DNA of 64,000 nt from Ensifer adhaerens (GTDB taxonomy: Bacteria; Pseudomonadota; Alphaproteobacteria; Rhizobiales; Rhizobiaceae), in NCBI RefSeq assembly GCF_013283195.1, contig NZ_JABEKT010000002.1, positions 868,001 to 932,000 on the forward strand, given 5' to 3'. The notes beneath the pieces were generated by a model. It saw only the letters and a list, made by a program, of their open reading frames with translations. It was not told where the DNA came from and did no database searches. Below are positions 1 to 64,000 of this stretch, one piece after another. Each line of letters starts with the position of its first letter. The first letter of the stretch is position 1. The position numbers were made by a program, and so were the translations under genes.

Positions 1-1
1 G

Positions 2-1006
2 CTCGGGCTTGGCAGCTTCAAGGCGCTCGGCGGATCGTACGCGGTAATCCGTCTGGTGCTTGACGAGGCTCGAAAGCAGACCGGCCGGGACGTCGACATC
101 GACGACCTGGCGCGTGACGATGTTCGCGCGGTTGCCCGAGAGATGACGTTCGGTTGCGCCACGGACGGCAACCACGGTCGGTCGGTTGCGATGGGTGCGC
201 AGCTTGTGGGCGCGAAATCGGTGATCTTTGTGCATGCCGGCGTCAGTCAGAAACGCATCGACGCTATCGCCGACTATGGAGCTGAGATCGTCCGCGTCGA
301 GGGAACCTATGACGACTCGGTCGAGTTTGCCGCAAGGGCCTGTGACGAGCGCGGATGGACGGTTGTCTCGGACACGTCCTGGCCGGGCTACGAGTATATT
401 CCCGGACTGGTGATGCAGGGCTACATGGCGCTCCTGTGCGAGGCCTTGAGGGAGATCGGGACACCGCCGACCCATGTCTTCGTCCAGGCAGGCGTCGGTG
501 GCATTGCGGCGGCAACGGCCGGCCATCTGGCCCTGCGCTACGGCAAGGCGCGACCCCGCTTCGTCGTCGTCGAGCCTGCGCGCGCCGCCTGCCTCCTGGA
601 AACGGCAAAGGCCGGGCATCCGGTGAAGGTGGCGCATGGCGAGCCGACCGTCATGGCCATGCTCGAATGCTACGAGCCGTCGCTTGTCGCCTGGCGTATT
701 CTTTCGCGCGTTGCCTGCGCCTTCATGACCGTCGAGGAGGAGGATGCCGTTTCGATCATGAACCGTCTGGCGCGCCCGAAAGGCAGCGATCCGGCAATCG
801 TTGCCGGCGAAAGCGGCGGTGTCGGTCTGGCCGGCCTTGTCACGGTCGCCGGAGACCGGAACATGCGTGCTGCCCTCGGCCTCGATGCCAGTTCGCGGAT
901 CCTGGTGATCAATACAGAAGGCGCCACGGATCCGGAGCGGTATGAAGACCTGGTCGGTCTCGCACCCGCTGAGGTCGCAGGGGCCTTGAGCGTGGAAAGG
1001 GTGTGA
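2..1006 (+). CDS. dpaL: Diaminopropionate ammonia-lyase, 5' end cut by window
   Basis: This PLP enzyme of fold type II converts 2,3-diaminopropionate to pyruvate and two ammonia. The open frame runs back to the window edge, so the first roughly 65-80 residues are missing from a family of about 400. The PLP-lysine motif GSFKALGGSY is read at positions 11-40, upstream of the first in-window start-like codon (GTG at 56), which shows that the gene begins outside. The ATDGNHG motif and the glycine-rich GVGGIAAA loop are present. The stop overlaps the start of the next amidohydrolase (TGATG), so the two are translationally coupled. The family assignment is firm; the physiological substrate is inferred. 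Confidence 0.9.
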   Translation, partial: LGLGSFKALGGSYAVIRLVLDEARKQTGRDVDIDDLARDDVRAVAREMTFGCATDGNHGRSVAMGAQLVGAKSVIFVHAGVSQKRIDAIADYGAEIVRVEGTYDDSVEFAARACDERGWTVVSDTSWPGYEYIPGLVMQGYMALLCEALREIGTPPTHVFVQAGVGGIAAATAGHLALRYGKARPRFVVVEPARAACLLETAKAGHPVKVAHGEPTVMAMLECYEPSLVAWRILSRVACAFMTVEEEDAVSIMNRLARPKGSDPAIVAGESGGVGLAGLVTVAGDRNMRAALGLDASSRILVINTEGATDPERYEDLVGLAPAEVAGALSVERV

Positions 1007-2184
1007 TGCGAATGACAAGCACGAACGACAGGCTTGTGGCGGATATGACGGCATGGCGCCGCGATCTGCACGCTCATCCGGAATTCGGCTTTGAAGAAAA
1101 ACGAACGGCCGCCTTTGTTGCCGCCAAGCTGCGCGCGTTCGGCCTCGACGAGGTCGCCGAAGGGATCGGCGGCACCGGCGTTGTCGGCACGCTGCGACGT
1201 GGAACGGGAAACCGCGCCATCGCCCTGCGCGCCGACATGGACGCGTTGCGCATAACGGAGCAGGGGACTGCTGCCTATTGCTCAACCCGGCCGGGCACGA
1301 TGCACGCCTGCGGTCATGACGGCCACACGGCAATGCTGCTCGGCGCGGCGAAGCTGCTCGCCGAGGAGGGCGGTTTCGACGGCACAGTACACTTCGTCTT
1401 CCAGCCGGCTGAGGAATGGGGCAAGGGGGCGCTTGCCATGCTCGCCGACGGCTTGATGGAGCGCTTTCCCTTCGACGAGATCTATGGCCTGCACAACATG
1501 CCGGGTCTTGCCGTCGGCAAGTTCGAAACGCGTCCGGGCGCCATCATGTCGGCCGAGGACAATTTCGAAATCACACTCAAGGGTGTCGGGGGCCATGCGG
1601 CCCGGCCTCACTTCGGCAACGAGACCCTGGTTGCGGCCTGCGCGACGGTGGTCAATCTGCAGACCATCGTCTCGCGAAGGCTCTCTCCGGCCGATATCGC
1701 CGTCGTTTCGGTGACGGAAGTGATCACGGACGGCACCCGCAACGCGCTTCCGGGCCTTGCCCGCATCCTCGGCGACGCCCGCAGCTTTCGGCCCGAGGTC
1801 AGTGCCAAGATCGAGCAGCAGATGCGCACGATCGCCAGGGGTACCGCGGATGCCTACGGCTGCGAGGTCGAGGTGAACTATACGCGTGAATTCGTGCCGC
1901 TCCTCAACGATCCCGCGCTCGTCGACCATGCGTTCGCGGCCGCCGATGTGGTTTTCGGGGCGGAGAATGTCGGCGTGGCTGCCGAACCGATGACCGGCTC
2001 GGAGGATTTTGCGCGGTTTCTTGCCCATGTTCCGGGCTGCTTCGTCTTTATCGGCAATGGCAAGGAGTCCGCGCCGTTGCACAATCCCACGTATGACTTC
2101 AATGACGATGCCCTGATCTTCGGCGCCCGGTTCCACGCCGAAATCACCCGGCAGCGACTGGCCTTTCCGGATGTCGGCCAATGA
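1006..2184 (+). CDS. M20 family amidohydrolase (HipO/aminoacylase-like)
   Basis: A metal-dependent hydrolase of the M20/M28 superfamily that removes an acyl group from an N-acylated amino acid. Visible motifs in order are the N-terminal HAHPE, RADMDAL, the metal-binding HACGHDGHTAML, QPAEE with the catalytic glutamate pair, and HNMPG; a GHAARPH stretch marks the dimerisation domain. Length (392 residues) is normal for the family. I chose ATG 1006 because it overlaps the dpaL stop by one base and lies about 6 bases after GGAAAGG; ATG 1012 is possible. Its position between the ammonia-lyase and a second amidohydrolase suggests it frees diaminopropionate or a related amino acid from an N-acyl conjugate. 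That substrate is inferred. Confidence 0.85.
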   Translation: MRMTSTNDRLVADMTAWRRDLHAHPEFGFEEKRTAAFVAAKLRAFGLDEVAEGIGGTGVVGTLRRGTGNRAIALRADMDALRITEQGTAAYCSTRPGTMHACGHDGHTAMLLGAAKLLAEEGGFDGTVHFVFQPAEEWGKGALAMLADGLMERFPFDEIYGLHNMPGLAVGKFETRPGAIMSAEDNFEITLKGVGGHAARPHFGNETLVAACATVVNLQTIVSRRLSPADIAVVSVTEVITDGTRNALPGLARILGDARSFRPEVSAKIEQQMRTIARGTADAYGCEVEVNYTREFVPLLNDPALVDHAFAAADVVFGAENVGVAAEPMTGSEDFARFLAHVPGCFVFIGNGKESAPLHNPTYDFNDDALIFGARFHAEITRQRLAFPDVGQ

Positions 2185-3467
2185 CTGTCGTCGTCCCCAA
2201 AATCAGCACCTTCAAAGGCGACATCGACATGCCTCACCCTTCCATCAATGCCGAGCGTCTGCTGGCACATATCCAGGACCTTGGCACAATCGGGCGCGAC
2301 GATCGGGGCCAGTTGACCCGGCTTGCGGCGTCCGACAGCGAGAAGCAGGGGCGGGATCGTCTTGTCGGTTGGCTGGAGGTCGCAGGTCTCGAGGTCGTCA
2401 TCGATCGGATCGGCAACGTCTTCGGCATCTGGCAAAGTGAGGACAACGCCGGGCAATCGCCGTTGATGCTGGGCTCGCATATCGACACCGTTATCAATGC
2501 CGGCGTCTATGACGGCTGCTACGGCGTACTGGCTGGGCTCGAAGTGATCGAGACTTTGAAGGAGCAGGGTTTTGAACCCGCGCGGCCGATCGCCGTCGCC
2601 GCTTTTACCAACGAAGAGGGCGTGCGCTACGCGCCCGATATGCTGGGCTCGCTCGTCCATGTCGGCGGCCTCGACATCGAGGAAGCGCTTGCGACGGTGG
2701 GAACCGATGGCACGTTGCTCGGATCGGAATTGGCGCGCATCGGCTATGCCGGCGCTGTCGAGCCTGGCTTCCTGAAGCCTCATGCCTATGTCGAACTGCA
2801 TATCGAGCAGGGACCGGTGCTGGAGCGCGAGGCAATCGCCATCGGCGCCGTCGAAAACCTGCAGGGGATTTCGTGGCAGCGCGTGACTATAGAGGGTGTT
2901 GCCAATCATGCCGGCACCACGCCGATGGCGATGCGGTGCGATGCGGGCCTTGCCGCCGCCCGTGTCGGGCTGTTCCTGCGCGATCATATCGCGCGATCGA
3001 ACGCGCCGAGTGTCGCGACGATCGGCACCATGCGCTTCGAGCCGGACGCGATCAACGTCATCCCCTCGCGCGCAGTTTTTACCGTGGACCTGCGTGACCC
3101 GGACGAGGAGCGTCTGCAGGCGCTTGAAGCGGCACTTGCAGCGGAATTGCGGGTGATCATTGCGGAGGAGGGCGTGACGGCAACGGTTGAACGGTTGGCG
3201 CGCTTCGAGCCGGTGGCCTTCGATCGCGCCATAGTGCAGATGATCGAGGCGTCGGCGGGCGCCCGCGGATTGAAGAGCCGGCGGATGACCTCCGGTGCCG
3301 GCCACGATGCCCAGATGATCGCCCGCATCGCGCCGGCGGCGATGATCTTCGTTCCAAGTCGCGACGGCATCAGCCACAATCCGCGCGAGCACACGGATCC
3401 GGCCGACCTCATCGCCGGCGCCAATGTTCTGCTCGACGTGGTCAAGCGGATCGCCAGCGGTCGATAG
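2181..3467 (+). CDS. M20 family Zn-dependent hydrolase (allantoate amidohydrolase/N-carbamoylase type)
   Basis: Belongs to the AllC/HyuC branch of M20 metallopeptidases, which hydrolyse allantoate, ureidoglycine or N-carbamoyl amino acids. Seen motifs are GSHIDTV (first metal ligands), TNEEGVRY (bridging and catalytic glutamates), HIEQGPVLE, HAGTTPM, SGAGHDA and the C-terminal SHNPREHT histidine. The first start, ATG 2181, overlaps the upstream stop (ATGA); ATG 2229, behind AAAGGCG, would give a product without the first 16 residues and matches the family N-terminus better. It is third in the dpaL operon. It could remove a carbamoyl or oxalyl-like group upstream of the ammonia-lyase, but the sequence does not settle the substrate. 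Confidence 0.82.
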   Translation: MTVVVPKISTFKGDIDMPHPSINAERLLAHIQDLGTIGRDDRGQLTRLAASDSEKQGRDRLVGWLEVAGLEVVIDRIGNVFGIWQSEDNAGQSPLMLGSHIDTVINAGVYDGCYGVLAGLEVIETLKEQGFEPARPIAVAAFTNEEGVRYAPDMLGSLVHVGGLDIEEALATVGTDGTLLGSELARIGYAGAVEPGFLKPHAYVELHIEQGPVLEREAIAIGAVENLQGISWQRVTIEGVANHAGTTPMAMRCDAGLAAARVGLFLRDHIARSNAPSVATIGTMRFEPDAINVIPSRAVFTVDLRDPDEERLQALEAALAAELRVIIAEEGVTATVERLARFEPVAFDRAIVQMIEASAGARGLKSRRMTSGAGHDAQMIARIAPAAMIFVPSRDGISHNPREHTDPADLIAGANVLLDVVKRIASGR

Positions 3468-3539
3468 ATCGGAGGACAGCGTTCGTGAATGGCATGTTGG
3501 ATTGGTGGTCGGGTGGAGGTAGTCGCGCCACCCACGCCC

Positions 3540-3644
3540 GTCATGCTCGGGCTTGACCCGAGCATCCAGCTGCCACCTCTGCGGCTGGATGTCGAGAAAT
3601 TGAGCGCAGGGGGTGTGGATGCTCGGGTCAAGCCCGAGCATGAC
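3540..3644. repeat. Intergenic palindromic repeat element
   Basis: Two perfect 29-base inverted arms (3540-3568 and 3616-3644) flank a 47-base centre. Each arm is itself a hairpin, TGCTCGGG-CTTGA-CCCGAGCA, and the centre starts with another small stem (CCAGC/GCTGG). The whole can fold as a cruciform. It lies between the convergent M20 operon and thiC. It resembles the intergenic palindromes scattered through rhizobial genomes; that family link is from memory. Confidence 0.8.
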
Positions 3645-3757
3645 CGAGTAGAGGGGAGCGGCAGCATTCAAAGTTTGCAAGCTCACGGGTGCTGGTGCGC
3701 CTTGCGTTCAGAAAGACGCACCACAATCGACCTTCGCCGACCCTTCCGCCGTCGTCG

Positions 3758-5797
<2,040 letters not shown>

Positions 5798-5879
5798 GAA
5801 TATCGAGAGATAGCCATCGATCCGGATGCGCCGTCAAGCGCTAATCCGAAGGTTGTACCCTTCGACTGTTGATCGCTTG

Positions 5880-7244
<1,365 letters not shown>

Positions 7245-7247
7245 CGC

Positions 7248-9116
7248 TCAGGCCCTCTTCAGTCGCACGATGAAGACGGTGCCCTCAGGCCCGGTCTTGA
7301 CGTCGATGTCGCCGCCGTAGTCGACGACGATCTCCTTGGAAATGGCAAGGCCGAGTCCGAGACCCTGATCCTTGGAGGTGTTGAACGGCGTGAACAAGTC
7401 TTCAAGGATATCGGGCCTTATGCCCGGACCATTGTCGGCGACAACAAGCAAAACAGTATCGTTGGGACCAGTTTCGCAACGGACATGGATCTCGGCATCC
7501 GGCCGATCGCCGAGGGCTTCCAGAGCATTCTGCAAGAGGTTGATCAGCACCTGCTCCAGGCGGATACGGTTGCCGAGCACACTGAGCCCGTTGTCGGGCA
7601 GGTCGATGACGATCGCGTCCATGCGACCGGCAAAGCGGCTGCGCAGCAGCATCCGCGCGCCTTCGATCACCTCGCGCACCGCCGTCGGCTCGGCAACGAA
7701 ACGGCCCTTGCGCGCAAAGCTGCGCAACTCGTCGGTGATGGTGCCGACACGCTCGGTCAGCGCCGCAATGCTTTTGAGGTTTTCGACCGCGGTTTCCTTC
7801 TGTCCGCGGTCGAGGAAGGTGCGGGCATTGTCGGCATAGGCGCGGATGGTCGCGACCGGCTGGTTGATCTCGTGGGCAACGCCGGCCGCCACCTGCCCGA
7901 GGATTGCCAATCGGTTGGCCTGGACCAGTTCTTGTTGCACCGCCTGCAGCTTTTCGCCGGTGCGCCGGTGGTCGGCGATTTCGGTTTCGAGGTGATCGCG
8001 GGCGAGGCTGAGATCCTGCGTGCGCTCGGTGACGCGACGCTCCAGTTCATCGCGGGCGGCGCGCTCGTTGGCCGCGACAAGCGTCAACGACTGACGCCGG
8101 CGAAGGAGAAATGCGGCAAGCGCCAGCAGCGGCACGAGGGCAGCCAGCGCCAGCAGCCGTGCTTCGCGACTCGCTGCGCTCAAAGCGGCATCCAGCGGCG
8201 CCAGTTGCTCCAGCCGCCAGCTGGTCGAGGGCACCATCGTCTCGACCCTCAGGAATTGCTTCTCGCTGCTACCGGGCAGGAGCGCTGTCAGCATGCTTGA
8301 TCCGTCGCTTGTCGGCTCGATCCGGCGGAACGGCAGGGGCAAAAGGGATGCATCGCCGAACTGCAGGCTCTCGCGGATGGCGGCAAGACGATCCCCGGGG
8401 ATGTTGCGAGTCGTCATGAACCGCCAGGACGGGAAGCTGGTAATCAGCACGATGCCGCGCCTGTCGGTGACATAGACTGGCTTGCCGGAGGCGAGCCAGT
8501 CGGCCTCGACTCCATCGAATTCGAGTTTCGCGACCACAACGCCGATCGGGCCGGCGGGTCCGTCGACCCGTCTGGAGATGTAAAGACCGGGCCTTTTGCT
8601 GACATTGCCCATGGCGAAATGCTCGGCCTTGCCGTCGCGCATCGCCATGCGGAAATATTCCCGGAACGCGTAGTCATTGCCGACGAAGCTGGTCGGTTCG
8701 CGCCAGTTGCTCGCCGCAATCGCCACGCCGTCGAGGCCGATCGCGTAGATCACCGCCGCGTCCGTGTTGGCGGCGAGCGCCTCCAGCTTTTGGTTGAGCC
8801 GCTGCAGCGGCTGGTCGCCGCCTTTTTCCAGGGCGGACTTCACTTCGACATCATCCGCCAGAACCAGGGGCAGTGCACGCTGGCGCTCCAGCACGGCGCG
8901 CAGCAGCGACGCCTTGAGATTGGCGTCGATGCGGCTCTGGATATCGACGGTCTCGAGCGCCTTCTTTCGCCCATATTCGCCGGCGACAAAAAGCCCGGCT
9001 GCCAACAGCAGTGCTGCCACCGCGGCGAAAATCAGCCAGGCGCGGCGCATATGCCGGTCGAGATCCGCAGGCTTCAGTGGGACGAAGTTTGGCATGGACA
9101 TGGTGGAATTGTGCAT
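7248..9116 (-). CDS. dctB: C4-dicarboxylate sensor histidine kinase DctB
   Basis: The membrane sensor of external succinate, fumarate and malate. The sequence shows an N-terminal membrane segment (about residues 26-46), a periplasmic sensor region of about 260 residues, a second membrane helix around [17 protein letters not shown], a coiled linker, the H-box [20 protein letters not shown] and ATPase boxes ([25 protein letters not shown]). The 622 residues agree with known DctB. The start at 9116 keeps this length; ATGs at 9101 and 9095 are alternatives. It is co-transcribed with dctD and divergent from dctA. Confidence 0.95.
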
Positions 9117-9142
9117 TATTCCGCCCAGATTTCCAGATCATC

Positions 9143-9160
9143 TGTGCGGATATCCGCTCA
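9143..9160. promoter_or_regulatory. Candidate DctD-binding site
   Basis: TGTGCGGATATCCGCTCA is an almost perfect dyad about 75 bases upstream of the sigma-54 promoter of dctA. It closely resembles the upstream activating sequence described for rhizobial DctD. A second, more degenerate copy may lie at 9165-9180, which would fit the tandem arrangement known for dctA. Confidence 0.7.
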
Positions 9161-9234
9161 AATATTCGTGTGTCCTCTCAGTCTATTCCTAAAGTTTCCT
9201 GGTATTTCAACGGCTTGCTTCCTCACTCTGCAAT

Positions 9235-9251
9235 CTGGCACGCCCATTGCA
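9235..9251 (+). promoter_or_regulatory. Sigma-54 (RpoN) promoter of dctA
   Basis: CTGGCACGCCCATTGCA contains the exact -24/-12 consensus TGGCACG-N4-TTGCA, with GG and GC ten bases apart. It lies 94 bases before the dctA start and downstream of the DctD site. Confidence 0.93.
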
Positions 9252-9344
9252 AATGACATCCTCATGACAGCTCGAGCTGTCGCGCTTCGGAAATTGGCCC
9301 GGGAGGCCCGGCATGACGCCGGACTGGGTCTAGTGGAGGATATC

Positions 9345-10670
9345 ATGATTATCGACCAATCCGCGGAACCGCGCGGCAAGACACCCTTCTATCGTCATCT
9401 CTATGTGCAGGTCCTGGCGGCGATCGCAGCGGGCATCCTGCTCGGCCATTTCTACCCCGAGATCGGCACGCAGCTGAAGCCGCTTGGCGACGCCTTCATC
9501 CGGCTGGTGAAGATGATCATCGCCCCCGTCATCTTCCTGACGGTCGCCACCGGCATTGCCGGCATGACCGATCTCGCCAAGGTCGGGCGGGTCGCCGGCA
9601 AGGCGATGATCTACTTCCTGACGTTCTCGACGCTCGCGCTGATCATCGGCCTGATCGTTGCCAATGTCGTACAGCCGGGCGCCGGCATGCACATCGATCC
9701 AGCCTCGCTCGACGTCAAGGCGGTCACCTCCTATGCCGAAAAGGCGCATGAGCAGTCGATCACCGGCTTCCTGATGAACATCATCCCGACGACGCTTGTC
9801 GGCGCGTTTGCCGAGGGCGACATCCTGCAGGTGCTGTTCATCTCGGTGCTGTTCGGCCTAGCGCTTGCCATGGTCGGCAAGAAGGCCGAGCCCGTCGTCG
9901 ACTTCCTGCATGCGCTGACGCTGCCGATCTTCAAGCTGGTCGCGATCCTGATGAAGGCGGCACCGATCGGCGCCTTCGGCGCCATGGCCTTTACCATTGG
10001 AAAGTATGGCGTCGGCTCGATCGCCAATCTCGCCATGCTGATCGGCACCTTCTACGTCACCTCGTTGCTCTTCGTCTTCGTCGTGCTCGGAGCGGTCGCC
10101 CGCTACAACGGCTTCTCGATCGTCGCGCTCATCCGCTACATCAAAGAAGAGTTGCTTCTGGTTCTCGGCACTTCTTCGTCGGAAGCAGCCCTTCCGGGCC
10201 TGATGAACAAGATGGAGAAGGCCGGCTGCAAGCGTTCCGTCGTCGGGCTGGTGATCCCGACCGGCTATTCCTTCAACCTCGACGGCACCAATATCTACAT
10301 GACGCTGGCCGCGCTCTTCATCGCCCAGGCGACCGACATTCCGCTGTCGCTCGGCGATCAGGTGCTCTTGCTGCTGGTGGCGATGCTGAGCTCCAAGGGG
10401 GCGGCCGGCATCACCGGCGCCGGCTTTATCACGCTTGCGGCCACCCTTTCGGTGGTTCCGGCGGTGCCGGTCGCCGGCATGGCGCTGATCCTCGGCATCG
10501 ACCGTTTCATGTCGGAATGCCGGGCACTCACCAACTTCGTCGGCAATGCGGTTGCGACCATCGTCGTGGCGAAATGGGAAGGCGAACTGGACGAGACCCA
10601 GCTTGCCGCAACCCTTGGCGGCCGGGCGCTGCCGGAAGGTTCCGTTCAGGGCCTGCAGCCCGCCGAATAA
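9345..10670 (+). CDS. dctA: C4-dicarboxylate:cation symporter DctA
   Basis: A DAACS-family inner-membrane symporter that takes up succinate, fumarate and malate, the main carbon source of nitrogen-fixing bacteroids. The 441 residues equal the usual rhizobial length. Visible features are eight or more hydrophobic helices, the serine-rich re-entrant motif [12 protein letters not shown] and the [18 protein letters not shown] block. The open frame extends upstream into the promoter, but ATG 9345 (behind GTGGAGGATATC) is the right start because the sigma-54 promoter ends just before it. Transcription should depend on RpoN and DctD. Confidence 0.96.
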
Positions 10671-10708
10671 AGCTGCCTCCCAGGGCAAGACCGCATTTCG
10701 GTGCGGCA

Positions 10709-10745
10709 AGGCGTGCTCCACCTTCGGGTGGGGTACGCCTTTTTC
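10709..10745 (+). terminator. Rho-independent terminator of dctA
   Basis: A 14-base stem (AGGCGTGCTCCACC pairing with GGTGGGGTACGCCT, two wobble pairs) closes on a TTCG loop and is followed by TTTTT. It sits 39 bases after the dctA stop, and a smaller stem (10691-10706) precedes it. Confidence 0.88.
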
Positions 10746-10754
10746 GTTTGTGGG

Positions 10755-11088
10755 ATTGCCGCGCAGGGTTGCCGACCTGCTCTGGAGCCTCGATCCGGCA
10801 ACGCAGGGCGCCTTCACCGGTCTCTACTGCGCCACCGACCAGCTCACCGTCGGCAAGACGACGCCGCTTGCGGAATAACCCACCGGCGTCGAGCGCCACA
10901 AGGGCGACAAATGCCTCCATGTCGTTTCGGGCACGCTCAACATCCATGTGCCCGACGCGGAAGGTCAGGCCTGGTTCGAACTCAACCCGCGCGACGGCTT
11001 CTACATTCCGGCCGGAACCGACCATCAGTACGACAACATGTCGGGCGAGCAGGTTGAGCCCGTCTTCGGCGTGGCGCCGGATTACTGA
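10755..11088 (+). pseudogene. Cupin-domain protein, interrupted by an in-frame stop
   Basis: One reading frame encodes a small cupin: upstream FTGLYCATDQLTVGKTTPLAE, then a TAA at 10876-10878, then PTGVERHKGDKCLHVVSG and FELNPRDGFYIPAGTDHQYD up to a normal stop at 11086-11088. The cupin pieces on either side of the TAA belong together, with no shift of frame, so a single substitution could have created the stop. No convincing start or ribosome site is seen after the dctA terminator, so the 5' end may also be lost. The longest intact piece would lack half of the barrel. Sequencing error or suppression cannot be excluded. Confidence 0.7.
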
Positions 11089-11121
11089 GCGCCGCGCCAA
11101 TGCGGTATCGGCGGGGTCGGC

Positions 11122-11838
11122 CTATCCCTTGCGGTGGGCCGGCGCCGCGTCCGGTGTCCCGGCATTCATCCGGGCGATGAAGTCGCGCAGCATCGGTACG
11201 CGTCGCGGCCGGAAGCTCTCGTCCGTCGTCCTGACTTCGGCGATGCGATCGATGCGAAACTTGCGGAAATCCTGGCGCAGGCAACACCAGCCGAGCAGCA
11301 CAAGAACCTGTTCGAGATAGACGATGCCAAGCGGCAGCACGCGCCGTTCGCTGTGTTGTCCCCCGGCGTCGACATAGTCGATGACGATGGCTTGCTCCTG
11401 CCAGCAGGCTTCGCGTAACAGGCCGACGTCGATATCCGGCACGGCCCTCTGTTCGAAACGATGAACCTGCGAGACCGCATGGATGGTCTGCTGCTGCAAC
11501 CGGTCGGGCAGAGTGGCAGTTATCTTCGAAAGCACAGCTGCAGCAGCGCGTGCGAGCTCTGGCTCGCCCATGTGGCGGACTTCGCCGAGCCCCAGCACAA
11601 GCGCTTCGATTTCAAGGCGCGTGAAGGTCTGGGGCGGAAGGGCGATATCTTCCGTCAGGCGATAACCGAAGCCGCGCTCGCCGTCGATCACGGCACCGGC
11701 CGCGCGCAGGCTGTCGATGTCGCGATAGAGCGAGCGCAGCGATACGCCGGTCTCTTCCGCCAGCCGCGCCGCGGTGACCGGCTGCGGCAGGCTGCGAAGC
11801 GCCTGGAGAAGACGAAAGAGACGATCGCTGCGTGCCAT
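11122..11838 (-). CDS. WYL-domain helix-turn-helix regulator (YafY type)
   Basis: An N-terminal DeoR-like winged helix (residues 1-60, with VTAARLAEETGVSLRSLYRD as recognition region) is followed by a WYL ligand-binding domain containing the VIDYVDAGG and VLLGWCCLR blocks. The start at 11838 begins MARSDRLFRLLQALR, the standard opening of the family; the frame extends further upstream but into the intergenic promoter. The gene is divergent from a glutathione S-transferase, with 76 bases between starts, so it may regulate that gene. The ligand is unknown. Confidence 0.85.
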   Translation of the reverse strand: MARSDRLFRLLQALRSLPQPVTAARLAEETGVSLRSLYRDIDSLRAAGAVIDGERGFGYRLTEDIALPPQTFTRLEIEALVLGLGEVRHMGEPELARAAAAVLSKITATLPDRLQQQTIHAVSQVHRFEQRAVPDIDVGLLREACWQEQAIVIDYVDAGGQHSERRVLPLGIVYLEQVLVLLGWCCLRQDFRKFRIDRIAEVRTTDESFRPRRVPMLRDFIARMNAGTPDAAPAHRKG

Positions 11839-11914
11839 GACCCTACTGACGGAAATTGACAGTTGGGTTGATCTATAAAGAGGGCAGACAGAAACCGCAA
11901 TCGAGGTCCTTTCC

Positions 11915-12526
11915 ATGTTGACGCTCTATCACGCTCCGCGTTCCCGCTCCTCGCGCATCATCTCGCTGCTTCGCGAGCTGGATGCGCTCGACAAGGTCAA
12001 CATTGTCATCGTTGACATCACCCGCGGCGACGGCAGCGGAGCGAAGGATCCGAAGAACCCGCATCCGGATGGCAAGGTGCCGCTGCTCGTGCATGACGGC
12101 GTCGTCATCTGGGAAAGCATCGCCATCATCCAGTACCTGACCGATCTGTTTCCGGAAAAGAAACTCGCGCCGCTTGCCGGCGACCCCAAGCGCGGCCGCT
12201 ATCTGAGCTGGCTTGCCTGGTATGCCGGCGTGGTCGAGCCGGTGTTGATCGCCGAAGCGGCCGGCCTTTCGCATCCCTATCTGCAGGCCACGTTCCGTGG
12301 TTCCAAGGAGATGGCGGATCATTTGGAGACGGCGCTCACTGCGAGCCCCTATCTGATGGGCGACGGATTCTCCGCTGCCGACTTGCTGCTCTATTCGCCT
12401 TTTGCATGGTACCCGGAAGCAACGCCCGACGTGCCGGCCGTCAAGGCCTGGATCGAGCGCTGCGCCGCGCGCCCATCGGTGCAGTGGGCGGCGGACTTCG
12501 ATGCGTCGCAGCAGGTTGCCGCGTAG
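11915..12526 (+). CDS. Glutathione S-transferase family protein
   Basis: The 203 residues contain an N-terminal thioredoxin fold (MLTLYHAPRSRSSRIISLL, with the serine-rich active-site turn, then GKVPLLVHDG and the glutathione-contact WESIAIIQYL) and an all-helical C-terminal domain with the N-capping FSAADLLLYS motif. It probably conjugates or reduces an electrophile; the substrate cannot be told. It is divergent from the WYL regulator, which may respond to the same compound. The ATG follows GAGGTCCTTTCC. Confidence 0.88.
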   Translation: MLTLYHAPRSRSSRIISLLRELDALDKVNIVIVDITRGDGSGAKDPKNPHPDGKVPLLVHDGVVIWESIAIIQYLTDLFPEKKLAPLAGDPKRGRYLSWLAWYAGVVEPVLIAEAAGLSHPYLQATFRGSKEMADHLETALTASPYLMGDGFSAADLLLYSPFAWYPEATPDVPAVKAWIERCAARPSVQWAADFDASQQVAA

Positions 12527-12628
12527 GCAGCGAGACGAACGAGCGACTATCCGCCAAGGTGCCGCGTGTCGATTGTGACGCACGGCGCTCTGGTATTCGA
12601 GCCGGCTGATCAGGCGCGCCGTTCCCCT

Positions 12629-13513
12629 TCAACGCCCTTCCGAAATCAGGCGCGGCGTGAGCGTCATCGTGCCGGAAAGGCTTTGGCCGCTCGGAACAAC
12701 GGAAAAACCGCCGAGGCCAGGAAGATGATGGCCGTTCGGCAGATGTGTCATCGGCTCGAAGCAGAAGAAGTCGGCGTCCTCAGGCGTGTAGAGCATGAAG
12801 TGGCGAAAGGGCGGCCCCGCTTCGATTTCCAGGCAGAGATCATGCTCCGGCCACTCGATCACAGCCTTGCCGTCCCAGTCCTCATAGGCATTGTTCAGCC
12901 ATCGCGGCGGGATCCGATTGCCTCCCTTGAAATCCAGCTCGCCCGGGATCGGACCGGGCTGATCGGGTAGGTGGCCGGCTCGTTCGGTCCAGAAGCGTTC
13001 GGCTATCGCCGTCAGCCGTGTGCCGGCGGTTTTCGGAAAGAAGGGATGGTGCCCGATGCCCATCGGCAGCGCGAAGGCCGACCTATTGGTCACGGAAAGC
13101 GTGATAGTTATGCGGTCGCCGATAATGCTGAAATGCTGAAGTGCATCATAGGCATAGGGGCTCGGCGCTACAGCGCCATGTTGATAGCGCAGGCATGCTG
13201 AGGTTTCGCTGTGCGAGACCGCCTCCCACGTCGCCAGCCAGCCGTCGCCATGCAGATAATAGGCATCGGCGGCATTCCGGGTGAGTGCATGGCGCTGTCC
13301 GGCGAGAGTGAAAGCGTTGCCCTCCAGCCTGTTGCCGAAGGGAACTAGCGGAAAGCTTGCCTCAGTGCCATGGCGCTGAGACGCGAGACCATTGGTTCGT
13401 GCAGGACGAAAGATCGGGATCCCGCGATAGGTGCCGGAGAGGATTGAGCCGCCGAAGCGGCTCAACTCGATCGAAAGCGCACCGTTGTTGAGCCGCAGTA
13501 TGTCCCCGGACAT
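12629..13513 (-). CDS. Aldose 1-epimerase family protein
   Basis: A galactose-mutarotase-like beta-sandwich protein of 294 residues. Family features seen are the RFGGSILSG start, the NRLEGNAFTLAG substrate-binding arginine region, HGDGWLATW and the GIGHHPFFPKT catalytic histidine region. It should interconvert anomers of an aldose such as L-arabinose or D-galactose. It starts 7 bases after the stop of araH and belongs to the araFGH transcript, which fits conversion of the imported sugar to the anomer used by the dehydrogenase encoded on the other strand. Confidence 0.85.
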   Translation of the reverse strand: MSGDILRLNNGALSIELSRFGGSILSGTYRGIPIFRPARTNGLASQRHGTEASFPLVPFGNRLEGNAFTLAGQRHALTRNAADAYYLHGDGWLATWEAVSHSETSACLRYQHGAVAPSPYAYDALQHFSIIGDRITITLSVTNRSAFALPMGIGHHPFFPKTAGTRLTAIAERFWTERAGHLPDQPGPIPGELDFKGGNRIPPRWLNNAYEDWDGKAVIEWPEHDLCLEIEAGPPFRHFMLYTPEDADFFCFEPMTHLPNGHHLPGLGGFSVVPSGQSLSGTMTLTPRLISEGR

Positions 13514-13520
13514 AGGGCAG

Positions 13521-14471
13521 CTAAGCCCGCCGTCCTGCCGCCGACGAGCGCAGGTTGTCGAGCAGCACGGCGAGCAGCAGGATCAGGCCGCGCACGACAT
13601 ATTGGTAGAAGGCCTGGATGTTGAGCAGGTTCATGACGTTCTCGGCGATGCCCATGATCAGCACGCCGATGATCACGCCGGTCATCGCGGCACGGCCGCC
13701 GGCAAGCGACACGCCCCCAAGGACGCAGGCCGAGATGACGGAAAGCTCAAGGCCCGTCGCCGCGTTCGGCTGGCCCGAGGTGATGCGCGAGGCGAGCAGC
13801 ACGCCGGCAACGGCGCAGACGAGGCCCTGCAAGGCGAAAATCCAGATGCGCATGCGCGCGACATCGACACCCGCAAGCCGCGATGCCTCCGGGTTGCCGC
13901 CGATCGCCAGCGTGTTCTTGCCGAAGACGGTGCGGTTCAACAGGAAGCCGAAGGCGACGAAGAACAGCGCCATGACCCAGATCGGTGTCGGGATGCCGAG
14001 GAAGCGCGACAGTGCCAGCTGGTAGAAGCTCGGATCGTTGATGCCGACGGCGCGGCCGTCGGAGGCGATCAGCGCCAGGCCGCGCACGATCTGCATGGTG
14101 GCAAGCGTCGTGATGAGCGCGTTGATGCGGAAGCGGGCGATGACGACACCGTTGACCGTGCCGACGAGACCGCCGCAGATGAGCGCGGCAACAAGGCCGA
14201 GCAGGATCGAGCCGGTCGCGTTCGACGCCATCACCGCGACCATGCCGGAAAAGGCGACCGTCGAGCCGACGGAAAGGTCGAAGTCGCGCGAGGCGAGGCA
14301 GAACATCATGGTGCAGGCGACGATGCCGATGGTGACGACCGACTGCAGCAGGCCGAGCATGTTGCGCTCGGTCAGGAAGTTGGGAACCGTCAGCGAAACG
14401 ACGAGAAAGGCCAGCGCGAAGATGACGACGAGTCCCTGTTCGCCGAGAAGAAGTTTTTTCAAGGAGGTCAT
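13521..14471 (-). CDS. araH: Sugar ABC transporter permease (L-arabinose type)
   Basis: A membrane component of a ribose/arabinose-class ABC importer. About nine hydrophobic helices are visible, along with the conserved cytoplasmic loop GGNPEASRLAGVDV that contacts the ATPase. ATG 14471 gives 316 residues and lies two bases after the araG stop; the frame extends upstream only through araG. Its neighbours are araG and araF upstream and an aldose epimerase downstream. L-arabinose (perhaps also D-galactose) is the likely substrate from the gene context. Confidence 0.9.
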   Translation of the reverse strand: MTSLKKLLLGEQGLVVIFALAFLVVSLTVPNFLTERNMLGLLQSVVTIGIVACTMMFCLASRDFDLSVGSTVAFSGMVAVMASNATGSILLGLVAALICGGLVGTVNGVVIARFRINALITTLATMQIVRGLALIASDGRAVGINDPSFYQLALSRFLGIPTPIWVMALFFVAFGFLLNRTVFGKNTLAIGGNPEASRLAGVDVARMRIWIFALQGLVCAVAGVLLASRITSGQPNAATGLELSVISACVLGGVSLAGGRAAMTGVIIGVLIMGIAENVMNLLNIQAFYQYVVRGLILLLAVLLDNLRSSAAGRRA

Positions 14472-14473
14472 CG

Positions 14474-16000
14474 TCACCGTGCCTGTGCGTGAGAAGGAGT
14501 GTTGGCGTTTTGAACGTCCGGTAGGGCTGCTGCGAGAATGCGCCGCTCGTCGAAATCCGCCCGTGGAATGTCGGCGGCGACCCGGCCTTCGCACATGACC
14601 ATGATGCGATCGGCGATGCCCATGACTTCGGGCAGCTCGCTGGAGATCACCACGATCGCCATGCCCTCGGCGGCCAGTTCGTAGAGGATTTCGTAGATTT
14701 CCGACTTGGCGCCGACATCGATGCCGCGCGTCGGCTCGTCGATGACGAGCACCTTGACGCCCTCTTCCGACAGCCAACGGCCGAGGATCACTTTCTGCTG
14801 GTTGCCGCCCGAGAGATTGATGATGTCCTGGCGGCGCGACGGCGTGCGCACGCGCAGCTTGGCGATGAACTTGTCGGCAAGCGCACCCTCCTTCTTCGGG
14901 TTGATGATGCCGAAGGGCGAGAAGTGGCGGCGCGAGGAGATCGTCATGTTCTCCTCGATCGAGCGTCCCTGGACGATGCCGTCGAACTTGCGGTCTTCCG
15001 GGCAGAGCACGATGCCGGAGCGGATGGAGTGTGGCGGACTGTCCGCCTGGATCAAGGTGCCGTCGACAGAGACCGTTCCGCTGCTGCGGGCATCAGCGCC
15101 ATAGACCAGGCGAGCCATTTCGCTGCGGCCGGCACCGATCAGCCCGAAGAAGCCGAGGATTTCGCCGCGCCGGACGGAAAAGCTTAAAGGTTGGCGCAGT
15201 TTCGGTCCCGAAATGCCTTCGACGCGCAACCGCTCCTGGCCGAGCGCGCGCTCGCGCCATCCCCAGATGTTGGCGATCTCGCGGCCGACCATTTCCGAGA
15301 TGATCTGGTCGCGCGTCACCTTCGAAATATCAGGGTGGTGTGCAGCAAGCTTCCCGTCGCGCAGCACAGTCAGGCTGTCGCAGAGACGGAAGATCTCGTC
15401 GAGGCGATGGGAGACGTAGAGAATGACGGTGCCGTTGGCGCGCAGCCGGTCGATGAGGGCAAAGAGGATCTCGCTTTCCCTGGAGGAGAGCGACGACGTC
15501 GGCTCGTCGAGCGCGATCACCCGGGCGTCGAGCATGACCGCCTTGGCGATTTCCACCATCTGCCGCTCGCCGATCGAAAGCGAGGCGACCTTGACGGAGG
15601 GATCGACGTCGATGCCGATCTCCACAAGCTTCTTCGAGACGACTCCGATCAGTTGCTGGCGATCGATGACGCCGGCCTTGCCGGGAAAACGTCCGAGCCA
15701 GAGGTTTTCGGCGACCGTCAGCTCCGGCACGAGCTGCAGTTCCTGGTGAATGACGATGACGCCGGCATGGAAGGCGTCGCGCACCGAGCGGTAGTGTTGC
15801 TCTTTGCCGTCGATCAGGATTTCGCCGGTGTCTGCGGACTGGTCGCCGGAGAGGACGCGGATCAGCGTCGACTTGCCGGCGCCGTTTTCGCCCATCAATC
15901 CGTGCACGGCGCCTTTTTTCACCGAGAACGAGACGTTCGACAGCGCCTGGACGCCGGGATAGCCCTTGGAGATGGTTCGGAATTCGAGGAAGTCTTGCAT
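14474..16000 (-). CDS. araG: Sugar ABC transporter ATPase, two nucleotide-binding domains
   Basis: The 508 residues contain two fused ABC domains typical of monosaccharide importers. The first has Walker A GENGAGKSTLI and signature LSIGERQMVE with Walker B VIALDEPTSSLS; the second has a degenerate Walker A region (GLIGAGRSEMARL), signature LSGGNQQKVILGRWL and Walker B VLVIDEPTRGID. This asymmetry is normal for the RbsA/AraG family. It is followed two bases later by araH. Confidence 0.93.
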   Translation of the reverse strand: MQDFLEFRTISKGYPGVQALSNVSFSVKKGAVHGLMGENGAGKSTLIRVLSGDQSADTGEILIDGKEQHYRSVRDAFHAGVIVIHQELQLVPELTVAENLWLGRFPGKAGVIDRQQLIGVVSKKLVEIGIDVDPSVKVASLSIGERQMVEIAKAVMLDARVIALDEPTSSLSSRESEILFALIDRLRANGTVILYVSHRLDEIFRLCDSLTVLRDGKLAAHHPDISKVTRDQIISEMVGREIANIWGWRERALGQERLRVEGISGPKLRQPLSFSVRRGEILGFFGLIGAGRSEMARLVYGADARSSGTVSVDGTLIQADSPPHSIRSGIVLCPEDRKFDGIVQGRSIEENMTISSRRHFSPFGIINPKKEGALADKFIAKLRVRTPSRRQDIINLSGGNQQKVILGRWLSEEGVKVLVIDEPTRGIDVGAKSEIYEILYELAAEGMAIVVISSELPEVMGIADRIMVMCEGRVAADIPRADFDERRILAAALPDVQNANTPSHAQAR

Positions 16001-16023
16001 CTGCGACGCTCCGGAAATGGGGC

Positions 16024-16048
16024 GCCCGGCGGAGCTAGGCCGCCGGGC
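16024..16048 (-). promoter_or_regulatory. Hairpin between araF and araG
   Basis: A perfect 9-base stem (GCCCGGCGG/CCGCCGGGC, 7-base loop) lies between the araF stop and araG. It has no T-run, so it more likely stabilises the araF message or attenuates the distal genes than ends transcription, which would give the usual excess of binding protein. Confidence 0.6.
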
Positions 16049-16069
16049 TCAAGTCATCGAAGACGAGGA

Positions 16070-17053
16070 TTACTCGATGCCGAGGTCCTTGCGAACGGCC
16101 TCATAGGTATCGCGCAGCGCGATCTGGCCGGCGGTCAGCGTCAGCTTTTCCGGCTCCTTGCCGTTGGCGACCCACTCATACATGTTAAGCGCGGTCTCGT
16201 AACCGTGGCGCTTCGGCGAGATGATCACGGTGCCGAAGAAGCCGGTTGCCGCGGGCTTCTTGAACTCGTTGATGGCCGAGTCAGCACCACCGATGCCGAC
16301 GCCGATCATGCTGTCGGGAGCGATGCCGACGGTCTCGGTTGCGCGCACTGCGCCGAGCACCGCTTCGTCATTGAGGCCGACGGCGACCCACTTCTTGATG
16401 CCGGCATTCTTGTTGAGAACGACGGTCGAGGCGTTCAGCGCTGCTTCCGTATCGGTCTTGGCCTGCGGCGCGTCGAAGATGTTGGCTTCCGGGAAGCCGT
16501 TTGCCTTTAGCACCGAGAGCGCGCCTTCGACACGGTCGACGGCGGTCGGCAGCTGGTCGTAGGAGACGCGGATCGCGCCGACCTCCTTCATGTCCCAGCC
16601 GCGCTTCTTGATCTCGTCGACGATCGACTGGCCGACGGCTTCGCCGATCTTGGTTGCGGAAATGCCCATATGCGGCACGTCTTCGATCGGGCTGCCATCG
16701 GCGTTGACGAGGCGATCGTCAACGGTCATCAGCTTCAGGTCGTTGGCTTCAGCCTTGGCGATGATGCCGGGGCCGAGCTTGACGTCAGGCGTGCAGATGA
16801 TGAAGCCTTGCGCGCCCTGGGCGCCGAGGTTGTCGATCGCTGACTGGACCTTCTCGCCATCTTCGGCGCCGATCTTGACCAGCGTGAAGCCTTTTTCCTT
16901 GGCGGCGACATCGGCGAACTTCCATTCGTCCTGGAACCATGGCTCCTCGGGCTGCTTGACGATGAAACCGATCTTGACGTCGGCGGCGAAGGCCGAGGTT
17001 GCGGCGAATACGGCGACGGTGCCAGCCAAGATGGCGGCTTTGAAGAAGCGCAT
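16070..17053 (-). CDS. araF: Periplasmic L-arabinose-binding protein
   Basis: The 327 residues start with a Sec signal (MRFFKAAILAGTVAVFAATS, cleavage after AFA) and continue with the DVKIGFIVKQPEEPWFQDEW opening typical of arabinose-binding proteins of the type 1 periplasmic fold. ATG 17053 follows GGGAGAG; the upstream extension has no signal peptide. First gene of the araFGH-epimerase unit, directly below a palindromic operator. L-arabinose is the best guess; rhizobial homologues can also serve galactose uptake. Confidence 0.9.
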   Translation of the reverse strand: MRFFKAAILAGTVAVFAATSAFAADVKIGFIVKQPEEPWFQDEWKFADVAAKEKGFTLVKIGAEDGEKVQSAIDNLGAQGAQGFIICTPDVKLGPGIIAKAEANDLKLMTVDDRLVNADGSPIEDVPHMGISATKIGEAVGQSIVDEIKKRGWDMKEVGAIRVSYDQLPTAVDRVEGALSVLKANGFPEANIFDAPQAKTDTEAALNASTVVLNKNAGIKKWVAVGLNDEAVLGAVRATETVGIAPDSMIGVGIGGADSAINEFKKPAATGFFGTVIISPKRHGYETALNMYEWVANGKEPEKLTLTAGQIALRDTYEAVRKDLGIE

Positions 17054-17097
17054 GATTTCTCTCCCTGGTGAACTGCCTCCTGCAGTTGCCTTTTGTG

Positions 17098-17114
17098 TAT
17101 GATGAATCATCATA
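17098..17114. promoter_or_regulatory. Candidate GntR operator in the araF/regulator intergenic region
   Basis: TATGATGAATCATCATA is a perfect 8+8 base dyad around one base. A related half, TGTATGATGATTGAG, follows at 17130-17144. The site lies 45 bases upstream of araF and within the region divergent from the GntR gene, so binding there could control both directions. GntR/FadR-type proteins bind short dyads of this size. Confidence 0.65.
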
Positions 17115-17245
17115 TCCGTCAATTGCCTTTGTATGATGATTGAGATAGTGATGTATAACTATTGCTGAAGTGCTCCCGGATCCCTGTCGCGAGGAAAGGT
17201 GATCTGGGATAAAAGCGTCGGCGGAACTGAAAGGGATGGGTGGAG

Positions 17246-18013
17246 ATGCAGATGGAAGGACAGGAGCCGCAGGCCGTGGCCGCGGAGCAAGTACAGCGCC
17301 GGCCGCGCGTCCAGAAGAACGTGACGCGGACGATCGCTTCCGATATTTGCGCCGATATCTTTCCTGTCGGCTCCTATCTGCCGCGGGAAAATGATCTTTG
17401 TGAGCGCTACGGCGTCAGCCGAACCGTCATTCGCGAATCGTTGAAGATCCTGGAATCGAAGGGCATGGTGCGTGGCCGCTCGCGGGTCGGCACGGTCGTT
17501 TGCGGCAAGGACGAGTGGAACATCCTCGATGCCCAGGTGCTCGAATGGATCGGCGAGCGCATCTTCGAATTCGACCTGTTGAACTGCATTCTGGAAGCGC
17601 GCCGGGCGATCGAGCCGGTTGCGGCCGAATTCGCCGCGGAGCGCGCGACCGTTCAGGAAATCGCCGATCTCGAGCGCGCCTGGCAGGCGATGCGTGACGG
17701 CGAGCGCGATGTCGCCGGCTTCACCGATGCCGACGTTGCCTTCCACACCTGCCTGCTCAAGGCCAGCCACAACCAGGTCTTCCTGCAACTGGTCGGCATC
17801 ATCCAGGCGGCGCTGAAGTTTTCGCTGCACGCTTCCAACGAAGCCGCCGAGCGGCGCGACGAAGCCATCGACATCCATCGCGAACTGGTCGAGGCGCTGC
17901 GCATGCGCGACAAGGCGGCGGCGCGCGATTGCTCGACGCGCATGCTTGATCTCGCCGCGCGCGACCTGGCAACCGCGGTCAAGCAGCACAGCCCCGCCAA
18001 ACCCGTTCTCTGA
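17246..18013 (+). CDS. GntR/FadR-type transcriptional regulator (FCD domain)
   Basis: An N-terminal GntR winged helix (about residues 25-90, with [20 protein letters not shown] and [18 protein letters not shown]) is followed by an FCD effector domain with the metal-binding histidines expected in [13 protein letters not shown] and the [12 protein letters not shown] helix. It probably senses a sugar acid and represses the divergent araFGH and the catabolic genes that follow. ATG 17246 is used; GTG 17240 and ATG 17252 are close alternatives. The operator candidate at 17098-17114 fits autoregulation. Confidence 0.88.
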
Positions 18014-18083
18014 AAATTCCCGCCGGCATGCACGCGCACGGCTGGTCACGACACGCTATCCTCACCGAACCGGACATCATTCC

Positions 18084-19232
18084 ATGAAGATCACCAAGCT
18101 CACGACCTATATCGTCCCGCCGCGCTGGCTGTTTCTCAAAGTGGAGACCGACGAGGGCATCGTCGGCTGGGGCGAACCCGTCGTCGAGGGGCGGGCACTG
18201 ACAGTCGAGGCGGCCGTGCACGAGCTTGCAGACTATCTCGTCGGCAAGGACCCGTTCCTGATCGAGGATCATTGGAATGTGATGTATCGCGGCGGTTTCT
18301 ACCGCGGCGGCGCCATCCATATGAGCGCGCTTGCCGGCATCGACCAGGCGCTCTGGGACATTAAGGGCAAGGCGCTTGGCCAGCCCGTGCACTCCCTGCT
18401 CGGCGGCCAATGCCGCGACAAGATCAAGGTCTATTCCTGGATCGGTGGCGACCGCCCGAGCGACGTCGCCCGCAACGCCAAGGATGTGGTGGCGCGCGGC
18501 TTCAAGGCGATCAAGCTCAATGGCTGCGAAGAACTGCAGATCGTCGACACCAACGAGAAGATCGACAAGGCGGTCGAGACCATCGGCATCATCCGCGATG
18601 CGATCGGCCCGAACATTGGTATCGGCGTCGACTTCCACGGCCGGGTGCATCGGCCGATGGCCAAGGTGCTGGCCAAGGAACTCGAGCAGTTCAAGCTGAT
18701 GTTCATCGAGGAGCCGGTGCTTTCGGAAAACCGCGAGGCGCTGAAGGAGATCGCCAACCATTGCTCGACCCCGATCGCGCTCGGCGAGCGGCTCTATTCG
18801 CGCTGGGACTTCAAGTCGGTGCTGGCGGACGGTTATGTCGACATCATCCAGCCCGACCTTTCCCATGCTGGAGGGATCACCGAATGCCGCAAGATCGCGG
18901 CTATGGCAGAAGCGTATGACGTGGCGCTGGCGCCCCATTGCCCGCTCGGGCCAATCGCACTTGCCGCCTGCCTGCAGATCGACGCCATCAGCTACAACGC
19001 CTTCATCCAGGAGCAGAGCCTCGGCATTCACTACAACGAGGCTAACGACATTCTCGACTACGTCTCCAACAAGGATGTCTTCCACTATGAGGACGGCTTC
19101 GTCTCGATCCCGCAGGGCCCTGGCCTCGGCGTCGAGGTCGACGAGGCCTATGTCATCGAGCGCGCCAAGGAAGGCCACCGCTGGCGCAACCCGATCTGGC
19201 GTCATGAGGATGGCAGCGTCGCCGAGTGGTAA
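18084..19232 (+). CDS. dgoD: D-galactonate dehydratase-type enolase superfamily enzyme
   Basis: A mandelate racemase/enolase family dehydratase of 382 residues, the length of E. coli DgoD. Metal and catalytic residues are visible in the DFHGRVH motif (Asp ligand and His base), [17 protein letters not shown] and [12 protein letters not shown] (second His). It should dehydrate D-galactonate to 2-keto-3-deoxygalactonate; a related pentonate is possible. It follows the GntR gene by 70 bases and precedes the SDR dehydrogenase. Confidence 0.88.
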
Positions 19233-19269
19233 CGGCCGCGCCGACTGATCGGATAGAGAGGGAACAGGC

Positions 19270-20046
19270 ATGAGCAAGCGGCTTGCTGGCAAGCGCATCG
19301 TCATCACCGGGGCAGCGCAGGGCATTGGCCTCGCCATGGCGGAGGAATTTCTGAAGGAAGGCGCCAGCCTCTTTCTGATCGATCGCGATGGACCGCTGCT
19401 CGACCAGGAGACAGCAAGGCTCAAGGCGGCTGGCGGCACGGTCGCCTCGACGACATCAGACATTACCGACGCCGACGGGATTGCCGAAGCCATCGGTCAG
19501 GCCGAAAACACGATCGGGCGCCCGAATGCGCTCGTCAACAATGCCGGCATCAACGTCTTTTCTGAACCACTGGCGTTGAGTGACGCCGACTGGCAGCGCT
19601 GCTTCGACGTCAATCTCAAGGGGGCGTGGAACTGCAGCCGGGCCGTGCTGCCGGGCATGATCGAGGATGGCGGCGGCGTCATCCTCAATATCGCGTCCAC
19701 CCATGCCTTCACCATTATCCCGCACACTTTCCCTTATCCGGTGGCGAAACATGCGCTTCTCGGCATGACCAAGTCGCTCGGCATCGAATACGCTTCAAAG
19801 GGGATCCGGGTGAACGCCCTTGCGCCGGGGTACGTGCTGACGCAGAAGGCTGTCGAATACTGGAACAGCTTCCCGGACCCGGTCGCTGCCGAGGCCGAGA
19901 CGATGAAACTGCATCCGAGCGGCCGCATCGCCACGGCTGACGAGATCGCCCGCGCCGCACTGTTCCTGGTGTCGGACGAATGCACCTTCATCAACGCCAC
20001 CTGCCTGACCGTCGACGGCGGCTTGAGCGTCCTGCACCATCCCTGA
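19270..20046 (+). CDS. SDR-family sugar dehydrogenase
   Basis: A 258-residue short-chain dehydrogenase with the NAD(P) motif TGAAQGIG, the NNAG motif, and the catalytic serine and YPVAK (Tyr-Lys). The clustering with dehydratases, an aldose epimerase and an arabinose transporter suggests that it oxidises L-arabinose or D-galactose to the aldonolactone, the first step of the non-phosphorylative route. A lactonase is not seen nearby. It begins 37 bases after dgoD and ends just before two hairpins. Confidence 0.82.
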   Translation: MSKRLAGKRIVITGAAQGIGLAMAEEFLKEGASLFLIDRDGPLLDQETARLKAAGGTVASTTSDITDADGIAEAIGQAENTIGRPNALVNNAGINVFSEPLALSDADWQRCFDVNLKGAWNCSRAVLPGMIEDGGGVILNIASTHAFTIIPHTFPYPVAKHALLGMTKSLGIEYASKGIRVNALAPGYVLTQKAVEYWNSFPDPVAAEAETMKLHPSGRIATADEIARAALFLVSDECTFINATCLTVDGGLSVLHHP

Positions 20047-20047
20047 G

Positions 20048-20065
20048 CCAGACCGGCAGGTCTGG
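20048..20065 (+). terminator. Hairpin after the SDR gene
   Basis: CCAGACC-GGCA-GGTCTGG is a perfect 7-base stem starting two bases after the SDR stop. A second stem (CGCCAATCAC with GTGGTTGGCG, 20079-20109, one wobble pair) follows. Neither has a T-run, so termination would be partial; the pair may separate dgoD-SDR expression from the IlvD-family gene. Confidence 0.5.
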
Positions 20066-20346
20066 TCTGAATTGCATTCGCCAATCACTGCGCTGCGCGG
20101 TGGTTGGCGTTCCTCGCCGGCCGCCGTTTGATGCCGGGCTGGCAGCGCCCTGCGCGCTTACCGCGGCTCTCACCTCTTCATCCTGCCTAACCTTCAACTT
20201 CTCGATCGCTGCTCCCGCTTTTCGAACAGGCGAGCAAGCCGGCTTGTTGTGCGGTTTGACGCTTGACCGCGAATAACTCCGATTATATGAGAAATAAAAA
20301 GCGCGACACGCCACTCGGAGGGCGGGCGCACGGCGGGGGAGTGGAC
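20066..20346. other. Intergenic leader of the IlvD/Edd dehydratase gene
   Basis: About 280 bases without a convincing gene. It contains the second hairpin (20079-20109) and, near its end, TTGAC-type hexamers (20256-20268) followed by an AT-rich TTATAT stretch at 20283-20288, which could be the promoter of the downstream dehydratase. The promoter call is weak because the spacing is not ideal. Confidence 0.4.
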
Positions 20347-22062
20347 ATGTCGAGAAAACTGAGATCGCAGCATTGGTTCGGAGGGCTAGACAAGGATGGT
20401 TTCATTCATCGCAGCTGGATGAAGAACAACGGCCTGCCGGATGACGCCTTCGATGGACGCCCGGTCATCGGCATCTGCAACACGTTCTCCGAACTCACAC
20501 CTTGCAACGCCCACTTTCGCGGCCTGATCGAACACATCAAGGCGGGCGTGCTGGAGGCGGGTGGCCTGCCGCTGGAATTTCCGGTGTTTTCCTGCGGCGA
20601 GTCCAATCTGCGTCCGACCGCCATGCTCTTTCGCAACCTCGCCTCCATGGATGTGGAAGAGGCGATCCGCGGCAACCCGATCGACGGCGTCGTACTGATG
20701 GCCGGCTGCGACAAGACCACGCCGTCGCTCGTCATGGGGGCCGCCTCTTGCGATCTGCCGGCAATCGTCGTTTCCGGCGGGCCGATGCTGAACGGCCGAC
20801 TGAAGGGCAGGACCATCGGCTCGGGTACGGATGTCTGGAAGTTTTCCGAGGATGTGCGGGCCGGCGTCATGACGCCGGCCGAATTCATGGCGGCGGAAAG
20901 CGCAATGTCGCGCTCGCCAGGTCATTGCATGACCATGGGCACCGCCTCGACCATGGCGTCGATGGCCGAAGCCTTGGGGCTGGCTCTACCCGGCAACGCG
21001 GCCTATCCCGCGGTCGACGCTCATCGCGCGCGCCTGGCGCGGCTCTCCGGTCGGCGGATCGTCGCGATGGTTGCCGAGGACCTGCGGCCCTCGCATATCC
21101 TGACGCGAAAAGCCTTTGCCAATGCCATCCGCGTCAACGGCGCCATCGGCGGCTCGACCAACGCCGTCGTGCATCTGCTGGCGATCGCCGGGCGGGTCGG
21201 CACCGAACAGACGCTCGAGGATTGGGACCGGTTTGGCCGGGATATCCCGACGATCCTCAACCTCATGCCGTCAGGAAAATTCCTGATGGAAGACTTCTGT
21301 TACGCCGGCGGCCTGCCCGCGGTCATGAAGGAGATCGCCGACCTACTCGACCTCGACAATCCGACGGTGACCGGCAAAAGCGTCGGCGAAAACATCGCGG
21401 ATGCGGAGAACTACAATCCGGATGTCATTCTGCCTCGTGCCGTTGCGCTGACCCAACAGGGTGGCATCGCTGTGCTCAAGGGCAATCTCGCGCCGCAGGG
21501 CGCGATCCTGAAACCGTCTGCGGCAACCCCGGCGCTGATGCAGCACCGCGGCCGCGCCGTCATCTTCGAAACGATTGATCACTACAAAGAGCGAATCGAC
21601 GATCCCAACCTTGATATCGACGAGACCTCGATCATGGTTCTGAAGAACTGTGGGCCGAAGGGTTATCCGGGGATGGCCGAAGTCGGCAACATGGCGTTGC
21701 CGCAGAAGCTTTTGAAGCAGGGCGTGCGTGACATGGTGCGCATTTCCGACGCCCGCATGTCCGGCACGGCCTTCGGCACTGTGGTCTTGCACGTGGCGCC
21801 GGAGGCAGCTGTCGGTGGTGCTCTGGCGCTGGTCCGGGACGGTGACTGGATCGAGCTCGACGTCGCCGGGCGTCGGCTCCACCTCGATGTCGACGAGGCG
21901 GAGCTTGCTCGCCGCCGGCAGCAGTGGACGCCGCCTGAGATCGCCATGCCGGGCGGCTACCAGGGCCTTTATGTCGAACGGGTGATGCAGGCCGATCGCG
22001 GCGCTGATCTCGATTTCCTTGTCGGTTGTCGCGGGCACGCCGTGCCGCGCGAAAGCCACTGA
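20347..22062 (+). CDS. IlvD/Edd-family sugar acid dehydratase (L-arabonate dehydratase type)
   Basis: An iron-sulfur dehydratase of 571 residues. Cysteines expected to bind the cluster appear in GICNTFSELTPCN, MAGCDKTTPS and SPGHCMTMGTAST; the GSTNAVVH motif and the C-terminal SDARMSGTAFGTVVLH are family hallmarks. The product should be 2-keto-3-deoxy-L-arabonate from L-arabonate. ATG 20347 follows GGGGGAG; an in-frame upstream extension is not supported. The downstream lyase is 12 bases away, so the two form an operon. Confidence 0.9.
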   Translation: MSRKLRSQHWFGGLDKDGFIHRSWMKNNGLPDDAFDGRPVIGICNTFSELTPCNAHFRGLIEHIKAGVLEAGGLPLEFPVFSCGESNLRPTAMLFRNLASMDVEEAIRGNPIDGVVLMAGCDKTTPSLVMGAASCDLPAIVVSGGPMLNGRLKGRTIGSGTDVWKFSEDVRAGVMTPAEFMAAESAMSRSPGHCMTMGTASTMASMAEALGLALPGNAAYPAVDAHRARLARLSGRRIVAMVAEDLRPSHILTRKAFANAIRVNGAIGGSTNAVVHLLAIAGRVGTEQTLEDWDRFGRDIPTILNLMPSGKFLMEDFCYAGGLPAVMKEIADLLDLDNPTVTGKSVGENIADAENYNPDVILPRAVALTQQGGIAVLKGNLAPQGAILKPSAATPALMQHRGRAVIFETIDHYKERIDDPNLDIDETSIMVLKNCGPKGYPGMAEVGNMALPQKLLKQGVRDMVRISDARMSGTAFGTVVLHVAPEAAVGGALALVRDGDWIELDVAGRRLHLDVDEAELARRRQQWTPPEIAMPGGYQGLYVERVMQADRGADLDFLVGCRGHAVPRESH

Positions 22063-22074
22063 GGAGGAGCGGCG

Positions 22075-22983
22075 ATGTCCCGGTTCGACCCCGCTGACCT
22101 GCACGGCATCCACGCCATCCTCTATGCGTTGTTCGATTGCGACGAAAAGCTCGATCGCGGAGCCATGCGGCGCCAGACTGAGGTCTGTCTTGATGCCGGC
22201 GTGCATGGCATGGCGGCCCTCGGTCTTGCAACCGAAGCCTCGAAATTGAGCGAGGCCGAACGCATGGCGGTGATGGAATGGCTGGTGGAAGACACGGCCG
22301 GCCAAGTGCCGGTGGCGCTCACCATCTTCGGTCCTTCGGTCGAGGAGCAGGTCCGTCAGGCGCGCCATGCCGTTGGTGCGGGCGCCGACTGGCTGATCCT
22401 GCAGCCGCCGATCGTCGGCCAGTTCTCCGCCCAGGAATATATCCGCTTCTTCGGCCGTGTCGCCGATGCGATTGATGTGCCCGTCGCCATCCAGAATGCG
22501 CCAGCCTTCATGGGGAGGGGACTGACCGCAACCGACATTGCAGAGTTGGTCCGCCAGCATCCGAACATTACGCTGATCAAGGGCGAGGGACCGGTGGTCG
22601 ATATCGCCGCGCTGATCGAGGTTACCGAGGGAAGATTGCCGGTTTTCAACGGCCGGGCCGGTCTCGAACTCATCGACAACCTGCGGGCCGGATGCCGCGG
22701 CTTCATTCTTGCGCCCGACTGCATCGACCATGCCGTCAGGGCTTACGAGTTCTATCGCGACGGCTGGGACGAGGAGGCGGACGCGGCCTATCGCGACATG
22801 CTGCCGGCCGTGGTGTTCACCATGCAGGGGATCGAGAACCTGATGTGCTACGGCAAACGTCTCTTTGGTGAACGCGCCGGCCTGCCCGTGTTCGACCGTG
22901 CGCCGGCGCTGCGGCCGACGGCGACCGGCCTGGCGATGGTTGAGCGTTTTGCCGAAGAGCTTGGCCGGCTCGGCGAGGAATAG
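22075..22983 (+). CDS. DapA-family lyase (2-keto-3-deoxy sugar acid dehydratase or aldolase)
   Basis: A TIM-barrel Schiff-base enzyme of the dihydrodipicolinate synthase/N-acetylneuraminate lyase family. The loop GLATEAS replaces the common GTTGE, the tyrosine position of the family falls in QNAPAF, and the catalytic lysine is in LIKGEG. Behind an L-arabonate-type dehydratase it should take 2-keto-3-deoxy-L-arabonate, either dehydrating it to 2-oxoglutarate semialdehyde or cleaving it to pyruvate and glycolaldehyde. No semialdehyde dehydrogenase is seen in the window, which leaves the choice open. Confidence 0.85.
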   Translation: MSRFDPADLHGIHAILYALFDCDEKLDRGAMRRQTEVCLDAGVHGMAALGLATEASKLSEAERMAVMEWLVEDTAGQVPVALTIFGPSVEEQVRQARHAVGAGADWLILQPPIVGQFSAQEYIRFFGRVADAIDVPVAIQNAPAFMGRGLTATDIAELVRQHPNITLIKGEGPVVDIAALIEVTEGRLPVFNGRAGLELIDNLRAGCRGFILAPDCIDHAVRAYEFYRDGWDEEADAAYRDMLPAVVFTMQGIENLMCYGKRLFGERAGLPVFDRAPALRPTATGLAMVERFAEELGRLGEE

Positions 22984-23098
22984 GCGTTATCGCCATGCCA
23001 GGGGCCGACCGCCCGTTGTTGGGGCGTGGCGACGGCTATGGTAGCAAGGGGTCGAATCGCGCCAAAGTGCGCGCCGGGATTTCGGAAACGGACGGCTG

Positions 23099-23809
23099 AT
23101 GACGACATTTACGATCGGAGACCGGGGCTTGCCCGCACAGATCGCGGCGGAAATCGGCCGGCGGATTGCGCTCGGCGAACTCAAGCCCGGCGAGATCCTG
23201 CCCAAGGAGTCCGAGATGCTGGGCAATCTGCGCGTCAGCCGGACGACCTTGCGCGAGGCGCTGAAGATCCTGTCGACCAAGGGCTTCATCGAGGCCAAGC
23301 CGCGCCTGGGCACCCGTGTCCGCGCGCCGGAGCATTGGAACACGCTCGATCCGGTGGTGCTCTCCTGGCACGAGGGCGCGGATGACCAGCAGCAACTCGC
23401 CGAGGAACTGTTCGAGATCCGCCTGGCGATAGAGCCGATGGCAGCGGGGCTTGCCGCTCGCCGTGGGTCGGCGGATGAGCTTGAGCGCATCCGCGCGGCC
23501 TATGCCCGCATGACGGAAGACCACGCGACGGTTTCTGCCGCGATTGAAGCTGACATCGATTTCCACCTGGAAATCATCCAGGCGGCGCACAATCGCTTTC
23601 TTCTGCCCGTCTCAGCGGTCATTCGCACGGCGCTGACAATCAGTATTCCCCGCACGCTCAGGACGTTTGGTGGATTGCAGCACTCCCTCAAGATGCACGA
23701 GGCGATCGTCGAAGCGATTGAAGCGCGCAATGCGGCAACGGCAGAAACGGCGGCGGAAACACTGTTGAACGCCACCTACCAGCGCAATTTCCTATCCGCA
23801 CAGCCGTAA
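23099..23809 (+). CDS. Second GntR/FadR-type regulator (FCD domain)
   Basis: The 236 residues comprise a GntR winged helix (LPKESEMLGNLRVSRTTLRE, ILSTKGFIEAKPRLGTRV) and an FCD domain with IDFHLEIIQAAHN and SLKMHEAIVEAIEARN, the expected metal ligands. It is closely similar in architecture to the regulator at 17246 but clearly a different protein. Located 115 bases after the lyase gene, it probably senses an intermediate of the same sugar pathway. Confidence 0.88.
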   Translation: MTTFTIGDRGLPAQIAAEIGRRIALGELKPGEILPKESEMLGNLRVSRTTLREALKILSTKGFIEAKPRLGTRVRAPEHWNTLDPVVLSWHEGADDQQQLAEELFEIRLAIEPMAAGLAARRGSADELERIRAAYARMTEDHATVSAAIEADIDFHLEIIQAAHNRFLLPVSAVIRTALTISIPRTLRTFGGLQHSLKMHEAIVEAIEARNAATAETAAETLLNATYQRNFLSAQP

Positions 23810-23828
23810 CCAGGACCCAGTCACGGCA

Positions 23829-24329
23829 TCATTTTCGGTGCAGGTTGATCTCGCTGGTGACGACCCTGTCACCGGATTCCGGGTCGACATCAACAGTCGT
23901 CAGCCGCATGCCGTTGGCGCCAACTTTCTGTAGCGTCAGATCCGCGCTGCGGTCGCCGTTGACTTCCTTCGCCCAGCGAATGGTCAGGTTGATGGCATCA
24001 CCGCGACGGCTGCCGCTCAAGCCCGCCCGTCCGCCGCGCGGGCCGAGATACGATCCGCTGTATTTCGTGCCGCTGAATTTCAGTTGGGCATCGATCGATT
24101 TTGAGATCAGGATCAACCCGCGGCAGACGCCCTCCATCGACAGCGCCAAGCCCTGCGATTGAGAATCGAAGTTGCAGGAAACGTTGATGGGCGACATATG
24201 CGTGCGGATTCTGACTGTCCCGGCGCCCGTCCAGCTGCCCTGCAGCGACTTCAGGAACGCACCTTCGTCCGCCTGGGCGGCGCCGGCAAGCGATGTTGTC
24301 ATGGCGGCAAACACGAGCCAACGCAGCAT
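23829..24329 (-). CDS. Conserved hypothetical exported protein
   Basis: A 166-residue protein with a clear signal peptide (MLRWLVFAAMTTSLAGAAQA) and a small beta-rich mature domain beginning DEGAFLKSLQGSWTGAGTV, which resembles lipocalin-like or heme-binding-like single-domain proteins of rhizobia in feel only. Motifs such as VSCNFDS and GVCRGLILIS hold two cysteines that could form a disulfide in the periplasm. It is convergent with the second GntR gene. I do not recognise a function. Confidence 0.7.
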   Translation of the reverse strand: MLRWLVFAAMTTSLAGAAQADEGAFLKSLQGSWTGAGTVRIRTHMSPINVSCNFDSQSQGLALSMEGVCRGLILISKSIDAQLKFSGTKYSGSYLGPRGGRAGLSGSRRGDAINLTIRWAKEVNGDRSADLTLQKVGANGMRLTTVDVDPESGDRVVTSEINLHRK

Positions 24330-24799
24330 AACGCAATCCTCCGTTCAGAGGCTCGGCATGGTACACCAGCCAAGGCCCAGATCACCAGCCGCAACGCGCA
24401 ACCGCGGCGGATGTTCCGCGCGGTCATGCACTGACGCTTCCAGCGGAGCGTATTGCCTCTAGCCATACGGCCGGACGGTTCGGCTTAGGCGTCTATGCGC
24501 ATGACGGCATTCAGGCGTCCATGAGCAACGGTGTGTCGCCATTAACCTCATCTGGCGAAAGCCTCGCCAAGGCGGTGGATGTATGCGCTAAAAGTTGGTA
24601 AAGAAACTGTTACTATCATAGTATATGTATTCAACATGAACGTCACTTCGACTTAATTATTGTCATGCATACGTCTTTGGATCGATATTGTGTTTATCGC
24701 ACCGATTTTTTTGCTCATATCACACTCGTCTATACAGCGGTACACCGGCCGACGGCCCATCGTGAAGGCTACGAACGAGCTCGGTGATCCGGCTGCCTC
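24330..24799. other. Intergenic region, AT-rich in its second half
   Basis: No gene is supported in these 470 bases. The stretch 24590-24740 is much richer in A and T than its surroundings and has ACTATCATAGTATATGTATT and a run of seven T at about 24702, so it may hold promoters for the following gene. No palindrome as strong as the one before csgG was found. Confidence 0.4.
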
Positions 24800-25717
24800 G
24801 TGGGGTGGGAGGTCGTGAACGTTCATCCTTCGCATCACGGTGCTTTCGAACACCCTCTTGCTCCCTGGATTGACGCGATCCTCGAGCGAGAGCAGTTTGC
24901 CGAAGCCTTGCGCGATGTGGCGCTGCGGCTTGTCGCGATGCACGACATCGCGCCCAGGATCGTGCGCTACACCGCCAATCTGCAGAAGTGGCTTCTCACC
25001 CAGGCAATCCTGACTTTGCACTTCGAGCGCAAGACGGACCCCACCCGCTCGGGCCTGACAGCGGCAAAGCTCTTGGATTTTTTCGTCGCCAACAATGTGG
25101 CAAGCCGAAATACGGCCGTGGCTCATCTGGCCGAAATGCGAAGCTACAGGCTGTTGCTTGATGCCGAATGGGCGGGCGACAAGCGTCTGCGGCCGCTGAT
25201 CGTGTCGGAAACGGCCGAGGACCTTATCCGTCAGTGGTTCGACGGGCACCTCAGATCGCTCGACAGGTTGGACAAGGGGAGGCGCTGCGATCTTTCCAGT
25301 GCCAAGCCATCCCTGATGCATTTCGCACATCCAAGGGCGACGCGGCGCCTGTTCGGCGAGCCAGGCTGGTGTTCACCGCCAGAAAGCGTTGCCACATTCG
25401 TCTGGACGGAGTCCGGCAGCAACATTCTCCATGATCTGATTGCGCGCCTGCCCAAGGGGGAGCTTGCTGAGGGGCAAATAACGATCGGCCCCTTGCGGAT
25501 CAGCGAGATCACCAACCGCTACATCATTTCGAAAAGTCACGCCCAACGGGTGTTTGCGCGTGCGCGCGACCTGGGCATCGTCGGTTGGCAAAGGCCGGGC
25601 AACCGCGGCGATCTATGGGTGTCCTCAGCGCTTGTGCATGACTATCGACGATGGCAGGCGGTCAAGTTTGCCGCTCTCGAAGAGGCATTCGATTGGGCTG
25701 TTGCCCGAACGGCATAG
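24800..25717 (+). CDS. Hypothetical protein, possible winged-helix regulator
   Basis: A 305-residue soluble protein without signal or membrane segments. Two segments look like helix-turn-helix units: KLLDFFVANNVASRNTAVAH (about residues 88-108) and ISEITNRYIISKSHAQRVFA, followed by a wing-like LGIVGWQRPGNRGDLWVS. This suggests DNA binding, but I do not recognise the family. GTG 24800 opens the frame; GTG 24815 is also possible. It is the gene immediately before the curli-type cluster and reads toward it, so a role in its control is a reasonable guess, not shown. Confidence 0.6.
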   Translation: MGWEVVNVHPSHHGAFEHPLAPWIDAILEREQFAEALRDVALRLVAMHDIAPRIVRYTANLQKWLLTQAILTLHFERKTDPTRSGLTAAKLLDFFVANNVASRNTAVAHLAEMRSYRLLLDAEWAGDKRLRPLIVSETAEDLIRQWFDGHLRSLDRLDKGRRCDLSSAKPSLMHFAHPRATRRLFGEPGWCSPPESVATFVWTESGSNILHDLIARLPKGELAEGQITIGPLRISEITNRYIISKSHAQRVFARARDLGIVGWQRPGNRGDLWVSSALVHDYRRWQAVKFAALEEAFDWAVARTA

Positions 25718-25918
25718 CAGGCCGCAGCCGTTCACCATGCGGCATTCGCAAACAGGCCGTTTGTGTGCTGCCGTTGCCGGCCTCCAAGGTTGCTTTTGCG
25801 TTAACGTCGAGCGCCGCTTTTTAGCGTTCAAATTGGTGGAAATTTTTCCAAGTATCTATGGCTATTGCTTAATTCGGCGTCGCTACAACTTGTCTCATCA
25901 AGAACGGGGAGACAAGAA

Positions 25919-26323
25919 ATGAACAACGCTAAAGTAATTTCTGCAGTATTGCTTGCATCGCTTCTTTCGGCTCCGGTCGCCATGGCCGGCACCGAATTCG
26001 CTTCGCCGGCCTTCGTGCAGCAGGCCACCGGCGGCGCCGGCTTTTCGGCGCTCGATACTGCCGCCATCATGAAGCCGGTCATGGACCTGATTGTTGCAAC
26101 GCCGACCGTCGACACGTCGTCGCTCGCGGGCAACCTTTCCTTCGTCTACCAGAGCGGTGACTTCAACACCGCCTCGATCCAGCAGAGCGGCGTACGCAAC
26201 GTCGGTTTGATCCAGCAGGCCGGCTACATGAACTCGGCCTCGATCAGCCAGACCGGCGTCGGCCACCAGGCCTTCATCTCGCAGCAGGGCCGCAACAACG
26301 TTGCGATAATCAGCCAGCGCTAA
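25919..26323 (+). CDS. Small curlin-repeat protein (CsgB/CsgA-like)
   Basis: A secreted amyloid subunit of 134 residues. A signal peptide (KVISAVLLASLLSAPVAMA) is followed by a non-repeat segment and then three to four curlin units at the C-terminus: FVYQSGDFNTASIQQ, GLIQQAGYMNSASISQ, AFISQQGRNNVAIISQ. Spacing and the inward-facing Ser-Gln-Asn-Gln pattern are those of curli subunits. A short protein with few repeats fits a nucleator role. ATG 25919 follows GGGGAGACAAG. The gene is monocistronic, ends in a terminator and converges on csgF. Confidence 0.85.
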   Translation: MNNAKVISAVLLASLLSAPVAMAGTEFASPAFVQQATGGAGFSALDTAAIMKPVMDLIVATPTVDTSSLAGNLSFVYQSGDFNTASIQQSGVRNVGLIQQAGYMNSASISQTGVGHQAFISQQGRNNVAIISQR

Positions 26324-26339
26324 GAACAATAACAGACAC

Positions 26340-26369
26340 GACGGCGCGCCCGGGGACAGGCGCGCCGTC
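26340..26369. terminator. Bidirectional hairpin between the small curlin gene and csgF
   Basis: An 11-base perfect stem (GACGGCGCGCC/GGCGCGCCGTC, 8-base loop) lies between the convergent genes. It can serve both strands, though it lacks a long T-run. Confidence 0.65.
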
Positions 26370-26383
26370 TATCTACATTCGGT

Positions 26384-26410
26384 AGAGCCTGCGGTCGCGG
26401 GCTCTTTTTC
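26384..26410 (+). terminator. Rho-independent terminator of the small curlin gene
   Basis: AGAGCC-T-GCG-GT-CGC-G-GGCTCT forms a stem with a symmetric internal mismatch, and a TTTTTCTCTTT tract follows. It lies 60 bases after the stop at 26323. Confidence 0.8.
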
Positions 26411-26431
26411 TCTTTCTGCTGGCGCCGGGGT

Positions 26432-26704
26432 TTACTGCCCGTCATCCACCTCTGGCAGCGGCACCGGGTTGGGATTGGGCTGCGGAACGCCACCGAAATC
26501 GGGGAAGTCGATCGTGAATCCTGGGCCACTGTCGCTTGCACCTTCGCCCTGGGCGCTTGCCTGCGAAAGCAGCCAGTTGCCGTTTAGCGGATCGCCGCCG
26601 AGCGAGGGATTGATCGGGCGATAGACAAGCTCGGACGCGAAGCCCGTTCCGCCTGCCGCGATGGTTACCGTTGCCGCGAGAAGTGCGGTCTGAAGCAACT
26701 TCAT
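26432..26704 (-). CDS. csgF: Curli assembly protein CsgF
   Basis: CsgF is a small secreted protein that plugs the outer face of the CsgG pore and couples secretion to nucleation. The 90-residue product has a signal peptide (LLQTALLAATVTIAAGG) and then the diagnostic CsgF segment ELVYRPINPSLGGDPLNG followed by NWLLSQASAQ. The C-terminal part is shorter than in enteric CsgF and ends in a proline-rich tail (VPQPNPNPVPLPEVDDGQ). ATG 26704 follows AAGGAG. It is last in the giant-curlin operon. Confidence 0.88.
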   Translation of the reverse strand: MKLLQTALLAATVTIAAGGTGFASELVYRPINPSLGGDPLNGNWLLSQASAQGEGASDSGPGFTIDFPDFGGVPQPNPNPVPLPEVDDGQ

Positions 26705-26735
26705 TGGTATTCTCCTTCTTGAGTATCGGGGGCGG

Positions 26736-27344
26736 TCAACGTTTAGGTAGAACGTACATCCGGCCCGGGACCACGACAACGGTCTTGTTTTCCAGTCCGC
26801 GCAGGCCGGTCGGCATCATGTACCGTCCGCTCTGTGCCGTCTGGATCGCCAGCACCGTCGAATTCTTGGAATCACGCACATCCAGCACGCCGGCGAGGCT
26901 GTTGCCGTCCTGGATATAGGCGATCTGGTTGTTCTCGCCGGAGACGCCGACAAGCTGGAAATTATTGTCGCCGCGGCTTGCCTGCACCACCGAGTTGTTG
27001 TTGCCACCCTGGACGAGAAGCAGGGCCGAGCTGTTGCCCTCGATCGCCTGGACGGCGCGGTTGTTGGTGCCTGCCTGCTGGATCAGCGCCAGGCTGCCCG
27101 TTCCCTCGATGCCGGCATTGGCATTGTTGCCTTGGCCGAGCTGGATGATCGATGTCGTCGAACCGCTTTCACCGCCGAGGAACGGCTGGATCGGCGCCAT
27201 CAGCGCGTTCACCTCGGCCGGATTGGTGCTGTAATCCCTGACGAGCAGGTCTTCGGCCGCAGCCGTGCTGGCGGCCGCTACGAGGCCTGCGGCCATGATC
27301 GCGTGGCGAAGAACTTTGCCGATTGGGCGTGTTGAACGTTTCAT
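26736..27344 (-). CDS. Curlin-repeat protein, probable nucleator (CsgB-like)
   Basis: A 202-residue exported protein. After a signal (AIMAAGLVAAASTAAA) and about 40 residues of non-repeat sequence come about five curlin-type units: SIIQLGQGNNANAG, ALIQQAGTNNRAVQAIEG, LLLVQGGNNNSVVQ, FQLVGVSGENNQIAYIQ and VLAIQTAQSGRYM. The units are less regular than in the giant curlin, and the protein ends with a basic, non-repeat tail VVVVPGRMYVLPKR. In enteric curli, CsgB carries such an irregular basic end that anchors it at the cell surface, so a nucleator role is likely. It lies between the csgH-like gene and csgF, with 31 bases to each. Confidence 0.82.
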   Translation of the reverse strand: MKRSTRPIGKVLRHAIMAAGLVAAASTAAAEDLLVRDYSTNPAEVNALMAPIQPFLGGESGSTTSIIQLGQGNNANAGIEGTGSLALIQQAGTNNRAVQAIEGNSSALLLVQGGNNNSVVQASRGDNNFQLVGVSGENNQIAYIQDGNSLAGVLDVRDSKNSTVLAIQTAQSGRYMMPTGLRGLENKTVVVVPGRMYVLPKR

Positions 27345-27375
27345 CTGTCTTCTACCCGTTTTTCTGTTTCTTCGG

Positions 27376-27798
27376 TCAGATGCGTGTCATCGGTTGCGAA
27401 AGCTCGATCGTCTGGTCGAGATCGCAGAGTGTCTTGCCAGCGTCGTCCGTAACCACGAGCGTGATGCGGACCCGACCGGGGCGGTTGATCACGACCTGCG
27501 TGTCGCCAAGAGAGCCCTCGGAAAAGCGGTTCTTCTGGCTGGTCGTGCTGCTTCCCCCCGGGGATTGCTTGGCGATGCTTAAGGCGAAACTGCCGTTGAG
27601 GTCGGCTGCACCTTCGATGAAGGGTCTGAGCGTCGCCATCTCCTGTCCACCGATCCGTACCCCGCATGCCTTGATGCGGGGATCGCTGGAATTGCCGAGG
27701 ATGGTCTGACCGTTCATCGAAGTGGCACTCGCTTGAAAGCCGAAAGTGATCGTGACTGCAAAAATCTGGAGAAACCGAATTGCCTGCACAAGCCGCAT
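27376..27798 (-). CDS. csgH: CsgH-like curli inhibitor/chaperone
   Basis: A 140-residue exported protein with an N-terminal hydrophobic signal (FLQIFAVTITFGFQASA) and a beta-rich mature domain with two cysteines (IKACGVRIGG and KTLCDLDQ). Size, position in the curli operon and the immunoglobulin-like strand pattern fit CsgH, the alphaproteobacterial counterpart of CsgC that keeps curlin unfolded in the periplasm. The identification rests mainly on context and shape, not on a motif I can verify. ATG 27798 follows GGGAGG; a longer upstream reading is antisense-like and rejected. Confidence 0.72.
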   Translation of the reverse strand: MRLVQAIRFLQIFAVTITFGFQASATSMNGQTILGNSSDPRIKACGVRIGGQEMATLRPFIEGAADLNGSFALSIAKQSPGGSSTTSQKNRFSEGSLGDTQVVINRPGRVRITLVVTDDAGKTLCDLDQTIELSQPMTRI

Positions 27799-27818
27799 GA
27801 CCTGATCCTCCCTGAAGG

Positions 27819-27844
27819 GGTGGGGCGCTCGAAAGCGCCCCACC
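27819..27844 (-). promoter_or_regulatory. Stable hairpin between the giant curlin gene and csgH
   Basis: On the minus strand GGTGGGGCGCT-TTCG-AGCGCCCCACC is a perfect 11-base stem with a TTCG tetraloop, 22 bases after the curlin stop. No T-run follows, so it probably protects the curlin message or lets only part of transcription proceed to csgH, the CsgB-like gene and csgF, giving excess major subunit. Confidence 0.7.
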
Positions 27845-27865
27845 GTGTCGATCAACCTCTGTCGA

Positions 27866-30800
27866 TCAATTCTGGCTGACGAAAGCGACGTTTCTGCTGC
27901 CGGCCTGGATGACCACCGAGTTCTGGCCGCTGTTGCCCTGGCTGACGATCGCATAGTTGCGATCGGCATCGCTCGAGCCGCTGCCGTACTGCAGCACCAC
28001 CGAGTTGGAAGCGGAGCCCGTCTGGCTGATCCAGGCGTTGGAGTAGGCGCCTGCCTGGACGACTGCCGACGAATGACCGCCAGCGCCCGACTGGTCGACG
28101 AGAGCAAGCGAGTTGTTCGACGACTGGACGATCAGCGAGGTGTTGCCCACTGTGTTCGACTGGTTGGTGCCGGCGACGTTCTTCTTGCCGTTCTGGATCG
28201 TCAGAGCAGCGTTGCCGAGGCTTGCGATTTGCGTCGTCGTTGCCACGTTGTCCCGACCGGACTGGATGATGCCGGCTGCAGAGAGGATGGCGCCGTTCTG
28301 CAGGTTGCTTGCGCTGTTGCCTTCGCCAGACTGAACGATGGCGGCGGCTGCACCGAGCGTTGCCGTCTGGATGTTGGCAGCACCGTTGCCGTCACCGATC
28401 TGAACCGTGGCGGCAAGCGAGCCGGCAGCAACGGTCTGGAAGTTGAAGGCCTCGTTGTCGTCGCCGACCTGTACGATACCGGCTGCCGACGCGACCGTCG
28501 GAATGTTCACTTCGCCAAGCGGGTTGGTGAACGGAGTTTCGATAGTTTTGTCTGTTTCAGATTGTGTGGTTGTAGCATTTTTGCGAATGCCGAGGAAACT
28601 GCCGCCACTATAGACGGTCTTTGCCTCATAGGTGGTTATGTCCACACTGAGCGTTCCACTTGCAGGGAGTATAAGCTGCCCAATCTGGACGTTAGCGGCG
28701 GCGTTACCGTCGCCAAACTGCCCAACGAGAGCAACAGAGTCTTTAGCAGGGGCAGAGCCGGAGCCCGTCGCAATTGTCGGACCGCCTTCAACGCCAAACT
28801 TGAACAAGTCAAAACCAACATTCCAATTGGTGTAATTCGGCATCGGCAGCTTGATGGTGGCGTCAAACGCCGGCGCCACCTCATAGCTGACGGTCTGCGT
28901 CACGCCCTGCGTGTTGTAGGCGGTGTTTCCCGAACCGACCTGCAGGATGCCGGCGACGACATTGCTGCTGTCGGCCTGCTGCAGGTTGCCGGCGGTGTTG
29001 CCCCAGCCGAACTGGCCGATCAGGGCCGTCGCGCCGACGACGTCGTTCTGGACGTTGGCAGCCTCGTTGTTGCCGCCAGCGCCCTGGATGATGAAGGCGT
29101 TGGAGAGTGACGACGCCGTCTGGCTGTTGACCGCTTCATTGAAGCGACCGCTCTGGATGATCGTCGCATCGACGCCGGTGCTCGAGAGCTGCAGGTTGGC
29201 AGCCGTGTTGTCGCGGCCGTCCTGTAGGATGGCGGCGCTGCTGCCGGTTACGCCGGACTGCAGGTTGGCTGCCTCATTGCGGTTGCCCGACTGGATGATC
29301 GAGGCCTCGACATCCGTGCTGGTGAGCTGGACGTTGCCGGCGACGTTGCGGTTACCGTCCTGCAAGATGCCGGCGGTGCCGCCGTTGACACCCGACTGGG
29401 CATTGCTCGCCTCGTTGCGGTCGCCGTTCTGCAGGGTGAATGCGTCGACATCGCTGCTGCCGGTCTGGATCGTGCCCGCACTGTTGCGGTCGCCCTTCTG
29501 CAGGATGATGGTTGCCATGTCAGCGCCGTCGGTCTGCAGGTTTGTCGCTTCGTTGCGCGCGCCGTCCTGGACGATCAGCGCATCAGAGTTGACCAGATCT
29601 GACTGCACGTTGCCGGCCGTGTTGCGGCTGCCGAGCTGCAGGATCGAGGCGTTGGTCGGATCGACGTCGGTCTGAAGGTTGGCTGCGACGTTGTTGGAGC
29701 CGCCCTGGATGATGTTCGCAGTTGCTTCGAGGCCGCCGCTTTGTACGTTCACACCGCTGTTGCCGCTGCCGACCTGCAGAATGTTGGCAGCGTTCTTTAC
29801 GCCGCTGTCGATCTGCGCGTTGCTGGCGCCGTTGCCGGTGCCGAACTGGGCGATGTTGGCATCATTGTCGCGGCCGGTATCCTGGAAGTTCGTGCCGGTG
29901 TTGCCCGAACCGAACTGGCCGATATTGGCGCTGTTGCGGGTAAACTGCTCGCTGCCGACGGCGTCGTTCTGGGAGTTGGCCGCGATGTTGTCGTCGCCGA
30001 ACTGCAGGATCGTCGCGTCGTTGCCATCGGTCAGGTTTCCGCCGCGATTGCGGGCGTTGACGGCAAGGTTGTCGTCGCCAAACTGGGCAATCGACGAGCT
30101 GTGCTTCGTGCCGCCTTCCGACAGGTTGTAAGCGTCGTTGCGCTTGCCGCCCTGCAGGATGGTTGCCGTCGAATTGCGGCCATCGTTCTGGGTGTTGACG
30201 GCAAGGTTGTCGTTGCCGACCTGTCCAATGACGGCCTTGTTGTCGTTGTTGTAGCCGTTGTTGTGGAAGTCGCCGATCTGGCTGTTGAGCGCGGTGTTGC
30301 GATTGCCGTCCTGGACAGTCTGCGCCGTATTGTTCTTGCCGCCGCCTGCGCCGCCGGCCTGGAGGTTGACGGCGTTGTTCTTGTTCCCGCTCTGGACGAT
30401 CGAAGCGTTCAGCTTGTCGGCCGGGCCCGCCTGGGAACCCGGAGACTGCAGGTTCGAAGCCGTGTTGTTGTTGCCGTCCTGCAGGATGAAGGCGTCGGAG
30501 TTGTTCACCGAGGTCTGGACGTTGGCAGCGGCGTTGCTGTTTCCGTCCTGGATAACCGTTGCGGAGGTCGGGTCGACATTCGTCTGGGTGTTGACGGCGC
30601 TGTTGTCCTTGCCGTTCTGGGCAATGATGGCCGTTGCGTCGACCGAACCACCCTGCTGGGTGTTGATCGCGCCATTGCCCTTGCCTACCTGCAGGATGCC
30701 TGCATTGCCGTCCTTGCTGCCGGTCTGGTTGTTGATCCCGGCGTTGCCGGTGCCGCTCTGGGCGGTGACGGCGTTGGACGACGTTTCGTTCGTCTGGTTG

Positions 30801-31381
30801 TTGATGGCAGCATTGCCGGATCCGCTCTGCAGGATGCCGGAGAAATTGCCGCCGCCAAGCGCGCCCTTCTGGTTGCTTTCGGCATAGTTGCCTGGCTTGG
30901 TAGCGTCGTCATTCAGCTGGATGATGCCGGTGTCGTTGCTCGTCGCGCCCTTTTCCTGGGTGTTGCGCGCAATATTGGCGTTGCCGCCCTGGAAGATCGT
31001 GCCGCGGTTGTTGCCGGTCTGGCGGAACGTGTCGACCAGGTTGTTGGTGCCGAACTGGGCAATGCCACCGACGTTCTCGCCCTTCTGCAGGAAGTCACCG
31101 CCGACGACGTTCTGCTTGCCGAGCTGCATGACGCCGAGGTCGTTGTTGCCTTGTTGAGCGTCACCGGCTGCGCCACCTGCTGTCAGCGGCAGGAAGACGT
31201 TCTGCTGGCCGTGCTGGTAGATGAAGCCGCGGTTGGCGCCTTCCTGGGACAGGTAGGCGAAGTTGCTGTCGTCGCGCTGGCCGATGTAACCGGTGTTGGC
31301 TTCCTGCGCTGAAGCGGCTGCGGACATCGCCAGGACGGCAACGCCGGTCAGCAACAAAGTTCTTCTTGCTGAAAATTTCAT
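27866..31381 (-). CDS. Giant curlin-repeat protein (CsgA-like, about 45 repeats)
   Basis: A secreted amyloid-type subunit of 1171 residues, against about 150 in E. coli CsgA. A signal peptide (MKFSARRTLLLTGVAVLAMS, cleavage near AASA) precedes a continuous array of units of 20-25 residues with the pattern A-x-I-x-Q-x-G-x-x-N-x-A-x-N-x-Q, for example ILQDGNNNTASNLQ and IIQSGNRNEAANLQ. I count about 45. Two non-repeat inserts interrupt the array near residues 825-885 and 897-962, and the last units become more hydrophobic (VFVSQ type). The long frame is free of stops and keeps its register throughout. It is first in an operon with csgH-like, csgB-like and csgF genes; the exporter gene csgG has its own unit upstream. 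Confidence 0.9.
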   Translation of the reverse strand: MKFSARRTLLLTGVAVLAMSAAASAQEANTGYIGQRDDSNFAYLSQEGANRGFIYQHGQQNVFLPLTAGGAAGDAQQGNNDLGVMQLGKQNVVGGDFLQKGENVGGIAQFGTNNLVDTFRQTGNNRGTIFQGGNANIARNTQEKGATSNDTGIIQLNDDATKPGNYAESNQKGALGGGNFSGILQSGSGNAAINNQTNETSSNAVTAQSGTGNAGINNQTGSKDGNAGILQVGKGNGAINTQQGGSVDATAIIAQNGKDNSAVNTQTNVDPTSATVIQDGNSNAAANVQTSVNNSDAFILQDGNNNTASNLQSPGSQAGPADKLNASIVQSGNKNNAVNLQAGGAGGGKNNTAQTVQDGNRNTALNSQIGDFHNNGYNNDNKAVIGQVGNDNLAVNTQNDGRNSTATILQGGKRNDAYNLSEGGTKHSSSIAQFGDDNLAVNARNRGGNLTDGNDATILQFGDDNIAANSQNDAVGSEQFTRNSANIGQFGSGNTGTNFQDTGRDNDANIAQFGTGNGASNAQIDSGVKNAANILQVGSGNSGVNVQSGGLEATANIIQGGSNNVAANLQTDVDPTNASILQLGSRNTAGNVQSDLVNSDALIVQDGARNEATNLQTDGADMATIILQKGDRNSAGTIQTGSSDVDAFTLQNGDRNEASNAQSGVNGGTAGILQDGNRNVAGNVQLTSTDVEASIIQSGNRNEAANLQSGVTGSSAAILQDGRDNTAANLQLSSTGVDATIIQSGRFNEAVNSQTASSLSNAFIIQGAGGNNEAANVQNDVVGATALIGQFGWGNTAGNLQQADSSNVVAGILQVGSGNTAYNTQGVTQTVSYEVAPAFDATIKLPMPNYTNWNVGFDLFKFGVEGGPTIATGSGSAPAKDSVALVGQFGDGNAAANVQIGQLILPASGTLSVDITTYEAKTVYSGGSFLGIRKNATTTQSETDKTIETPFTNPLGEVNIPTVASAAGIVQVGDDNEAFNFQTVAAGSLAATVQIGDGNGAANIQTATLGAAAAIVQSGEGNSASNLQNGAILSAAGIIQSGRDNVATTTQIASLGNAALTIQNGKKNVAGTNQSNTVGNTSLIVQSSNNSLALVDQSGAGGHSSAVVQAGAYSNAWISQTGSASNSVVLQYGSGSSDADRNYAIVSQGNSGQNSVVIQAGSRNVAFVSQN

Positions 31382-31560
31382 GGACTTCTCCCTTTTGTTC
31401 GGCGCCGGCGTCTTGGTCGCCCTGAAGCGCCGCACTCAATTAGAGCGTTAACAATTCGTTTAATATCACTGCGTCCTGTGTCTGAACAAGGCGCTCCTAC
31501 AGAATAATTAAGTAGTAGTTAATCACAAAAATAGAAACACCCAAAATTGGGGTAATTATG
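31382..31560 (-). promoter_or_regulatory. AT-rich upstream region of the giant curlin operon
   Basis: The 180 bases before the curlin gene are unusually AT-rich, with GTTAACAATTCGTTTAATAT next to the gene and TTAATTATTC-type hexamers further up. They lie downstream of the csgG terminator, so the operon needs its own promoter here. I cannot fix the -35/-10 pair with confidence. Confidence 0.5.
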
Positions 31561-31574
31561 TCGGTAGTGTCGAA

Positions 31575-31623
31575 ACAAAAAAACACGCTGCGGCGAATCA
31601 ATATAGATTCGCCGCAGCGTGTT
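31575..31623 (-). terminator. Rho-independent terminator of csgG
   Basis: An 18-base perfect stem (AACACGCTGCGGCGAATC and its complement, 6-base loop, 31582-31623) is followed on the minus strand by a run of seven T (31577-31583). It lies 54 bases after the csgG stop and separates csgG from the giant curlin operon. Confidence 0.93.
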
Positions 31624-31677
31624 ATTAAATAGATTTACTTTTAGCCTTGTTTATACTTTGAGGGTATCGCAGGTCGG

Positions 31678-32523
31678 TTATGAGGACGGAAGCGAGATAT
31701 TTCCATATTTCTCTTCATAGGCCCGAATGAACTCTGCTTCGCGCGTGCGGTCCTTCAGATGCCAGAGGCCCTGGCGCACACCATCGACGGCGAGCGAATA
31801 GACGCCGAGTTCGATGCCTTCTCTGACAGCCAGCGAGCCTGGATCGTTGCGCGACTGGCCGAGTTCGATCTCGAGCAGTTCGCCGGCGGTCGCAAACTTG
31901 TATGCCCCGCCACGAACCTGCACCGAGTAGATTTGCTTGGTCGTGGTGGTGGAGGCGAGGACTTCGCCGGTTTGCACGCTGACGGCGCGCAGATTGACGG
32001 TGACGATATCGGAGCGATACTGCACGTCCCCGCCGATCCCGAGATAGCGTGCACCGGCGCCGCCGGTCAGTTCGTTGGAATCGTATCCGACGATGCCGCC
32101 CTCGAGCAGCAGTCCGGCGAACCGCACGGGCGGCAGGCCACTCTGACGGCCATAGGCGCGTTGCGTGTTCTCGATCAGTGTTCGTTCCTGGACGAGATTC
32201 TTGAGGCCCGAGCGTTCGACGACCCGGAACCACTGGCCGTTACCGGTCTTCTTGAGCACGTCGACCAGGATCGCAGCACCGCCCTGTGTGACAGCGCGGC
32301 TGTATTCCGCAAAAGCCTCGTTGGGCTTTGCCTGGCCGGTGAGGTCAGGGAAATCATAAACCGCGATATCGACCGGGATCTCGGGCAATGGCATCGACTT
32401 TACCTTCGGTGTCGTCTTCGTCGGTGCGGTCAGCGTCGCCGCCGGCGTATCCAATTGTTGACCGCTTTGACATCCCGCAAGGAGCCCACCAAAGACACAA
32501 AGAGCTGCCAGTTTGAACTTCAT
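31678..32523 (-). CDS. csgG: Curli secretion channel lipoprotein CsgG
   Basis: CsgG forms the nonameric outer-membrane pore that exports curlin subunits. The 281-residue precursor has a lipoprotein signal with lipobox LLAGC (Cys18), then the conserved core with IPVDIAVYDFPDLTGQAKPN, VERSGLKNLVQERTLIENTQ, a glycine-rich LLLEGGIVGYDSN strand segment and VNLRAVSVQTGEVLAS. Length matches the family. ATG 32523 is the start because only it gives the lipobox near the N-terminus. A palindromic operator candidate lies about 100 bases upstream and a strong terminator downstream, so it is a separate unit from the subunit genes. Confidence 0.95.
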   Translation of the reverse strand: MKFKLAALCVFGGLLAGCQSGQQLDTPAATLTAPTKTTPKVKSMPLPEIPVDIAVYDFPDLTGQAKPNEAFAEYSRAVTQGGAAILVDVLKKTGNGQWFRVVERSGLKNLVQERTLIENTQRAYGRQSGLPPVRFAGLLLEGGIVGYDSNELTGGAGARYLGIGGDVQYRSDIVTVNLRAVSVQTGEVLASTTTTKQIYSVQVRGGAYKFATAGELLEIELGQSRNDPGSLAVREGIELGVYSLAVDGVRQGLWHLKDRTREAEFIRAYEEKYGNISLPSS

Positions 32524-32623
32524 AATTCCCCCGTCAGGTTGCTGCCGCAAGTTGCAGCAAGCCATACGTCATCGCTTCTCGAGCCGGATCCGGCCGAAAC
32601 TATAGGCGTGCAAATATACTTTT

Positions 32624-32643
32624 CCGGAAACTATAGTTTTCGG
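32624..32643. promoter_or_regulatory. Palindromic operator candidate upstream of csgG
   Basis: CCGGAAACTATAGTTTTCGG is a near-perfect 20-base palindrome with a perfect AAACTATAGTTT core. A further copy of one arm, CCGAAACTATAG, lies at 32594-32605, with its GAAACTATAG centred exactly 31 bases (three helical turns) from the other. The sites are 70-120 bases before csgG and look like tandem binding sites for a dimeric regulator. Confidence 0.65.
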
Positions 32644-32864
32644 AACGAAAGCATTTCGAGACTGATTGACTACCCTCAGTGATCCACCCGACCGAACTAG
32701 CCCAGCCCTGGTCTGGCGAATTTATTGCACCGCTTCCCTACCACTGAAGTTTTATGGGTTCGCAGTCCCATTTTTGGGTGAATCCGCGATTTTGGCCGAA
32801 AATGAGGCAGGAATGCACAATCTGGTTAACGCGATGGTAACCATGACCGTTCCGGCATTAGGAC
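32644..32864. other. Intergenic region between csgG and the small secreted protein gene
   Basis: No gene is supported here. Short frames exist on both strands but lack ribosome sites and coding-like composition. Together with 32524-32643 it forms the leader and promoter region of csgG on the minus strand. Confidence 0.4.
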
Positions 32865-33248
32865 CTAACGGCTGACCGTCCCACGCCCGACTGTGGGCCA
32901 TTCCGTGTCGGACGAAATCAACCGGACGATTGCCGACGAGCCGGCACCAACGGTGGGCACGACATCGCTTGCTGCACGCTGGACGGTGCTGGAGCTGGCG
33001 GAAGAGGCAGCTTGCCCGCCGGCTTTTCCTGGTCGAGCAGATGAGGCTGAAGTATTTCTTTTTGCTTGTGAATTTGTCGTCGAAACATTCGGTTTTGCGC
33101 CGGATGGCATCTGGTCGACATAGGCTTTGTTGCCGCCATTTCGGTTGACCTGGTCGACATAGGCCTGTGCCCAGACCGTGCCGCTCGTCAACAGCGACAG
33201 GCAGAGGAAGGCGGAAATTCGCATGGGCGACAGCAGGTTCGAAGTCAT
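32865..33248 (-). CDS. Small secreted protein with a duplicated AYVDQ motif
   Basis: A 127-residue exported protein with a signal peptide (MRISAFLCLSLLTSGTVWA, cleavage AQA). The mature start has two units, AYVDQVNRNGGNK and AYVDQMPSG, which echo the Q-x-N-x-x-G-x-N-x-A-x-V-x-Q pattern of curlin repeats in miniature. The rest is Ser/Ala/Gly-rich and likely disordered. ATG 33248 follows GGTGAAG; GTG 33257 is possible. It lies directly before csgG on the same strand and may be a minor fibre component or accessory. I do not recognise a named family. Confidence 0.65.
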   Translation of the reverse strand: MTSNLLSPMRISAFLCLSLLTSGTVWAQAYVDQVNRNGGNKAYVDQMPSGAKPNVSTTNSQAKRNTSASSARPGKAGGQAASSASSSTVQRAASDVVPTVGAGSSAIVRLISSDTEWPTVGRGTVSR

Positions 33249-33388
33249 ATTCTTCACCAAATCTAAAAACCCTGATTAGACATGATCCTTATGCATTTCT
33301 TCATAAAACCACAATCGGCAACGCCTGTTTGACTCAGGTAATGTTCCGTGGAAGACAAAATGCACGAAGATATATTGGAGGACTCCCC

Positions 33389-34117
33389 ATGACGTGCAGG
33401 AACGCGATGCGTCTTGTGTTCGGCTTTTCGACGGCCTTGGTGCTCGCTTCGCCGTTGCCGCTGGCGGCGCAGGACTCGCCGGGGCCGATGTTCTCCACCC
33501 CCGCATCCCGCTCGACAACAGGTGCACCGATCCTGATCGACCCAAACGCAGACGGAAACGGCCAGATCATCGACTCCGTCGGCGGCAAGACGCAGATGCG
33601 GCCTGCCGGGACCTCTGACAAGGCGCAGAAGCCTGCGCAAGCGCAGCCATCAATGACCGGGGCTGCCGCCGAGCAGTTCAAGCAATGGGCGCTGCAATGC
33701 GTCGAACTGGGTAAGGAGCCTGCCCGCTGCCAGATCTCCGGCAGCACACTGTCCGGCGACGGCAAGCAGGTGATCCTGGTGATGAGCCTTGCGTTTCGTC
33801 CGGACGGAAAGACGGTTGCGATGCAAATGGCGGTGCCGCTCGGCGTCGCGTTGAAGGACGGGGTCAAGATCAATGTGGCTGGCGGTTACGAAGCGGCAAT
33901 GGCGCTCAGCCGTTGCACGCCGCAGGGTTGCCTTGTCGAAGGTGCCGTCGAGCCGGCGCTGGTCGAAGCGATGAAGGCGAAGGCGGCAGCAACCGTCACG
34001 GTGGCAACGCCGGAAGGCAAGGCGATCCCGATCACGCTATCGCTTTCCGGCTTTTCCGACGCCTACACCGCCCTTCTCGGGCGCCACGCGGACGCAAAGA
34101 AGGCGAGCAGCAACTGA
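33389..34117 (+). CDS. Invasion-associated locus B (IalB) family protein
   Basis: A periplasmic protein of 242 residues with a signal peptide (VFGFSTALVLASPLPLAAQ), a proline/alanine-rich linker and then the IalB domain: WALQCVELGKEPARCQISG, VAMQMAVPLGVALKDGVKI, MALSRCTPQGCLVEGAV and ITLSLSGFSDAY. Four cysteines sit in the two expected pairs. The family is widespread in rhizobia and Bartonella; its biochemical role is not established. ATG 33389 follows TTGGAGG. It is divergent from the small curlin-like gene. Confidence 0.88.
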   Translation: MTCRNAMRLVFGFSTALVLASPLPLAAQDSPGPMFSTPASRSTTGAPILIDPNADGNGQIIDSVGGKTQMRPAGTSDKAQKPAQAQPSMTGAAAEQFKQWALQCVELGKEPARCQISGSTLSGDGKQVILVMSLAFRPDGKTVAMQMAVPLGVALKDGVKINVAGGYEAAMALSRCTPQGCLVEGAVEPALVEAMKAKAAATVTVATPEGKAIPITLSLSGFSDAYTALLGRHADAKKASSN

Positions 34118-34192
34118 GTGGGGATCGCTCGGGCGACAACCGGCTTTGTCGCCCGCCGGCTCCCTTCGAAGGACATGCCGGGCTACCGCGGG

Positions 34193-35113
34193 CTATATCC
34201 CGTGCAGCACCTGTGTCGCCTTGACTGCGGCCGAGGCGCGGTTTTCGACGCCGAGCTTCACATAGATCTGCTCAAGATGCTTGGTCACCGTGCGTGAGCT
34301 CAAGCCGAGGATCTCGCCGATGTCGCGGTTGGATTTCCCCTTGGCAATCCAGAGCAGCACCTCGGACTCGCGTTGGGTCAGGGCGAAATGCTGACGCAGC
34401 ATCTCGTCGTCGCTTCGTCGGCTTTCGGCCGTCAGCCTGAACAGGTACTCGTTGGCGCCGATCGAGCCGAGAAACGAGACCTGCAGGCCGGATTGCCCGG
34501 GCTCTTCGAGCGTAAAACTGTTTTCCCGCTTTCCGCCGGCCTCGGTCTTTTCCATCCAGGCTGCAATGCGTCTGGCGATCGTTGCCAGGCCCTCATCGCT
34601 GCCGGTTGCCGCGTTGACCAGGCGGTTGGCCTGCGGTGTCGACCAGCGAACGCTGCCATCAGAGCGAACGGCAAGCAGATGGCGACCGGCGGCATCGAGC
34701 GCGACGCGGGCGCTTTGCGCTGAGCGGGCATTGGAGAGATGAACGCGGATGCGCGCCCTCAGTTCATCGATGTTGATGGGTTTCGTCAGATAGTCGACAC
34801 CGCCGGCTTCGAGCGCATGGACCACATGCTCGGTTTCGGTGAGCCCTGTCATGAACAGCACCGGCGTCTGGCCAACCGAGGCGTTGGCCTTCAGTCTGAG
34901 GCAGGTTTCGAACCCGTCCATGCCGGGCATGACCGCATCCAGGAGAATGACGTCGGGGGTGATCCGGTCGGCAATCGACAGGGCGGCATTGCCGGAGGTG
35001 GCGATCAGCACGGAAAAGCCGGATTGCTCCAAAGCTTCGGTCAAAAAACCGAGCGCTTCGGGGGAATCGTCCACTAGCAGGACGATGTCGCGACGATCAT
35101 AAGTCTCAACCAC
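34193..35113 (-). CDS. Response regulator with LuxR-type output domain
   Basis: The 306 residues comprise a receiver domain (IVLLVDDSPEALGFL, phospho-acceptor Asp in VILLDAVMPGMDG, TKP lysine), a middle linker resembling a degenerate PAS segment, and a C-terminal LuxR helix-turn-helix (LTQRESEVLLWIAKGKSNRD, LGLSSRTVTKHLEQIYVKLG). I take GTG 35113 as the start, behind GGAG and overlapping the end of the hybrid kinase gene by 8 bases. It is the natural partner of that kinase, and the pair probably controls the nearby urea transporter genes. Confidence 0.88.
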   Translation of the reverse strand: MVETYDRRDIVLLVDDSPEALGFLTEALEQSGFSVLIATSGNAALSIADRITPDVILLDAVMPGMDGFETCLRLKANASVGQTPVLFMTGLTETEHVVHALEAGGVDYLTKPINIDELRARIRVHLSNARSAQSARVALDAAGRHLLAVRSDGSVRWSTPQANRLVNAATGSDEGLATIARRIAAWMEKTEAGGKRENSFTLEEPGQSGLQVSFLGSIGANEYLFRLTAESRRSDDEMLRQHFALTQRESEVLLWIAKGKSNRDIGEILGLSSRTVTKHLEQIYVKLGVENRASAAVKATQVLHGI

Positions 35114-38100
35114 GGGTGATGGCTCCAATCGTCGTTTTTTCCTTCAGGAAGGCATCATAACCGGAGAGGTCGAAGGCCTGCACATAGGCTCGCGCTGCCT
35201 TGACGAAGAGCTGATGTTCCGGTTGCAGGCCGATCTCGGCAAGCTTGGCCTCGATGCCTCTGACATAGCCGATCTCGCCGAGCCGGATCAATTCTTCCAC
35301 ATGGTGCTGACCGGGCAGCGTCATCGCATCCGCGCATGCAGCAACCGGTTCTTCAGATGCTTCGCCCTCATGGATCCAGGTGAGGCCGAGTTGCACGGCG
35401 AGTTTGTCCGCGAGTTGTCCGACGCCAAAGGGCTTGGTGAGTGTATCATTGTGGCCGACAAAGGCGCCGGTGGTCGACCCGTCGCCGATATTGGCGGACA
35501 GCATTATGATCGGCGCCACCTTGCCGTCGCGTCGCAATCGATCAACGAGGTCCCAGCCGCTCATATCGGGCATGGAGATATCGACGAGAAAGATATCCGG
35601 GCTGAGCGCTTCAAGCATGGCGAGGCATTGCTTGCCGCTGTCAGCCGTCAGCACGGTGAAATCCATCGGCGTGAGAATTTCGCGCATGAGGTCGCGGTGA
35701 TCGGCGTTGTCGTCGACCACCATGATTGTCCGCCGCGGGCCGAGATAGGAGGTGATCCGTCGCACGGCCACAAGCGGCGCCGGCCGGTCGACGGCGGAAA
35801 GCATCAGCCGGACCTTGAAGGTCGTGCCCTTGTTCGGTTCGCTGACGACGGATATCTCGCCGCCGAGCGTCTGTGTCAGCAACCGGGTGATGGTCAGCCC
35901 CAGGCCGAGACCTGGCATGCTGCCGAGATGCTCCGCCTCGCCGCGCTGGAAGGGGTCGAAGATGCGTGGCAGATCCCTCTCGGTTATGCCTCGGCCGCTA
36001 TCGCTGATCGTAAATGTCGCAACCTGGCTGCGATAGTCGATATCGAAGCGGATCTCGCCGCGCTCGGTGAACTTCATGGCGTTCGAGAGCAGATTGACGA
36101 GGATCTGGCGCAGCCGCTTTTCGTCTGTCTTGACGTAGCGTGGCAGGCTGGAGGCGCGCCGATGTTCGAAGGCGATGCCTTTCGCCTGCGCCTGCGGCCG
36201 GAACATCTCGACGACCTGGTCGAGGAAGTCGTAAACGTTGATTTCGTTGGAATAGACCTGCAGCTTGCCCGCCTCGATCTTGGAGATGTCGAGAAGCCCG
36301 TCGATGAGACCGGAGAGATGGTCGGCGCTGCGTTTGATCACCTTGATCGCGCCCTGTCGCCCCGGTGGGATCGTTTCATCGCGCTCAAGCACCTGTGCGT
36401 AACCGAGTACGGCGTTGAGCGGCGTGCGCAGTTCATGGCTGAGGCCGACGACATAGCGGCTCTTGGCGCGATTGGCTGCTTCGGCGGTCTCCTTTGCCTG
36501 CTGCAGGGCGGCGTCGGTCTTCTTGTGTGCGGCGATTTCTTTCAGGAGCAGCGTGTTCTGTCGCGATGATTCTTCCTCGGCGACGACACGGCTGTCATGG
36601 GCGAGCACATAGAACCAGCAGACAATGCCGGCGAGCACGGCAAAGACGAAGAAGACGACGGCAATGGTTCGCTCGACGACGACAGCCGTCTCCGGCGAGG
36701 CGTTGCCGGTCTGATGCGCGATCATCGCCAGGATCAGGCCGATGCCGGCGATCGAGAGCACGGCCGAAATGGCGTAGCGGCCGAGGCGGGTCGTCAGCTT
36801 CGCCGTTATGGATTCGGGCAGAAGGGCGTGCGCGACCGTGGCCACCTGTGCGTTGAAGCGGGCCTTCGGCTTGCACATGTCATGGCAGCGGCTGTCGAGT
36901 GAACAGCAGAGCGAACAGATGGGGGCGGCATAGGCCGGACACCAGGCCATGTCCTCCGGCTCGAAGGGGTGTTCGCAGATCGAGCAGGTGATCTCACTTT
37001 TGCTCGCCCAGCTCTTTCTTGGCTTGCGGGCGAGGTAGTATTTGCCGCCCGTTCCCCAAGCAATCAGCGGTGAGGCGACGAAGGCGACGATGAGAGCAAT
37101 GTAGGGCGCAAGCGATGCGGCGATGGCACCGAAGGTGCCGAAGTGCGCGATGAGCGCAATCGTTGCCGAAAGCGCCATGGCGCCGAGGCCGACCGGGTTG
37201 ATGTCATAGAGGTGAGCGCGCTTGAATTCGATGCCGGGCGGCGACAGGCCAAGTGGTTTGTTGATGAAGAGGTCGGCCGAAATGGTGCAGAGCCATGCCA
37301 TGGCGACGATCGAGAAGACGCCGAGCGTTTCCTCCAGCAGTTTGTAGATGCCGAGTTCCATCAAAAGCAGCGCGATCGCCACGTTGAACACCAGCCAGAC
37401 GACGCGTCCGGGATGGCTGTGGGTGAGGCGCGAGAAGAAATTAGACCAGGCGAGCGACCCGGCATAGGCGTTCATGACGTTGATCTTCAACTGCGAGACG
37501 ACGACGAAGGCGACCATCAAAAGGAGGGCGGCGGTCTCCGATGGGATCATGTAGCCGAAGGCGGTGTAGTACATCTGCGCCGGATCTGCGGCCTGTGTCG
37601 ATGGAACGCCGGACGAAAGCGCCAGCACGACGAGAAAAGACCCGGCCAGCAGTTTCGGCGCGCCAACCAAAACCCAGCCAGAGCCTGCCAGGAAGATGGC
37701 GACGCGGTGATGCAGCTTGCGCTGTCCGTCCGGCGGCAGAAAGCGCAGGAAGTCGACCTGCTCGCCGATCTGTGCCATCAGCGCGAAGATCACTGCCGAG
37801 GCCGCGCCGAACTCGATGAGGTCGAAGGGCGCAAGCGTGCCGGGCGGCCCGGATGCGTGGTGCATGCCGGCATAGGCAAGCCAGATGCCGACCTTCTCCC
37901 AATCGGCAAAGGCGATGAAAAGGAACGGCAGGATATTGAGCACGATCCAGAAGGGCTGGGTGATCAGTTGGAATTTGCTGATGAGTCGCACGCCATGGGT
38001 GACGAGTGGGATGACGACGACGGCGCTGACGATGTAACCGACCCAAAGCGGGATGCCGAGCGCAAGCTCCAGCGCTCCCGACATGATCGAGGCCTCGATC

Positions 38101-38492
38101 GCAAAGAGGATGAAGGTGAAGCTGGCATAGATCAGCGACGTCAGCGTCGAGCCGATATAGCCGAAGCTGGCGCCCCGGGTCAGAAGGTCGATATCGACGC
38201 CGTGGCGGATGGCGTAGCGGCTGATCGGCAGGCCGACCGTCAGGATCATCAGACTGGCGATCAGGATGGCGACGATGGCGTTGGTCGTGCCGTAGGACAT
38301 GGTGATCGCGCCGCCGATGGCTTCGAGCGCCAGAAACGAGATCGCGCCGATCGCGGTCTGAGAAATGCGCTCGGAGGAGAAGCGCCGCGCACTCTTGGCG
38401 GTGAAGCGCAGCGCATAGTCTTCCAGCGTCTGGTCGGCGACCCAGCGATTGTATTCACGTCGAACGGGAATGATGCGCTGGCGTGCCGCCAT
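35106..38492 (-). CDS. NCS1 transporter-histidine kinase-receiver fusion protein
   Basis: A 1128-residue hybrid sensor. Residues 1 to about 490 are a complete NCS1-type (cytosine/purine/allantoin) permease with about twelve hydrophobic helices. Next come a cysteine-rich segment starting CSIC at 503-506 and continuing through CPAYAAPICSLCC to CHDMC, likely a metal site, then two more helices, a coiled linker, a histidine kinase (H-box SHELRTPLNAVLGYAQ with His686; NLLSNAMKF; DSGRGI; GLGLGLTI) and a receiver with Asp971 in FLVDISMPDMSG. The transporter part likely acts as the ligand sensor. It overlaps the LuxR-type regulator gene, and urtABCDE lies close by, so a urea, purine or allantoin signal is likely. 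Confidence 0.9.
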   Translation of the reverse strand: MAARQRIIPVRREYNRWVADQTLEDYALRFTAKSARRFSSERISQTAIGAISFLALEAIGGAITMSYGTTNAIVAILIASLMILTVGLPISRYAIRHGVDIDLLTRGASFGYIGSTLTSLIYASFTFILFAIEASIMSGALELALGIPLWVGYIVSAVVVIPLVTHGVRLISKFQLITQPFWIVLNILPFLFIAFADWEKVGIWLAYAGMHHASGPPGTLAPFDLIEFGAASAVIFALMAQIGEQVDFLRFLPPDGQRKLHHRVAIFLAGSGWVLVGAPKLLAGSFLVVLALSSGVPSTQAADPAQMYYTAFGYMIPSETAALLLMVAFVVVSQLKINVMNAYAGSLAWSNFFSRLTHSHPGRVVWLVFNVAIALLLMELGIYKLLEETLGVFSIVAMAWLCTISADLFINKPLGLSPPGIEFKRAHLYDINPVGLGAMALSATIALIAHFGTFGAIAASLAPYIALIVAFVASPLIAWGTGGKYYLARKPRKSWASKSEITCSICEHPFEPEDMAWCPAYAAPICSLCCSLDSRCHDMCKPKARFNAQVATVAHALLPESITAKLTTRLGRYAISAVLSIAGIGLILAMIAHQTGNASPETAVVVERTIAVVFFVFAVLAGIVCWFYVLAHDSRVVAEEESSRQNTLLLKEIAAHKKTDAALQQAKETAEAANRAKSRYVVGLSHELRTPLNAVLGYAQVLERDETIPPGRQGAIKVIKRSADHLSGLIDGLLDISKIEAGKLQVYSNEINVYDFLDQVVEMFRPQAQAKGIAFEHRRASSLPRYVKTDEKRLRQILVNLLSNAMKFTERGEIRFDIDYRSQVATFTISDSGRGITERDLPRIFDPFQRGEAEHLGSMPGLGLGLTITRLLTQTLGGEISVVSEPNKGTTFKVRLMLSAVDRPAPLVAVRRITSYLGPRRTIMVVDDNADHRDLMREILTPMDFTVLTADSGKQCLAMLEALSPDIFLVDISMPDMSGWDLVDRLRRDGKVAPIIMLSANIGDGSTTGAFVGHNDTLTKPFGVGQLADKLAVQLGLTWIHEGEASEEPVAACADAMTLPGQHHVEELIRLGEIGYVRGIEAKLAEIGLQPEHQLFVKAARAYVQAFDLSGYDAFLKEKTTIGAITRG

Positions 38493-38605
38493 GTTGCCTC
38501 GTCATCTCTCGCATTGCCGGCAGGTTAATGCCTATTTTCACGGCACAAAGAGTCTATGCGTGAAATTTATGCAATGCGGAGAGGGCGAAAGCAAGTGTCA
38601 AAGGC

Positions 38606-39037
38606 TCAGGCGGTCACAGCTGATGTGTCGACGACGACAAAATCATGTGTGATCGTCGCGGACTTGGCGAGCATGGCCGATGCCGAGCAGTATTTTTCCA
38701 GCGAGAGGGCAACGGCACGCTCGACCTTCTTTTCCGAAAGGCCGCGGCCTTTCACCACGAAATGCATATGGATGCGGGTAAAGACTTTCGGGTCCTCTTC
38801 GGCGCGGTCGGCGTCGAGTTCCACGGAGCAATCCTCGACCGGCTCGCGACCCTTTTCAAGGATATGAACCACGTCGTAGGCCGAGCAGCCGCCGGCGCCG
38901 ATCAGCATCAGTTCCATCGGGCTTGGGCCAGGCGTGCGCCCCTCCGGACCGGATGCCGTTCCCAGCACGATCTTGTGACCGCTGCCCGATTCGCCGACGA
39001 ATGTCCGCTCTTCAACCCATTTGATGCGTGCTTTCAT
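38606..39037 (-). CDS. OsmC family peroxiredoxin-like protein
   Basis: A 143-residue OsmC/YhfA-type protein. The two cysteines that reduce organic hydroperoxides in this fold appear as AGGCSAYDVVHIL and LEKYCSASAML, and the TPGPSPMELMLIGAGG helix start is typical. It probably detoxifies organic peroxides in the cytosol. It lies alone between the hybrid kinase and urtA. Function by family; no regulatory site seen. Confidence 0.88.
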   Translation of the reverse strand: MKARIKWVEERTFVGESGSGHKIVLGTASGPEGRTPGPSPMELMLIGAGGCSAYDVVHILEKGREPVEDCSVELDADRAEEDPKVFTRIHMHFVVKGRGLSEKKVERAVALSLEKYCSASAMLAKSATITHDFVVVDTSAVTA

Positions 39038-39168
39038 GGTCTTTCACCTGTGTTGTGATGCTCGTCGCGGCCGTGTGACCGTCGAACGCTTTTAATAGCC
39101 GTAAACATCATGTTGCGGCCAGACCGGTGTGGGGATTTCAGCGCCAACGCAGCGCCGCCAACTGCGCG

Positions 39169-39184
39169 TGGCCGGTCCGCTGCT
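39169..39184 (+). promoter_or_regulatory. Possible sigma-54 promoter of urtA
   Basis: TGGCCGGTCCGCTGCT has GG and GC ten bases apart, with the TGGC and TGCT parts of the -24/-12 consensus. It lies 133 bases before urtA. Urea uptake operons are often under nitrogen (NtrC/RpoN) control, which is why I flag it, but the match is weaker than that of dctA. Confidence 0.3.
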
Positions 39185-39316
39185 TCCGCTTTGCCCCCTC
39201 GACCTACGTAGAATGACGTATGTGCAGTGCAGCAGGACTGGCGGATGATCCCTCAAGCAACGGTCAAAAGGAACGAAGCCTCGTTGCGGCGATCAGAACG
39301 AGAGGGGTTCAATCAG

Positions 39317-40609
39317 ATGAATATCAAGGCACGCGTCACCGGCGCATTCCTGGCAACGATCCTGTCGACGACGGCATTCAACGGCGCCTTTGCCGCCGAC
39401 GACACGATCAAGGTCGGCATTCTGCATTCGCTGTCGGGCACCATGGCGATCTCCGAGACGACGCTCAAGGACGCCATGCTCATGCTCATCGACGAGCAGA
39501 ACAAGAAGGGCGGCCTGCTCGGCAAGAAATTGGAAGCTGTCGTCGTCGACCCGGCCTCCGATTGGCCGCTCTTTGCCGAAAAGGCACGTGAACTCGTTTC
39601 CGTCGACAAGGTTTCCGCCGTGTTCGGCTGCTGGACGTCGGTGTCGCGCAAATCCGTCCTGCCTGTTTTCGAGGAGTTGAATTCGATCCTCTTCTACCCC
39701 GTGCAGTACGAGGGCGAGGAAAGCCAGCGCAACGTCTTCTACACGGGTGCCGCGCCGAACCAGCAGGCTGTTCCGGCCGTCGACTACCTGATGGAAAACG
39801 AAAGCGTCGAGCGCTGGGTTCTGGCCGGCACCGACTACGTCTATCCCCGCACGACCAACAAGATCCTCGAAGCCTATCTCATCTCCAAGGGCGTGAAGCC
39901 CGAGGACATCATGATCAACTACACGCCGTTCGGTCATTCCGACTGGCAGACGATCGTGTCCGACATCAAGAAATTCGGTTCCGCCGGCAAGAAAACCGCC
40001 GTCGTCTCGACGATCAACGGCGACGCGAACGTGCCGTTCTACAAGGAGCTGGCGAACCAGGGCGTCAAGGCCGAGGATATCCCGGTTGTCGCCTTCTCCG
40101 TCGGCGAAGAGGAACTTGCCGGCCTCGATACGAAACCGCTCGTCGGTCATCTCGCCGCCTGGAACTACTTCCAGTCGGTCGACACCCCTGCCAATGCCGA
40201 GTTCATCAAGACCTGGAAGGCCTATACCAAGAACGACAAGCGCGTCACCAACGACCCGATGGAAGCCCATTACATCGGCTTCAACATGTGGCTGAAGGCG
40301 GTCGAAAAGGCAGGAACGACCGACACCGACGCGGTGCTTGATGCGATGATCGGCGTCTCGGTCCCCAATCTCTCCGGCGGCTATTCGACGATGATGCCGA
40401 ACCATCACATCACCAAACCGGTGCTGATCGGTGAAATCCAGAGCGACGGCCAGTTCGAGACGGTCTGGGAAACGCCCGGCCTCGTGGTCGGTGATGAATG
40501 GTCCGACTACCTGCCCGATTCCAAGGACCTGATCGCCGATTGGCGCGCACCGATGTCCTGCGGCAACTTCAACGTCGCCACCGGCAAGTGCGGCGGCAAG
40601 GGCTCCTGA
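39317..40609 (+). CDS. urtA: Urea ABC transporter substrate-binding protein UrtA
   Basis: Periplasmic urea/short-amide receptor of 430 residues. A signal peptide (NIKARVTGAFLATILSTTAF, cleavage near AFA) is followed by DDTIKVGILHSLSGTMAISE, the UrtA hallmark, with later PVQYEGEESQRNVFYTGA and the C-terminal WRAPMSCGNFNVATGKCGG cysteine pair. ATG 39317 is used; the upstream frame has no signal. First gene of urtABCDE. Confidence 0.95.
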   Translation: MNIKARVTGAFLATILSTTAFNGAFAADDTIKVGILHSLSGTMAISETTLKDAMLMLIDEQNKKGGLLGKKLEAVVVDPASDWPLFAEKARELVSVDKVSAVFGCWTSVSRKSVLPVFEELNSILFYPVQYEGEESQRNVFYTGAAPNQQAVPAVDYLMENESVERWVLAGTDYVYPRTTNKILEAYLISKGVKPEDIMINYTPFGHSDWQTIVSDIKKFGSAGKKTAVVSTINGDANVPFYKELANQGVKAEDIPVVAFSVGEEELAGLDTKPLVGHLAAWNYFQSVDTPANAEFIKTWKAYTKNDKRVTNDPMEAHYIGFNMWLKAVEKAGTTDTDAVLDAMIGVSVPNLSGGYSTMMPNHHITKPVLIGEIQSDGQFETVWETPGLVVGDEWSDYLPDSKDLIADWRAPMSCGNFNVATGKCGGKGS

Positions 40610-40686
40610 TTTCATCACCTAGGGATATTGCCGGGTGGCGCTGCTGCCCGGACAACCTTTGCATGACCAATCCATAGGCGGGCAGA

Positions 40687-40718
40687 CCCTTCGCCCGACG
40701 CTCCCGTCGGGCGAAGGG
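40687..40718 (+). promoter_or_regulatory. Hairpin between urtA and urtB
   Basis: A perfect 14-base stem, CCCTTCGCCCGACG and its complement with a CTCC loop. No T-run follows. It probably stabilises urtA mRNA or lowers expression of the membrane components relative to the binding protein. Confidence 0.75.
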
Positions 40719-40784
40719 ACCTTGAAATCCCACGCCGCCATTGCGGCGCTTGCCGCGGGCAAGCGAGACCCAAGCGAGAGGGCG

Positions 40785-42401
40785 ATGTATCGCATTCTGC
40801 AAACCCTGTTGATCACCCTTTGTCTGCTGGTTTCAGCCCACGTGACCGGGTTGCGCGCGGCAGACGATCTCTCAGCCTTGGTCAACGCGCTCGGGACAGC
40901 AAAGCTCTCCGAGCTCGACGATCGTATTGAAGCGCTTGCCAAGAGCGGCGATCCGCGGGTCATCCCGGTTCTCGAGGCGCTCGGCGAGGGCAATCTCTAC
41001 GCACGAAAAACCGATGGCAGCGTGTACCTCGCCACGGAGAAGGGCGGCAGTTTTGTTCTCGTCGATCCAGTCGATGGCGCGCAAGCCGGTGAAGTGCCGA
41101 AAGGCGAGTTGCAGAAGATCAAGGTCAATAATTCAGTCCGCCGCGCTGTTCGAAGCGCGCTCGGCGGTCTAACGCTTTTCAGCACGGATGCGGGCGCAAG
41201 GTTGAAGGCGGCGCAGTCCATGCGCCAGACCCCGAACGCCGACGCGCTAGAGGCGATCGACAAGGCGCTTGCCACTGAGAAGGACGGGGCGGTGCGCAAG
41301 AGCCTCGACGAGGCGCGCGCCGTGACGCTGCTTATCTCCGACCGTTCCGACGACGACAAGCGCGCAGCGATCAAGACGCTGGCCGAAAGCGGCGGTCGCG
41401 AGGCATTGGGCGTGCTGACCTCGGCACTTTCATCGGCGGATGCCAGCCTGAAGCCGGATATCGAAGCAGCCTTGCAGCGCATCGAGCAGGCGCAGGTCTT
41501 CTGGAACGCCGGCCAGAACGTCTGGTACGGCCTGTCGCTCGGCTCCGTGCTGCTCTTGGCGGCGATCGGCCTTGCCATCACCTTCGGCGTGATGGGCATC
41601 ATCAACATGGCGCATGGCGAGATGGTGATGCTCGGCGCCTATACGACGTTCCTGGTCCAGGACGTCATCCGCACGTCCTATCCTGAACTCTTCGACTGGT
41701 CGCTCACGATTGCCTTGCCGCTCGCCTTTCTCGTCACCGGGATCATCGGCCTTGCCATCGAGCGCAGTGTCATCCGCTTTCTCTATGGGCGGCCGCTCGA
41801 AACGCTGCTGGCCACCTGGGGGATCTCGCTGATCCTGCAGCAGGCGGTCCGGTCAATCTTCGGGCCGACCAACCGCGAGGTCGGCAACCCCTCCTGGATG
41901 GCCGGTGCCTTCGAACTCGGCGGTCTGACAATCACCTGGAACCGGCTCTGGATCATCGTCTTCGCGCTGGCTGTCTTTGCCGCATTGCTGTTCCTCCTGA
42001 AAAGAACGTCGATGGGCCTCAGGATGCGGGCCGTCACCCAAAACCGCCGCATGGCATCATCCATGGGTATTCGCACCCCCCTGGTCGATGCCCTGACCTT
42101 TGCGCTCGGCTCCGGCATCGCCGGCATGGCAGGCGTAGCGCTGTCGCAGATCGACAATGTCTCGCCCAATCTCGGCCAGGGCTATATCATCGACAGCTTC
42201 ATGGTCGTGGTCTTCGGCGGCGTCGGCAATCTCTGGGGTACGCTGGTCGGCGCCTTTTCGCTCGGCATCCTCAACAAGTTCCTTGAGCCCTATGCCGGTG
42301 CCGTCCTCGGCAAGATCCTCGTGCTCGTGCTCATCATCCTCTTCATCCAGAAGAAGCCGCGCGGCCTCTTCGCACTCAAGGGAAGGGCGGTGGAAGCATG
42401 A
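40785..42401 (+). CDS. urtB: Urea ABC transporter permease UrtB
   Basis: A branched-chain amino acid-type permease of 538 residues. The first 240 residues form a signal-like helix and a periplasmic alpha-helical extension (SALVNALGTAKLSELDDRIE, IKTLAESGGREALGVLTSAL, HEAT-like), a normal feature of UrtB. The LivH-like core of about eight helices begins at VWYGLSLGSVLLLAA and includes GIINMAHGEMVMLGAY. ATG 40785 is preceded by GAGAGGG. It overlaps urtC by four bases (ATGA). Confidence 0.93.
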   Translation: MYRILQTLLITLCLLVSAHVTGLRAADDLSALVNALGTAKLSELDDRIEALAKSGDPRVIPVLEALGEGNLYARKTDGSVYLATEKGGSFVLVDPVDGAQAGEVPKGELQKIKVNNSVRRAVRSALGGLTLFSTDAGARLKAAQSMRQTPNADALEAIDKALATEKDGAVRKSLDEARAVTLLISDRSDDDKRAAIKTLAESGGREALGVLTSALSSADASLKPDIEAALQRIEQAQVFWNAGQNVWYGLSLGSVLLLAAIGLAITFGVMGIINMAHGEMVMLGAYTTFLVQDVIRTSYPELFDWSLTIALPLAFLVTGIIGLAIERSVIRFLYGRPLETLLATWGISLILQQAVRSIFGPTNREVGNPSWMAGAFELGGLTITWNRLWIIVFALAVFAALLFLLKRTSMGLRMRAVTQNRRMASSMGIRTPLVDALTFALGSGIAGMAGVALSQIDNVSPNLGQGYIIDSFMVVVFGGVGNLWGTLVGAFSLGILNKFLEPYAGAVLGKILVLVLIILFIQKKPRGLFALKGRAVEA

Positions 42402-43561
42402 TCACCTCGTTTCTGCTCAGGTCGCTCGACCGCAGCATCGTCACCGTCGTGGCGATCCTGCTTGGTCTTGCCGTCGCCATTCCGGCGCTCAACCTTTTGA
42501 CGGCGCCGGATCATCCGCTGCACGTGCCGACCTATCTGGTGTCGCTGTTCGGCAAGTACCTGACCTATGCGCTTCTGGCGCTGGCGCTCGATCTCGTTTG
42601 GGGCTTCTGCGGCATCCTCTCGCTCGGCCATGCGGCCTTCTTCGCGCTCGGCGGCTACGCCATGGGCATGTATCTGATGCGCCAGATCGGCGCGCGCGGC
42701 TCCTACGGCAATCCGATGCTGCCGGACTTCATGGTGTTCCTCAACTGGAAGGAATTGCCCTGGTTCTGGCAGGGCTTCGACATGTTCTGGTTTGCCGCCC
42801 TGATGGTGGTGCTGGTGCCCGGGCTGCTCGCTTTCGTTTTCGGCTGGTTTGCCTTCCGCTCGCGGGTCAACGGCGTCTATCTTTCGATCATCACCCAGGC
42901 GATGACCTATGCGCTGCTGCTTGCCTTCTTTCGCAACGACATGGGGTTTGGCGGCAACAACGGCCTGACCGACTTCAAGGATATTCTTGGCTTCAACATC
43001 CAGGCGCCCGGTACGCGCGCCGCCCTTTTTGCCGCATCTGCCGTGACGCTCGCCTTGTGCCTGGTGCTGACGACGGCGATCGTTCGCTCGAAATACGGCA
43101 AGGTGCTGGTCGCCGTCCGCGATGCCGAAAGCCGCACGCGGTTCCTCGGCTACCGCGTCGAGCATATCAAGCTCTTCGCCTTCACCGTCTCGGCGATGAT
43201 GGCGGGCATTGCCGGCGCGCTTTACGTGCCACAGGTCGGGATCATCAATCCCGGCGAGTTCGAGCCCGGCAACTCCATCGAGGTCGTCATCTGGACGGCG
43301 GTCGGCGGGCGCGGCACGCTGATCGGGCCGATCGTCGGCGCGATCCTCGTCAATGGCGGCAAGAGCATCTTCACTGCCGCCTTTCCGGAGTTCTGGCTGT
43401 TTGCGCTCGGCGGGCTCTTTGTCTTCGTCACGCTCTTCCTGCCGAAGGGCGTGGTCGGCACGGTGAGCGCCTATCTCGCCCGTCGCAAGGCGCACCGCCG
43501 GGCGGCGGATGCAGAGAATGCGCGCGACAACCTCGTCGCAGAACCGATGGCAGCGGAGTGA
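42398..43561 (+). CDS. urtC: Urea ABC transporter permease UrtC
   Basis: A LivM-type permease of 387 residues with about nine or ten membrane helices. The signature DLVWGFCGILSLGHAAFFAL and the coupling loop VAVRDAESRTRFLGYRVEH are present. Its start overlaps the urtB stop (ATGA), and urtD begins five bases after its stop, so translation is coupled along the operon. Confidence 0.94.
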   Translation: MITSFLLRSLDRSIVTVVAILLGLAVAIPALNLLTAPDHPLHVPTYLVSLFGKYLTYALLALALDLVWGFCGILSLGHAAFFALGGYAMGMYLMRQIGARGSYGNPMLPDFMVFLNWKELPWFWQGFDMFWFAALMVVLVPGLLAFVFGWFAFRSRVNGVYLSIITQAMTYALLLAFFRNDMGFGGNNGLTDFKDILGFNIQAPGTRAALFAASAVTLALCLVLTTAIVRSKYGKVLVAVRDAESRTRFLGYRVEHIKLFAFTVSAMMAGIAGALYVPQVGIINPGEFEPGNSIEVVIWTAVGGRGTLIGPIVGAILVNGGKSIFTAAFPEFWLFALGGLFVFVTLFLPKGVVGTVSAYLARRKAHRRAADAENARDNLVAEPMAAE

Positions 43562-43566
43562 TCGCG

Positions 43567-44331
43567 ATGATCCAGACGATCAATCAGACAAAGCCGAAAA
43601 GCCTCCTCTATCTCGACGGCGTCTCCGTCTCCTTCGACGGCTTCAAGGCGCTGAATTCGCTCTCCTTCGTGATCGAGCCGGGCGAACTGCGTGCCATCAT
43701 CGGCCCGAACGGTGCCGGCAAGACGACGATGATGGACATCATTACCGGCAAGACGCGCCCGGATGAGGGGCAAGTCTTCTTCAAGGGCGACATCGATCTC
43801 ACCCAACGGGACGAAGCCGAGATTGCCAATCTCGGCATCGGCCGCAAGTTCCAGAAGCCGACGGTGTTTGAGAGCCACACCATCTGGGACAATCTGGAAC
43901 TGGCGCTCAATCGCCGTCGCGGCGTCTTTCCGACGCTTTTCTATCGCCTGACGGCGGACGACAAGGCGAGGATCGAGGAGATCCTGTCGACCGTTCGGCT
44001 CAGCGCGCGCCGTGACGATCTTGCCGCCAACCTGTCACATGGACAGAAGCAATGGCTGGAGATCGGCATGCTCCTGGCGCAGGAGCCGGAGTTGCTTTTG
44101 GTCGATGAGCCCGTGGCCGGAATGACCGATGCCGAGACAGCCGAAACGGCGATCCTGCTGAAGGAAATCGCCAGGACCCGCTCGGTCGTCGTCGTCGAGC
44201 ACGACATGGGCTTCATCCGCGAGCTTGGCGTCAAGGTCACATGCCTCGCCGAAGGCTCGGTGCTCGCAGAAGGTTCGATCGATTTCGTCAGCAGCGATCC
44301 GAAGGTCATCGAAAACTATCTCGGCCGCTGA
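43567..44331 (+). CDS. urtD: Urea ABC transporter ATPase UrtD
   Basis: A LivG-type ATPase of 254 residues: Walker A IIGPNGAGKTTMMDIITG, Q-loop region GRKFQKPTVF, signature LSHGQKQWLEIGM and Walker B LLLVDEPVAGM. The signature LSHGQ in place of LSGGQ is characteristic of UrtD. ATG 43567 is the functional start; the frame extends far upstream only through urtC. Confidence 0.94.
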   Translation: MIQTINQTKPKSLLYLDGVSVSFDGFKALNSLSFVIEPGELRAIIGPNGAGKTTMMDIITGKTRPDEGQVFFKGDIDLTQRDEAEIANLGIGRKFQKPTVFESHTIWDNLELALNRRRGVFPTLFYRLTADDKARIEEILSTVRLSARRDDLAANLSHGQKQWLEIGMLLAQEPELLLVDEPVAGMTDAETAETAILLKEIARTRSVVVVEHDMGFIRELGVKVTCLAEGSVLAEGSIDFVSSDPKVIENYLGR

Positions 44332-44371
44332 CCGCGGCTCCACGATAAGCGCGAAGGGAAAGGACGCCTCC

Positions 44372-45067
44372 ATGCTGAGCGTCGAAAACGTCAATCTCCA
44401 CTATGGTGCCGCACAGGCGCTGCGCAACGTCTCGATCGAGGCGCCTATGGGCAAGATCACCTGCGTTCTCGGTCGCAATGGTGTCGGCAAGTCGAGCTTG
44501 CTTCGGGCCATCACCGGACAACATCCGGTCAGCGCCGGGGCGATCGCCTTCAATGGGGTGGCGCTCGGCGGTATGGCGCCCTATCGCCGTGCCAAGGAGG
44601 GCATCGGTTACGTGCCGCAGGGCCGCGAGATCTTTCCGCTGCTGACCGTCAAGGAAAACCTGGAAACCGGTTATGCGCCGGTGAAGCGCGCGGACCGTTC
44701 GATACCGGAGGACGTCTTCAACCTGTTCCCCGTGCTCCGCTCGATGCTGGGGCGGCGCGGCGGCGATCTCTCGGGCGGTCAGCAGCAGCAACTGGCGATC
44801 GGCCGGGCGCTCGTCACCCGTCCGCGCATCCTGGTGCTCGACGAGCCGACCGAGGGGATCCAGCCCTCGATCATCAAGGATATCGGCCGGGCGATCCGCT
44901 ATCTCCGGGATTCGACGGGCATGGCGATCCTGCTGGTCGAGCAGTATCTCGATTTCTGCCGCGAACTGGCGGACCATGTCTACATCATGGACCGCGGCGC
45001 CGTGGTGCATGCTGGGCCGCCGGAGACGCTGGACACAGTCGAGGCCCGGCGCCACCTCACGGTCTAG
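44372..45067 (+). CDS. urtE: Urea ABC transporter ATPase UrtE
   Basis: A LivF-type ATPase of 231 residues: Walker A VLGRNGVGKSSLLRAITG, YVPQGREIFPLLTVKENLE, signature LSGGQQQQLAIGRAL and Walker B ILVLDEPTEGIQPSII, which is the usual UrtE form. ATG 44372 is preceded by GGGAAAGGA. It is last in the operon; no urease gene follows, and the next gene is convergent. Confidence 0.94.
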   Translation: MLSVENVNLHYGAAQALRNVSIEAPMGKITCVLGRNGVGKSSLLRAITGQHPVSAGAIAFNGVALGGMAPYRRAKEGIGYVPQGREIFPLLTVKENLETGYAPVKRADRSIPEDVFNLFPVLRSMLGRRGGDLSGGQQQQLAIGRALVTRPRILVLDEPTEGIQPSIIKDIGRAIRYLRDSTGMAILLVEQYLDFCRELADHVYIMDRGAVVHAGPPETLDTVEARRHLTV

Positions 45068-45129
45068 CGGAAACGCTCTCTGGCCCATCTCCTGATGGAA
45101 AATCGTTTCGCACGTATTCTGGGAATGCC

Positions 45130-46383
45130 TTAGTCGCCATATTCGATGATCGCGAGCCCGGCATTGTAGTCGGTGGCATAGATGATTCCGGCGGCATCGA
45201 CGAAGATGTCGGCCGACTGGATGACGCGCGGGCGCCCGGCACGCCGGTCGGTCATTTCGCTCGGGCCGGCCGGAACCAGCGCTCCCGTCTCGCGCGGGCG
45301 GTAGGGGTCGGTGATGTCGAAGGCGCGGATGCCGGCATTCTGCCATGTGGCGAAAATCAGCGTTTCCGAGACGAAGGAGCCCGGGCGGTTTTCGTGCAGG
45401 TTGTGCGGGCCGAAATGTCCGCCCTTGGCGACGTAGTCGGCCTCCGCGGGGATTGGGAACGTCGAGATGCTGACCGGGTTCGTGGGTTCGCGGATATCGA
45501 AGATCCAGGTGTGCTTGCGGCCGTCTTCTTCGTGATCGAGCACAGCCTCGTCGGCAACGACGAGCAGGTCGCGGCCCGGCAGCGGCAACGGCGAGTGCGT
45601 TCCGCCGCCAAAGGGCGGCGACCAGTTGCGATGGGCGATCAGCTTCGGGTTGGCATGATCCTTGATGTCGAGGAGCGTCAGGCCGCCATCGCGCCAGCAG
45701 GCATAGGCCGTGTCGCCGGAAACCAGCGCATGGTGCAGCGCATAGCGCTTGCCATCCGGCGCCGTCGACACTTCTCCGGCCGCCTTGTTCATGCCCGGCA
45801 GCCACCAGCGGCCGACAATTTCGGGCCGGGTCGGATCTGCCATGTCGATGGTGACGAAGATGTAGTCGGTAAAGCCGTCGAACAGCGCCGAGGCATAGGC
45901 GTAGCGGCCGCCGACATACCAGAGGCGATGGAAGCCGACGCCATCGATCGTGAGTTCGCCGATCTTGCGCGGGCGGTCGGGAACGGAAATGTCGAAGACC
46001 GACATACCGGCGCTCCAGGCGCGCTTGCGGCCGCTGCCCGCGACCGTGTCTCCGACGGACTTTGTGTAGTAGGTCTTTTCATCCGCGAAGGTCTCGACAT
46101 CGGCGAACAGGTCGAGTGCATTGATGACCAGGAGCAGGTCATCATGGGTCTGCAGGTGGATGTTCCAGGTGTTGGCCGGTGCCGGCACGTAGGTGACCGC
46201 ACCCGGCTTTTTCGGGTCGCGCACGTCGACGATCGAAAACCCTTGCGACCAGGGATGGGCGACATAGGCAAAGCCCCGATGCACCATCAGTTGCAGACCG
46301 TCGCCGCGTCCGCCGATCGGCGAATGGCCGATCAGTTTCATGTTGTTTGTGAAATCGGGCGTGGGAAGGTCGATGCTGCTCAT
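45130..46383 (-). CDS. LVIVD-repeat beta-propeller protein
   Basis: A 417-residue cytosolic protein without signal peptide. It is built of repeated blade-like units, each with the pattern G-x-x-V/I-x-D-V/I-x-x-P-x-x-P: GFSIVDVRDPKKPG, GMSVFDISVPDRPRKIG, GLTLLDIKDHANPK, TWIFDIREPTNPV and GIRAFDITDPYRPRETG. Several histidines cluster at conserved loops (GTHSPLPLPGRD, FGPHNLHENRPG), hinting at a metal site. It is the last gene behind a sugar-type ABC transporter operon and probably acts on the imported compound. The activity is unknown. Confidence 0.75.
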   Translation of the reverse strand: MSSIDLPTPDFTNNMKLIGHSPIGGRGDGLQLMVHRGFAYVAHPWSQGFSIVDVRDPKKPGAVTYVPAPANTWNIHLQTHDDLLLVINALDLFADVETFADEKTYYTKSVGDTVAGSGRKRAWSAGMSVFDISVPDRPRKIGELTIDGVGFHRLWYVGGRYAYASALFDGFTDYIFVTIDMADPTRPEIVGRWWLPGMNKAAGEVSTAPDGKRYALHHALVSGDTAYACWRDGGLTLLDIKDHANPKLIAHRNWSPPFGGGTHSPLPLPGRDLLVVADEAVLDHEEDGRKHTWIFDIREPTNPVSISTFPIPAEADYVAKGGHFGPHNLHENRPGSFVSETLIFATWQNAGIRAFDITDPYRPRETGALVPAGPSEMTDRRAGRPRVIQSADIFVDAAGIIYATDYNAGLAIIEYGD

Positions 46384-46454
46384 GGTCTTTCCTGTCTCAG
46401 TCTTTGGAAAAAAGCGCCGCGCAGATGGGCGCGGCGCCTCTCTGTCATTCGCGA

Positions 46455-47498
46455 TCAGTTGGTGGCCGAGGGGATCCACTCGGCGGTCGCGGCATCGCTC
46501 TTGCGGAAGGCCGGAAATTTCTCCTGCAGGTCCTCGACCGTCTTGATCTCGCCCTTGGCAAGATCGTCATGGGTGACGAGGGTCGGCTGCAGTAGCACCG
46601 AGGTCCCGGGGAACTGGCCGGCAATCGCAAGCGAAACGGCGCGCACCGAGACTTCGCCGACGACGGCGGCGTTGGTGGCAGCCGTTGCCTGCCAGGCGCT
46701 GTCGGGCTCGTTCATCAGCTGGATATCTGCGGTCGAGATGTCGACGCCGTAGATCTTCACCTTGCTGGCAACACCCAGTTCGTCGATCGCGAGCTTCACG
46801 CCCTTGGCGAACTCGTCCCAGGGGGTGAAAATGACGGAAATATCCGGGTTTGCGGTCAGCACGGCCTTTGTCTGGTCGGCGACGGAAGCCGGAACCGTGT
46901 CGTTGACGACGCCCCAGTTGGCCTTTTCCGTCAGGTTGTGCTTGGCGACGAAGTCTTTCCAGACCGCGTAGCGACGGTCGAGCGGCGCGAAGCCGGCGAC
47001 ATAGACGGCGCCACCGACGAAGCCGTCACCCTTGTCCTTGACGGCCTGCTCCAGAACCAGGCGGGCCATGTCCTTGTCGCTCTGCTCGATCTGCGGGATC
47101 TGAGGGTTGTCGAGGTTGACGTCATAGGCGACGACCTTGATGCCGGCGTCGAGCGCTTTCTGCGCCACGTCCTTAAGCACCTCCGGACGGCCATTGTTGA
47201 TGATGATGCCATCGACGCCGAGGTTGATCGCCTGCTCGATGAGGCTGCGCTGGGTGTCGTTGTCGTTGCGTGCCTGCGAGACCGTCAGGTTGACGTGCAG
47301 CGCGTCCGCCTGGCGCTTGACGCCGGCCTCGAAGGCCTGCAGCCAGTCGCCGCCGCCGAGGAAGCTGACGACGGCAATGTCGACGTCACCCTTGTCGAAC
47401 GGCGCAGGCGCGCCGTCGATTCCGGCGGAAAAGGCGGTGCTCGCCACCAGCGAAGCGGCAACGAGGCCACCGAGAAGCGTGCGCGTCAGATGTTTCAT
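46455..47498 (-). CDS. Periplasmic substrate-binding protein of sugar-type ABC system
   Basis: A type 1 periplasmic binding protein of 347 residues with a signal peptide (TRTLLGGLVAASLVASTAFS). After it, GAPAPFDKGDVDIAVVSFLG opens the domain; VYVAGFAPLDRR and SVIFTPWDEFAKGVKLAIDE are shared almost word for word with the protein at 50385. It is third in the ATPase-permease-binding protein-LVIVD operon. The substrate is unknown; a sugar or sugar-like compound is expected from the family. Confidence 0.87.
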   Translation of the reverse strand: MKHLTRTLLGGLVAASLVASTAFSAGIDGAPAPFDKGDVDIAVVSFLGGGDWLQAFEAGVKRQADALHVNLTVSQARNDNDTQRSLIEQAINLGVDGIIINNGRPEVLKDVAQKALDAGIKVVAYDVNLDNPQIPQIEQSDKDMARLVLEQAVKDKGDGFVGGAVYVAGFAPLDRRYAVWKDFVAKHNLTEKANWGVVNDTVPASVADQTKAVLTANPDISVIFTPWDEFAKGVKLAIDELGVASKVKIYGVDISTADIQLMNEPDSAWQATAATNAAVVGEVSVRAVSLAIAGQFPGTSVLLQPTLVTHDDLAKGEIKTVEDLQEKFPAFRKSDAATAEWIPSATN

Positions 47499-47530
47499 GG
47501 TCAATATCCTCACTCTGTTTGAAGGGATGG

Positions 47531-48553
47531 TCAGCGCGCCTGGCTGCGGCCGAGGCCGTAGGTAAGCGCGAGCGCGCCGACGAGCACGGCACCCTTGACG
47601 AAGTCCTGGGTGTAATAGGGGGCGTTCAGCATGGTCAGGCCGTTGAGCAGGAGCCCGACGAAGACGGCGCCGACAATGGTGCCGAAGACGTTGGGACAGC
47701 GCAGGCCGAGGACGGCAAAGCCGATCAGCGCGGCGGCCACTGAATCCATCAGCAACGAGGCGCCTGACGAGACGTCGCCGCGACCGACCCGGGCCGCGAC
47801 GATGATGCCGCCGAGCGAGGCGAGCGTGCCCGAAAGCACATAGGCCAGCGTCTTCAGGCGAGGCACCGAGGCACCGGCAAGCCGGGTTGCCAGCTCGTTG
47901 CCGCCGGTGGCAAACAGCAGGCGGCCGAGCCTGGTGCGCTCCGTCAGCACGAACAGGACGATGGCGACAAGCGCCATGATGACGACGGGGGCGGGCACGA
48001 CGCCGAAGAAGCTAGAGCGTCCGATCAGCAGGAATGCCGGATCGTAGGCACCCGTTGCCGTGGAGCCGTCGGGAAGGATCAGCCCGGCCGAAATCGAGCG
48101 CCCGGCTGTCGGGATCAGTTGCAGGCCGGTCAGGAGAAACATCATCGCCAGTGTCGCCAGCAGGTCGGGTACGCGCAGGCGCACGATCAGGAAGGCGTTG
48201 ACGAGGCCGACGAGCGCGCCGAACAGGAGCACCAGCGGCACCGTTTCGTAGACGCCGAGGCCCCAGACGATCATCGAATAGCTGGCGGCCATGACACTCG
48301 ATGCGGCGACGGCCCCGATCGACAGGTCGAAGCCGCCGACGGCAAGGGTGATCGTAACGCCGGCACCGAGGATGGCGACGACGGACACGGCCTGCAGGAT
48401 GCTCATCAGGTTGGTGACGTTGATATAGGCGGGCTGCGCGAGCGCGAAGCCGGTGACCATGACGATGAGCAAGATGAACACGGCGCTGGCGCGGACGGCG
48501 GCGCTGATACGCTCGCTGAGCGGGCTTTGGTTTTCGCTGTTGATGATCGTCAT
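47531..48553 (-). CDS. Sugar-type ABC transporter permease
   Basis: A ribose-class permease of 340 residues with about nine hydrophobic helices, the LAVGGFDLSIGAVAA motif and the ATPase-coupling loop FATGGNELATRLAGASV. ATG 48553 lies four bases after the ATPase stop. It has the conserved C-terminal helices, but the family does not reveal the substrate. Confidence 0.88.
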   Translation of the reverse strand: MTIINSENQSPLSERISAAVRASAVFILLIVMVTGFALAQPAYINVTNLMSILQAVSVVAILGAGVTITLAVGGFDLSIGAVAASSVMAASYSMIVWGLGVYETVPLVLLFGALVGLVNAFLIVRLRVPDLLATLAMMFLLTGLQLIPTAGRSISAGLILPDGSTATGAYDPAFLLIGRSSFFGVVPAPVVIMALVAIVLFVLTERTRLGRLLFATGGNELATRLAGASVPRLKTLAYVLSGTLASLGGIIVAARVGRGDVSSGASLLMDSVAAALIGFAVLGLRCPNVFGTIVGAVFVGLLLNGLTMLNAPYYTQDFVKGAVLVGALALTYGLGRSQAR

Positions 48554-48557
48554 CCGC

Positions 48558-50033
48558 TCAGGCCTCGATTGCTTCAGCCGGAAGCTCCGCATGATGGGCC
48601 GGCGTCAATGTGTGATGGTCGATGATCAGAATCCGGTCGGCGACTTCCAGCGCCTCTTCCGGGTCCGAGGTGGCGATCAGGGTGGCGCGTTCGGTGTTGG
48701 CGCGGATCGCGGTGATGATGTCGTGACGGGCGCCGACATCGACGCCCTGGAACGGCTCGTCGAGCAAAAGCACGCGGCTCGGTTCGGCATTCCAGCGGCC
48801 GAGGATCACCTTTTGCTGATTGCCGCCGGAAAGCGAAGTCATCGGCGCTTCGGGGCCACTTGCCTTGATGCCGAGTGTGTCGATGGCGCGTTGCGCCTCA
48901 TACCTTTCGCGCGAACCTAGCAGGAAGCCGAGCGGATACCACTTCGGCAGATGAGGCAGGCTGATCGTCGGCGCCAGATTGCTACCGGGCCAATCGGCCG
49001 GCATCAGCGAGGAGCGGTGGCGATCTTCGCCGGCCATGAAGATACCCGCCTTGATCGCATCGGCGGGTGTGGCCGGAATATAGGCTTTGCCATCGAGCCG
49101 CATCGTGCCGGCGGCAAGGTGGCGCATGCCGAAGATCGTTTGAAGCAAACGGCTCTTGCCGGCGCCGAGCACACCTGTGACGGCGACCACTTCGCCGGGA
49201 TGAAGTTTGAGGTCGAACGGAGTGCTGCCGGCCACGAGCTGGACACCGGCCAACTCCAGCACCGGCGCGCCCTGAAAGGAACGCGCATCCGGCCGGGCGG
49301 CGCGCAAGGGTCGGCCAATCATCGTCTCGACGGCGCGATCGAAGTCGATGGGTCGGGCGAATTCTCCAACAACCGTGCCGCCGCGCATGACGACGGCGCG
49401 GTCGGCAAGGGCATTGAGGTCGGCAATGCGGTGCGAGATGAACAGGATCGCCAGGCCGTCGTCACGGAGGCGCCTGAGGATCGTGTAGAGCCGCTCGGAC
49501 TCTCGTCCCGAAATGCTCGCTGTCGGCTCATCCAAGATCAGCAGAGACGCTTGGCGCGACAGGGCGCGGGCAATGGCGACGAGCTGACGATCGGCTGCCG
49601 TCAGCTCGGCAAAGTCCCGGTCCAGCGGCAGTGCGAACCCGGCGTTCTCAAGCATGGCCGCGGCCTTGCGGCGAACAGCGGAACGGCTGAGGAAGAAGGG
49701 GGCCGAACCGTCGGCATACGCATGCAGCAGCAGTGCGTCGGCGACGGATAGCCCCGGCGCTCCGACGCGCTCGGTCGACTGGTGGACGGTGACCACGCCG
49801 GCATCCGTTGCCTCGGCCGGTGAACGGGGAGCATAAGGTCGGCCCGCGAGCGTCATCGTTCCGTGGTCGGCTGCCAGCGTTCCCGCGAGCACGTTGACGA
49901 GGGTCGATTTGCCGGCGCCGTTTGCACCCATGAGAGCGACGATTTCGCCGGAGCGGATCTCAAGAGAGGCTCCGGCAAGCGCTTTCGTTGGCCCGAAAGC
50001 GTGGGCAAGTCCGTCGATGCGGAGGAGGGGCAT
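48558..50033 (-). CDS. Sugar-type ABC transporter ATPase, two domains
   Basis: A 491-residue RbsA-type ATPase with Walker A GANGAGKSTLVNVLAG, a first signature region (FAELTAADRQLVAIARAL, less canonical than usual) and Walker B LLILDEPTASIS in the first domain. The second domain has a degenerate Walker A (GVLGAGKSRLLQTIFG), signature LSGGNQQKVILGRWN and VLLLDEPFQGVD. It is first of the operon and divergent from a second binding protein gene. Confidence 0.9.
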   Translation of the reverse strand: MPLLRIDGLAHAFGPTKALAGASLEIRSGEIVALMGANGAGKSTLVNVLAGTLAADHGTMTLAGRPYAPRSPAEATDAGVVTVHQSTERVGAPGLSVADALLLHAYADGSAPFFLSRSAVRRKAAAMLENAGFALPLDRDFAELTAADRQLVAIARALSRQASLLILDEPTASISGRESERLYTILRRLRDDGLAILFISHRIADLNALADRAVVMRGGTVVGEFARPIDFDRAVETMIGRPLRAARPDARSFQGAPVLELAGVQLVAGSTPFDLKLHPGEVVAVTGVLGAGKSRLLQTIFGMRHLAAGTMRLDGKAYIPATPADAIKAGIFMAGEDRHRSSLMPADWPGSNLAPTISLPHLPKWYPLGFLLGSRERYEAQRAIDTLGIKASGPEAPMTSLSGGNQQKVILGRWNAEPSRVLLLDEPFQGVDVGARHDIITAIRANTERATLIATSDPEEALEVADRILIIDHHTLTPAHHAELPAEAIEA

Positions 50034-50384
50034 TGCTAAACCAATTCGTCACTGCGCGGCAATCAAGGTCGAAAAATATGCATTTTCGGTAGAGAAAGAC
50101 AGCGCAACGAATGAAAGTCGGTGCCAAACATCCGCTAATATATCGCAAAAATATCCCTGGCTTGCGCAATAATCGGAATATTCATCCGAAGGCGTTCCTC
50201 AGCCATTTCATCTTCGGCGGCCCGCCGCGCAACTTCTGCCGCCAGACCGGCGGTTGTGAGCAAGGCGTTCCTCCGCCGCCTCCGGGATTGGAATGTCTTT
50301 ATTGTACATAAAAATTGTAGATTATACCATGGCATCGACGGCTGATGGTCAGCCGCAAGGGTTGAGATCAACAGGAGATCGACA
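50034..50384. other. Divergent promoter region between the ATPase and the second binding protein
   Basis: The 351 bases contain no supported gene. Two AT-rich zones, 50080-50160 and 50290-50340 (TTTATTGTACATAAAAATTG), probably hold the promoters in the two directions. I do not see a strong palindrome shared by both. Confidence 0.45.
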
Positions 50385-51428
50385 ATGCGGTACGGTTTGA
50401 AACGCGCGACGACCGCGCTTATGGCTTTGGGGTTTGCGGGCGGTGCTTCGGCCGCCGGGCTGGAGGGCGCGCCGGCGCCCTTCGACAAGGGCGGGGTGAA
50501 GGTGGCGCTCATCTCCTACATCTCTTCGGGTGATTTCTTCCAGGCCTATCAGGCTGGCGCCGAGGCGCAGGCCAAGGCGCTGGGCATCGACCTGCGTGTG
50601 TTCCCCGGTAAGCAGAATGCGGCGGAGCAGCGCGAGCAGGTGCAGCAGGCGATCAATCTCGGCGTTCAGGGTATCGTCGTCGATCACGGGCTGCCGGAAT
50701 CGCTCGGCGATGTCGTGCAGCAGGCGGTCGATGCCGGCGTGAAAGTGGTGGCTTTCGACGTCAATCTGAACAATCCTTCCGTTCCGCAGGTGGAGCAGAG
50801 CGATCATGAGCTGGCGCGACTGGCCCTGGAGCAGGCGGTCAAGGATAACGGCACAAGCTTCAAGGCCGGGTACGTCTATGTCGCCGGCTTCGCGCCGCTC
50901 GATCGCCGCAACGAGGTCTGGGACAAGTTCAAGGCCGACAATCCCGATGTGGTCGAGAAAGCCCGCTTCGGCAATGTCAGCGACACCACGGCAACGAGCA
51001 CGGCGGATCAGGCGAAGGCCGCCTTCACCGCCAACCCGGATATATCCGTCGTCTTCGCGCCCTACGACGAATTCGCCCGCGGCGTGAAGCTCGCCGCCGC
51101 CGATCTTGGCATCGCCGACAAATTGAAGATCTATTCGGCCGATGTTTCGACCGCCGATATCCAGGAGATCGTCGAAGACGGTAGCCCCTGGGTGGCGACG
51201 GTTGCCACCAACCCGGCCGTTGTCGGCGCCGTCTCGATCCGTGCCGTCGCCCTCAAGATCGCCGGTCAAGATGTGCCGAAACAGATCCTGGTCAAGCCGG
51301 CCCTGTTAACCCAGGAAGCGTTGCGTCAGGCTGGCGTAAAGACGATCGAGGATCTGGCGGCGAAAGTTCCCGCTTTCAGCGCCATTGACGCAGTTACCGC
51401 CGATTGGATCCCCGCGAAGCTTTTTTGA
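50385..51428 (+). CDS. Second periplasmic binding protein, paralogue of the one at 46455
   Basis: A 347-residue type 1 binding protein with a short signal (RATTALMALGFAGGASAA). It shares with the other protein the opening GAPAPFDKG, YVAGFAPLDRR, NPDISV-F-P-DEFA-GVKLA, DVSTADIQ and the C-terminal ADWIPAKLF/AEWIPSATN, so it is a duplicated receptor. It lies divergently next to the ATPase gene. The two probably present related ligands to the same permease. ATG 50385 follows AGGAG. Confidence 0.86.
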   Translation: MRYGLKRATTALMALGFAGGASAAGLEGAPAPFDKGGVKVALISYISSGDFFQAYQAGAEAQAKALGIDLRVFPGKQNAAEQREQVQQAINLGVQGIVVDHGLPESLGDVVQQAVDAGVKVVAFDVNLNNPSVPQVEQSDHELARLALEQAVKDNGTSFKAGYVYVAGFAPLDRRNEVWDKFKADNPDVVEKARFGNVSDTTATSTADQAKAAFTANPDISVVFAPYDEFARGVKLAAADLGIADKLKIYSADVSTADIQEIVEDGSPWVATVATNPAVVGAVSIRAVALKIAGQDVPKQILVKPALLTQEALRQAGVKTIEDLAAKVPAFSAIDAVTADWIPAKLF

Positions 51429-51680
51429 CGGCCTTGCATCTGCGGCTCTTGAAGAAACAGCTGGCCTTGGAGCAAATCTTTGCTGAGCTGCCTTGAATTC
51501 GACAATAAAATTCACAAAATCTATGCAGAAACTTACGTAATTTCTTGAGAGTGACCCGGTTTGGGTGTATGGCATCTTAAGTGAAACAGTGCGGCCGTCA
51601 CAACCTGTTGCCTCCGGTGATACCAACGTCGGTGCGGAACGGACTTGTGGCGGCCTTTGCGTTCAGGAAAGCGAAGTGCA

Positions 51681-52139
51681 ATGTTGACCAAGAAGGGTAA
51701 ATACGGGCTGAAGGCTCTTGTCGACCTGGCTCAACTGGAGCCTGGCGAGACCGCCTTCATCACTGAAATCGCCACCCGCAACAATATACCGAAGAAGTTC
51801 CTCGACGCGATCCTGCTCGAGCTGCGTAATGCCGGAATCCTGCGCTCGAAAAAGGGCCCTGGCGGCGGCTATTCGCTTTCGAGGCCGGCGTCCGATATCC
51901 GCATCGGCCAGGTGATCCGTACGCTGGACGGTCCGCTGGCACCGATCCGTTGTGCGAGCCGCACCGCGTTCGAAGCCTGTGACGACTGTTCCGACCCGGT
52001 CAACTGTCACGTGCGCAAATCGATGAGCGACGTGCGCGATGCGGTGGCGTCTATCCTCGACAACATGACGCTTGAACAGTTTGCCGCCAACGACAATGGC
52101 AACGAGATCGTCGCGCTCAGGGACGCGGAAGTCGGCTGA
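51681..52139 (+). CDS. Rrf2-family transcriptional regulator with four cysteines
   Basis: A 152-residue winged-helix regulator: MLTKKGKYGLKALVDLAQLE, the recognition helix in RNNIPKKFLDAILLELRNAG, and the wing SKKGPGGGYSLSRP. Cys91, Cys100, Cys103 and Cys109 lie in the region that binds an Fe-S cluster in IscR and RirA, though with different spacing. It may sense Fe-S, redox or sulfur status. The next gene is an organosulfur-type flavoenzyme, which suggests sulfur regulation. ATG 51681 is used; the frame extends 12 codons upstream. Confidence 0.87.
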   Translation: MLTKKGKYGLKALVDLAQLEPGETAFITEIATRNNIPKKFLDAILLELRNAGILRSKKGPGGGYSLSRPASDIRIGQVIRTLDGPLAPIRCASRTAFEACDDCSDPVNCHVRKSMSDVRDAVASILDNMTLEQFAANDNGNEIVALRDAEVG

Positions 52140-52230
52140 TCCTTGTCGAGGTCAGCGGTCGTCGCAAAGGTCGTCAAGGGTAGGACTTTCCGGTTCGTCG
52201 TCCTGAGTTGAAAATCATTTGCTGTCATTG

Positions 52231-52241
52231 TCTATAGAATA
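52231..52241. promoter_or_regulatory. Shared motif upstream of the first SfnB/DszC-type gene
   Basis: TCTATAGAATA lies 38-48 bases before the gene at 52279. Its reverse complement, TATTCTATAGA, differs by one base from TATTCTATGGA before the other flavoenzyme gene (54925-54935). Orientation relative to the gene is the same in both. It is a candidate operator for the adjacent Rrf2 regulator. Confidence 0.5.
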
Positions 52242-52278
52242 AATGCACTATTTCGCTTCAATCAATGGAGAGAGGCGA

Positions 52279-53505
52279 ATGAGCAACGTGCATTTCCTCC
52301 GGGAACCCGAACCGGCCAATACTGAACAGGAAGAAAAGCGCCAGCATCTGTTTGCGAAGGCGACCGAGCTTTCGGGCCAGTTTGCGCAGCGTGGCGCCGA
52401 GCTTGACCGCCTGGGTTTGCCGCCGCGCGACGAAATCGAAGCGCTACGCCAAGCCGGGCTGCTGTCGGCACTGCACGCTCCAGAAATCGGCGGAGCTGGC
52501 TTGAGCTGGCTTGATGGGTTGCGTCTTGTCCGGATCATCTCGCGTGGCGAAAGCTCTATCGGCCAGCTGCTCGGCTATCACTATGTCAACAGCCAGTATG
52601 TCTACTGGGCGGCTGCCGATGCGAGGCAGGCCTGGGTGCTCGGCGCCGAGACCGTCGAGCGGCAACTCTACTGGGGTGCTGCCGTCAACCCGCGGGATCC
52701 CGGGCTTGTGCTCGAACGGCGCGGCGGCCATTATGTGCTCAACGGCCGCAAGACGTTCTCGACCGGCGCGCATGTTTCCGATCGCATCAACGTCAACGCG
52801 ACGCTCGAGGGCAAGATCGCCAATTTCGTCGTGCCGACGGATCGTCCTGGGTATGTCGCCCATGACGACTGGGACAATATCGGCCAGCGGCTTTCCGATA
52901 GCGGCAGCGTCGAGTTCCGCGATTTTCCGGTTTACGAGCGCGATTTCATTCTGCCGCTTGCCGAACCGTTCGATCCGCCTCAGGTGCAAGCGACGTTCAA
53001 CACGCCGCTGATCCAGCTGGTCTTCGTCAACTTCTATCTCGGCACGGCAGAAGGGGCGCTGGCTGCGGCACTCGATTACATCAGAACGACGACGCGCCCC
53101 TGGATCACGTCAGGTGTGTCACGCGCCAGCGAGGACCCCTACATTCTCGAACGTGTCGGCGAATTGCAGGCCGCTTTGAAGGCGTCCGTGGCTCTGGCTG
53201 ATGTGGCGGCCAGTGCAGTCGAAGCCGCGCTGTCGAAGGGCAGGTCCGTGACCGAGCGTGAACGTGGGGACGCCGCGATCGAAGCCTATGCCGCCAAAGT
53301 CAATGCCACCCATGTTGCGCTCGATGTGACTGCGAAGGTCTTCGAATTGATGGGTGCGCGCGCCACCGCGGCCCATTATGGTTTCGACCGATATTGGCGC
53401 AACGTCCGCACCCACACCCTGCACGACCCGGTCTTCTACAAGGCACGCGAGGTTGGCGACTTTACGCTGAACGACCGTATCCCGCAGGTCAGTCTCTATA
53501 GTTGA
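52279..53505 (+). CDS. Flavin-dependent monooxygenase, acyl-CoA dehydrogenase fold (DszC/SfnC type)
   Basis: A 408-residue enzyme with the acyl-CoA dehydrogenase fold: helical N-domain (EIEALRQAGLLSALHAPEIG), beta domain (VLNGRKTFSTGAHVSDRI) and helical C-domain (GFDRYWRNVRTHTLHDPVFY), which lacks the catalytic glutamate of true dehydrogenases and is typical of DszC, SfnC and related two-component monooxygenases. It would use reduced flavin to oxidise a sulfur or nitrogen compound. ATG 52279 follows GGAGAGAGGCGA. A flavin reductase is not seen in the window. Confidence 0.85.
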   Translation: MSNVHFLREPEPANTEQEEKRQHLFAKATELSGQFAQRGAELDRLGLPPRDEIEALRQAGLLSALHAPEIGGAGLSWLDGLRLVRIISRGESSIGQLLGYHYVNSQYVYWAAADARQAWVLGAETVERQLYWGAAVNPRDPGLVLERRGGHYVLNGRKTFSTGAHVSDRINVNATLEGKIANFVVPTDRPGYVAHDDWDNIGQRLSDSGSVEFRDFPVYERDFILPLAEPFDPPQVQATFNTPLIQLVFVNFYLGTAEGALAAALDYIRTTTRPWITSGVSRASEDPYILERVGELQAALKASVALADVAASAVEAALSKGRSVTERERGDAAIEAYAAKVNATHVALDVTAKVFELMGARATAAHYGFDRYWRNVRTHTLHDPVFYKAREVGDFTLNDRIPQVSLYS

Positions 53506-53544
53506 TCGAAAGCAGTGCGGCCGGAATGCAAACATCGCACTTTG

Positions 53545-53593
53545 CCAAACGAAAAGGACCGCCCGGGCTTTCCGGGCGGTCCTTTTCGTTTGG
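53545..53593. terminator. Bidirectional terminator between the two flavoenzyme genes
   Basis: A perfect 22-base stem (CCAAACGAAAAGGACCGCCC and the next GG, with complement) and a 5-base GCTTT loop lie between convergent genes. A-rich and T-rich ends make it work on both strands. Confidence 0.95.
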
Positions 53594-53640
53594 CCTAGGA
53601 TTGGCGGATCTCAAAGCAATGGTGTCGTCCCGTTGCGGTG

Positions 53641-54858
53641 TCAGAGCGCACCGTTCTTCGGCGGCGTCACGCCGTTCAGGTGGTAGTTGCCGACGACGTG
53701 ATATTTCCAGCGCACGGGATCGTGCAGCGTGTGGGTGCGGGCATTGCGCCAGTGCCGGTCGAGATTGAGGCCTATGCGGGTCGACGACGTCCCTGCGAGC
53801 TCGAACAAGGTGTTGCTGGCTTCGAGTGCGATTTCCGTCGTCAGGACCTTAGCGGCGGCGACAGCCAACGTTGCCTCGATGACGCTTTCCTCGGTGCCGT
53901 TGATCTGGGCGATATCGACCTTCTTGCCGGCGCGCTCGACAATGGCGGTCGCCGCCTCGAGGCGGATCGCGAGCTGTCCGATGCGGGCGATCGTCAACGG
54001 GTCGTCCGCCGCCCGCTCGACGCCGCTGTCCATCCAGGGGCGAGCGCGGTTGCGCACGAAGTCGAGCGTTTCGGCAAAGGCGGCGCGCGCGATGCCGAGA
54101 TCGATGCCGGCATGGATGATCTGGCCGACCGAACCGATCGTCGTCGGCCGCTCGAAGCCGCGGTGATGACGCACGACGGCGTCGGCCGTCACGTAGACGT
54201 TCTGCAGCACCGTGGTGCCGCTGCCCGTGGTGCGCTGGCCGAAACCGTCCCAGTCGTCGATCACCTGCAGTCCTTCCGCACCGCGCGGCACGAAGGACAT
54301 CGTGAGTTTCTCGTCCGGATCGAGCGCGAACACGACGACCCATTCGGCGAAGAGCACCCCGGTCGAATAGAACTTGCGGCCATTGAGGCGGTGTCCGAGA
54401 CCGTCAGGCGTCAGGCGGGTCGCATAGTCGCCGACGGTCTTCGTGTCCTTCTCGGAAAGCGCGTTGCCGAAGCGGTCGCCGGCGAGCGCGCGACCGAAGA
54501 AGAACTTCTTCTGTTCCTCCGTGCCGTCGGTGCGCAGCGCCTCGAGAATATAGAAATGATTCTGCGGGATCTGGCCGATCGAACTGTCGGCCGCCGACAG
54601 GATGGCGATGATTTCAGCCAGTACCGCATTGGAAACGTCGATGCCGTCATAGTCGGATGGCACGGTGATGGCGAGCAGCCCTGATTGAGCGAGGGTGTCG
54701 AGTTCCTCGAAGGGCAGGATCCGGTCGGTATCCCGCTCGTTTGAGCGTTTGGCAAATTCGCCCGCGAGGTCCCGGGCGATCTCCAGCGCCTCTTCCTCGC
54801 TTGTGATCCGGTGTGCCGAGAGCTTTGTTTTCTCGGAAAGCTGCGAGATCGTCCCCAT
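53641..54858 (-). CDS. sfnB: SfnB-family sulfur acquisition oxidoreductase
   Basis: A 405-residue flavoenzyme of the same fold as its neighbour. GNALSEKDTKTVGDYATRLT and LNGRKFYSTGVLFAEWVVVF are SfnB-like, as is the C-terminal NLDRHWRNARTHTLHDPVRW-KYHVVGNYHLNG. SfnB is linked to dimethylsulfone and sulfonate use under sulfate limitation. Together with the Rrf2 regulator and the second enzyme it forms a likely sulfur-scavenging set. The start at 54858 begins MGTISQLSEKTKL; GGAGCAATC precedes it. Confidence 0.86.
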   Translation of the reverse strand: MGTISQLSEKTKLSAHRITSEEEALEIARDLAGEFAKRSNERDTDRILPFEELDTLAQSGLLAITVPSDYDGIDVSNAVLAEIIAILSAADSSIGQIPQNHFYILEALRTDGTEEQKKFFFGRALAGDRFGNALSEKDTKTVGDYATRLTPDGLGHRLNGRKFYSTGVLFAEWVVVFALDPDEKLTMSFVPRGAEGLQVIDDWDGFGQRTTGSGTTVLQNVYVTADAVVRHHRGFERPTTIGSVGQIIHAGIDLGIARAAFAETLDFVRNRARPWMDSGVERAADDPLTIARIGQLAIRLEAATAIVERAGKKVDIAQINGTEESVIEATLAVAAAKVLTTEIALEASNTLFELAGTSSTRIGLNLDRHWRNARTHTLHDPVRWKYHVVGNYHLNGVTPPKNGAL

Positions 54859-55248
54859 GTGATTGCTCCATGTCGATAGTGGCGCATATCTGTGAATTAT
54901 CTGGCGTCGTCAGGTAAGATCGTCTATTCTATGGAATATATCGATATTAGTTTTTCGTTCCTCATGCTTTGACGAATGGTCGGCATTTTCAAGCCGGTAG
55001 CGGAACAAGAGGCACGAAATGGCTGCCGATCCTTGCGGAGTGCGTTTCATCCGAATGCCGCCCCGCGAGAAAAGCCGAAAAAATCGGCGGTTGCTCGGAA
55101 CCATTGCCGCACTTTTGCATTTCGCCATGGCCCGCAGTCTACCGATTGTGTGGTCGTCAAAGTACCGGCCACACGGCACGATGACAAATACATGCTGACA
55201 GTATTGGCCATTCGCGTTTCCCGGCCTTAACCACTGAAGGAGACACAA
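54859..55248. other. Intergenic region before the hypothetical gene at 55249
   Basis: A 390-base stretch without a supported gene. Near its left end lies TATTCTATGGAATA (54925-54938), an inverted repeat that matches the motif before the gene at 52279. The remainder contains only antisense-like frames. Confidence 0.5.
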
Positions 55249-55635
55249 ATGACGAATTTGCTGCCCGCTCTTCACGAAGGGCACGCCTCCATCATCCTGC
55301 AAAATCTCTTCAGAGATGCCCTTGAGGCCTATGATGATTGGGGCGAGGGGATGCCTGAACCCGTGGTTTCGTTCGAAGGCAAGGTGCTGCCGATCAGGCA
55401 CGTTTTCGACCGGATGAAACCTTGCACCGACATCATGCCGGCAAACATGATCGGCATCGTCACCGACGGTCTGACCAAACCCTGGAGTGGTGACGGTCCG
55501 CTCGATGAAATGACGTTTTCGACGGCGGCGCGCGTCATGTCCGTTCTGACCAAGCGGCAGTTGCGTCGCTATGGCCGCGGCTCGATCGAGGTCTTTGCCG
55601 AACGTTTCAAGCCATCTCTGCACGTCGACGTCTGA
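55249..55635 (+). CDS. Conserved hypothetical protein
   Basis: A 128-residue soluble protein with no signal or membrane segment. It is preceded by AAGGAG at normal spacing, and codon use is like its neighbours, so it is probably expressed. Segments such as LLPALHEGHASIILQNLFRD, PLDEMTFSTAARVMSVL and KRQLRRYGRGSIEVFAERF suggest an alpha-helical fold. I do not recognise the family, and the neighbours (sfnB divergent, LysR downstream) give no clear hint. Confidence 0.65.
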   Translation: MTNLLPALHEGHASIILQNLFRDALEAYDDWGEGMPEPVVSFEGKVLPIRHVFDRMKPCTDIMPANMIGIVTDGLTKPWSGDGPLDEMTFSTAARVMSVLTKRQLRRYGRGSIEVFAERFKPSLHVDV

Positions 55636-55851
55636 TCGCCGGAGCATTCCAAACAGGCCGGAGAGCGGCAGCGCTCTTCGGCATTCGTATCGATCCTTAT
55701 CCTCCTCGACAGAACAGCAGACCCGCTCGGCGGCGTCTCGGCGAACCGCTGCGTCCGCCGGAAAACCGATGCCGCCGAAATCTGCTTCCTAGTTTCTCCG
55801 CCTTTTCGTAAACACAAAAGCGAAGACGGCGACGGGGATGGTGGGGTCGGC

Positions 55852-56754
55852 ATGAATTTTCGACAATTGGAAGTGCTGCGCACGTTGCTTGCCACCGGTT
55901 CCACGATTGCGGCGGCAAAGACCATGGGGCTCAGCCAGTCCGGTGTCAGCCGCCTGCTTCAGCAACTGGAGGAGGATCTGTCGCTGACCTTGTTTGCGCG
56001 CGACAAGGGCCGGCTGATCCCGACGCCGGAGGCGCTGAAGCTGTCCGAGGACGCCGAGCATATCCTGCTCGGGATCGATCGTTTCACCAATCTCGCCCAG
56101 GATCTTCGCAGCGGCGCCGTCGGCCCCGAGGTCGTGCGCATCGGGCTGCCGAATAGCATGTCGGAAAGCTTCGCCCCCGCAATGCTGGCCGACTACGCCA
56201 AGGACTTTCCGGGTGTTCGCGTCGAAACCTTCTTCGATACGACGGTGGCAATTGCCCGCCTGGTGGAGCAGCGCGTCATCGATTTCGGCTTCCTGCGCTA
56301 CGAGGGGCAATTGAGCGCCAGCCTCGAAATGCAGCCGGTGGCGGGCGGCGTCAGCGTCTGCGTCATGGCGAAGAACCATCCGCTGACGGCACTCGACCAT
56401 GTCACCCCGAAGGAGCTGAGGGGTATCCCGCTGATCTTGATCGGTCGTCGCCGGCCGACCCGGGTCATGCTCGACGAAATCTTTCGAAAGGCCGGCGTGC
56501 CGCAGAAGGTCAGGATCGAGACGCACAGCAACAGCTCGGCCTGCGCCTATGCCGCTCACGATCTCGGGGTGGCAATCATCAGCAGCTTTTTCGCCAACCT
56601 GCATCGGCACCTGCCGATCGAGATCAGAAGCTTTTCGCCGCACCTGACGCAGGATTTCGGCGTCGCGACCGCCGCCGGCGTGCCGCTGTCGATTGCGGCG
56701 CAGGCGATGATCGATTGCCTGAAAAGGCAAATTGCCGCTTCGCAGGAGCCGTAG
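55852..56754 (+). CDS. LysR-type transcriptional regulator
   Basis: A 300-residue regulator with the standard N-terminal helix-turn-helix (FRQLEVLRTLLATGSTIAAA, MGLSQSGVSRLLQQLEEDL, LFARDKGRLIPTPEA) and a periplasmic-binding-protein-like effector domain (VVRIGLPNSMSESFAPAML onward). The N-terminus MNFRQLEVLRTLLATGS resembles regulators of opine or amino acid catabolism. The target is unknown; the next gene on the same strand is a methionine sulfoxide reductase. ATG 55852 follows GGGGTCGGC, a weak ribosome site. Confidence 0.88.
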   Translation: MNFRQLEVLRTLLATGSTIAAAKTMGLSQSGVSRLLQQLEEDLSLTLFARDKGRLIPTPEALKLSEDAEHILLGIDRFTNLAQDLRSGAVGPEVVRIGLPNSMSESFAPAMLADYAKDFPGVRVETFFDTTVAIARLVEQRVIDFGFLRYEGQLSASLEMQPVAGGVSVCVMAKNHPLTALDHVTPKELRGIPLILIGRRRPTRVMLDEIFRKAGVPQKVRIETHSNSSACAYAAHDLGVAIISSFFANLHRHLPIEIRSFSPHLTQDFGVATAAGVPLSIAAQAMIDCLKRQIAASQEP

Positions 56755-56849
56755 GTGCATGCGAGGTCGGCGGCGCGCATGCGCCGCAATTGGCAAACCT
56801 TGCTTGCGACACTACATTGCCGGTCCATGCTTTGAGAGAGTGATAGATC

Positions 56850-57338
56850 ATGTTCCAGGCTGCCGTAATCGACACAGGCAACAAGAGCGAATTCTACCGG
56901 GAACTGGCGCAGCAACTCGAAGCCCTGCTGCACGGTGAGCCCAACATGATCGCCAACGCCGCCAACACCTCGGCGCTGATGTTCCAGACGATGCCCGATC
57001 TCAATTGGGCCGGCTTCTACTTCCTCGACACCGATGACGAACTGGTCCTCGGGCCGTTCCAGGGCAAGCCCGCCTGCGTGCGCATTCCCGTCGGCCGCGG
57101 CGTCTGCGGCACGGTGGTGAAGGAAGGGCGATCGATCCTCGTGGAAGACGTGCACGCATTCCCGGGCCATATCGCCTGCGATGCGGCATCGCGCTCCGAA
57201 CTCGTGGTTCCTGTCAGGCGCGATGGCCGGGTGATCGGCGTAATCGACCTCGACAGCCCAGAGCCTGCGCGCTTCGACCGGGACGACCAGGCCGGCATCG
57301 AACAACTAGCCGCGATCTTTGCGGCGGCGATCGGCTGA
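56850..57338 (+). CDS. msrC: Free methionine-(R)-sulfoxide reductase (GAF domain)
   Basis: A GAF-fold enzyme of 162 residues that reduces free (R)-methionine sulfoxide. The three catalytic cysteines are Cys76, Cys86 and Cys110, with the same spacings (10 and 24) as Cys84, Cys94 and Cys118 of the E. coli enzyme. ATG 56850 is preceded by GAGAGTG. It lies between a LysR gene and a flavoprotein monooxygenase. Oxidative stress repair is the expected role. Confidence 0.93.
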   Translation: MFQAAVIDTGNKSEFYRELAQQLEALLHGEPNMIANAANTSALMFQTMPDLNWAGFYFLDTDDELVLGPFQGKPACVRIPVGRGVCGTVVKEGRSILVEDVHAFPGHIACDAASRSELVVPVRRDGRVIGVIDLDSPEPARFDRDDQAGIEQLAAIFAAAIG

Positions 57339-57396
57339 AGGCGATTGCTGTGAATGGTTTTTCAAGGGTTGGTCGGTTCTCGGGCCTGACTGCGCG

Positions 57397-58527
57397 ATGA
57401 CAGATATCCAGGATACCGTTGCGCCGACCGACGAGGCAGAGGCGCATGCCCGCGTCGCCCGCAAGATCGACATCGTCGTCATTGGCGCCGGTCAGGCGGG
57501 CCTGTCTTCGGCCTACCATTTGAGCCGGCTCGGGCTGTCACCGCAGATGCAATACGTCGTGGTCGACCGATCGCCGCAGCCGGGCGGCGCCTGGCAGTTC
57601 CGCTGGCCGTCGCTGACGCTCAGCACCGTCAACGGTATTCACGATCTGCCCGGCATGAAGTTTGCCGATGCTGTCGACACCAGCAAGGGTGAGGTTCACG
57701 CCGCCGTTGCGGTTCCGCAGTATTACGGCGCCTACGAGAAGGCATTCGACCTTCCGGTCCGCCGGCCGGTCGCCGTCAAGGTCGTTTGCGACAGGGGCGA
57801 ACGTTTCAGGGTCGAGACCGACGCCGGCGTCTATGCCGCACGCGGCATCATCAACGCCACCGGAACCTGGGAATCCCCCTACATTCCGCGCTATCCGGGA
57901 TCGGATTTGTTCAAGGGTCGACAACTGCACACGAAGGACTATCAGACTGCCGATGCGTTCGCCGGCCAGCGCGTGCTGGTCGTCGGCGGCGGCATCTCGG
58001 CGATCCAGCTTTTGGATGAAATATCGCAGGTGACGTCGACCACATGGGTCACGCGCGAGGAACCGGCCTTCCGTGACGCACCTTTCACGCCCGAGGTCGG
58101 GCGCGCGGCTGTCGCCATGGTCGAGGACCGTGTCCGCCGCGGTCTGCCACCGGGCTCGGTCGTTTCCGTCACCGGTATTCCGGTGACGCCGGCGATCCTG
58201 GCCGCCCGCGCACGCGGTGCGCTTGATCGTCAGCCGATGTTTGCCGAGCTAACCGAGCATGGTGTGCGCTGGCCGGACGGCCGCGAGCAGGCCTTCGACG
58301 TCATTCTTTGGAGCACCGGCTTTCGAAGCGCGCTCGATCACCTGGCACCGCTTCAACTGCGCAATGCCGATGGCGGCATCCTGATGACCGGCCGGCTTGC
58401 GACACAGGTGGCGAAGGACCCGAGAATTCATCTTGTCGGCTATGGCCCGTCTGCGTCCACCATCGGTGCAAACCGGGCAGGCGGCGCGGCTGCCCGTGAG
58501 CTTGCCGAACACCTTCATCTGCTTTGA
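57397..58527 (+). CDS. Flavin-containing monooxygenase-like oxidoreductase
   Basis: A 376-residue flavoprotein with the FAD motif VVIGAGQAGLSSAYHL near the N-terminus and a second dinucleotide motif VLVVGGGISAIQLL for NAD(P)H, with ATGTWESP between them (the typical ATG motif). This fits single-component flavin monooxygenases such as the CzcO/YpfJ-like enzymes. The ATG at 57397 gives the normal N-terminus; the upstream part of the frame is not supported. The substrate is unknown. It is 58 bases after msrC. Confidence 0.87.
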   Translation: MTDIQDTVAPTDEAEAHARVARKIDIVVIGAGQAGLSSAYHLSRLGLSPQMQYVVVDRSPQPGGAWQFRWPSLTLSTVNGIHDLPGMKFADAVDTSKGEVHAAVAVPQYYGAYEKAFDLPVRRPVAVKVVCDRGERFRVETDAGVYAARGIINATGTWESPYIPRYPGSDLFKGRQLHTKDYQTADAFAGQRVLVVGGGISAIQLLDEISQVTSTTWVTREEPAFRDAPFTPEVGRAAVAMVEDRVRRGLPPGSVVSVTGIPVTPAILAARARGALDRQPMFAELTEHGVRWPDGREQAFDVILWSTGFRSALDHLAPLQLRNADGGILMTGRLATQVAKDPRIHLVGYGPSASTIGANRAGGAAARELAEHLHLL

Positions 58528-59900
58528 TTGCCCGCGGGCGCAAACTTCCGGATATTGGCGATCGGTACCCAGAATAAGTGTGCCCTGTTCAGCGTCCCGG
58601 CACGGCGCTGACGTTGGCCATGCGCCAATGCGCGACAGCGCAAAATATCGCTTGAGCCGGACGTTGCGTCATACCTTAAGCATGATTCTCGAGGCGGCTT
58701 GAACAGCCAAGCGCCTAGCGGGGCCAACCGAGTTTGCAGGCCCCCTCGTCGATGCGGACCGACGCTCTTGGCGCTCTGCGTCCAGCGGACGGTGACGCCA
58801 GAGATTTCGTCTGGCTGCGCATGAAGGTGACACCGAAGGATAGGGTCGCGGATGAAGGTGCAGGCAACGCAGAAGAAGCGGCAACCGGTTGCCATTGCCA
58901 TGCGCCTTGTGGCGACCGGCATGGTGCTGGTCTTGCTCACCTTCGCTATCGTGTCGGCCGTCAGCGCCACGCGTCCACGCGGCGGCCACCTTTTTCCCAA
59001 CCTCAAGATCGGATTCAATATGCGCTGGTGACCGAGGCGCGCAGCAAAGGGCCTTGCAGGTCGACGGGCGTTTCGGCAGGGCATGGCGCCCCGCCGTCTG
59101 CGCCTCCCCATCCCCCGTCGCGGTGTGTTGACCCGTGCTCGCCTGCTTCCGGCACATTTGACAAATGCGAGAACCGCTGCGCTCGAGCCGGTCGCTGCGA
59201 TGGTCGGTGGAATAGCGTCGGGTTGATGCTCGAAGAGGGCTACCCCGACGGTTTGACCTTGGGTCAAGTTTTGCGTGGCTGTCGCGTCATCAGGCGGCGG
59301 CGACCCGGCAGCACCATCCGAACGCGGCACTAGTCCCACGAGGTTGCCGGACGCCTGGACGGAGAGCAACGATGCGGCCGCTTGGAAGCCCCGCTCCCTG
59401 AATATTTGTGCCCACGCAGGCAGGCTTTCGTTCGCTTCAGGTGCTGCAAGAACTATTCTGGCGTAGGCCATAACCAACGGCGCAACGTCGACGGAGCCAA
59501 TCGACCCCATTGCCATCCCAACCTCTCGGGTGATGGCGGGATGCCGAGCAGTAGCAATCGCGACAAGGACGTGACGAGCGCCAATGAACTCATCTTTTCC
59601 CCCCGTTCGCCTTCGGATGGAAAATGCATCTTCGAAGCTGGCCGCGAGACCCGGCGAAAGAGCCAACGGCCTTCGTTGCATTGACTTCGGCCGCAACGCT
59701 CCGAGCAGCGTAGTCCGGCCAACCATTTCGGCTAGGATGCTAAAGGTGACGTGATTGGTGGTAGAGGCCCTCGAATGTTGACCAAGACGGAGAACTTCTT
59801 CGAGATAGCTGGAAACATCTGCAGTGGGCGGAGACGGGTAGTGTTCGATCGCTATGAGACCGCCAAGAACCATCTTTATCTCACGCGAAACATTCCCCAT
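58515..59900 (-). CDS. Hypothetical protein with Clp-N-like N-terminal half; C-terminal half doubtful
   Basis: This 461-codon frame is uneven. Residues 1 to about 215 look real: VSSYLEEVLRLGQHSRASTT, FEDAFSIRRRTGGKDEFIGA and RHVLVAIATARHPAIT resemble the Clp N-terminal helical repeat (the IGARHVL block aligns with the IGTEHLL type). Beyond about residue 245 the sequence turns arginine- and proline-rich and runs antisense to a better small frame, so it is probably read-through of a degraded end. A separate start 60 bases upstream in another frame (MADQMWKTVAELLDGE) suggests that the 5' end is also disturbed. I regard it as a decaying gene. Confidence 0.35.
   Translation of the reverse strand: MGNVSREIKMVLGGLIAIEHYPSPPTADVSSYLEEVLRLGQHSRASTTNHVTFSILAEMVGRTTLLGALRPKSMQRRPLALSPGLAASFEDAFSIRRRTGGKDEFIGARHVLVAIATARHPAITREVGMAMGSIGSVDVAPLVMAYARIVLAAPEANESLPAWAQIFRERGFQAAASLLSVQASGNLVGLVPRSDGAAGSPPPDDATATQNLTQGQTVGVALFEHQPDAIPPTIAATGSSAAVLAFVKCAGSRRARVNTPRRGMGRRRRRGAMPCRNARRPARPFAARLGHQRILNPILRLGKRWPPRGRVALTADTIAKVSKTSTMPVATRRMAMATGCRFFCVACTFIRDPILRCHLHAQPDEISGVTVRWTQSAKSVGPHRRGGLQTRLAPLGAWLFKPPRESCLRYDATSGSSDILRCRALAHGQRQRRAGTLNRAHLFWVPIANIRKFAPAGNQSR
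58528..58851. other. Gene-poor stretch
   Basis: I see no supported gene here on the plus strand. The minus-strand frame that crosses it (58515-59900) has no family similarity in this part. Composition is less coding-like than the flanks. Confidence 0.4.
58852..59031 (+). CDS. Possible small membrane protein
   Basis: A 59-residue reading frame too short for usual cut-offs. A basic start (MKVQATQKKRQPVAIAMRL) leads into a single hydrophobic helix (LVATGMVLVLLTFAIVSA) and a short basic tail. Codons end in G or C about 80 percent of the time, as in real genes of the replicon, whereas the antisense frame is much poorer. A weak AGGATAGGG precedes the ATG. No family recognised. Confidence 0.45.
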   Translation: MKVQATQKKRQPVAIAMRLVATGMVLVLLTFAIVSAVSATRPRGGHLFPNLKIGFNMRW

Positions 59901-60426
59901 CTAAGAGCTCCGCAACTGTCTTCCACATCTGATCCGCCATTTTAGTCCCCCTAGGCTCCGTAGTTAGAGTAGTTCTTGTTACGATTTAGTTTGTGAGGGG
60001 GTGCACGTTAGCAGTTGCGGCGTTCCCAATTCGCGCGCCTCATACGAACACCGGTTTGACCCGCTGCCTCCATCAGGGGCTGGATCGGCGCTCCGGCATT
60101 CCAGCACCGTTGGTGAGCAATTCGAGAGTAGGACAAGCAAATACGGAGACAGCGGCCTCCACGTTGAGCCGCGCGGGATTTCCGTCCAGGGCTCATGATG
60201 GCCAGAGCACGACCCTCGATGGGCACGACATTCTGGCGCTTCAACGGTTGGGTAGTCCAGCGGAACTCCCTAGCGATCGTCACTAGTGTTAGTGGAATTC
60301 TCTAGTGAGCTACCGGCAAATCTTAGTGGATTGCCATTCCTGTCCCTTGCGCCTTCAGGCGAACTGCCGACGACACAACGATCTCGGAGGCTTCGTCGCC
60401 TCAGATAACCGACGGGGTGGTGGCTA
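59901..60426. other. Gene-poor stretch before the XRE regulator gene
   Basis: These 526 bases hold only short overlapping frames without ribosome sites. Near 60281-60307 there is CACTAGTG followed by CTCTAGTG, a weak inverted pair. No RNA gene, integrase site or insertion sequence end is visible. Confidence 0.4.
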
Positions 60427-60822
60427 TCATTCGTCTGTTAGCGGGGATTGCGTTGCGTCGAGACGTGCCAGTGATGTGACCAGCTTGGCTACGGCGTCAC
60501 GCTGGGAGGCAGAAGCGATCTTGTCGAACTGGCCCGCCAACTTGAGAGCCGCTACGCTGACCGTCGGAACGGGTACTGTGTTGGTGCTCGCATCCACGTC
60601 AGCGAAGAGCTGTGCAATGCTACAATCGAGCGCCTGGGACATGGCGACCAGCTTGCTTGCCGAGATTCGGTTGATGCCCTTCTCGTATTTCTGAACCTGC
60701 TGAAATGTCAGCCCGAGCTTCTCGCCCAGCGTTTCCTGCGACATGCCGAGCATGTTTCGGATCTGCCGGACGTTGCGGCCGACGGTCACGTCGATTTCGT
60801 TTGGGGCCTTGGGATTAGGCAT
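60427..60822 (-). CDS. XRE-family helix-turn-helix regulator
   Basis: A 131-residue repressor-like protein. The HTH covers about residues 15-70 (RQIRNMLGMSQETLGEKLGL, TFQQVQKYEKGINRISASKL) and the C-terminal 50 residues form a helical tail. This architecture is common in multicopy rhizobial regulators. ATG 60822 is preceded by GGAGACC; the longer frame upstream is antisense to the LacI gene and is rejected. An inverted repeat 75 bases upstream may be its own operator. Confidence 0.85.
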   Translation of the reverse strand: MPNPKAPNEIDVTVGRNVRQIRNMLGMSQETLGEKLGLTFQQVQKYEKGINRISASKLVAMSQALDCSIAQLFADVDASTNTVPVPTVSVAALKLAGQFDKIASASQRDAVAKLVTSLARLDATQSPLTDE

Positions 60823-60896
60823 GATGGTCTCCTTCGGTGCAAAGTCGCGAGCGGGGGCGGAAAATGAGGTTCGAAGGTCCCTGTGTCTACTCCCAG

Positions 60897-60914
60897 AACT
60901 GACGGTTGTCAGTT
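60897..60914. promoter_or_regulatory. Inverted repeat upstream of the XRE gene
   Basis: AACTGACGGTTGTCAGTT is a perfect 7-base inverted repeat around four bases, 75 bases before the XRE start on the minus strand. Its size and position suit an autoregulatory operator of an XRE dimer. Confidence 0.5.
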
Positions 60915-61134
60915 TTAACGCGCACGAAGACCCATTTTCAGCAGTGGCGGGCACCGACGTGGTTTCCCAGTGCAGCTTACAAAAAGGGCGCTGAAAGTAG
61001 CTCATTGGGCATCGATCGGTGCCGCAGCTCCTAATTTGCGGTCGACAGGCAGGTGGACATTCACGCTGTTTGCACGCTAGACGAGGAAGAATAAATGTGT
61101 CGGTAGCAGCATCGGCATTAGGCGGTGAGAACGC

Positions 61135-62130
61135 GTGGCAGCCACAATTAAGGACATAGCGAGGAGAGCCGGGGTCTCCACTGCTACGGTTTCGAAGGTC
61201 CTGAATCGAAAGGATTCGGTGATCGGCGATGAGACGCGCCAGAAGGTTCTGTCGCTCGCACGTGAACTGAACTACACGCCGAACTCCCTGGCGCGCTCGC
61301 TCGTCACGCGGAAGTCCCATGTCATCGGCATTATCGTGCCCGATATCCTCAATCCTTATTTCACAGAATTGGTGAGGTCTTGCGACGATGCCGCCCGTCT
61401 GCGCGGCTATACGACGCTCGTCTGCAACTCTGAGGGGATAGCCGAGATTGAGACGGCGCATCTGACCTCCTTCGGCGGTCATCGCGTGGACGGGATACTG
61501 CTCGCAGCCAGCGACGTCGTTCCCGACACGGAGCTTCTCGACGCCTTGCGTATTCCCGTCGTGTGTATGGACCGGGAGATCGGTCCCCTGGCGCAACTCG
61601 TCGGTATCGTCGATACGGATTATCGAAGCGGCGCATATCAGGCGACGAGGCATCTCATTGAAAAGGGACATACCCGTATCGCGTTCCTAAGTGGCGCGCC
61701 GCATCGGTCGAACACCCAGATCCGTCTTTCGGGATACAAGGATGCCCTTAGCGAGGCGGGCATCGCTTTCGATCCGGATCTAATACGGTGCAAGGAGTTT
61801 CAGCACCGGTTCGGCCACCAGGCGACGCTGGACTTGCTCGATCACACGTCGTTTTCGGCGATCTGCTGCATGAATGACATGCTGGCGATCGGGGCGATGG
61901 TGGCCCTGCGGGAGCGCGGCAAGCGCGTGCCGGAAGACTGTGCCGTCATCGGCTTCGACAACATCTACCTCTCCCCACTGCTGGAGCACCCACTTTCCAC
62001 AGTTGACAGGCGCATTGCTCATTCGGGCCGCGTCGCGACCGATGCCCTCATCGACTTCCTCGATGACGCCGATCGCACCCTCACGGCAGTCACCATTACC
62101 CCGACGGTCGTTAGTCGCACCACGACCTAG
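61135..62130 (+). CDS. LacI-family transcriptional regulator
   Basis: The 331 residues begin with the LacI headpiece (ATIKDIARRAGVSTATVSKV, hinge helix near NSLARSLVTRK) and continue with the sugar-binding-like effector domain (VIGIIVPDILNPYFTELVRS, HRVDGILLAASDV, IGFDNIYLSPLLEHPLSTVD). GTG 61135 is the start. It most likely represses the BMP-type transporter downstream, before which two LacI-type operators lie. The inducer is unknown; a nucleoside or sugar is expected. Confidence 0.9.
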   Translation: MAATIKDIARRAGVSTATVSKVLNRKDSVIGDETRQKVLSLARELNYTPNSLARSLVTRKSHVIGIIVPDILNPYFTELVRSCDDAARLRGYTTLVCNSEGIAEIETAHLTSFGGHRVDGILLAASDVVPDTELLDALRIPVVCMDREIGPLAQLVGIVDTDYRSGAYQATRHLIEKGHTRIAFLSGAPHRSNTQIRLSGYKDALSEAGIAFDPDLIRCKEFQHRFGHQATLDLLDHTSFSAICCMNDMLAIGAMVALRERGKRVPEDCAVIGFDNIYLSPLLEHPLSTVDRRIAHSGRVATDALIDFLDDADRTLTAVTITPTVVSRTTT

Positions 62131-62285
62131 CATGAAACCGGCGGCGGGGCGTCGGTCTGCCTATTGAGCGCATAAGAAGCCCATCCGCTACTCATTCGCA
62201 CGGGCCAAAGCTGCGCCGGGTTTGGTCCTCGATCACGTTTTTTAGCGATCCCTATGATGACGCTTGACGAAGCCGTTTCTGCACA

Positions 62286-62321
62286 GTTACACGTTTACCT
62301 GCGCTTAGGTACACGTTTAAC
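62286..62321. promoter_or_regulatory. Pair of LacI-type operator candidates
   Basis: GTTACACGTTTACC (62286-62299) and AGGTACACGTTTAACT (62307-62322) are pseudo-palindromes around a central CG, the form bound by LacI/GalR proteins. The shared TACACGTTTA core recurs 22 bases apart, two helical turns. They lie 115-150 bases before the BMP-protein gene. Confidence 0.6.
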
Positions 62322-62436
62322 TAACGCGAAAATGGCCGATTCATGATTGACAACGGAAATTTGGATTGGCATTTGTATAGACATTAAACCGGTCGAGCCG
62401 GAGCGGGCGTTCCGGTATCCAGGGAGGGGAATGACA

Positions 62437-63426
62437 ATGCGGAAATATCTGATGGCAACGGTTGCACTGATGGCCATGGCTGCCAGCGCGACGGCGGCCG
62501 ACTTCAATCCGGCGATCGTCTACGGAACGAGCGGCAAGTTCGATAAGTCGTTCAACGAAATGGCTTACACCGGCGCTGAAAAGTTCAAGGCGGACACCGG
62601 ATCTGAGTATCGCGATTTTGAGGCACAGGCTGACTCCCAGGCGGAGCAGGGCATCCGCAACTTCGCAAGCCGTGGCTTCAGCCCCGTGATCGTTACGAAC
62701 TTCGGTTACAAGGATCAACTGGCCAAGGTCGCCAAGGAATTCCCCGATATCGACTTCGTTATGCTCGATGACGTGGTCGATCTTCCCAATGTCCGGTCCG
62801 TGACCTTCAAGGAAGAGCAGGGCTCCTACGTCGTTGGCTTGATTGCCGCGCTTTCGTCAAAGAGCAAGGCCGTTGGCTTCATCGGTGGCATGGATATCCC
62901 GATCATCCGCAAGTTCGGATGCGGTTATGCGCAGGGCGCGGCTGCGGGCGGCGCGACGAACATCATACGTAACATGACGGGCACGACGAATTCCGCCTTC
63001 AATGACCCGGTCAAGGGAGGCGAGATTGCTGCCTCCCAGATGGGCCAGGGAGCGGACGTGATCTTCGCCGCGGCTGGCGGCACGGGCATCGGCGTCCTGC
63101 AGAAAGTAGCTGACACCGGCAAGTTCGCGATCGGTGTCGACTCCAACCAGAACTACATGCATCCGGGCGTCATGCTGACCTCCATGGTCAAACGCGTCGA
63201 CGTTGCCGTCTACAACGCCTTGAAGGATGCGAAGGAAGGCAGATTCACCGGCGGCGTGCAATCGCTGGGCCTGGCTGAAAATGGCGTCGACTGGGCACTC
63301 GACGAAAACAATCGCAGCCTGATCAGCCCGGAAGTCGAGGCGGCCGCCGCGAAGGCGAAGCAAGAGATCTCCGCAGGTACTCTCGAAGTCCACGACTACA
63401 TGTCGGACGACAAGTGCCCCCTATAA
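62437..63426 (+). CDS. BMP-family ABC transporter substrate-binding protein
   Basis: A periplasmic protein of the PnrA/Med (BMP) family, which usually binds nucleosides. A signal peptide (MRKYLMATVALMAMAASATA) is followed by DFNPAIVYGTSGKFDKSFNE, VIVTNFGYKDQLAKVAKEF, GFIGGMDIPIIRKFGCGYAQ and FAAAGGTGIGVLQ. It has no lipobox. ATG 62437 is chosen because it lies nine bases after AGGGAGG; ATG 62431 is three bases after it. The neighbours are a LacI regulator and an ABC ATPase, so this is an importer operon. Confidence 0.9.
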   Translation: MRKYLMATVALMAMAASATAADFNPAIVYGTSGKFDKSFNEMAYTGAEKFKADTGSEYRDFEAQADSQAEQGIRNFASRGFSPVIVTNFGYKDQLAKVAKEFPDIDFVMLDDVVDLPNVRSVTFKEEQGSYVVGLIAALSSKSKAVGFIGGMDIPIIRKFGCGYAQGAAAGGATNIIRNMTGTTNSAFNDPVKGGEIAASQMGQGADVIFAAAGGTGIGVLQKVADTGKFAIGVDSNQNYMHPGVMLTSMVKRVDVAVYNALKDAKEGRFTGGVQSLGLAENGVDWALDENNRSLISPEVEAAAAKAKQEISAGTLEVHDYMSDDKCPL

Positions 63427-63485
63427 GTGACCGTGGGGCGGGCGCAGTAGCGCTCGCCCAATCGGAGCCTTACCTGGAGGAGGCC

Positions 63486-64000
63486 ATGCAAGCAGAAATC
63501 AGCTCCGCGAAGAACGTGTTGGAGCTTACCGGCATCAACAAGAGTTTCGGTTCGGTTGTTGCGAACAAGGATGTGAACCTCGCAGTCAAGGCGGGCAGCA
63601 TTCACGGCATCGTTGGTGAGAACGGTGCTGGAAAATCGACCCTGATGTCGATTCTTTACGGCTTCTATCAAGCCGACACCGGCGCTATCCGGGTCGACGG
63701 CAGAGAGGTCGGAATTCCTGATAGTCGCGCAGCGATCGCTCACGGCATCGGCATGGTTCACCAGCATTTCAAGTTGGTCGAGAATTTCACCGTTCTGGAA
63801 AACATCATCCTCGGTGCAGAAGAGGGGGCTTTCCTTCCCTCCAGTCGGCGTAAGGCACGTCTCGAACTGCAACGTCTTGCCAAGGAATACGAACTGCAGG
63901 TCGACCTCGAGGCAATCACTGAAAACCTGCCGGTCGGGGTTCAGCAGCGCGTCGAAATCCTCAAGGCTCTCTATCGCCAGGCGCGAATTCTCATTCTTGA
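63486..64000 (+). CDS. ABC transporter ATPase of the BMP system, 3' end cut by window
   Basis: The first 171 residues of a sugar/nucleoside-type two-domain ATPase. MQAEISSAKNVLELTGINKS leads into Walker A GENGAGKSTLMSILYG and the Q-loop region GMVHQHFKLVENFTVLENII, which is characteristic of the ATPases that pair with BMP proteins. The signature region VGVQQRVEILKALYR is reached; Walker B begins at the window edge (ARILIL). Start ATG 63486 follows GGAGGAGG. Permeases should follow outside. Confidence 0.93.
   Translation, partial: MQAEISSAKNVLELTGINKSFGSVVANKDVNLAVKAGSIHGIVGENGAGKSTLMSILYGFYQADTGAIRVDGREVGIPDSRAAIAHGIGMVHQHFKLVENFTVLENIILGAEEGAFLPSSRRKARLELQRLAKEYELQVDLEAITENLPVGVQQRVEILKALYRQARILIL

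Follow-up and report, generated by a model that had tools for sequence, protein, structure and literature searches.

Among functional amyloids curli serve as a model, and it is an open question how a cell prevents such chains from mis-stacking. The curli genes of E. coli include csgE and a full-length csgF. Published curlins range from 4 to 62 repeats, and degenerate curlins with insertions are also described, in the accessible part of PMC10192328. According to the same part of that paper, positions 1, 3, 5, 7 and 12, 14, 16, 18 of the repeat point inward, positions 3, 5, 14 and 16 are hydrophobic, Ser or Thr in the curlin core (a consensus; the paper also has a degenerate class), and neighboring repeats are 4.8 Å apart. 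E. coli curli show no fibre period in cryo-EM, and artificial markers placed on the curlin R15.5 did not improve alignment (PMC10192328, accessible part). For alphaproteobacterial csg loci, up to 22 repeats are reported in the portion available of PMC3521004.

The window, a stretch of 64,000 nucleotides, contains a curli (type VIII secretion) locus of a Rhizobiaceae-like bacterium, in which a giant curlin would probably be the large fibre subunit (Table 1). The giant carries tandem curlin repeats (X6QXGX2NX10) and shares one locus with csgG and csgB, two of the features by which a CsgA-type major subunit is recognized. The initial annotation had placed a large curlin within a curli-type locus, and this is upheld by PF07012, the CsgA model and the CsgG chain match. 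The csgG product scores 178.8 bits with PF03783 (cut-off 20.8) and is the single CsgG above the family cut-off in the whole genome, while all 17 curlin matches at E ≤ 10 in the genome fall within this locus. CsgE gives no match at E ≤ 10 in the whole genome. The name csgH-like is used because the product stays below the curated PF21112 cut-off (18.4 versus 27 bits) while its position in the locus fits. Pfam gives no match for the 202-aa curlin-like protein. The short CsgF passes PF10614 with 45.3 bits (cut-off 25.8) but covers just profile positions 2–50 of 132. This N-terminal stretch aligns with CsgF of solved complexes (E 0.016), and we take it to be the part that sits in the CsgG channel. 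A short CsgF is also found next to smaller curlins of 371 aa (L034) and 700 aa (L036), and is therefore not tied to the giant size.

Table 1. Genes of the curli locus and segments of the giant curlin, in window coordinates.
Feature	Position	Strand	Basis
csgB-like curlin, 134 aa, divergent	25919..26323	+	PF07012 3e-14; CsgB model 1e-12
Short csgF, N-terminal part only	26432..26704	-	PF10614 1.2e-11; CsgF chain 6l7a E 0.016
Curlin-like secreted protein, 202 aa, conserved C-terminal tail	26736..27344	-	Alignment A2; weak CsgA/CsgB model matches
csgH-like gene, 140 aa	27376..27798	-	PF21112 18.4 bits; profile match to CsgH 2n59 E 0.019
Giant curlin (csgA-like), 1171 aa	27866..31381	-	Intact ORF, ATG at 31381, without internal stop; PF07012 9.5e-13; CsgA model 161.5 bits; R15.5 chain 8c50 3.8e-20
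Giant: C-terminal part, residues 965-1171, conserved	27869..28489	-	Mean identity 0.49-0.59; Asn16 absent from last 140 residues
Giant: paired insert, second loop, residues 900-964	28490..28684	-	Hairpin strands predicted
Giant: paired insert, first loop, residues 826-881	28739..28906	-	Hairpin strands predicted
Giant: main array of repeats, residues 181-825, inward position 16 occupied by Asn	28907..30841	-	
Giant: N-terminal zone, residues 26-180, degenerate rungs, conserved	30842..31306	-	Mean identity to relatives ~0.6 over residues 1-150
Giant: leader, residues 1-25	31307..31381	-	Hydrophobic stretch then ASAQ; putative export signal by look
csgG, outer-membrane channel	31678..32523	-	PF03783 1.1e-52; CsgG chain 3x2r 2.6e-50

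The giant curlin is a confirmed, real observation. Its ORF is intact, and the giant of locus L018, from an independent assembly, is 88% identical and collinear with it, with no gap of at least 5 aa and no repeat gained or lost, which excludes a frameshift or misassembly in practice; the reading frame is sound. A recent tandem expansion is rejected as well: Tandem Repeats Finder sees no array, and among 36 units even the most similar two share just 71% DNA identity. A helix is predicted with low confidence at residues 3–24 of the leader region (AlphaFold2). Exact Q.G..N curlin motifs number 37, spaced mostly by 23 aa, and 100 composition shuffles give a mean of 1.56 and a maximum of 6. With a family 23-mer HMM, for which 17 relatives supplied 274 units and from which the window was excluded, 37 units of the giant score ≥ 0 bits and 33 score ≥ 8 bits (shuffle means 0.61 and 0). 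Both ends of the giant carry degenerate units. The mature length minus the inserts, divided by 23, gives 45.0 rungs, and counting strand pairs in the AlphaFold2 model yields 41, so that the earlier count of about 45 units is fair. The expectation that curlin HMMs match most units holds for the family-built HMM but not for the general models; Pfam Curlin_rpt matches the giant at 9.5e-13 with only 5 stretches passing individually, and the 11 stretches matched by the NCBIfam CsgA model add up to 161.5 bits (cut-off 160). As for whole-unit indels, 92 of 346 gaps of at least 12 aa have a length that differs from a multiple of 23 by no more than 1 residue (a uniform spread would give 13%), a figure on which we put no weight, its pairs being non-independent and window-size effects uncontrolled.

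The scan of a species-genome collection with csgG yields 23 loci. A large curlin adjoins csgG in the 18 loci with csgG identity of at least 69%; 17 of these curlins are complete (888–1375 aa), and that of L025 is cut by the contig. Three further complete giants are found in L067 (ORF of 1322 aa), L069 (ORF of 1197 aa with an uncertain start) and L085 (frame of 739 aa). Loci L082, L083 and L084 were dropped, their proteins being identical to those of L029, L030 and L033, and L068 and L070 were dropped as presumed duplicates of L031 and L032 on the basis of contig and ORF length. L025 is included in the 22-sequence insert count and left out of the 21-protein sets (Asn16, rungs, loop similarity). 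Alignment A1 has 18 rows and A6 has 11 of them; A4, A5 and A2 comprise 9, 11 and 16 loci. The 20 other complete curlins taken from the csgG clade are all large, with 26–53 rungs, a twofold spread. The size of the giant, at first taken as exceptional, is thus not unique, since published curlins reach 62 repeats (PMC10192328, accessible part) and the clade relatives are large too. In loci with csgG of 45–59% identity, curlins have 260–374 aa in L034, L035 and L071–L076 (the last six being a sample from 16 family genomes with csgG below 70% identity), 700 aa in Methylobacterium (L036) and 1046 aa in Microvirga (L037); in L040, the eleventh lower-identity locus, they have 249 aa or less. Searches for clade csgG hit 2 of 16 genomes in the genus (E ≤ 1e-80), 9 of 394 in the family and 2 of 397 in the order (both at E ≤ 1e-100), with the window's own genome included each time and the second genome of the order set coming from another family, so that the giant-curlin system is rare and scattered. 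Plasmid records contain only 7 csgG homologues at E ≤ 1e-60, 50–60% identical. A class-wide PF07012 search retrieves 8 of 337 genomes at E ≤ 1e-6, with a largest frame of 763 aa; in the window's own genome it shows just csgB, and it would miss such giants. Two protein-database searches with the giant scored 7993 and 733 candidates and left no hit at E ≤ 0.001, although genome collections contain relatives, and we read this as a scoring limit for a repetitive query, not as absence.

The inward core of the giant is zoned. Among the 21 clade proteins, Asn occupies position 16 in 428 of the 630 units with Q18; it does so in 4 of 152 units of 11 other alphaproteobacterial ORFs, and in 1 of 104 units of a further comparison set, some fragments of which may overlap. 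Within the clade, Asn16 is found in 418 of the 499 units of the inner zone, in 14 of the 45 units within the first 155 residues and in none of the 126 units within the last 140 residues, counts to be taken as conservation and not as independent trials, because the zone borders were set after an earlier look at the pattern and the proteins share ancestry. In every one of the 21 proteins most inner units have Asn16, and the last 140 residues have no such unit. For the window giant the numbers are 27 of 28 in the inner zone and 0 of 5 in the last zone. CsgB of the same locus has Ile at position 16 in all four units. If the orientation of position 16 is taken from the accessible part of PMC10192328, the ends of the giant appear to have an ordinary curlin core like that of CsgB, to which the middle adds an Asn column. 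Inward Gln, Asn and Ser had been described as the amyloid-core pattern. At position 16 of the inner units, however, Asn itself departs from the published core consensus, and it is absent at the C-terminal end and infrequent at the N-terminal one.

It is possible, but unlikely, that the giant is an ordinary large curlin, its differences in length and core reflecting drift in a repeat protein of a hydrophilic fibre, with Asn16 tolerated and fixed once by ancestry. Large curlins are published and arise elsewhere without Asn16, as in Microvirga (1046 aa) and Methylobacterium (700 aa), and the clade proteins are all of shared ancestry. Between the window and L018, dN/dS is 0.175 for the whole giant and 0.021 for csgG; purifying selection acts on the giant, though less strongly than on csgG. 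Against this alternative, dN/dS outside the insert is 0.11–0.16, and the same zoning, in which Asn fills most inner units but is missing from the last 140 residues, is kept in 21 of 21 diverged proteins.

About 120 residues of the window giant form a paired non-repeat insert, which makes the initial description incomplete. In all 22 sequences there is one place with two consecutive Q.G..N gaps that are both at least 60 residues long (range 60–104, usual gap 23), a threshold fixed after viewing the gap list. L020 has a near second pair (60/59), and a further pair, smaller at 40–44, is present in L022, L027, L030, L031 and L039. Other long gaps occur in clade giants, and some of them are degenerate rungs. 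In L020, L021, L022, L027, L030, L031 and L039 the large pair is nearer the start of the chain and falls outside that of the window in alignment A1, so a common origin of all paired inserts is not proved. Methylobacterium also has an enlarged pair, and in Microvirga enlarged rungs alternate with normal ones; the enlarged pair is absent from the short curlins checked. The similarities of the two loops covary after the N- and C-terminal similarity is removed (partial r 0.38, 0 of 999 permutations, 21 sequences), which fits an insert acting as one unit.

In two of five close pairs, the insert looks to have been replaced wholesale. For the window and L018, pS and identity are 0.76 and 0.58 in the insert, 0.29 and 0.91 before it, and 0.24 and 0.95 after it, with a pS of 0.49 for csgG. 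For L030 and L031, the corresponding values are 0.81 and 0.36, 0.14 and 0.95, and 0.11 and 0.96, with a csgG pS of 0.37. The insert of L021 and L022 stands out only at the protein level (identity 0.32 versus 0.82 in the flanks, pS 0.77 versus 0.73 for csgG), and the pairs L023–L038 and L024–L025 have no excess of pS in the insert. These last three pairs agree with a paired insert that was never exchanged and is a loosely constrained loop diverging fast in place, as does the fact that the loops of the window are still closest to those of L018. We consider this alternative doubtful. Loose constraint on the protein would not raise synonymous change, yet in both of the first two pairs the pS of the insert exceeds that of the flanks and of csgG; moreover, the loops of L018 are nearest to those of L019, though its ends are nearest to those of the window.

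A very long β-solenoid, as proposed initially, is also what AlphaFold2 predicts for the whole giant (18 sequences, pLDDT 79.1, pTM 0.54), with the insert loops as hairpins; the effects on nucleation, the CsgG channel and fibre mechanics that were proposed along with it are putative. In the model of residues 716–1074 (11 sequences, pLDDT 83.7, pTM 0.69) the loops are predicted as long hairpins. Foldseek yields no hit for either model at E ≤ 0.001, and the best 50 matches listed for each include no curli chain; VIA-align, which re-aligns only Foldseek's own matches, matched generic β-helices. At 0.48 nm per rung, the subunit length would be ~21–21.6 nm for the window giant and 12.6–25.4 nm across the clade.

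The explanation toward which we lean is a fibre subunit of ~45 rungs that would have canonical ends for docking, an Asn ladder along its middle to keep the register, and an exchangeable side knob. The unfolded chain would exit through CsgG and then fold as one β-solenoid of ~45 rungs, ~21 nm long. Its ends, in which the curlin core is the ordinary one, could thus dock on CsgB and on the next subunit. A buried Asn would stack most favourably on another Asn, and the column would accordingly hold the rungs of one long chain in register, while the middle would be a poor docking face and a poor template for canonical curlin. The paired β-hairpins on two consecutive rungs may protrude as a side knob, one for each subunit in a head-to-tail stack, in which case the repeat number would set the knob spacing. 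The knob might serve in surface binding, or in escape from phages or grazers. Against this explanation, the two AlphaFold2 models rest on 18 and 11 sequences and reach a pTM of 0.54 and 0.69. A stricter form, which seems to us distinctly unlikely, treats the clade proteins as programmed spacers: the canonical ends would be the sole good docking faces, the Asn column would force the inner register and block wrong stacking, and a recombining knob, once per subunit, would be spaced by repeat number at ~13–25 nm depending on species. The twofold size range (26–53 rungs) argues against a strict ruler. Very improbable is a giant that is a surface-anchored adhesin, with the 202-aa or the csgB-like protein building the fibre: although three curlin-like genes lie in one locus and the giant's insert resembles that of an adhesin, these two proteins contain just 3 and 4 Q.G..N motifs, in L018 as in most relatives, fitting nucleators or accessory subunits, and the ends of the giant retain an open curlin core.

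A natural curlin with different core residues at its ends and in its middle offers a direct test of how chains nucleate and keep register. A knob recurring at fixed intervals along the fibre, if true, would be a natural marker, and its exchange between strains, if true, would point to a surface under changing selection.

E. coli CsgA (PDB 8enq) resembles the giant in having curlin repeats and a csgG-dependent locus with csgB and csgF, and it is the second-best solved chain by sequence (E 0.011), after R15.5 (8c50). It has about five repeats compared with ~45, no paired insert, and Ala, Val or Leu at inward position 16 where the sequence alignment places Asn in the giant. The locus of the giant differs from that of E. 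coli in its short csgF. R15.5 of Pontibacter korlensis (8c50; PMC10192328, accessible part) is a long multi-repeat curlin and the best solved-chain match of the giant (3.8e-20); unlike the giant it has 15.5 repeats, has Val or Ile at position 16 in their alignment, and is acidic. WP_189563214.1, with 62 repeats in the same part of PMC10192328, has the giant size in common and is likened by size. The alphaproteobacterial csgH loci, in what is available of PMC3521004, have csgH beside csgA/B, as here, in a class without csgC, csgD and csgE; about half of the genera are given there as lacking csgF, whereas the locus of the giant keeps a short one. No Asn column in curlins and no exchanged insert were found in the titles and opening abstract lines of a mostly open-access literature. 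The giant curlin itself is of a known kind, and its zoned Asn core and its paired, sometimes replaced insert are new among the literature found.

The 202-aa curlin-like secreted protein carries a strongly conserved C-terminal tail, which in the window reads TVVVVPGRMYVLPKR (alignment of 16 loci). A comparable basic tail is present in its counterparts at three loci with smaller curlins (L034, L036 and L037), and a Pfam search of the 202-aa protein returned no family. This protein may be a nucleator or an anchor. The CsgF encoded here consists only of the N-terminal stretch, followed by an acidic proline-rich tail, and CsgF takes this form too in relatives whose curlins are smaller. In the csgH-like protein, Cys45 and Cys125 are invariant in all nine aligned rows, and the two might form a disulphide.

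Locations of the features discussed, in window coordinates
Feature	Position	Strand	Alignment or Pfam match
305-aa protein	24800-25717	+	
CsgF, short	26432-26704	-	A5
202-aa curlin-like secreted protein	26736-27344	-	A2
csgH-like protein	27376-27798	-	A4
csgG	31678-32523	-	
Small secreted-looking protein, upstream of csgG	32865-33260	-	
IalB-family protein	33167-34117	+	PF06776, 1.4e-25
LuxR-type response regulator and hybrid histidine kinase, adjoining the curli locus	34193-38492	-	

The IalB-family gene is divergently oriented from the curli locus, and its product has a tblastn match at all 20 giant-clade loci searched. The small protein has relatives at 12 of 20 such loci; it begins AQAYVDQ after the leader and ends WPTVGRGTVSR, and its Pfam match is weak in the window and absent in the two relatives scanned. 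The 305-aa protein, with relatives at 8/20 giant-clade loci and no match in a Pfam scan, is a possible regulator. The LuxR-type regulator and hybrid kinase probably lie outside the curli system, because among the loci searched they adjoin it elsewhere only in L018, an independent genome.

Between the window and L018, the proportion of synonymous change (pS) is 0.49 in csgG, higher than in the parts of the giant curlin gene flanking its paired insert (0.24–0.29) or in the 202-aa gene (0.26). The close pair L030 and L031 differs in the same direction, with 0.37 in csgG against 0.11–0.14 in the flanks and 0.04 in the 202-aa gene. Codon bias or recombination could account for the higher pS of csgG.
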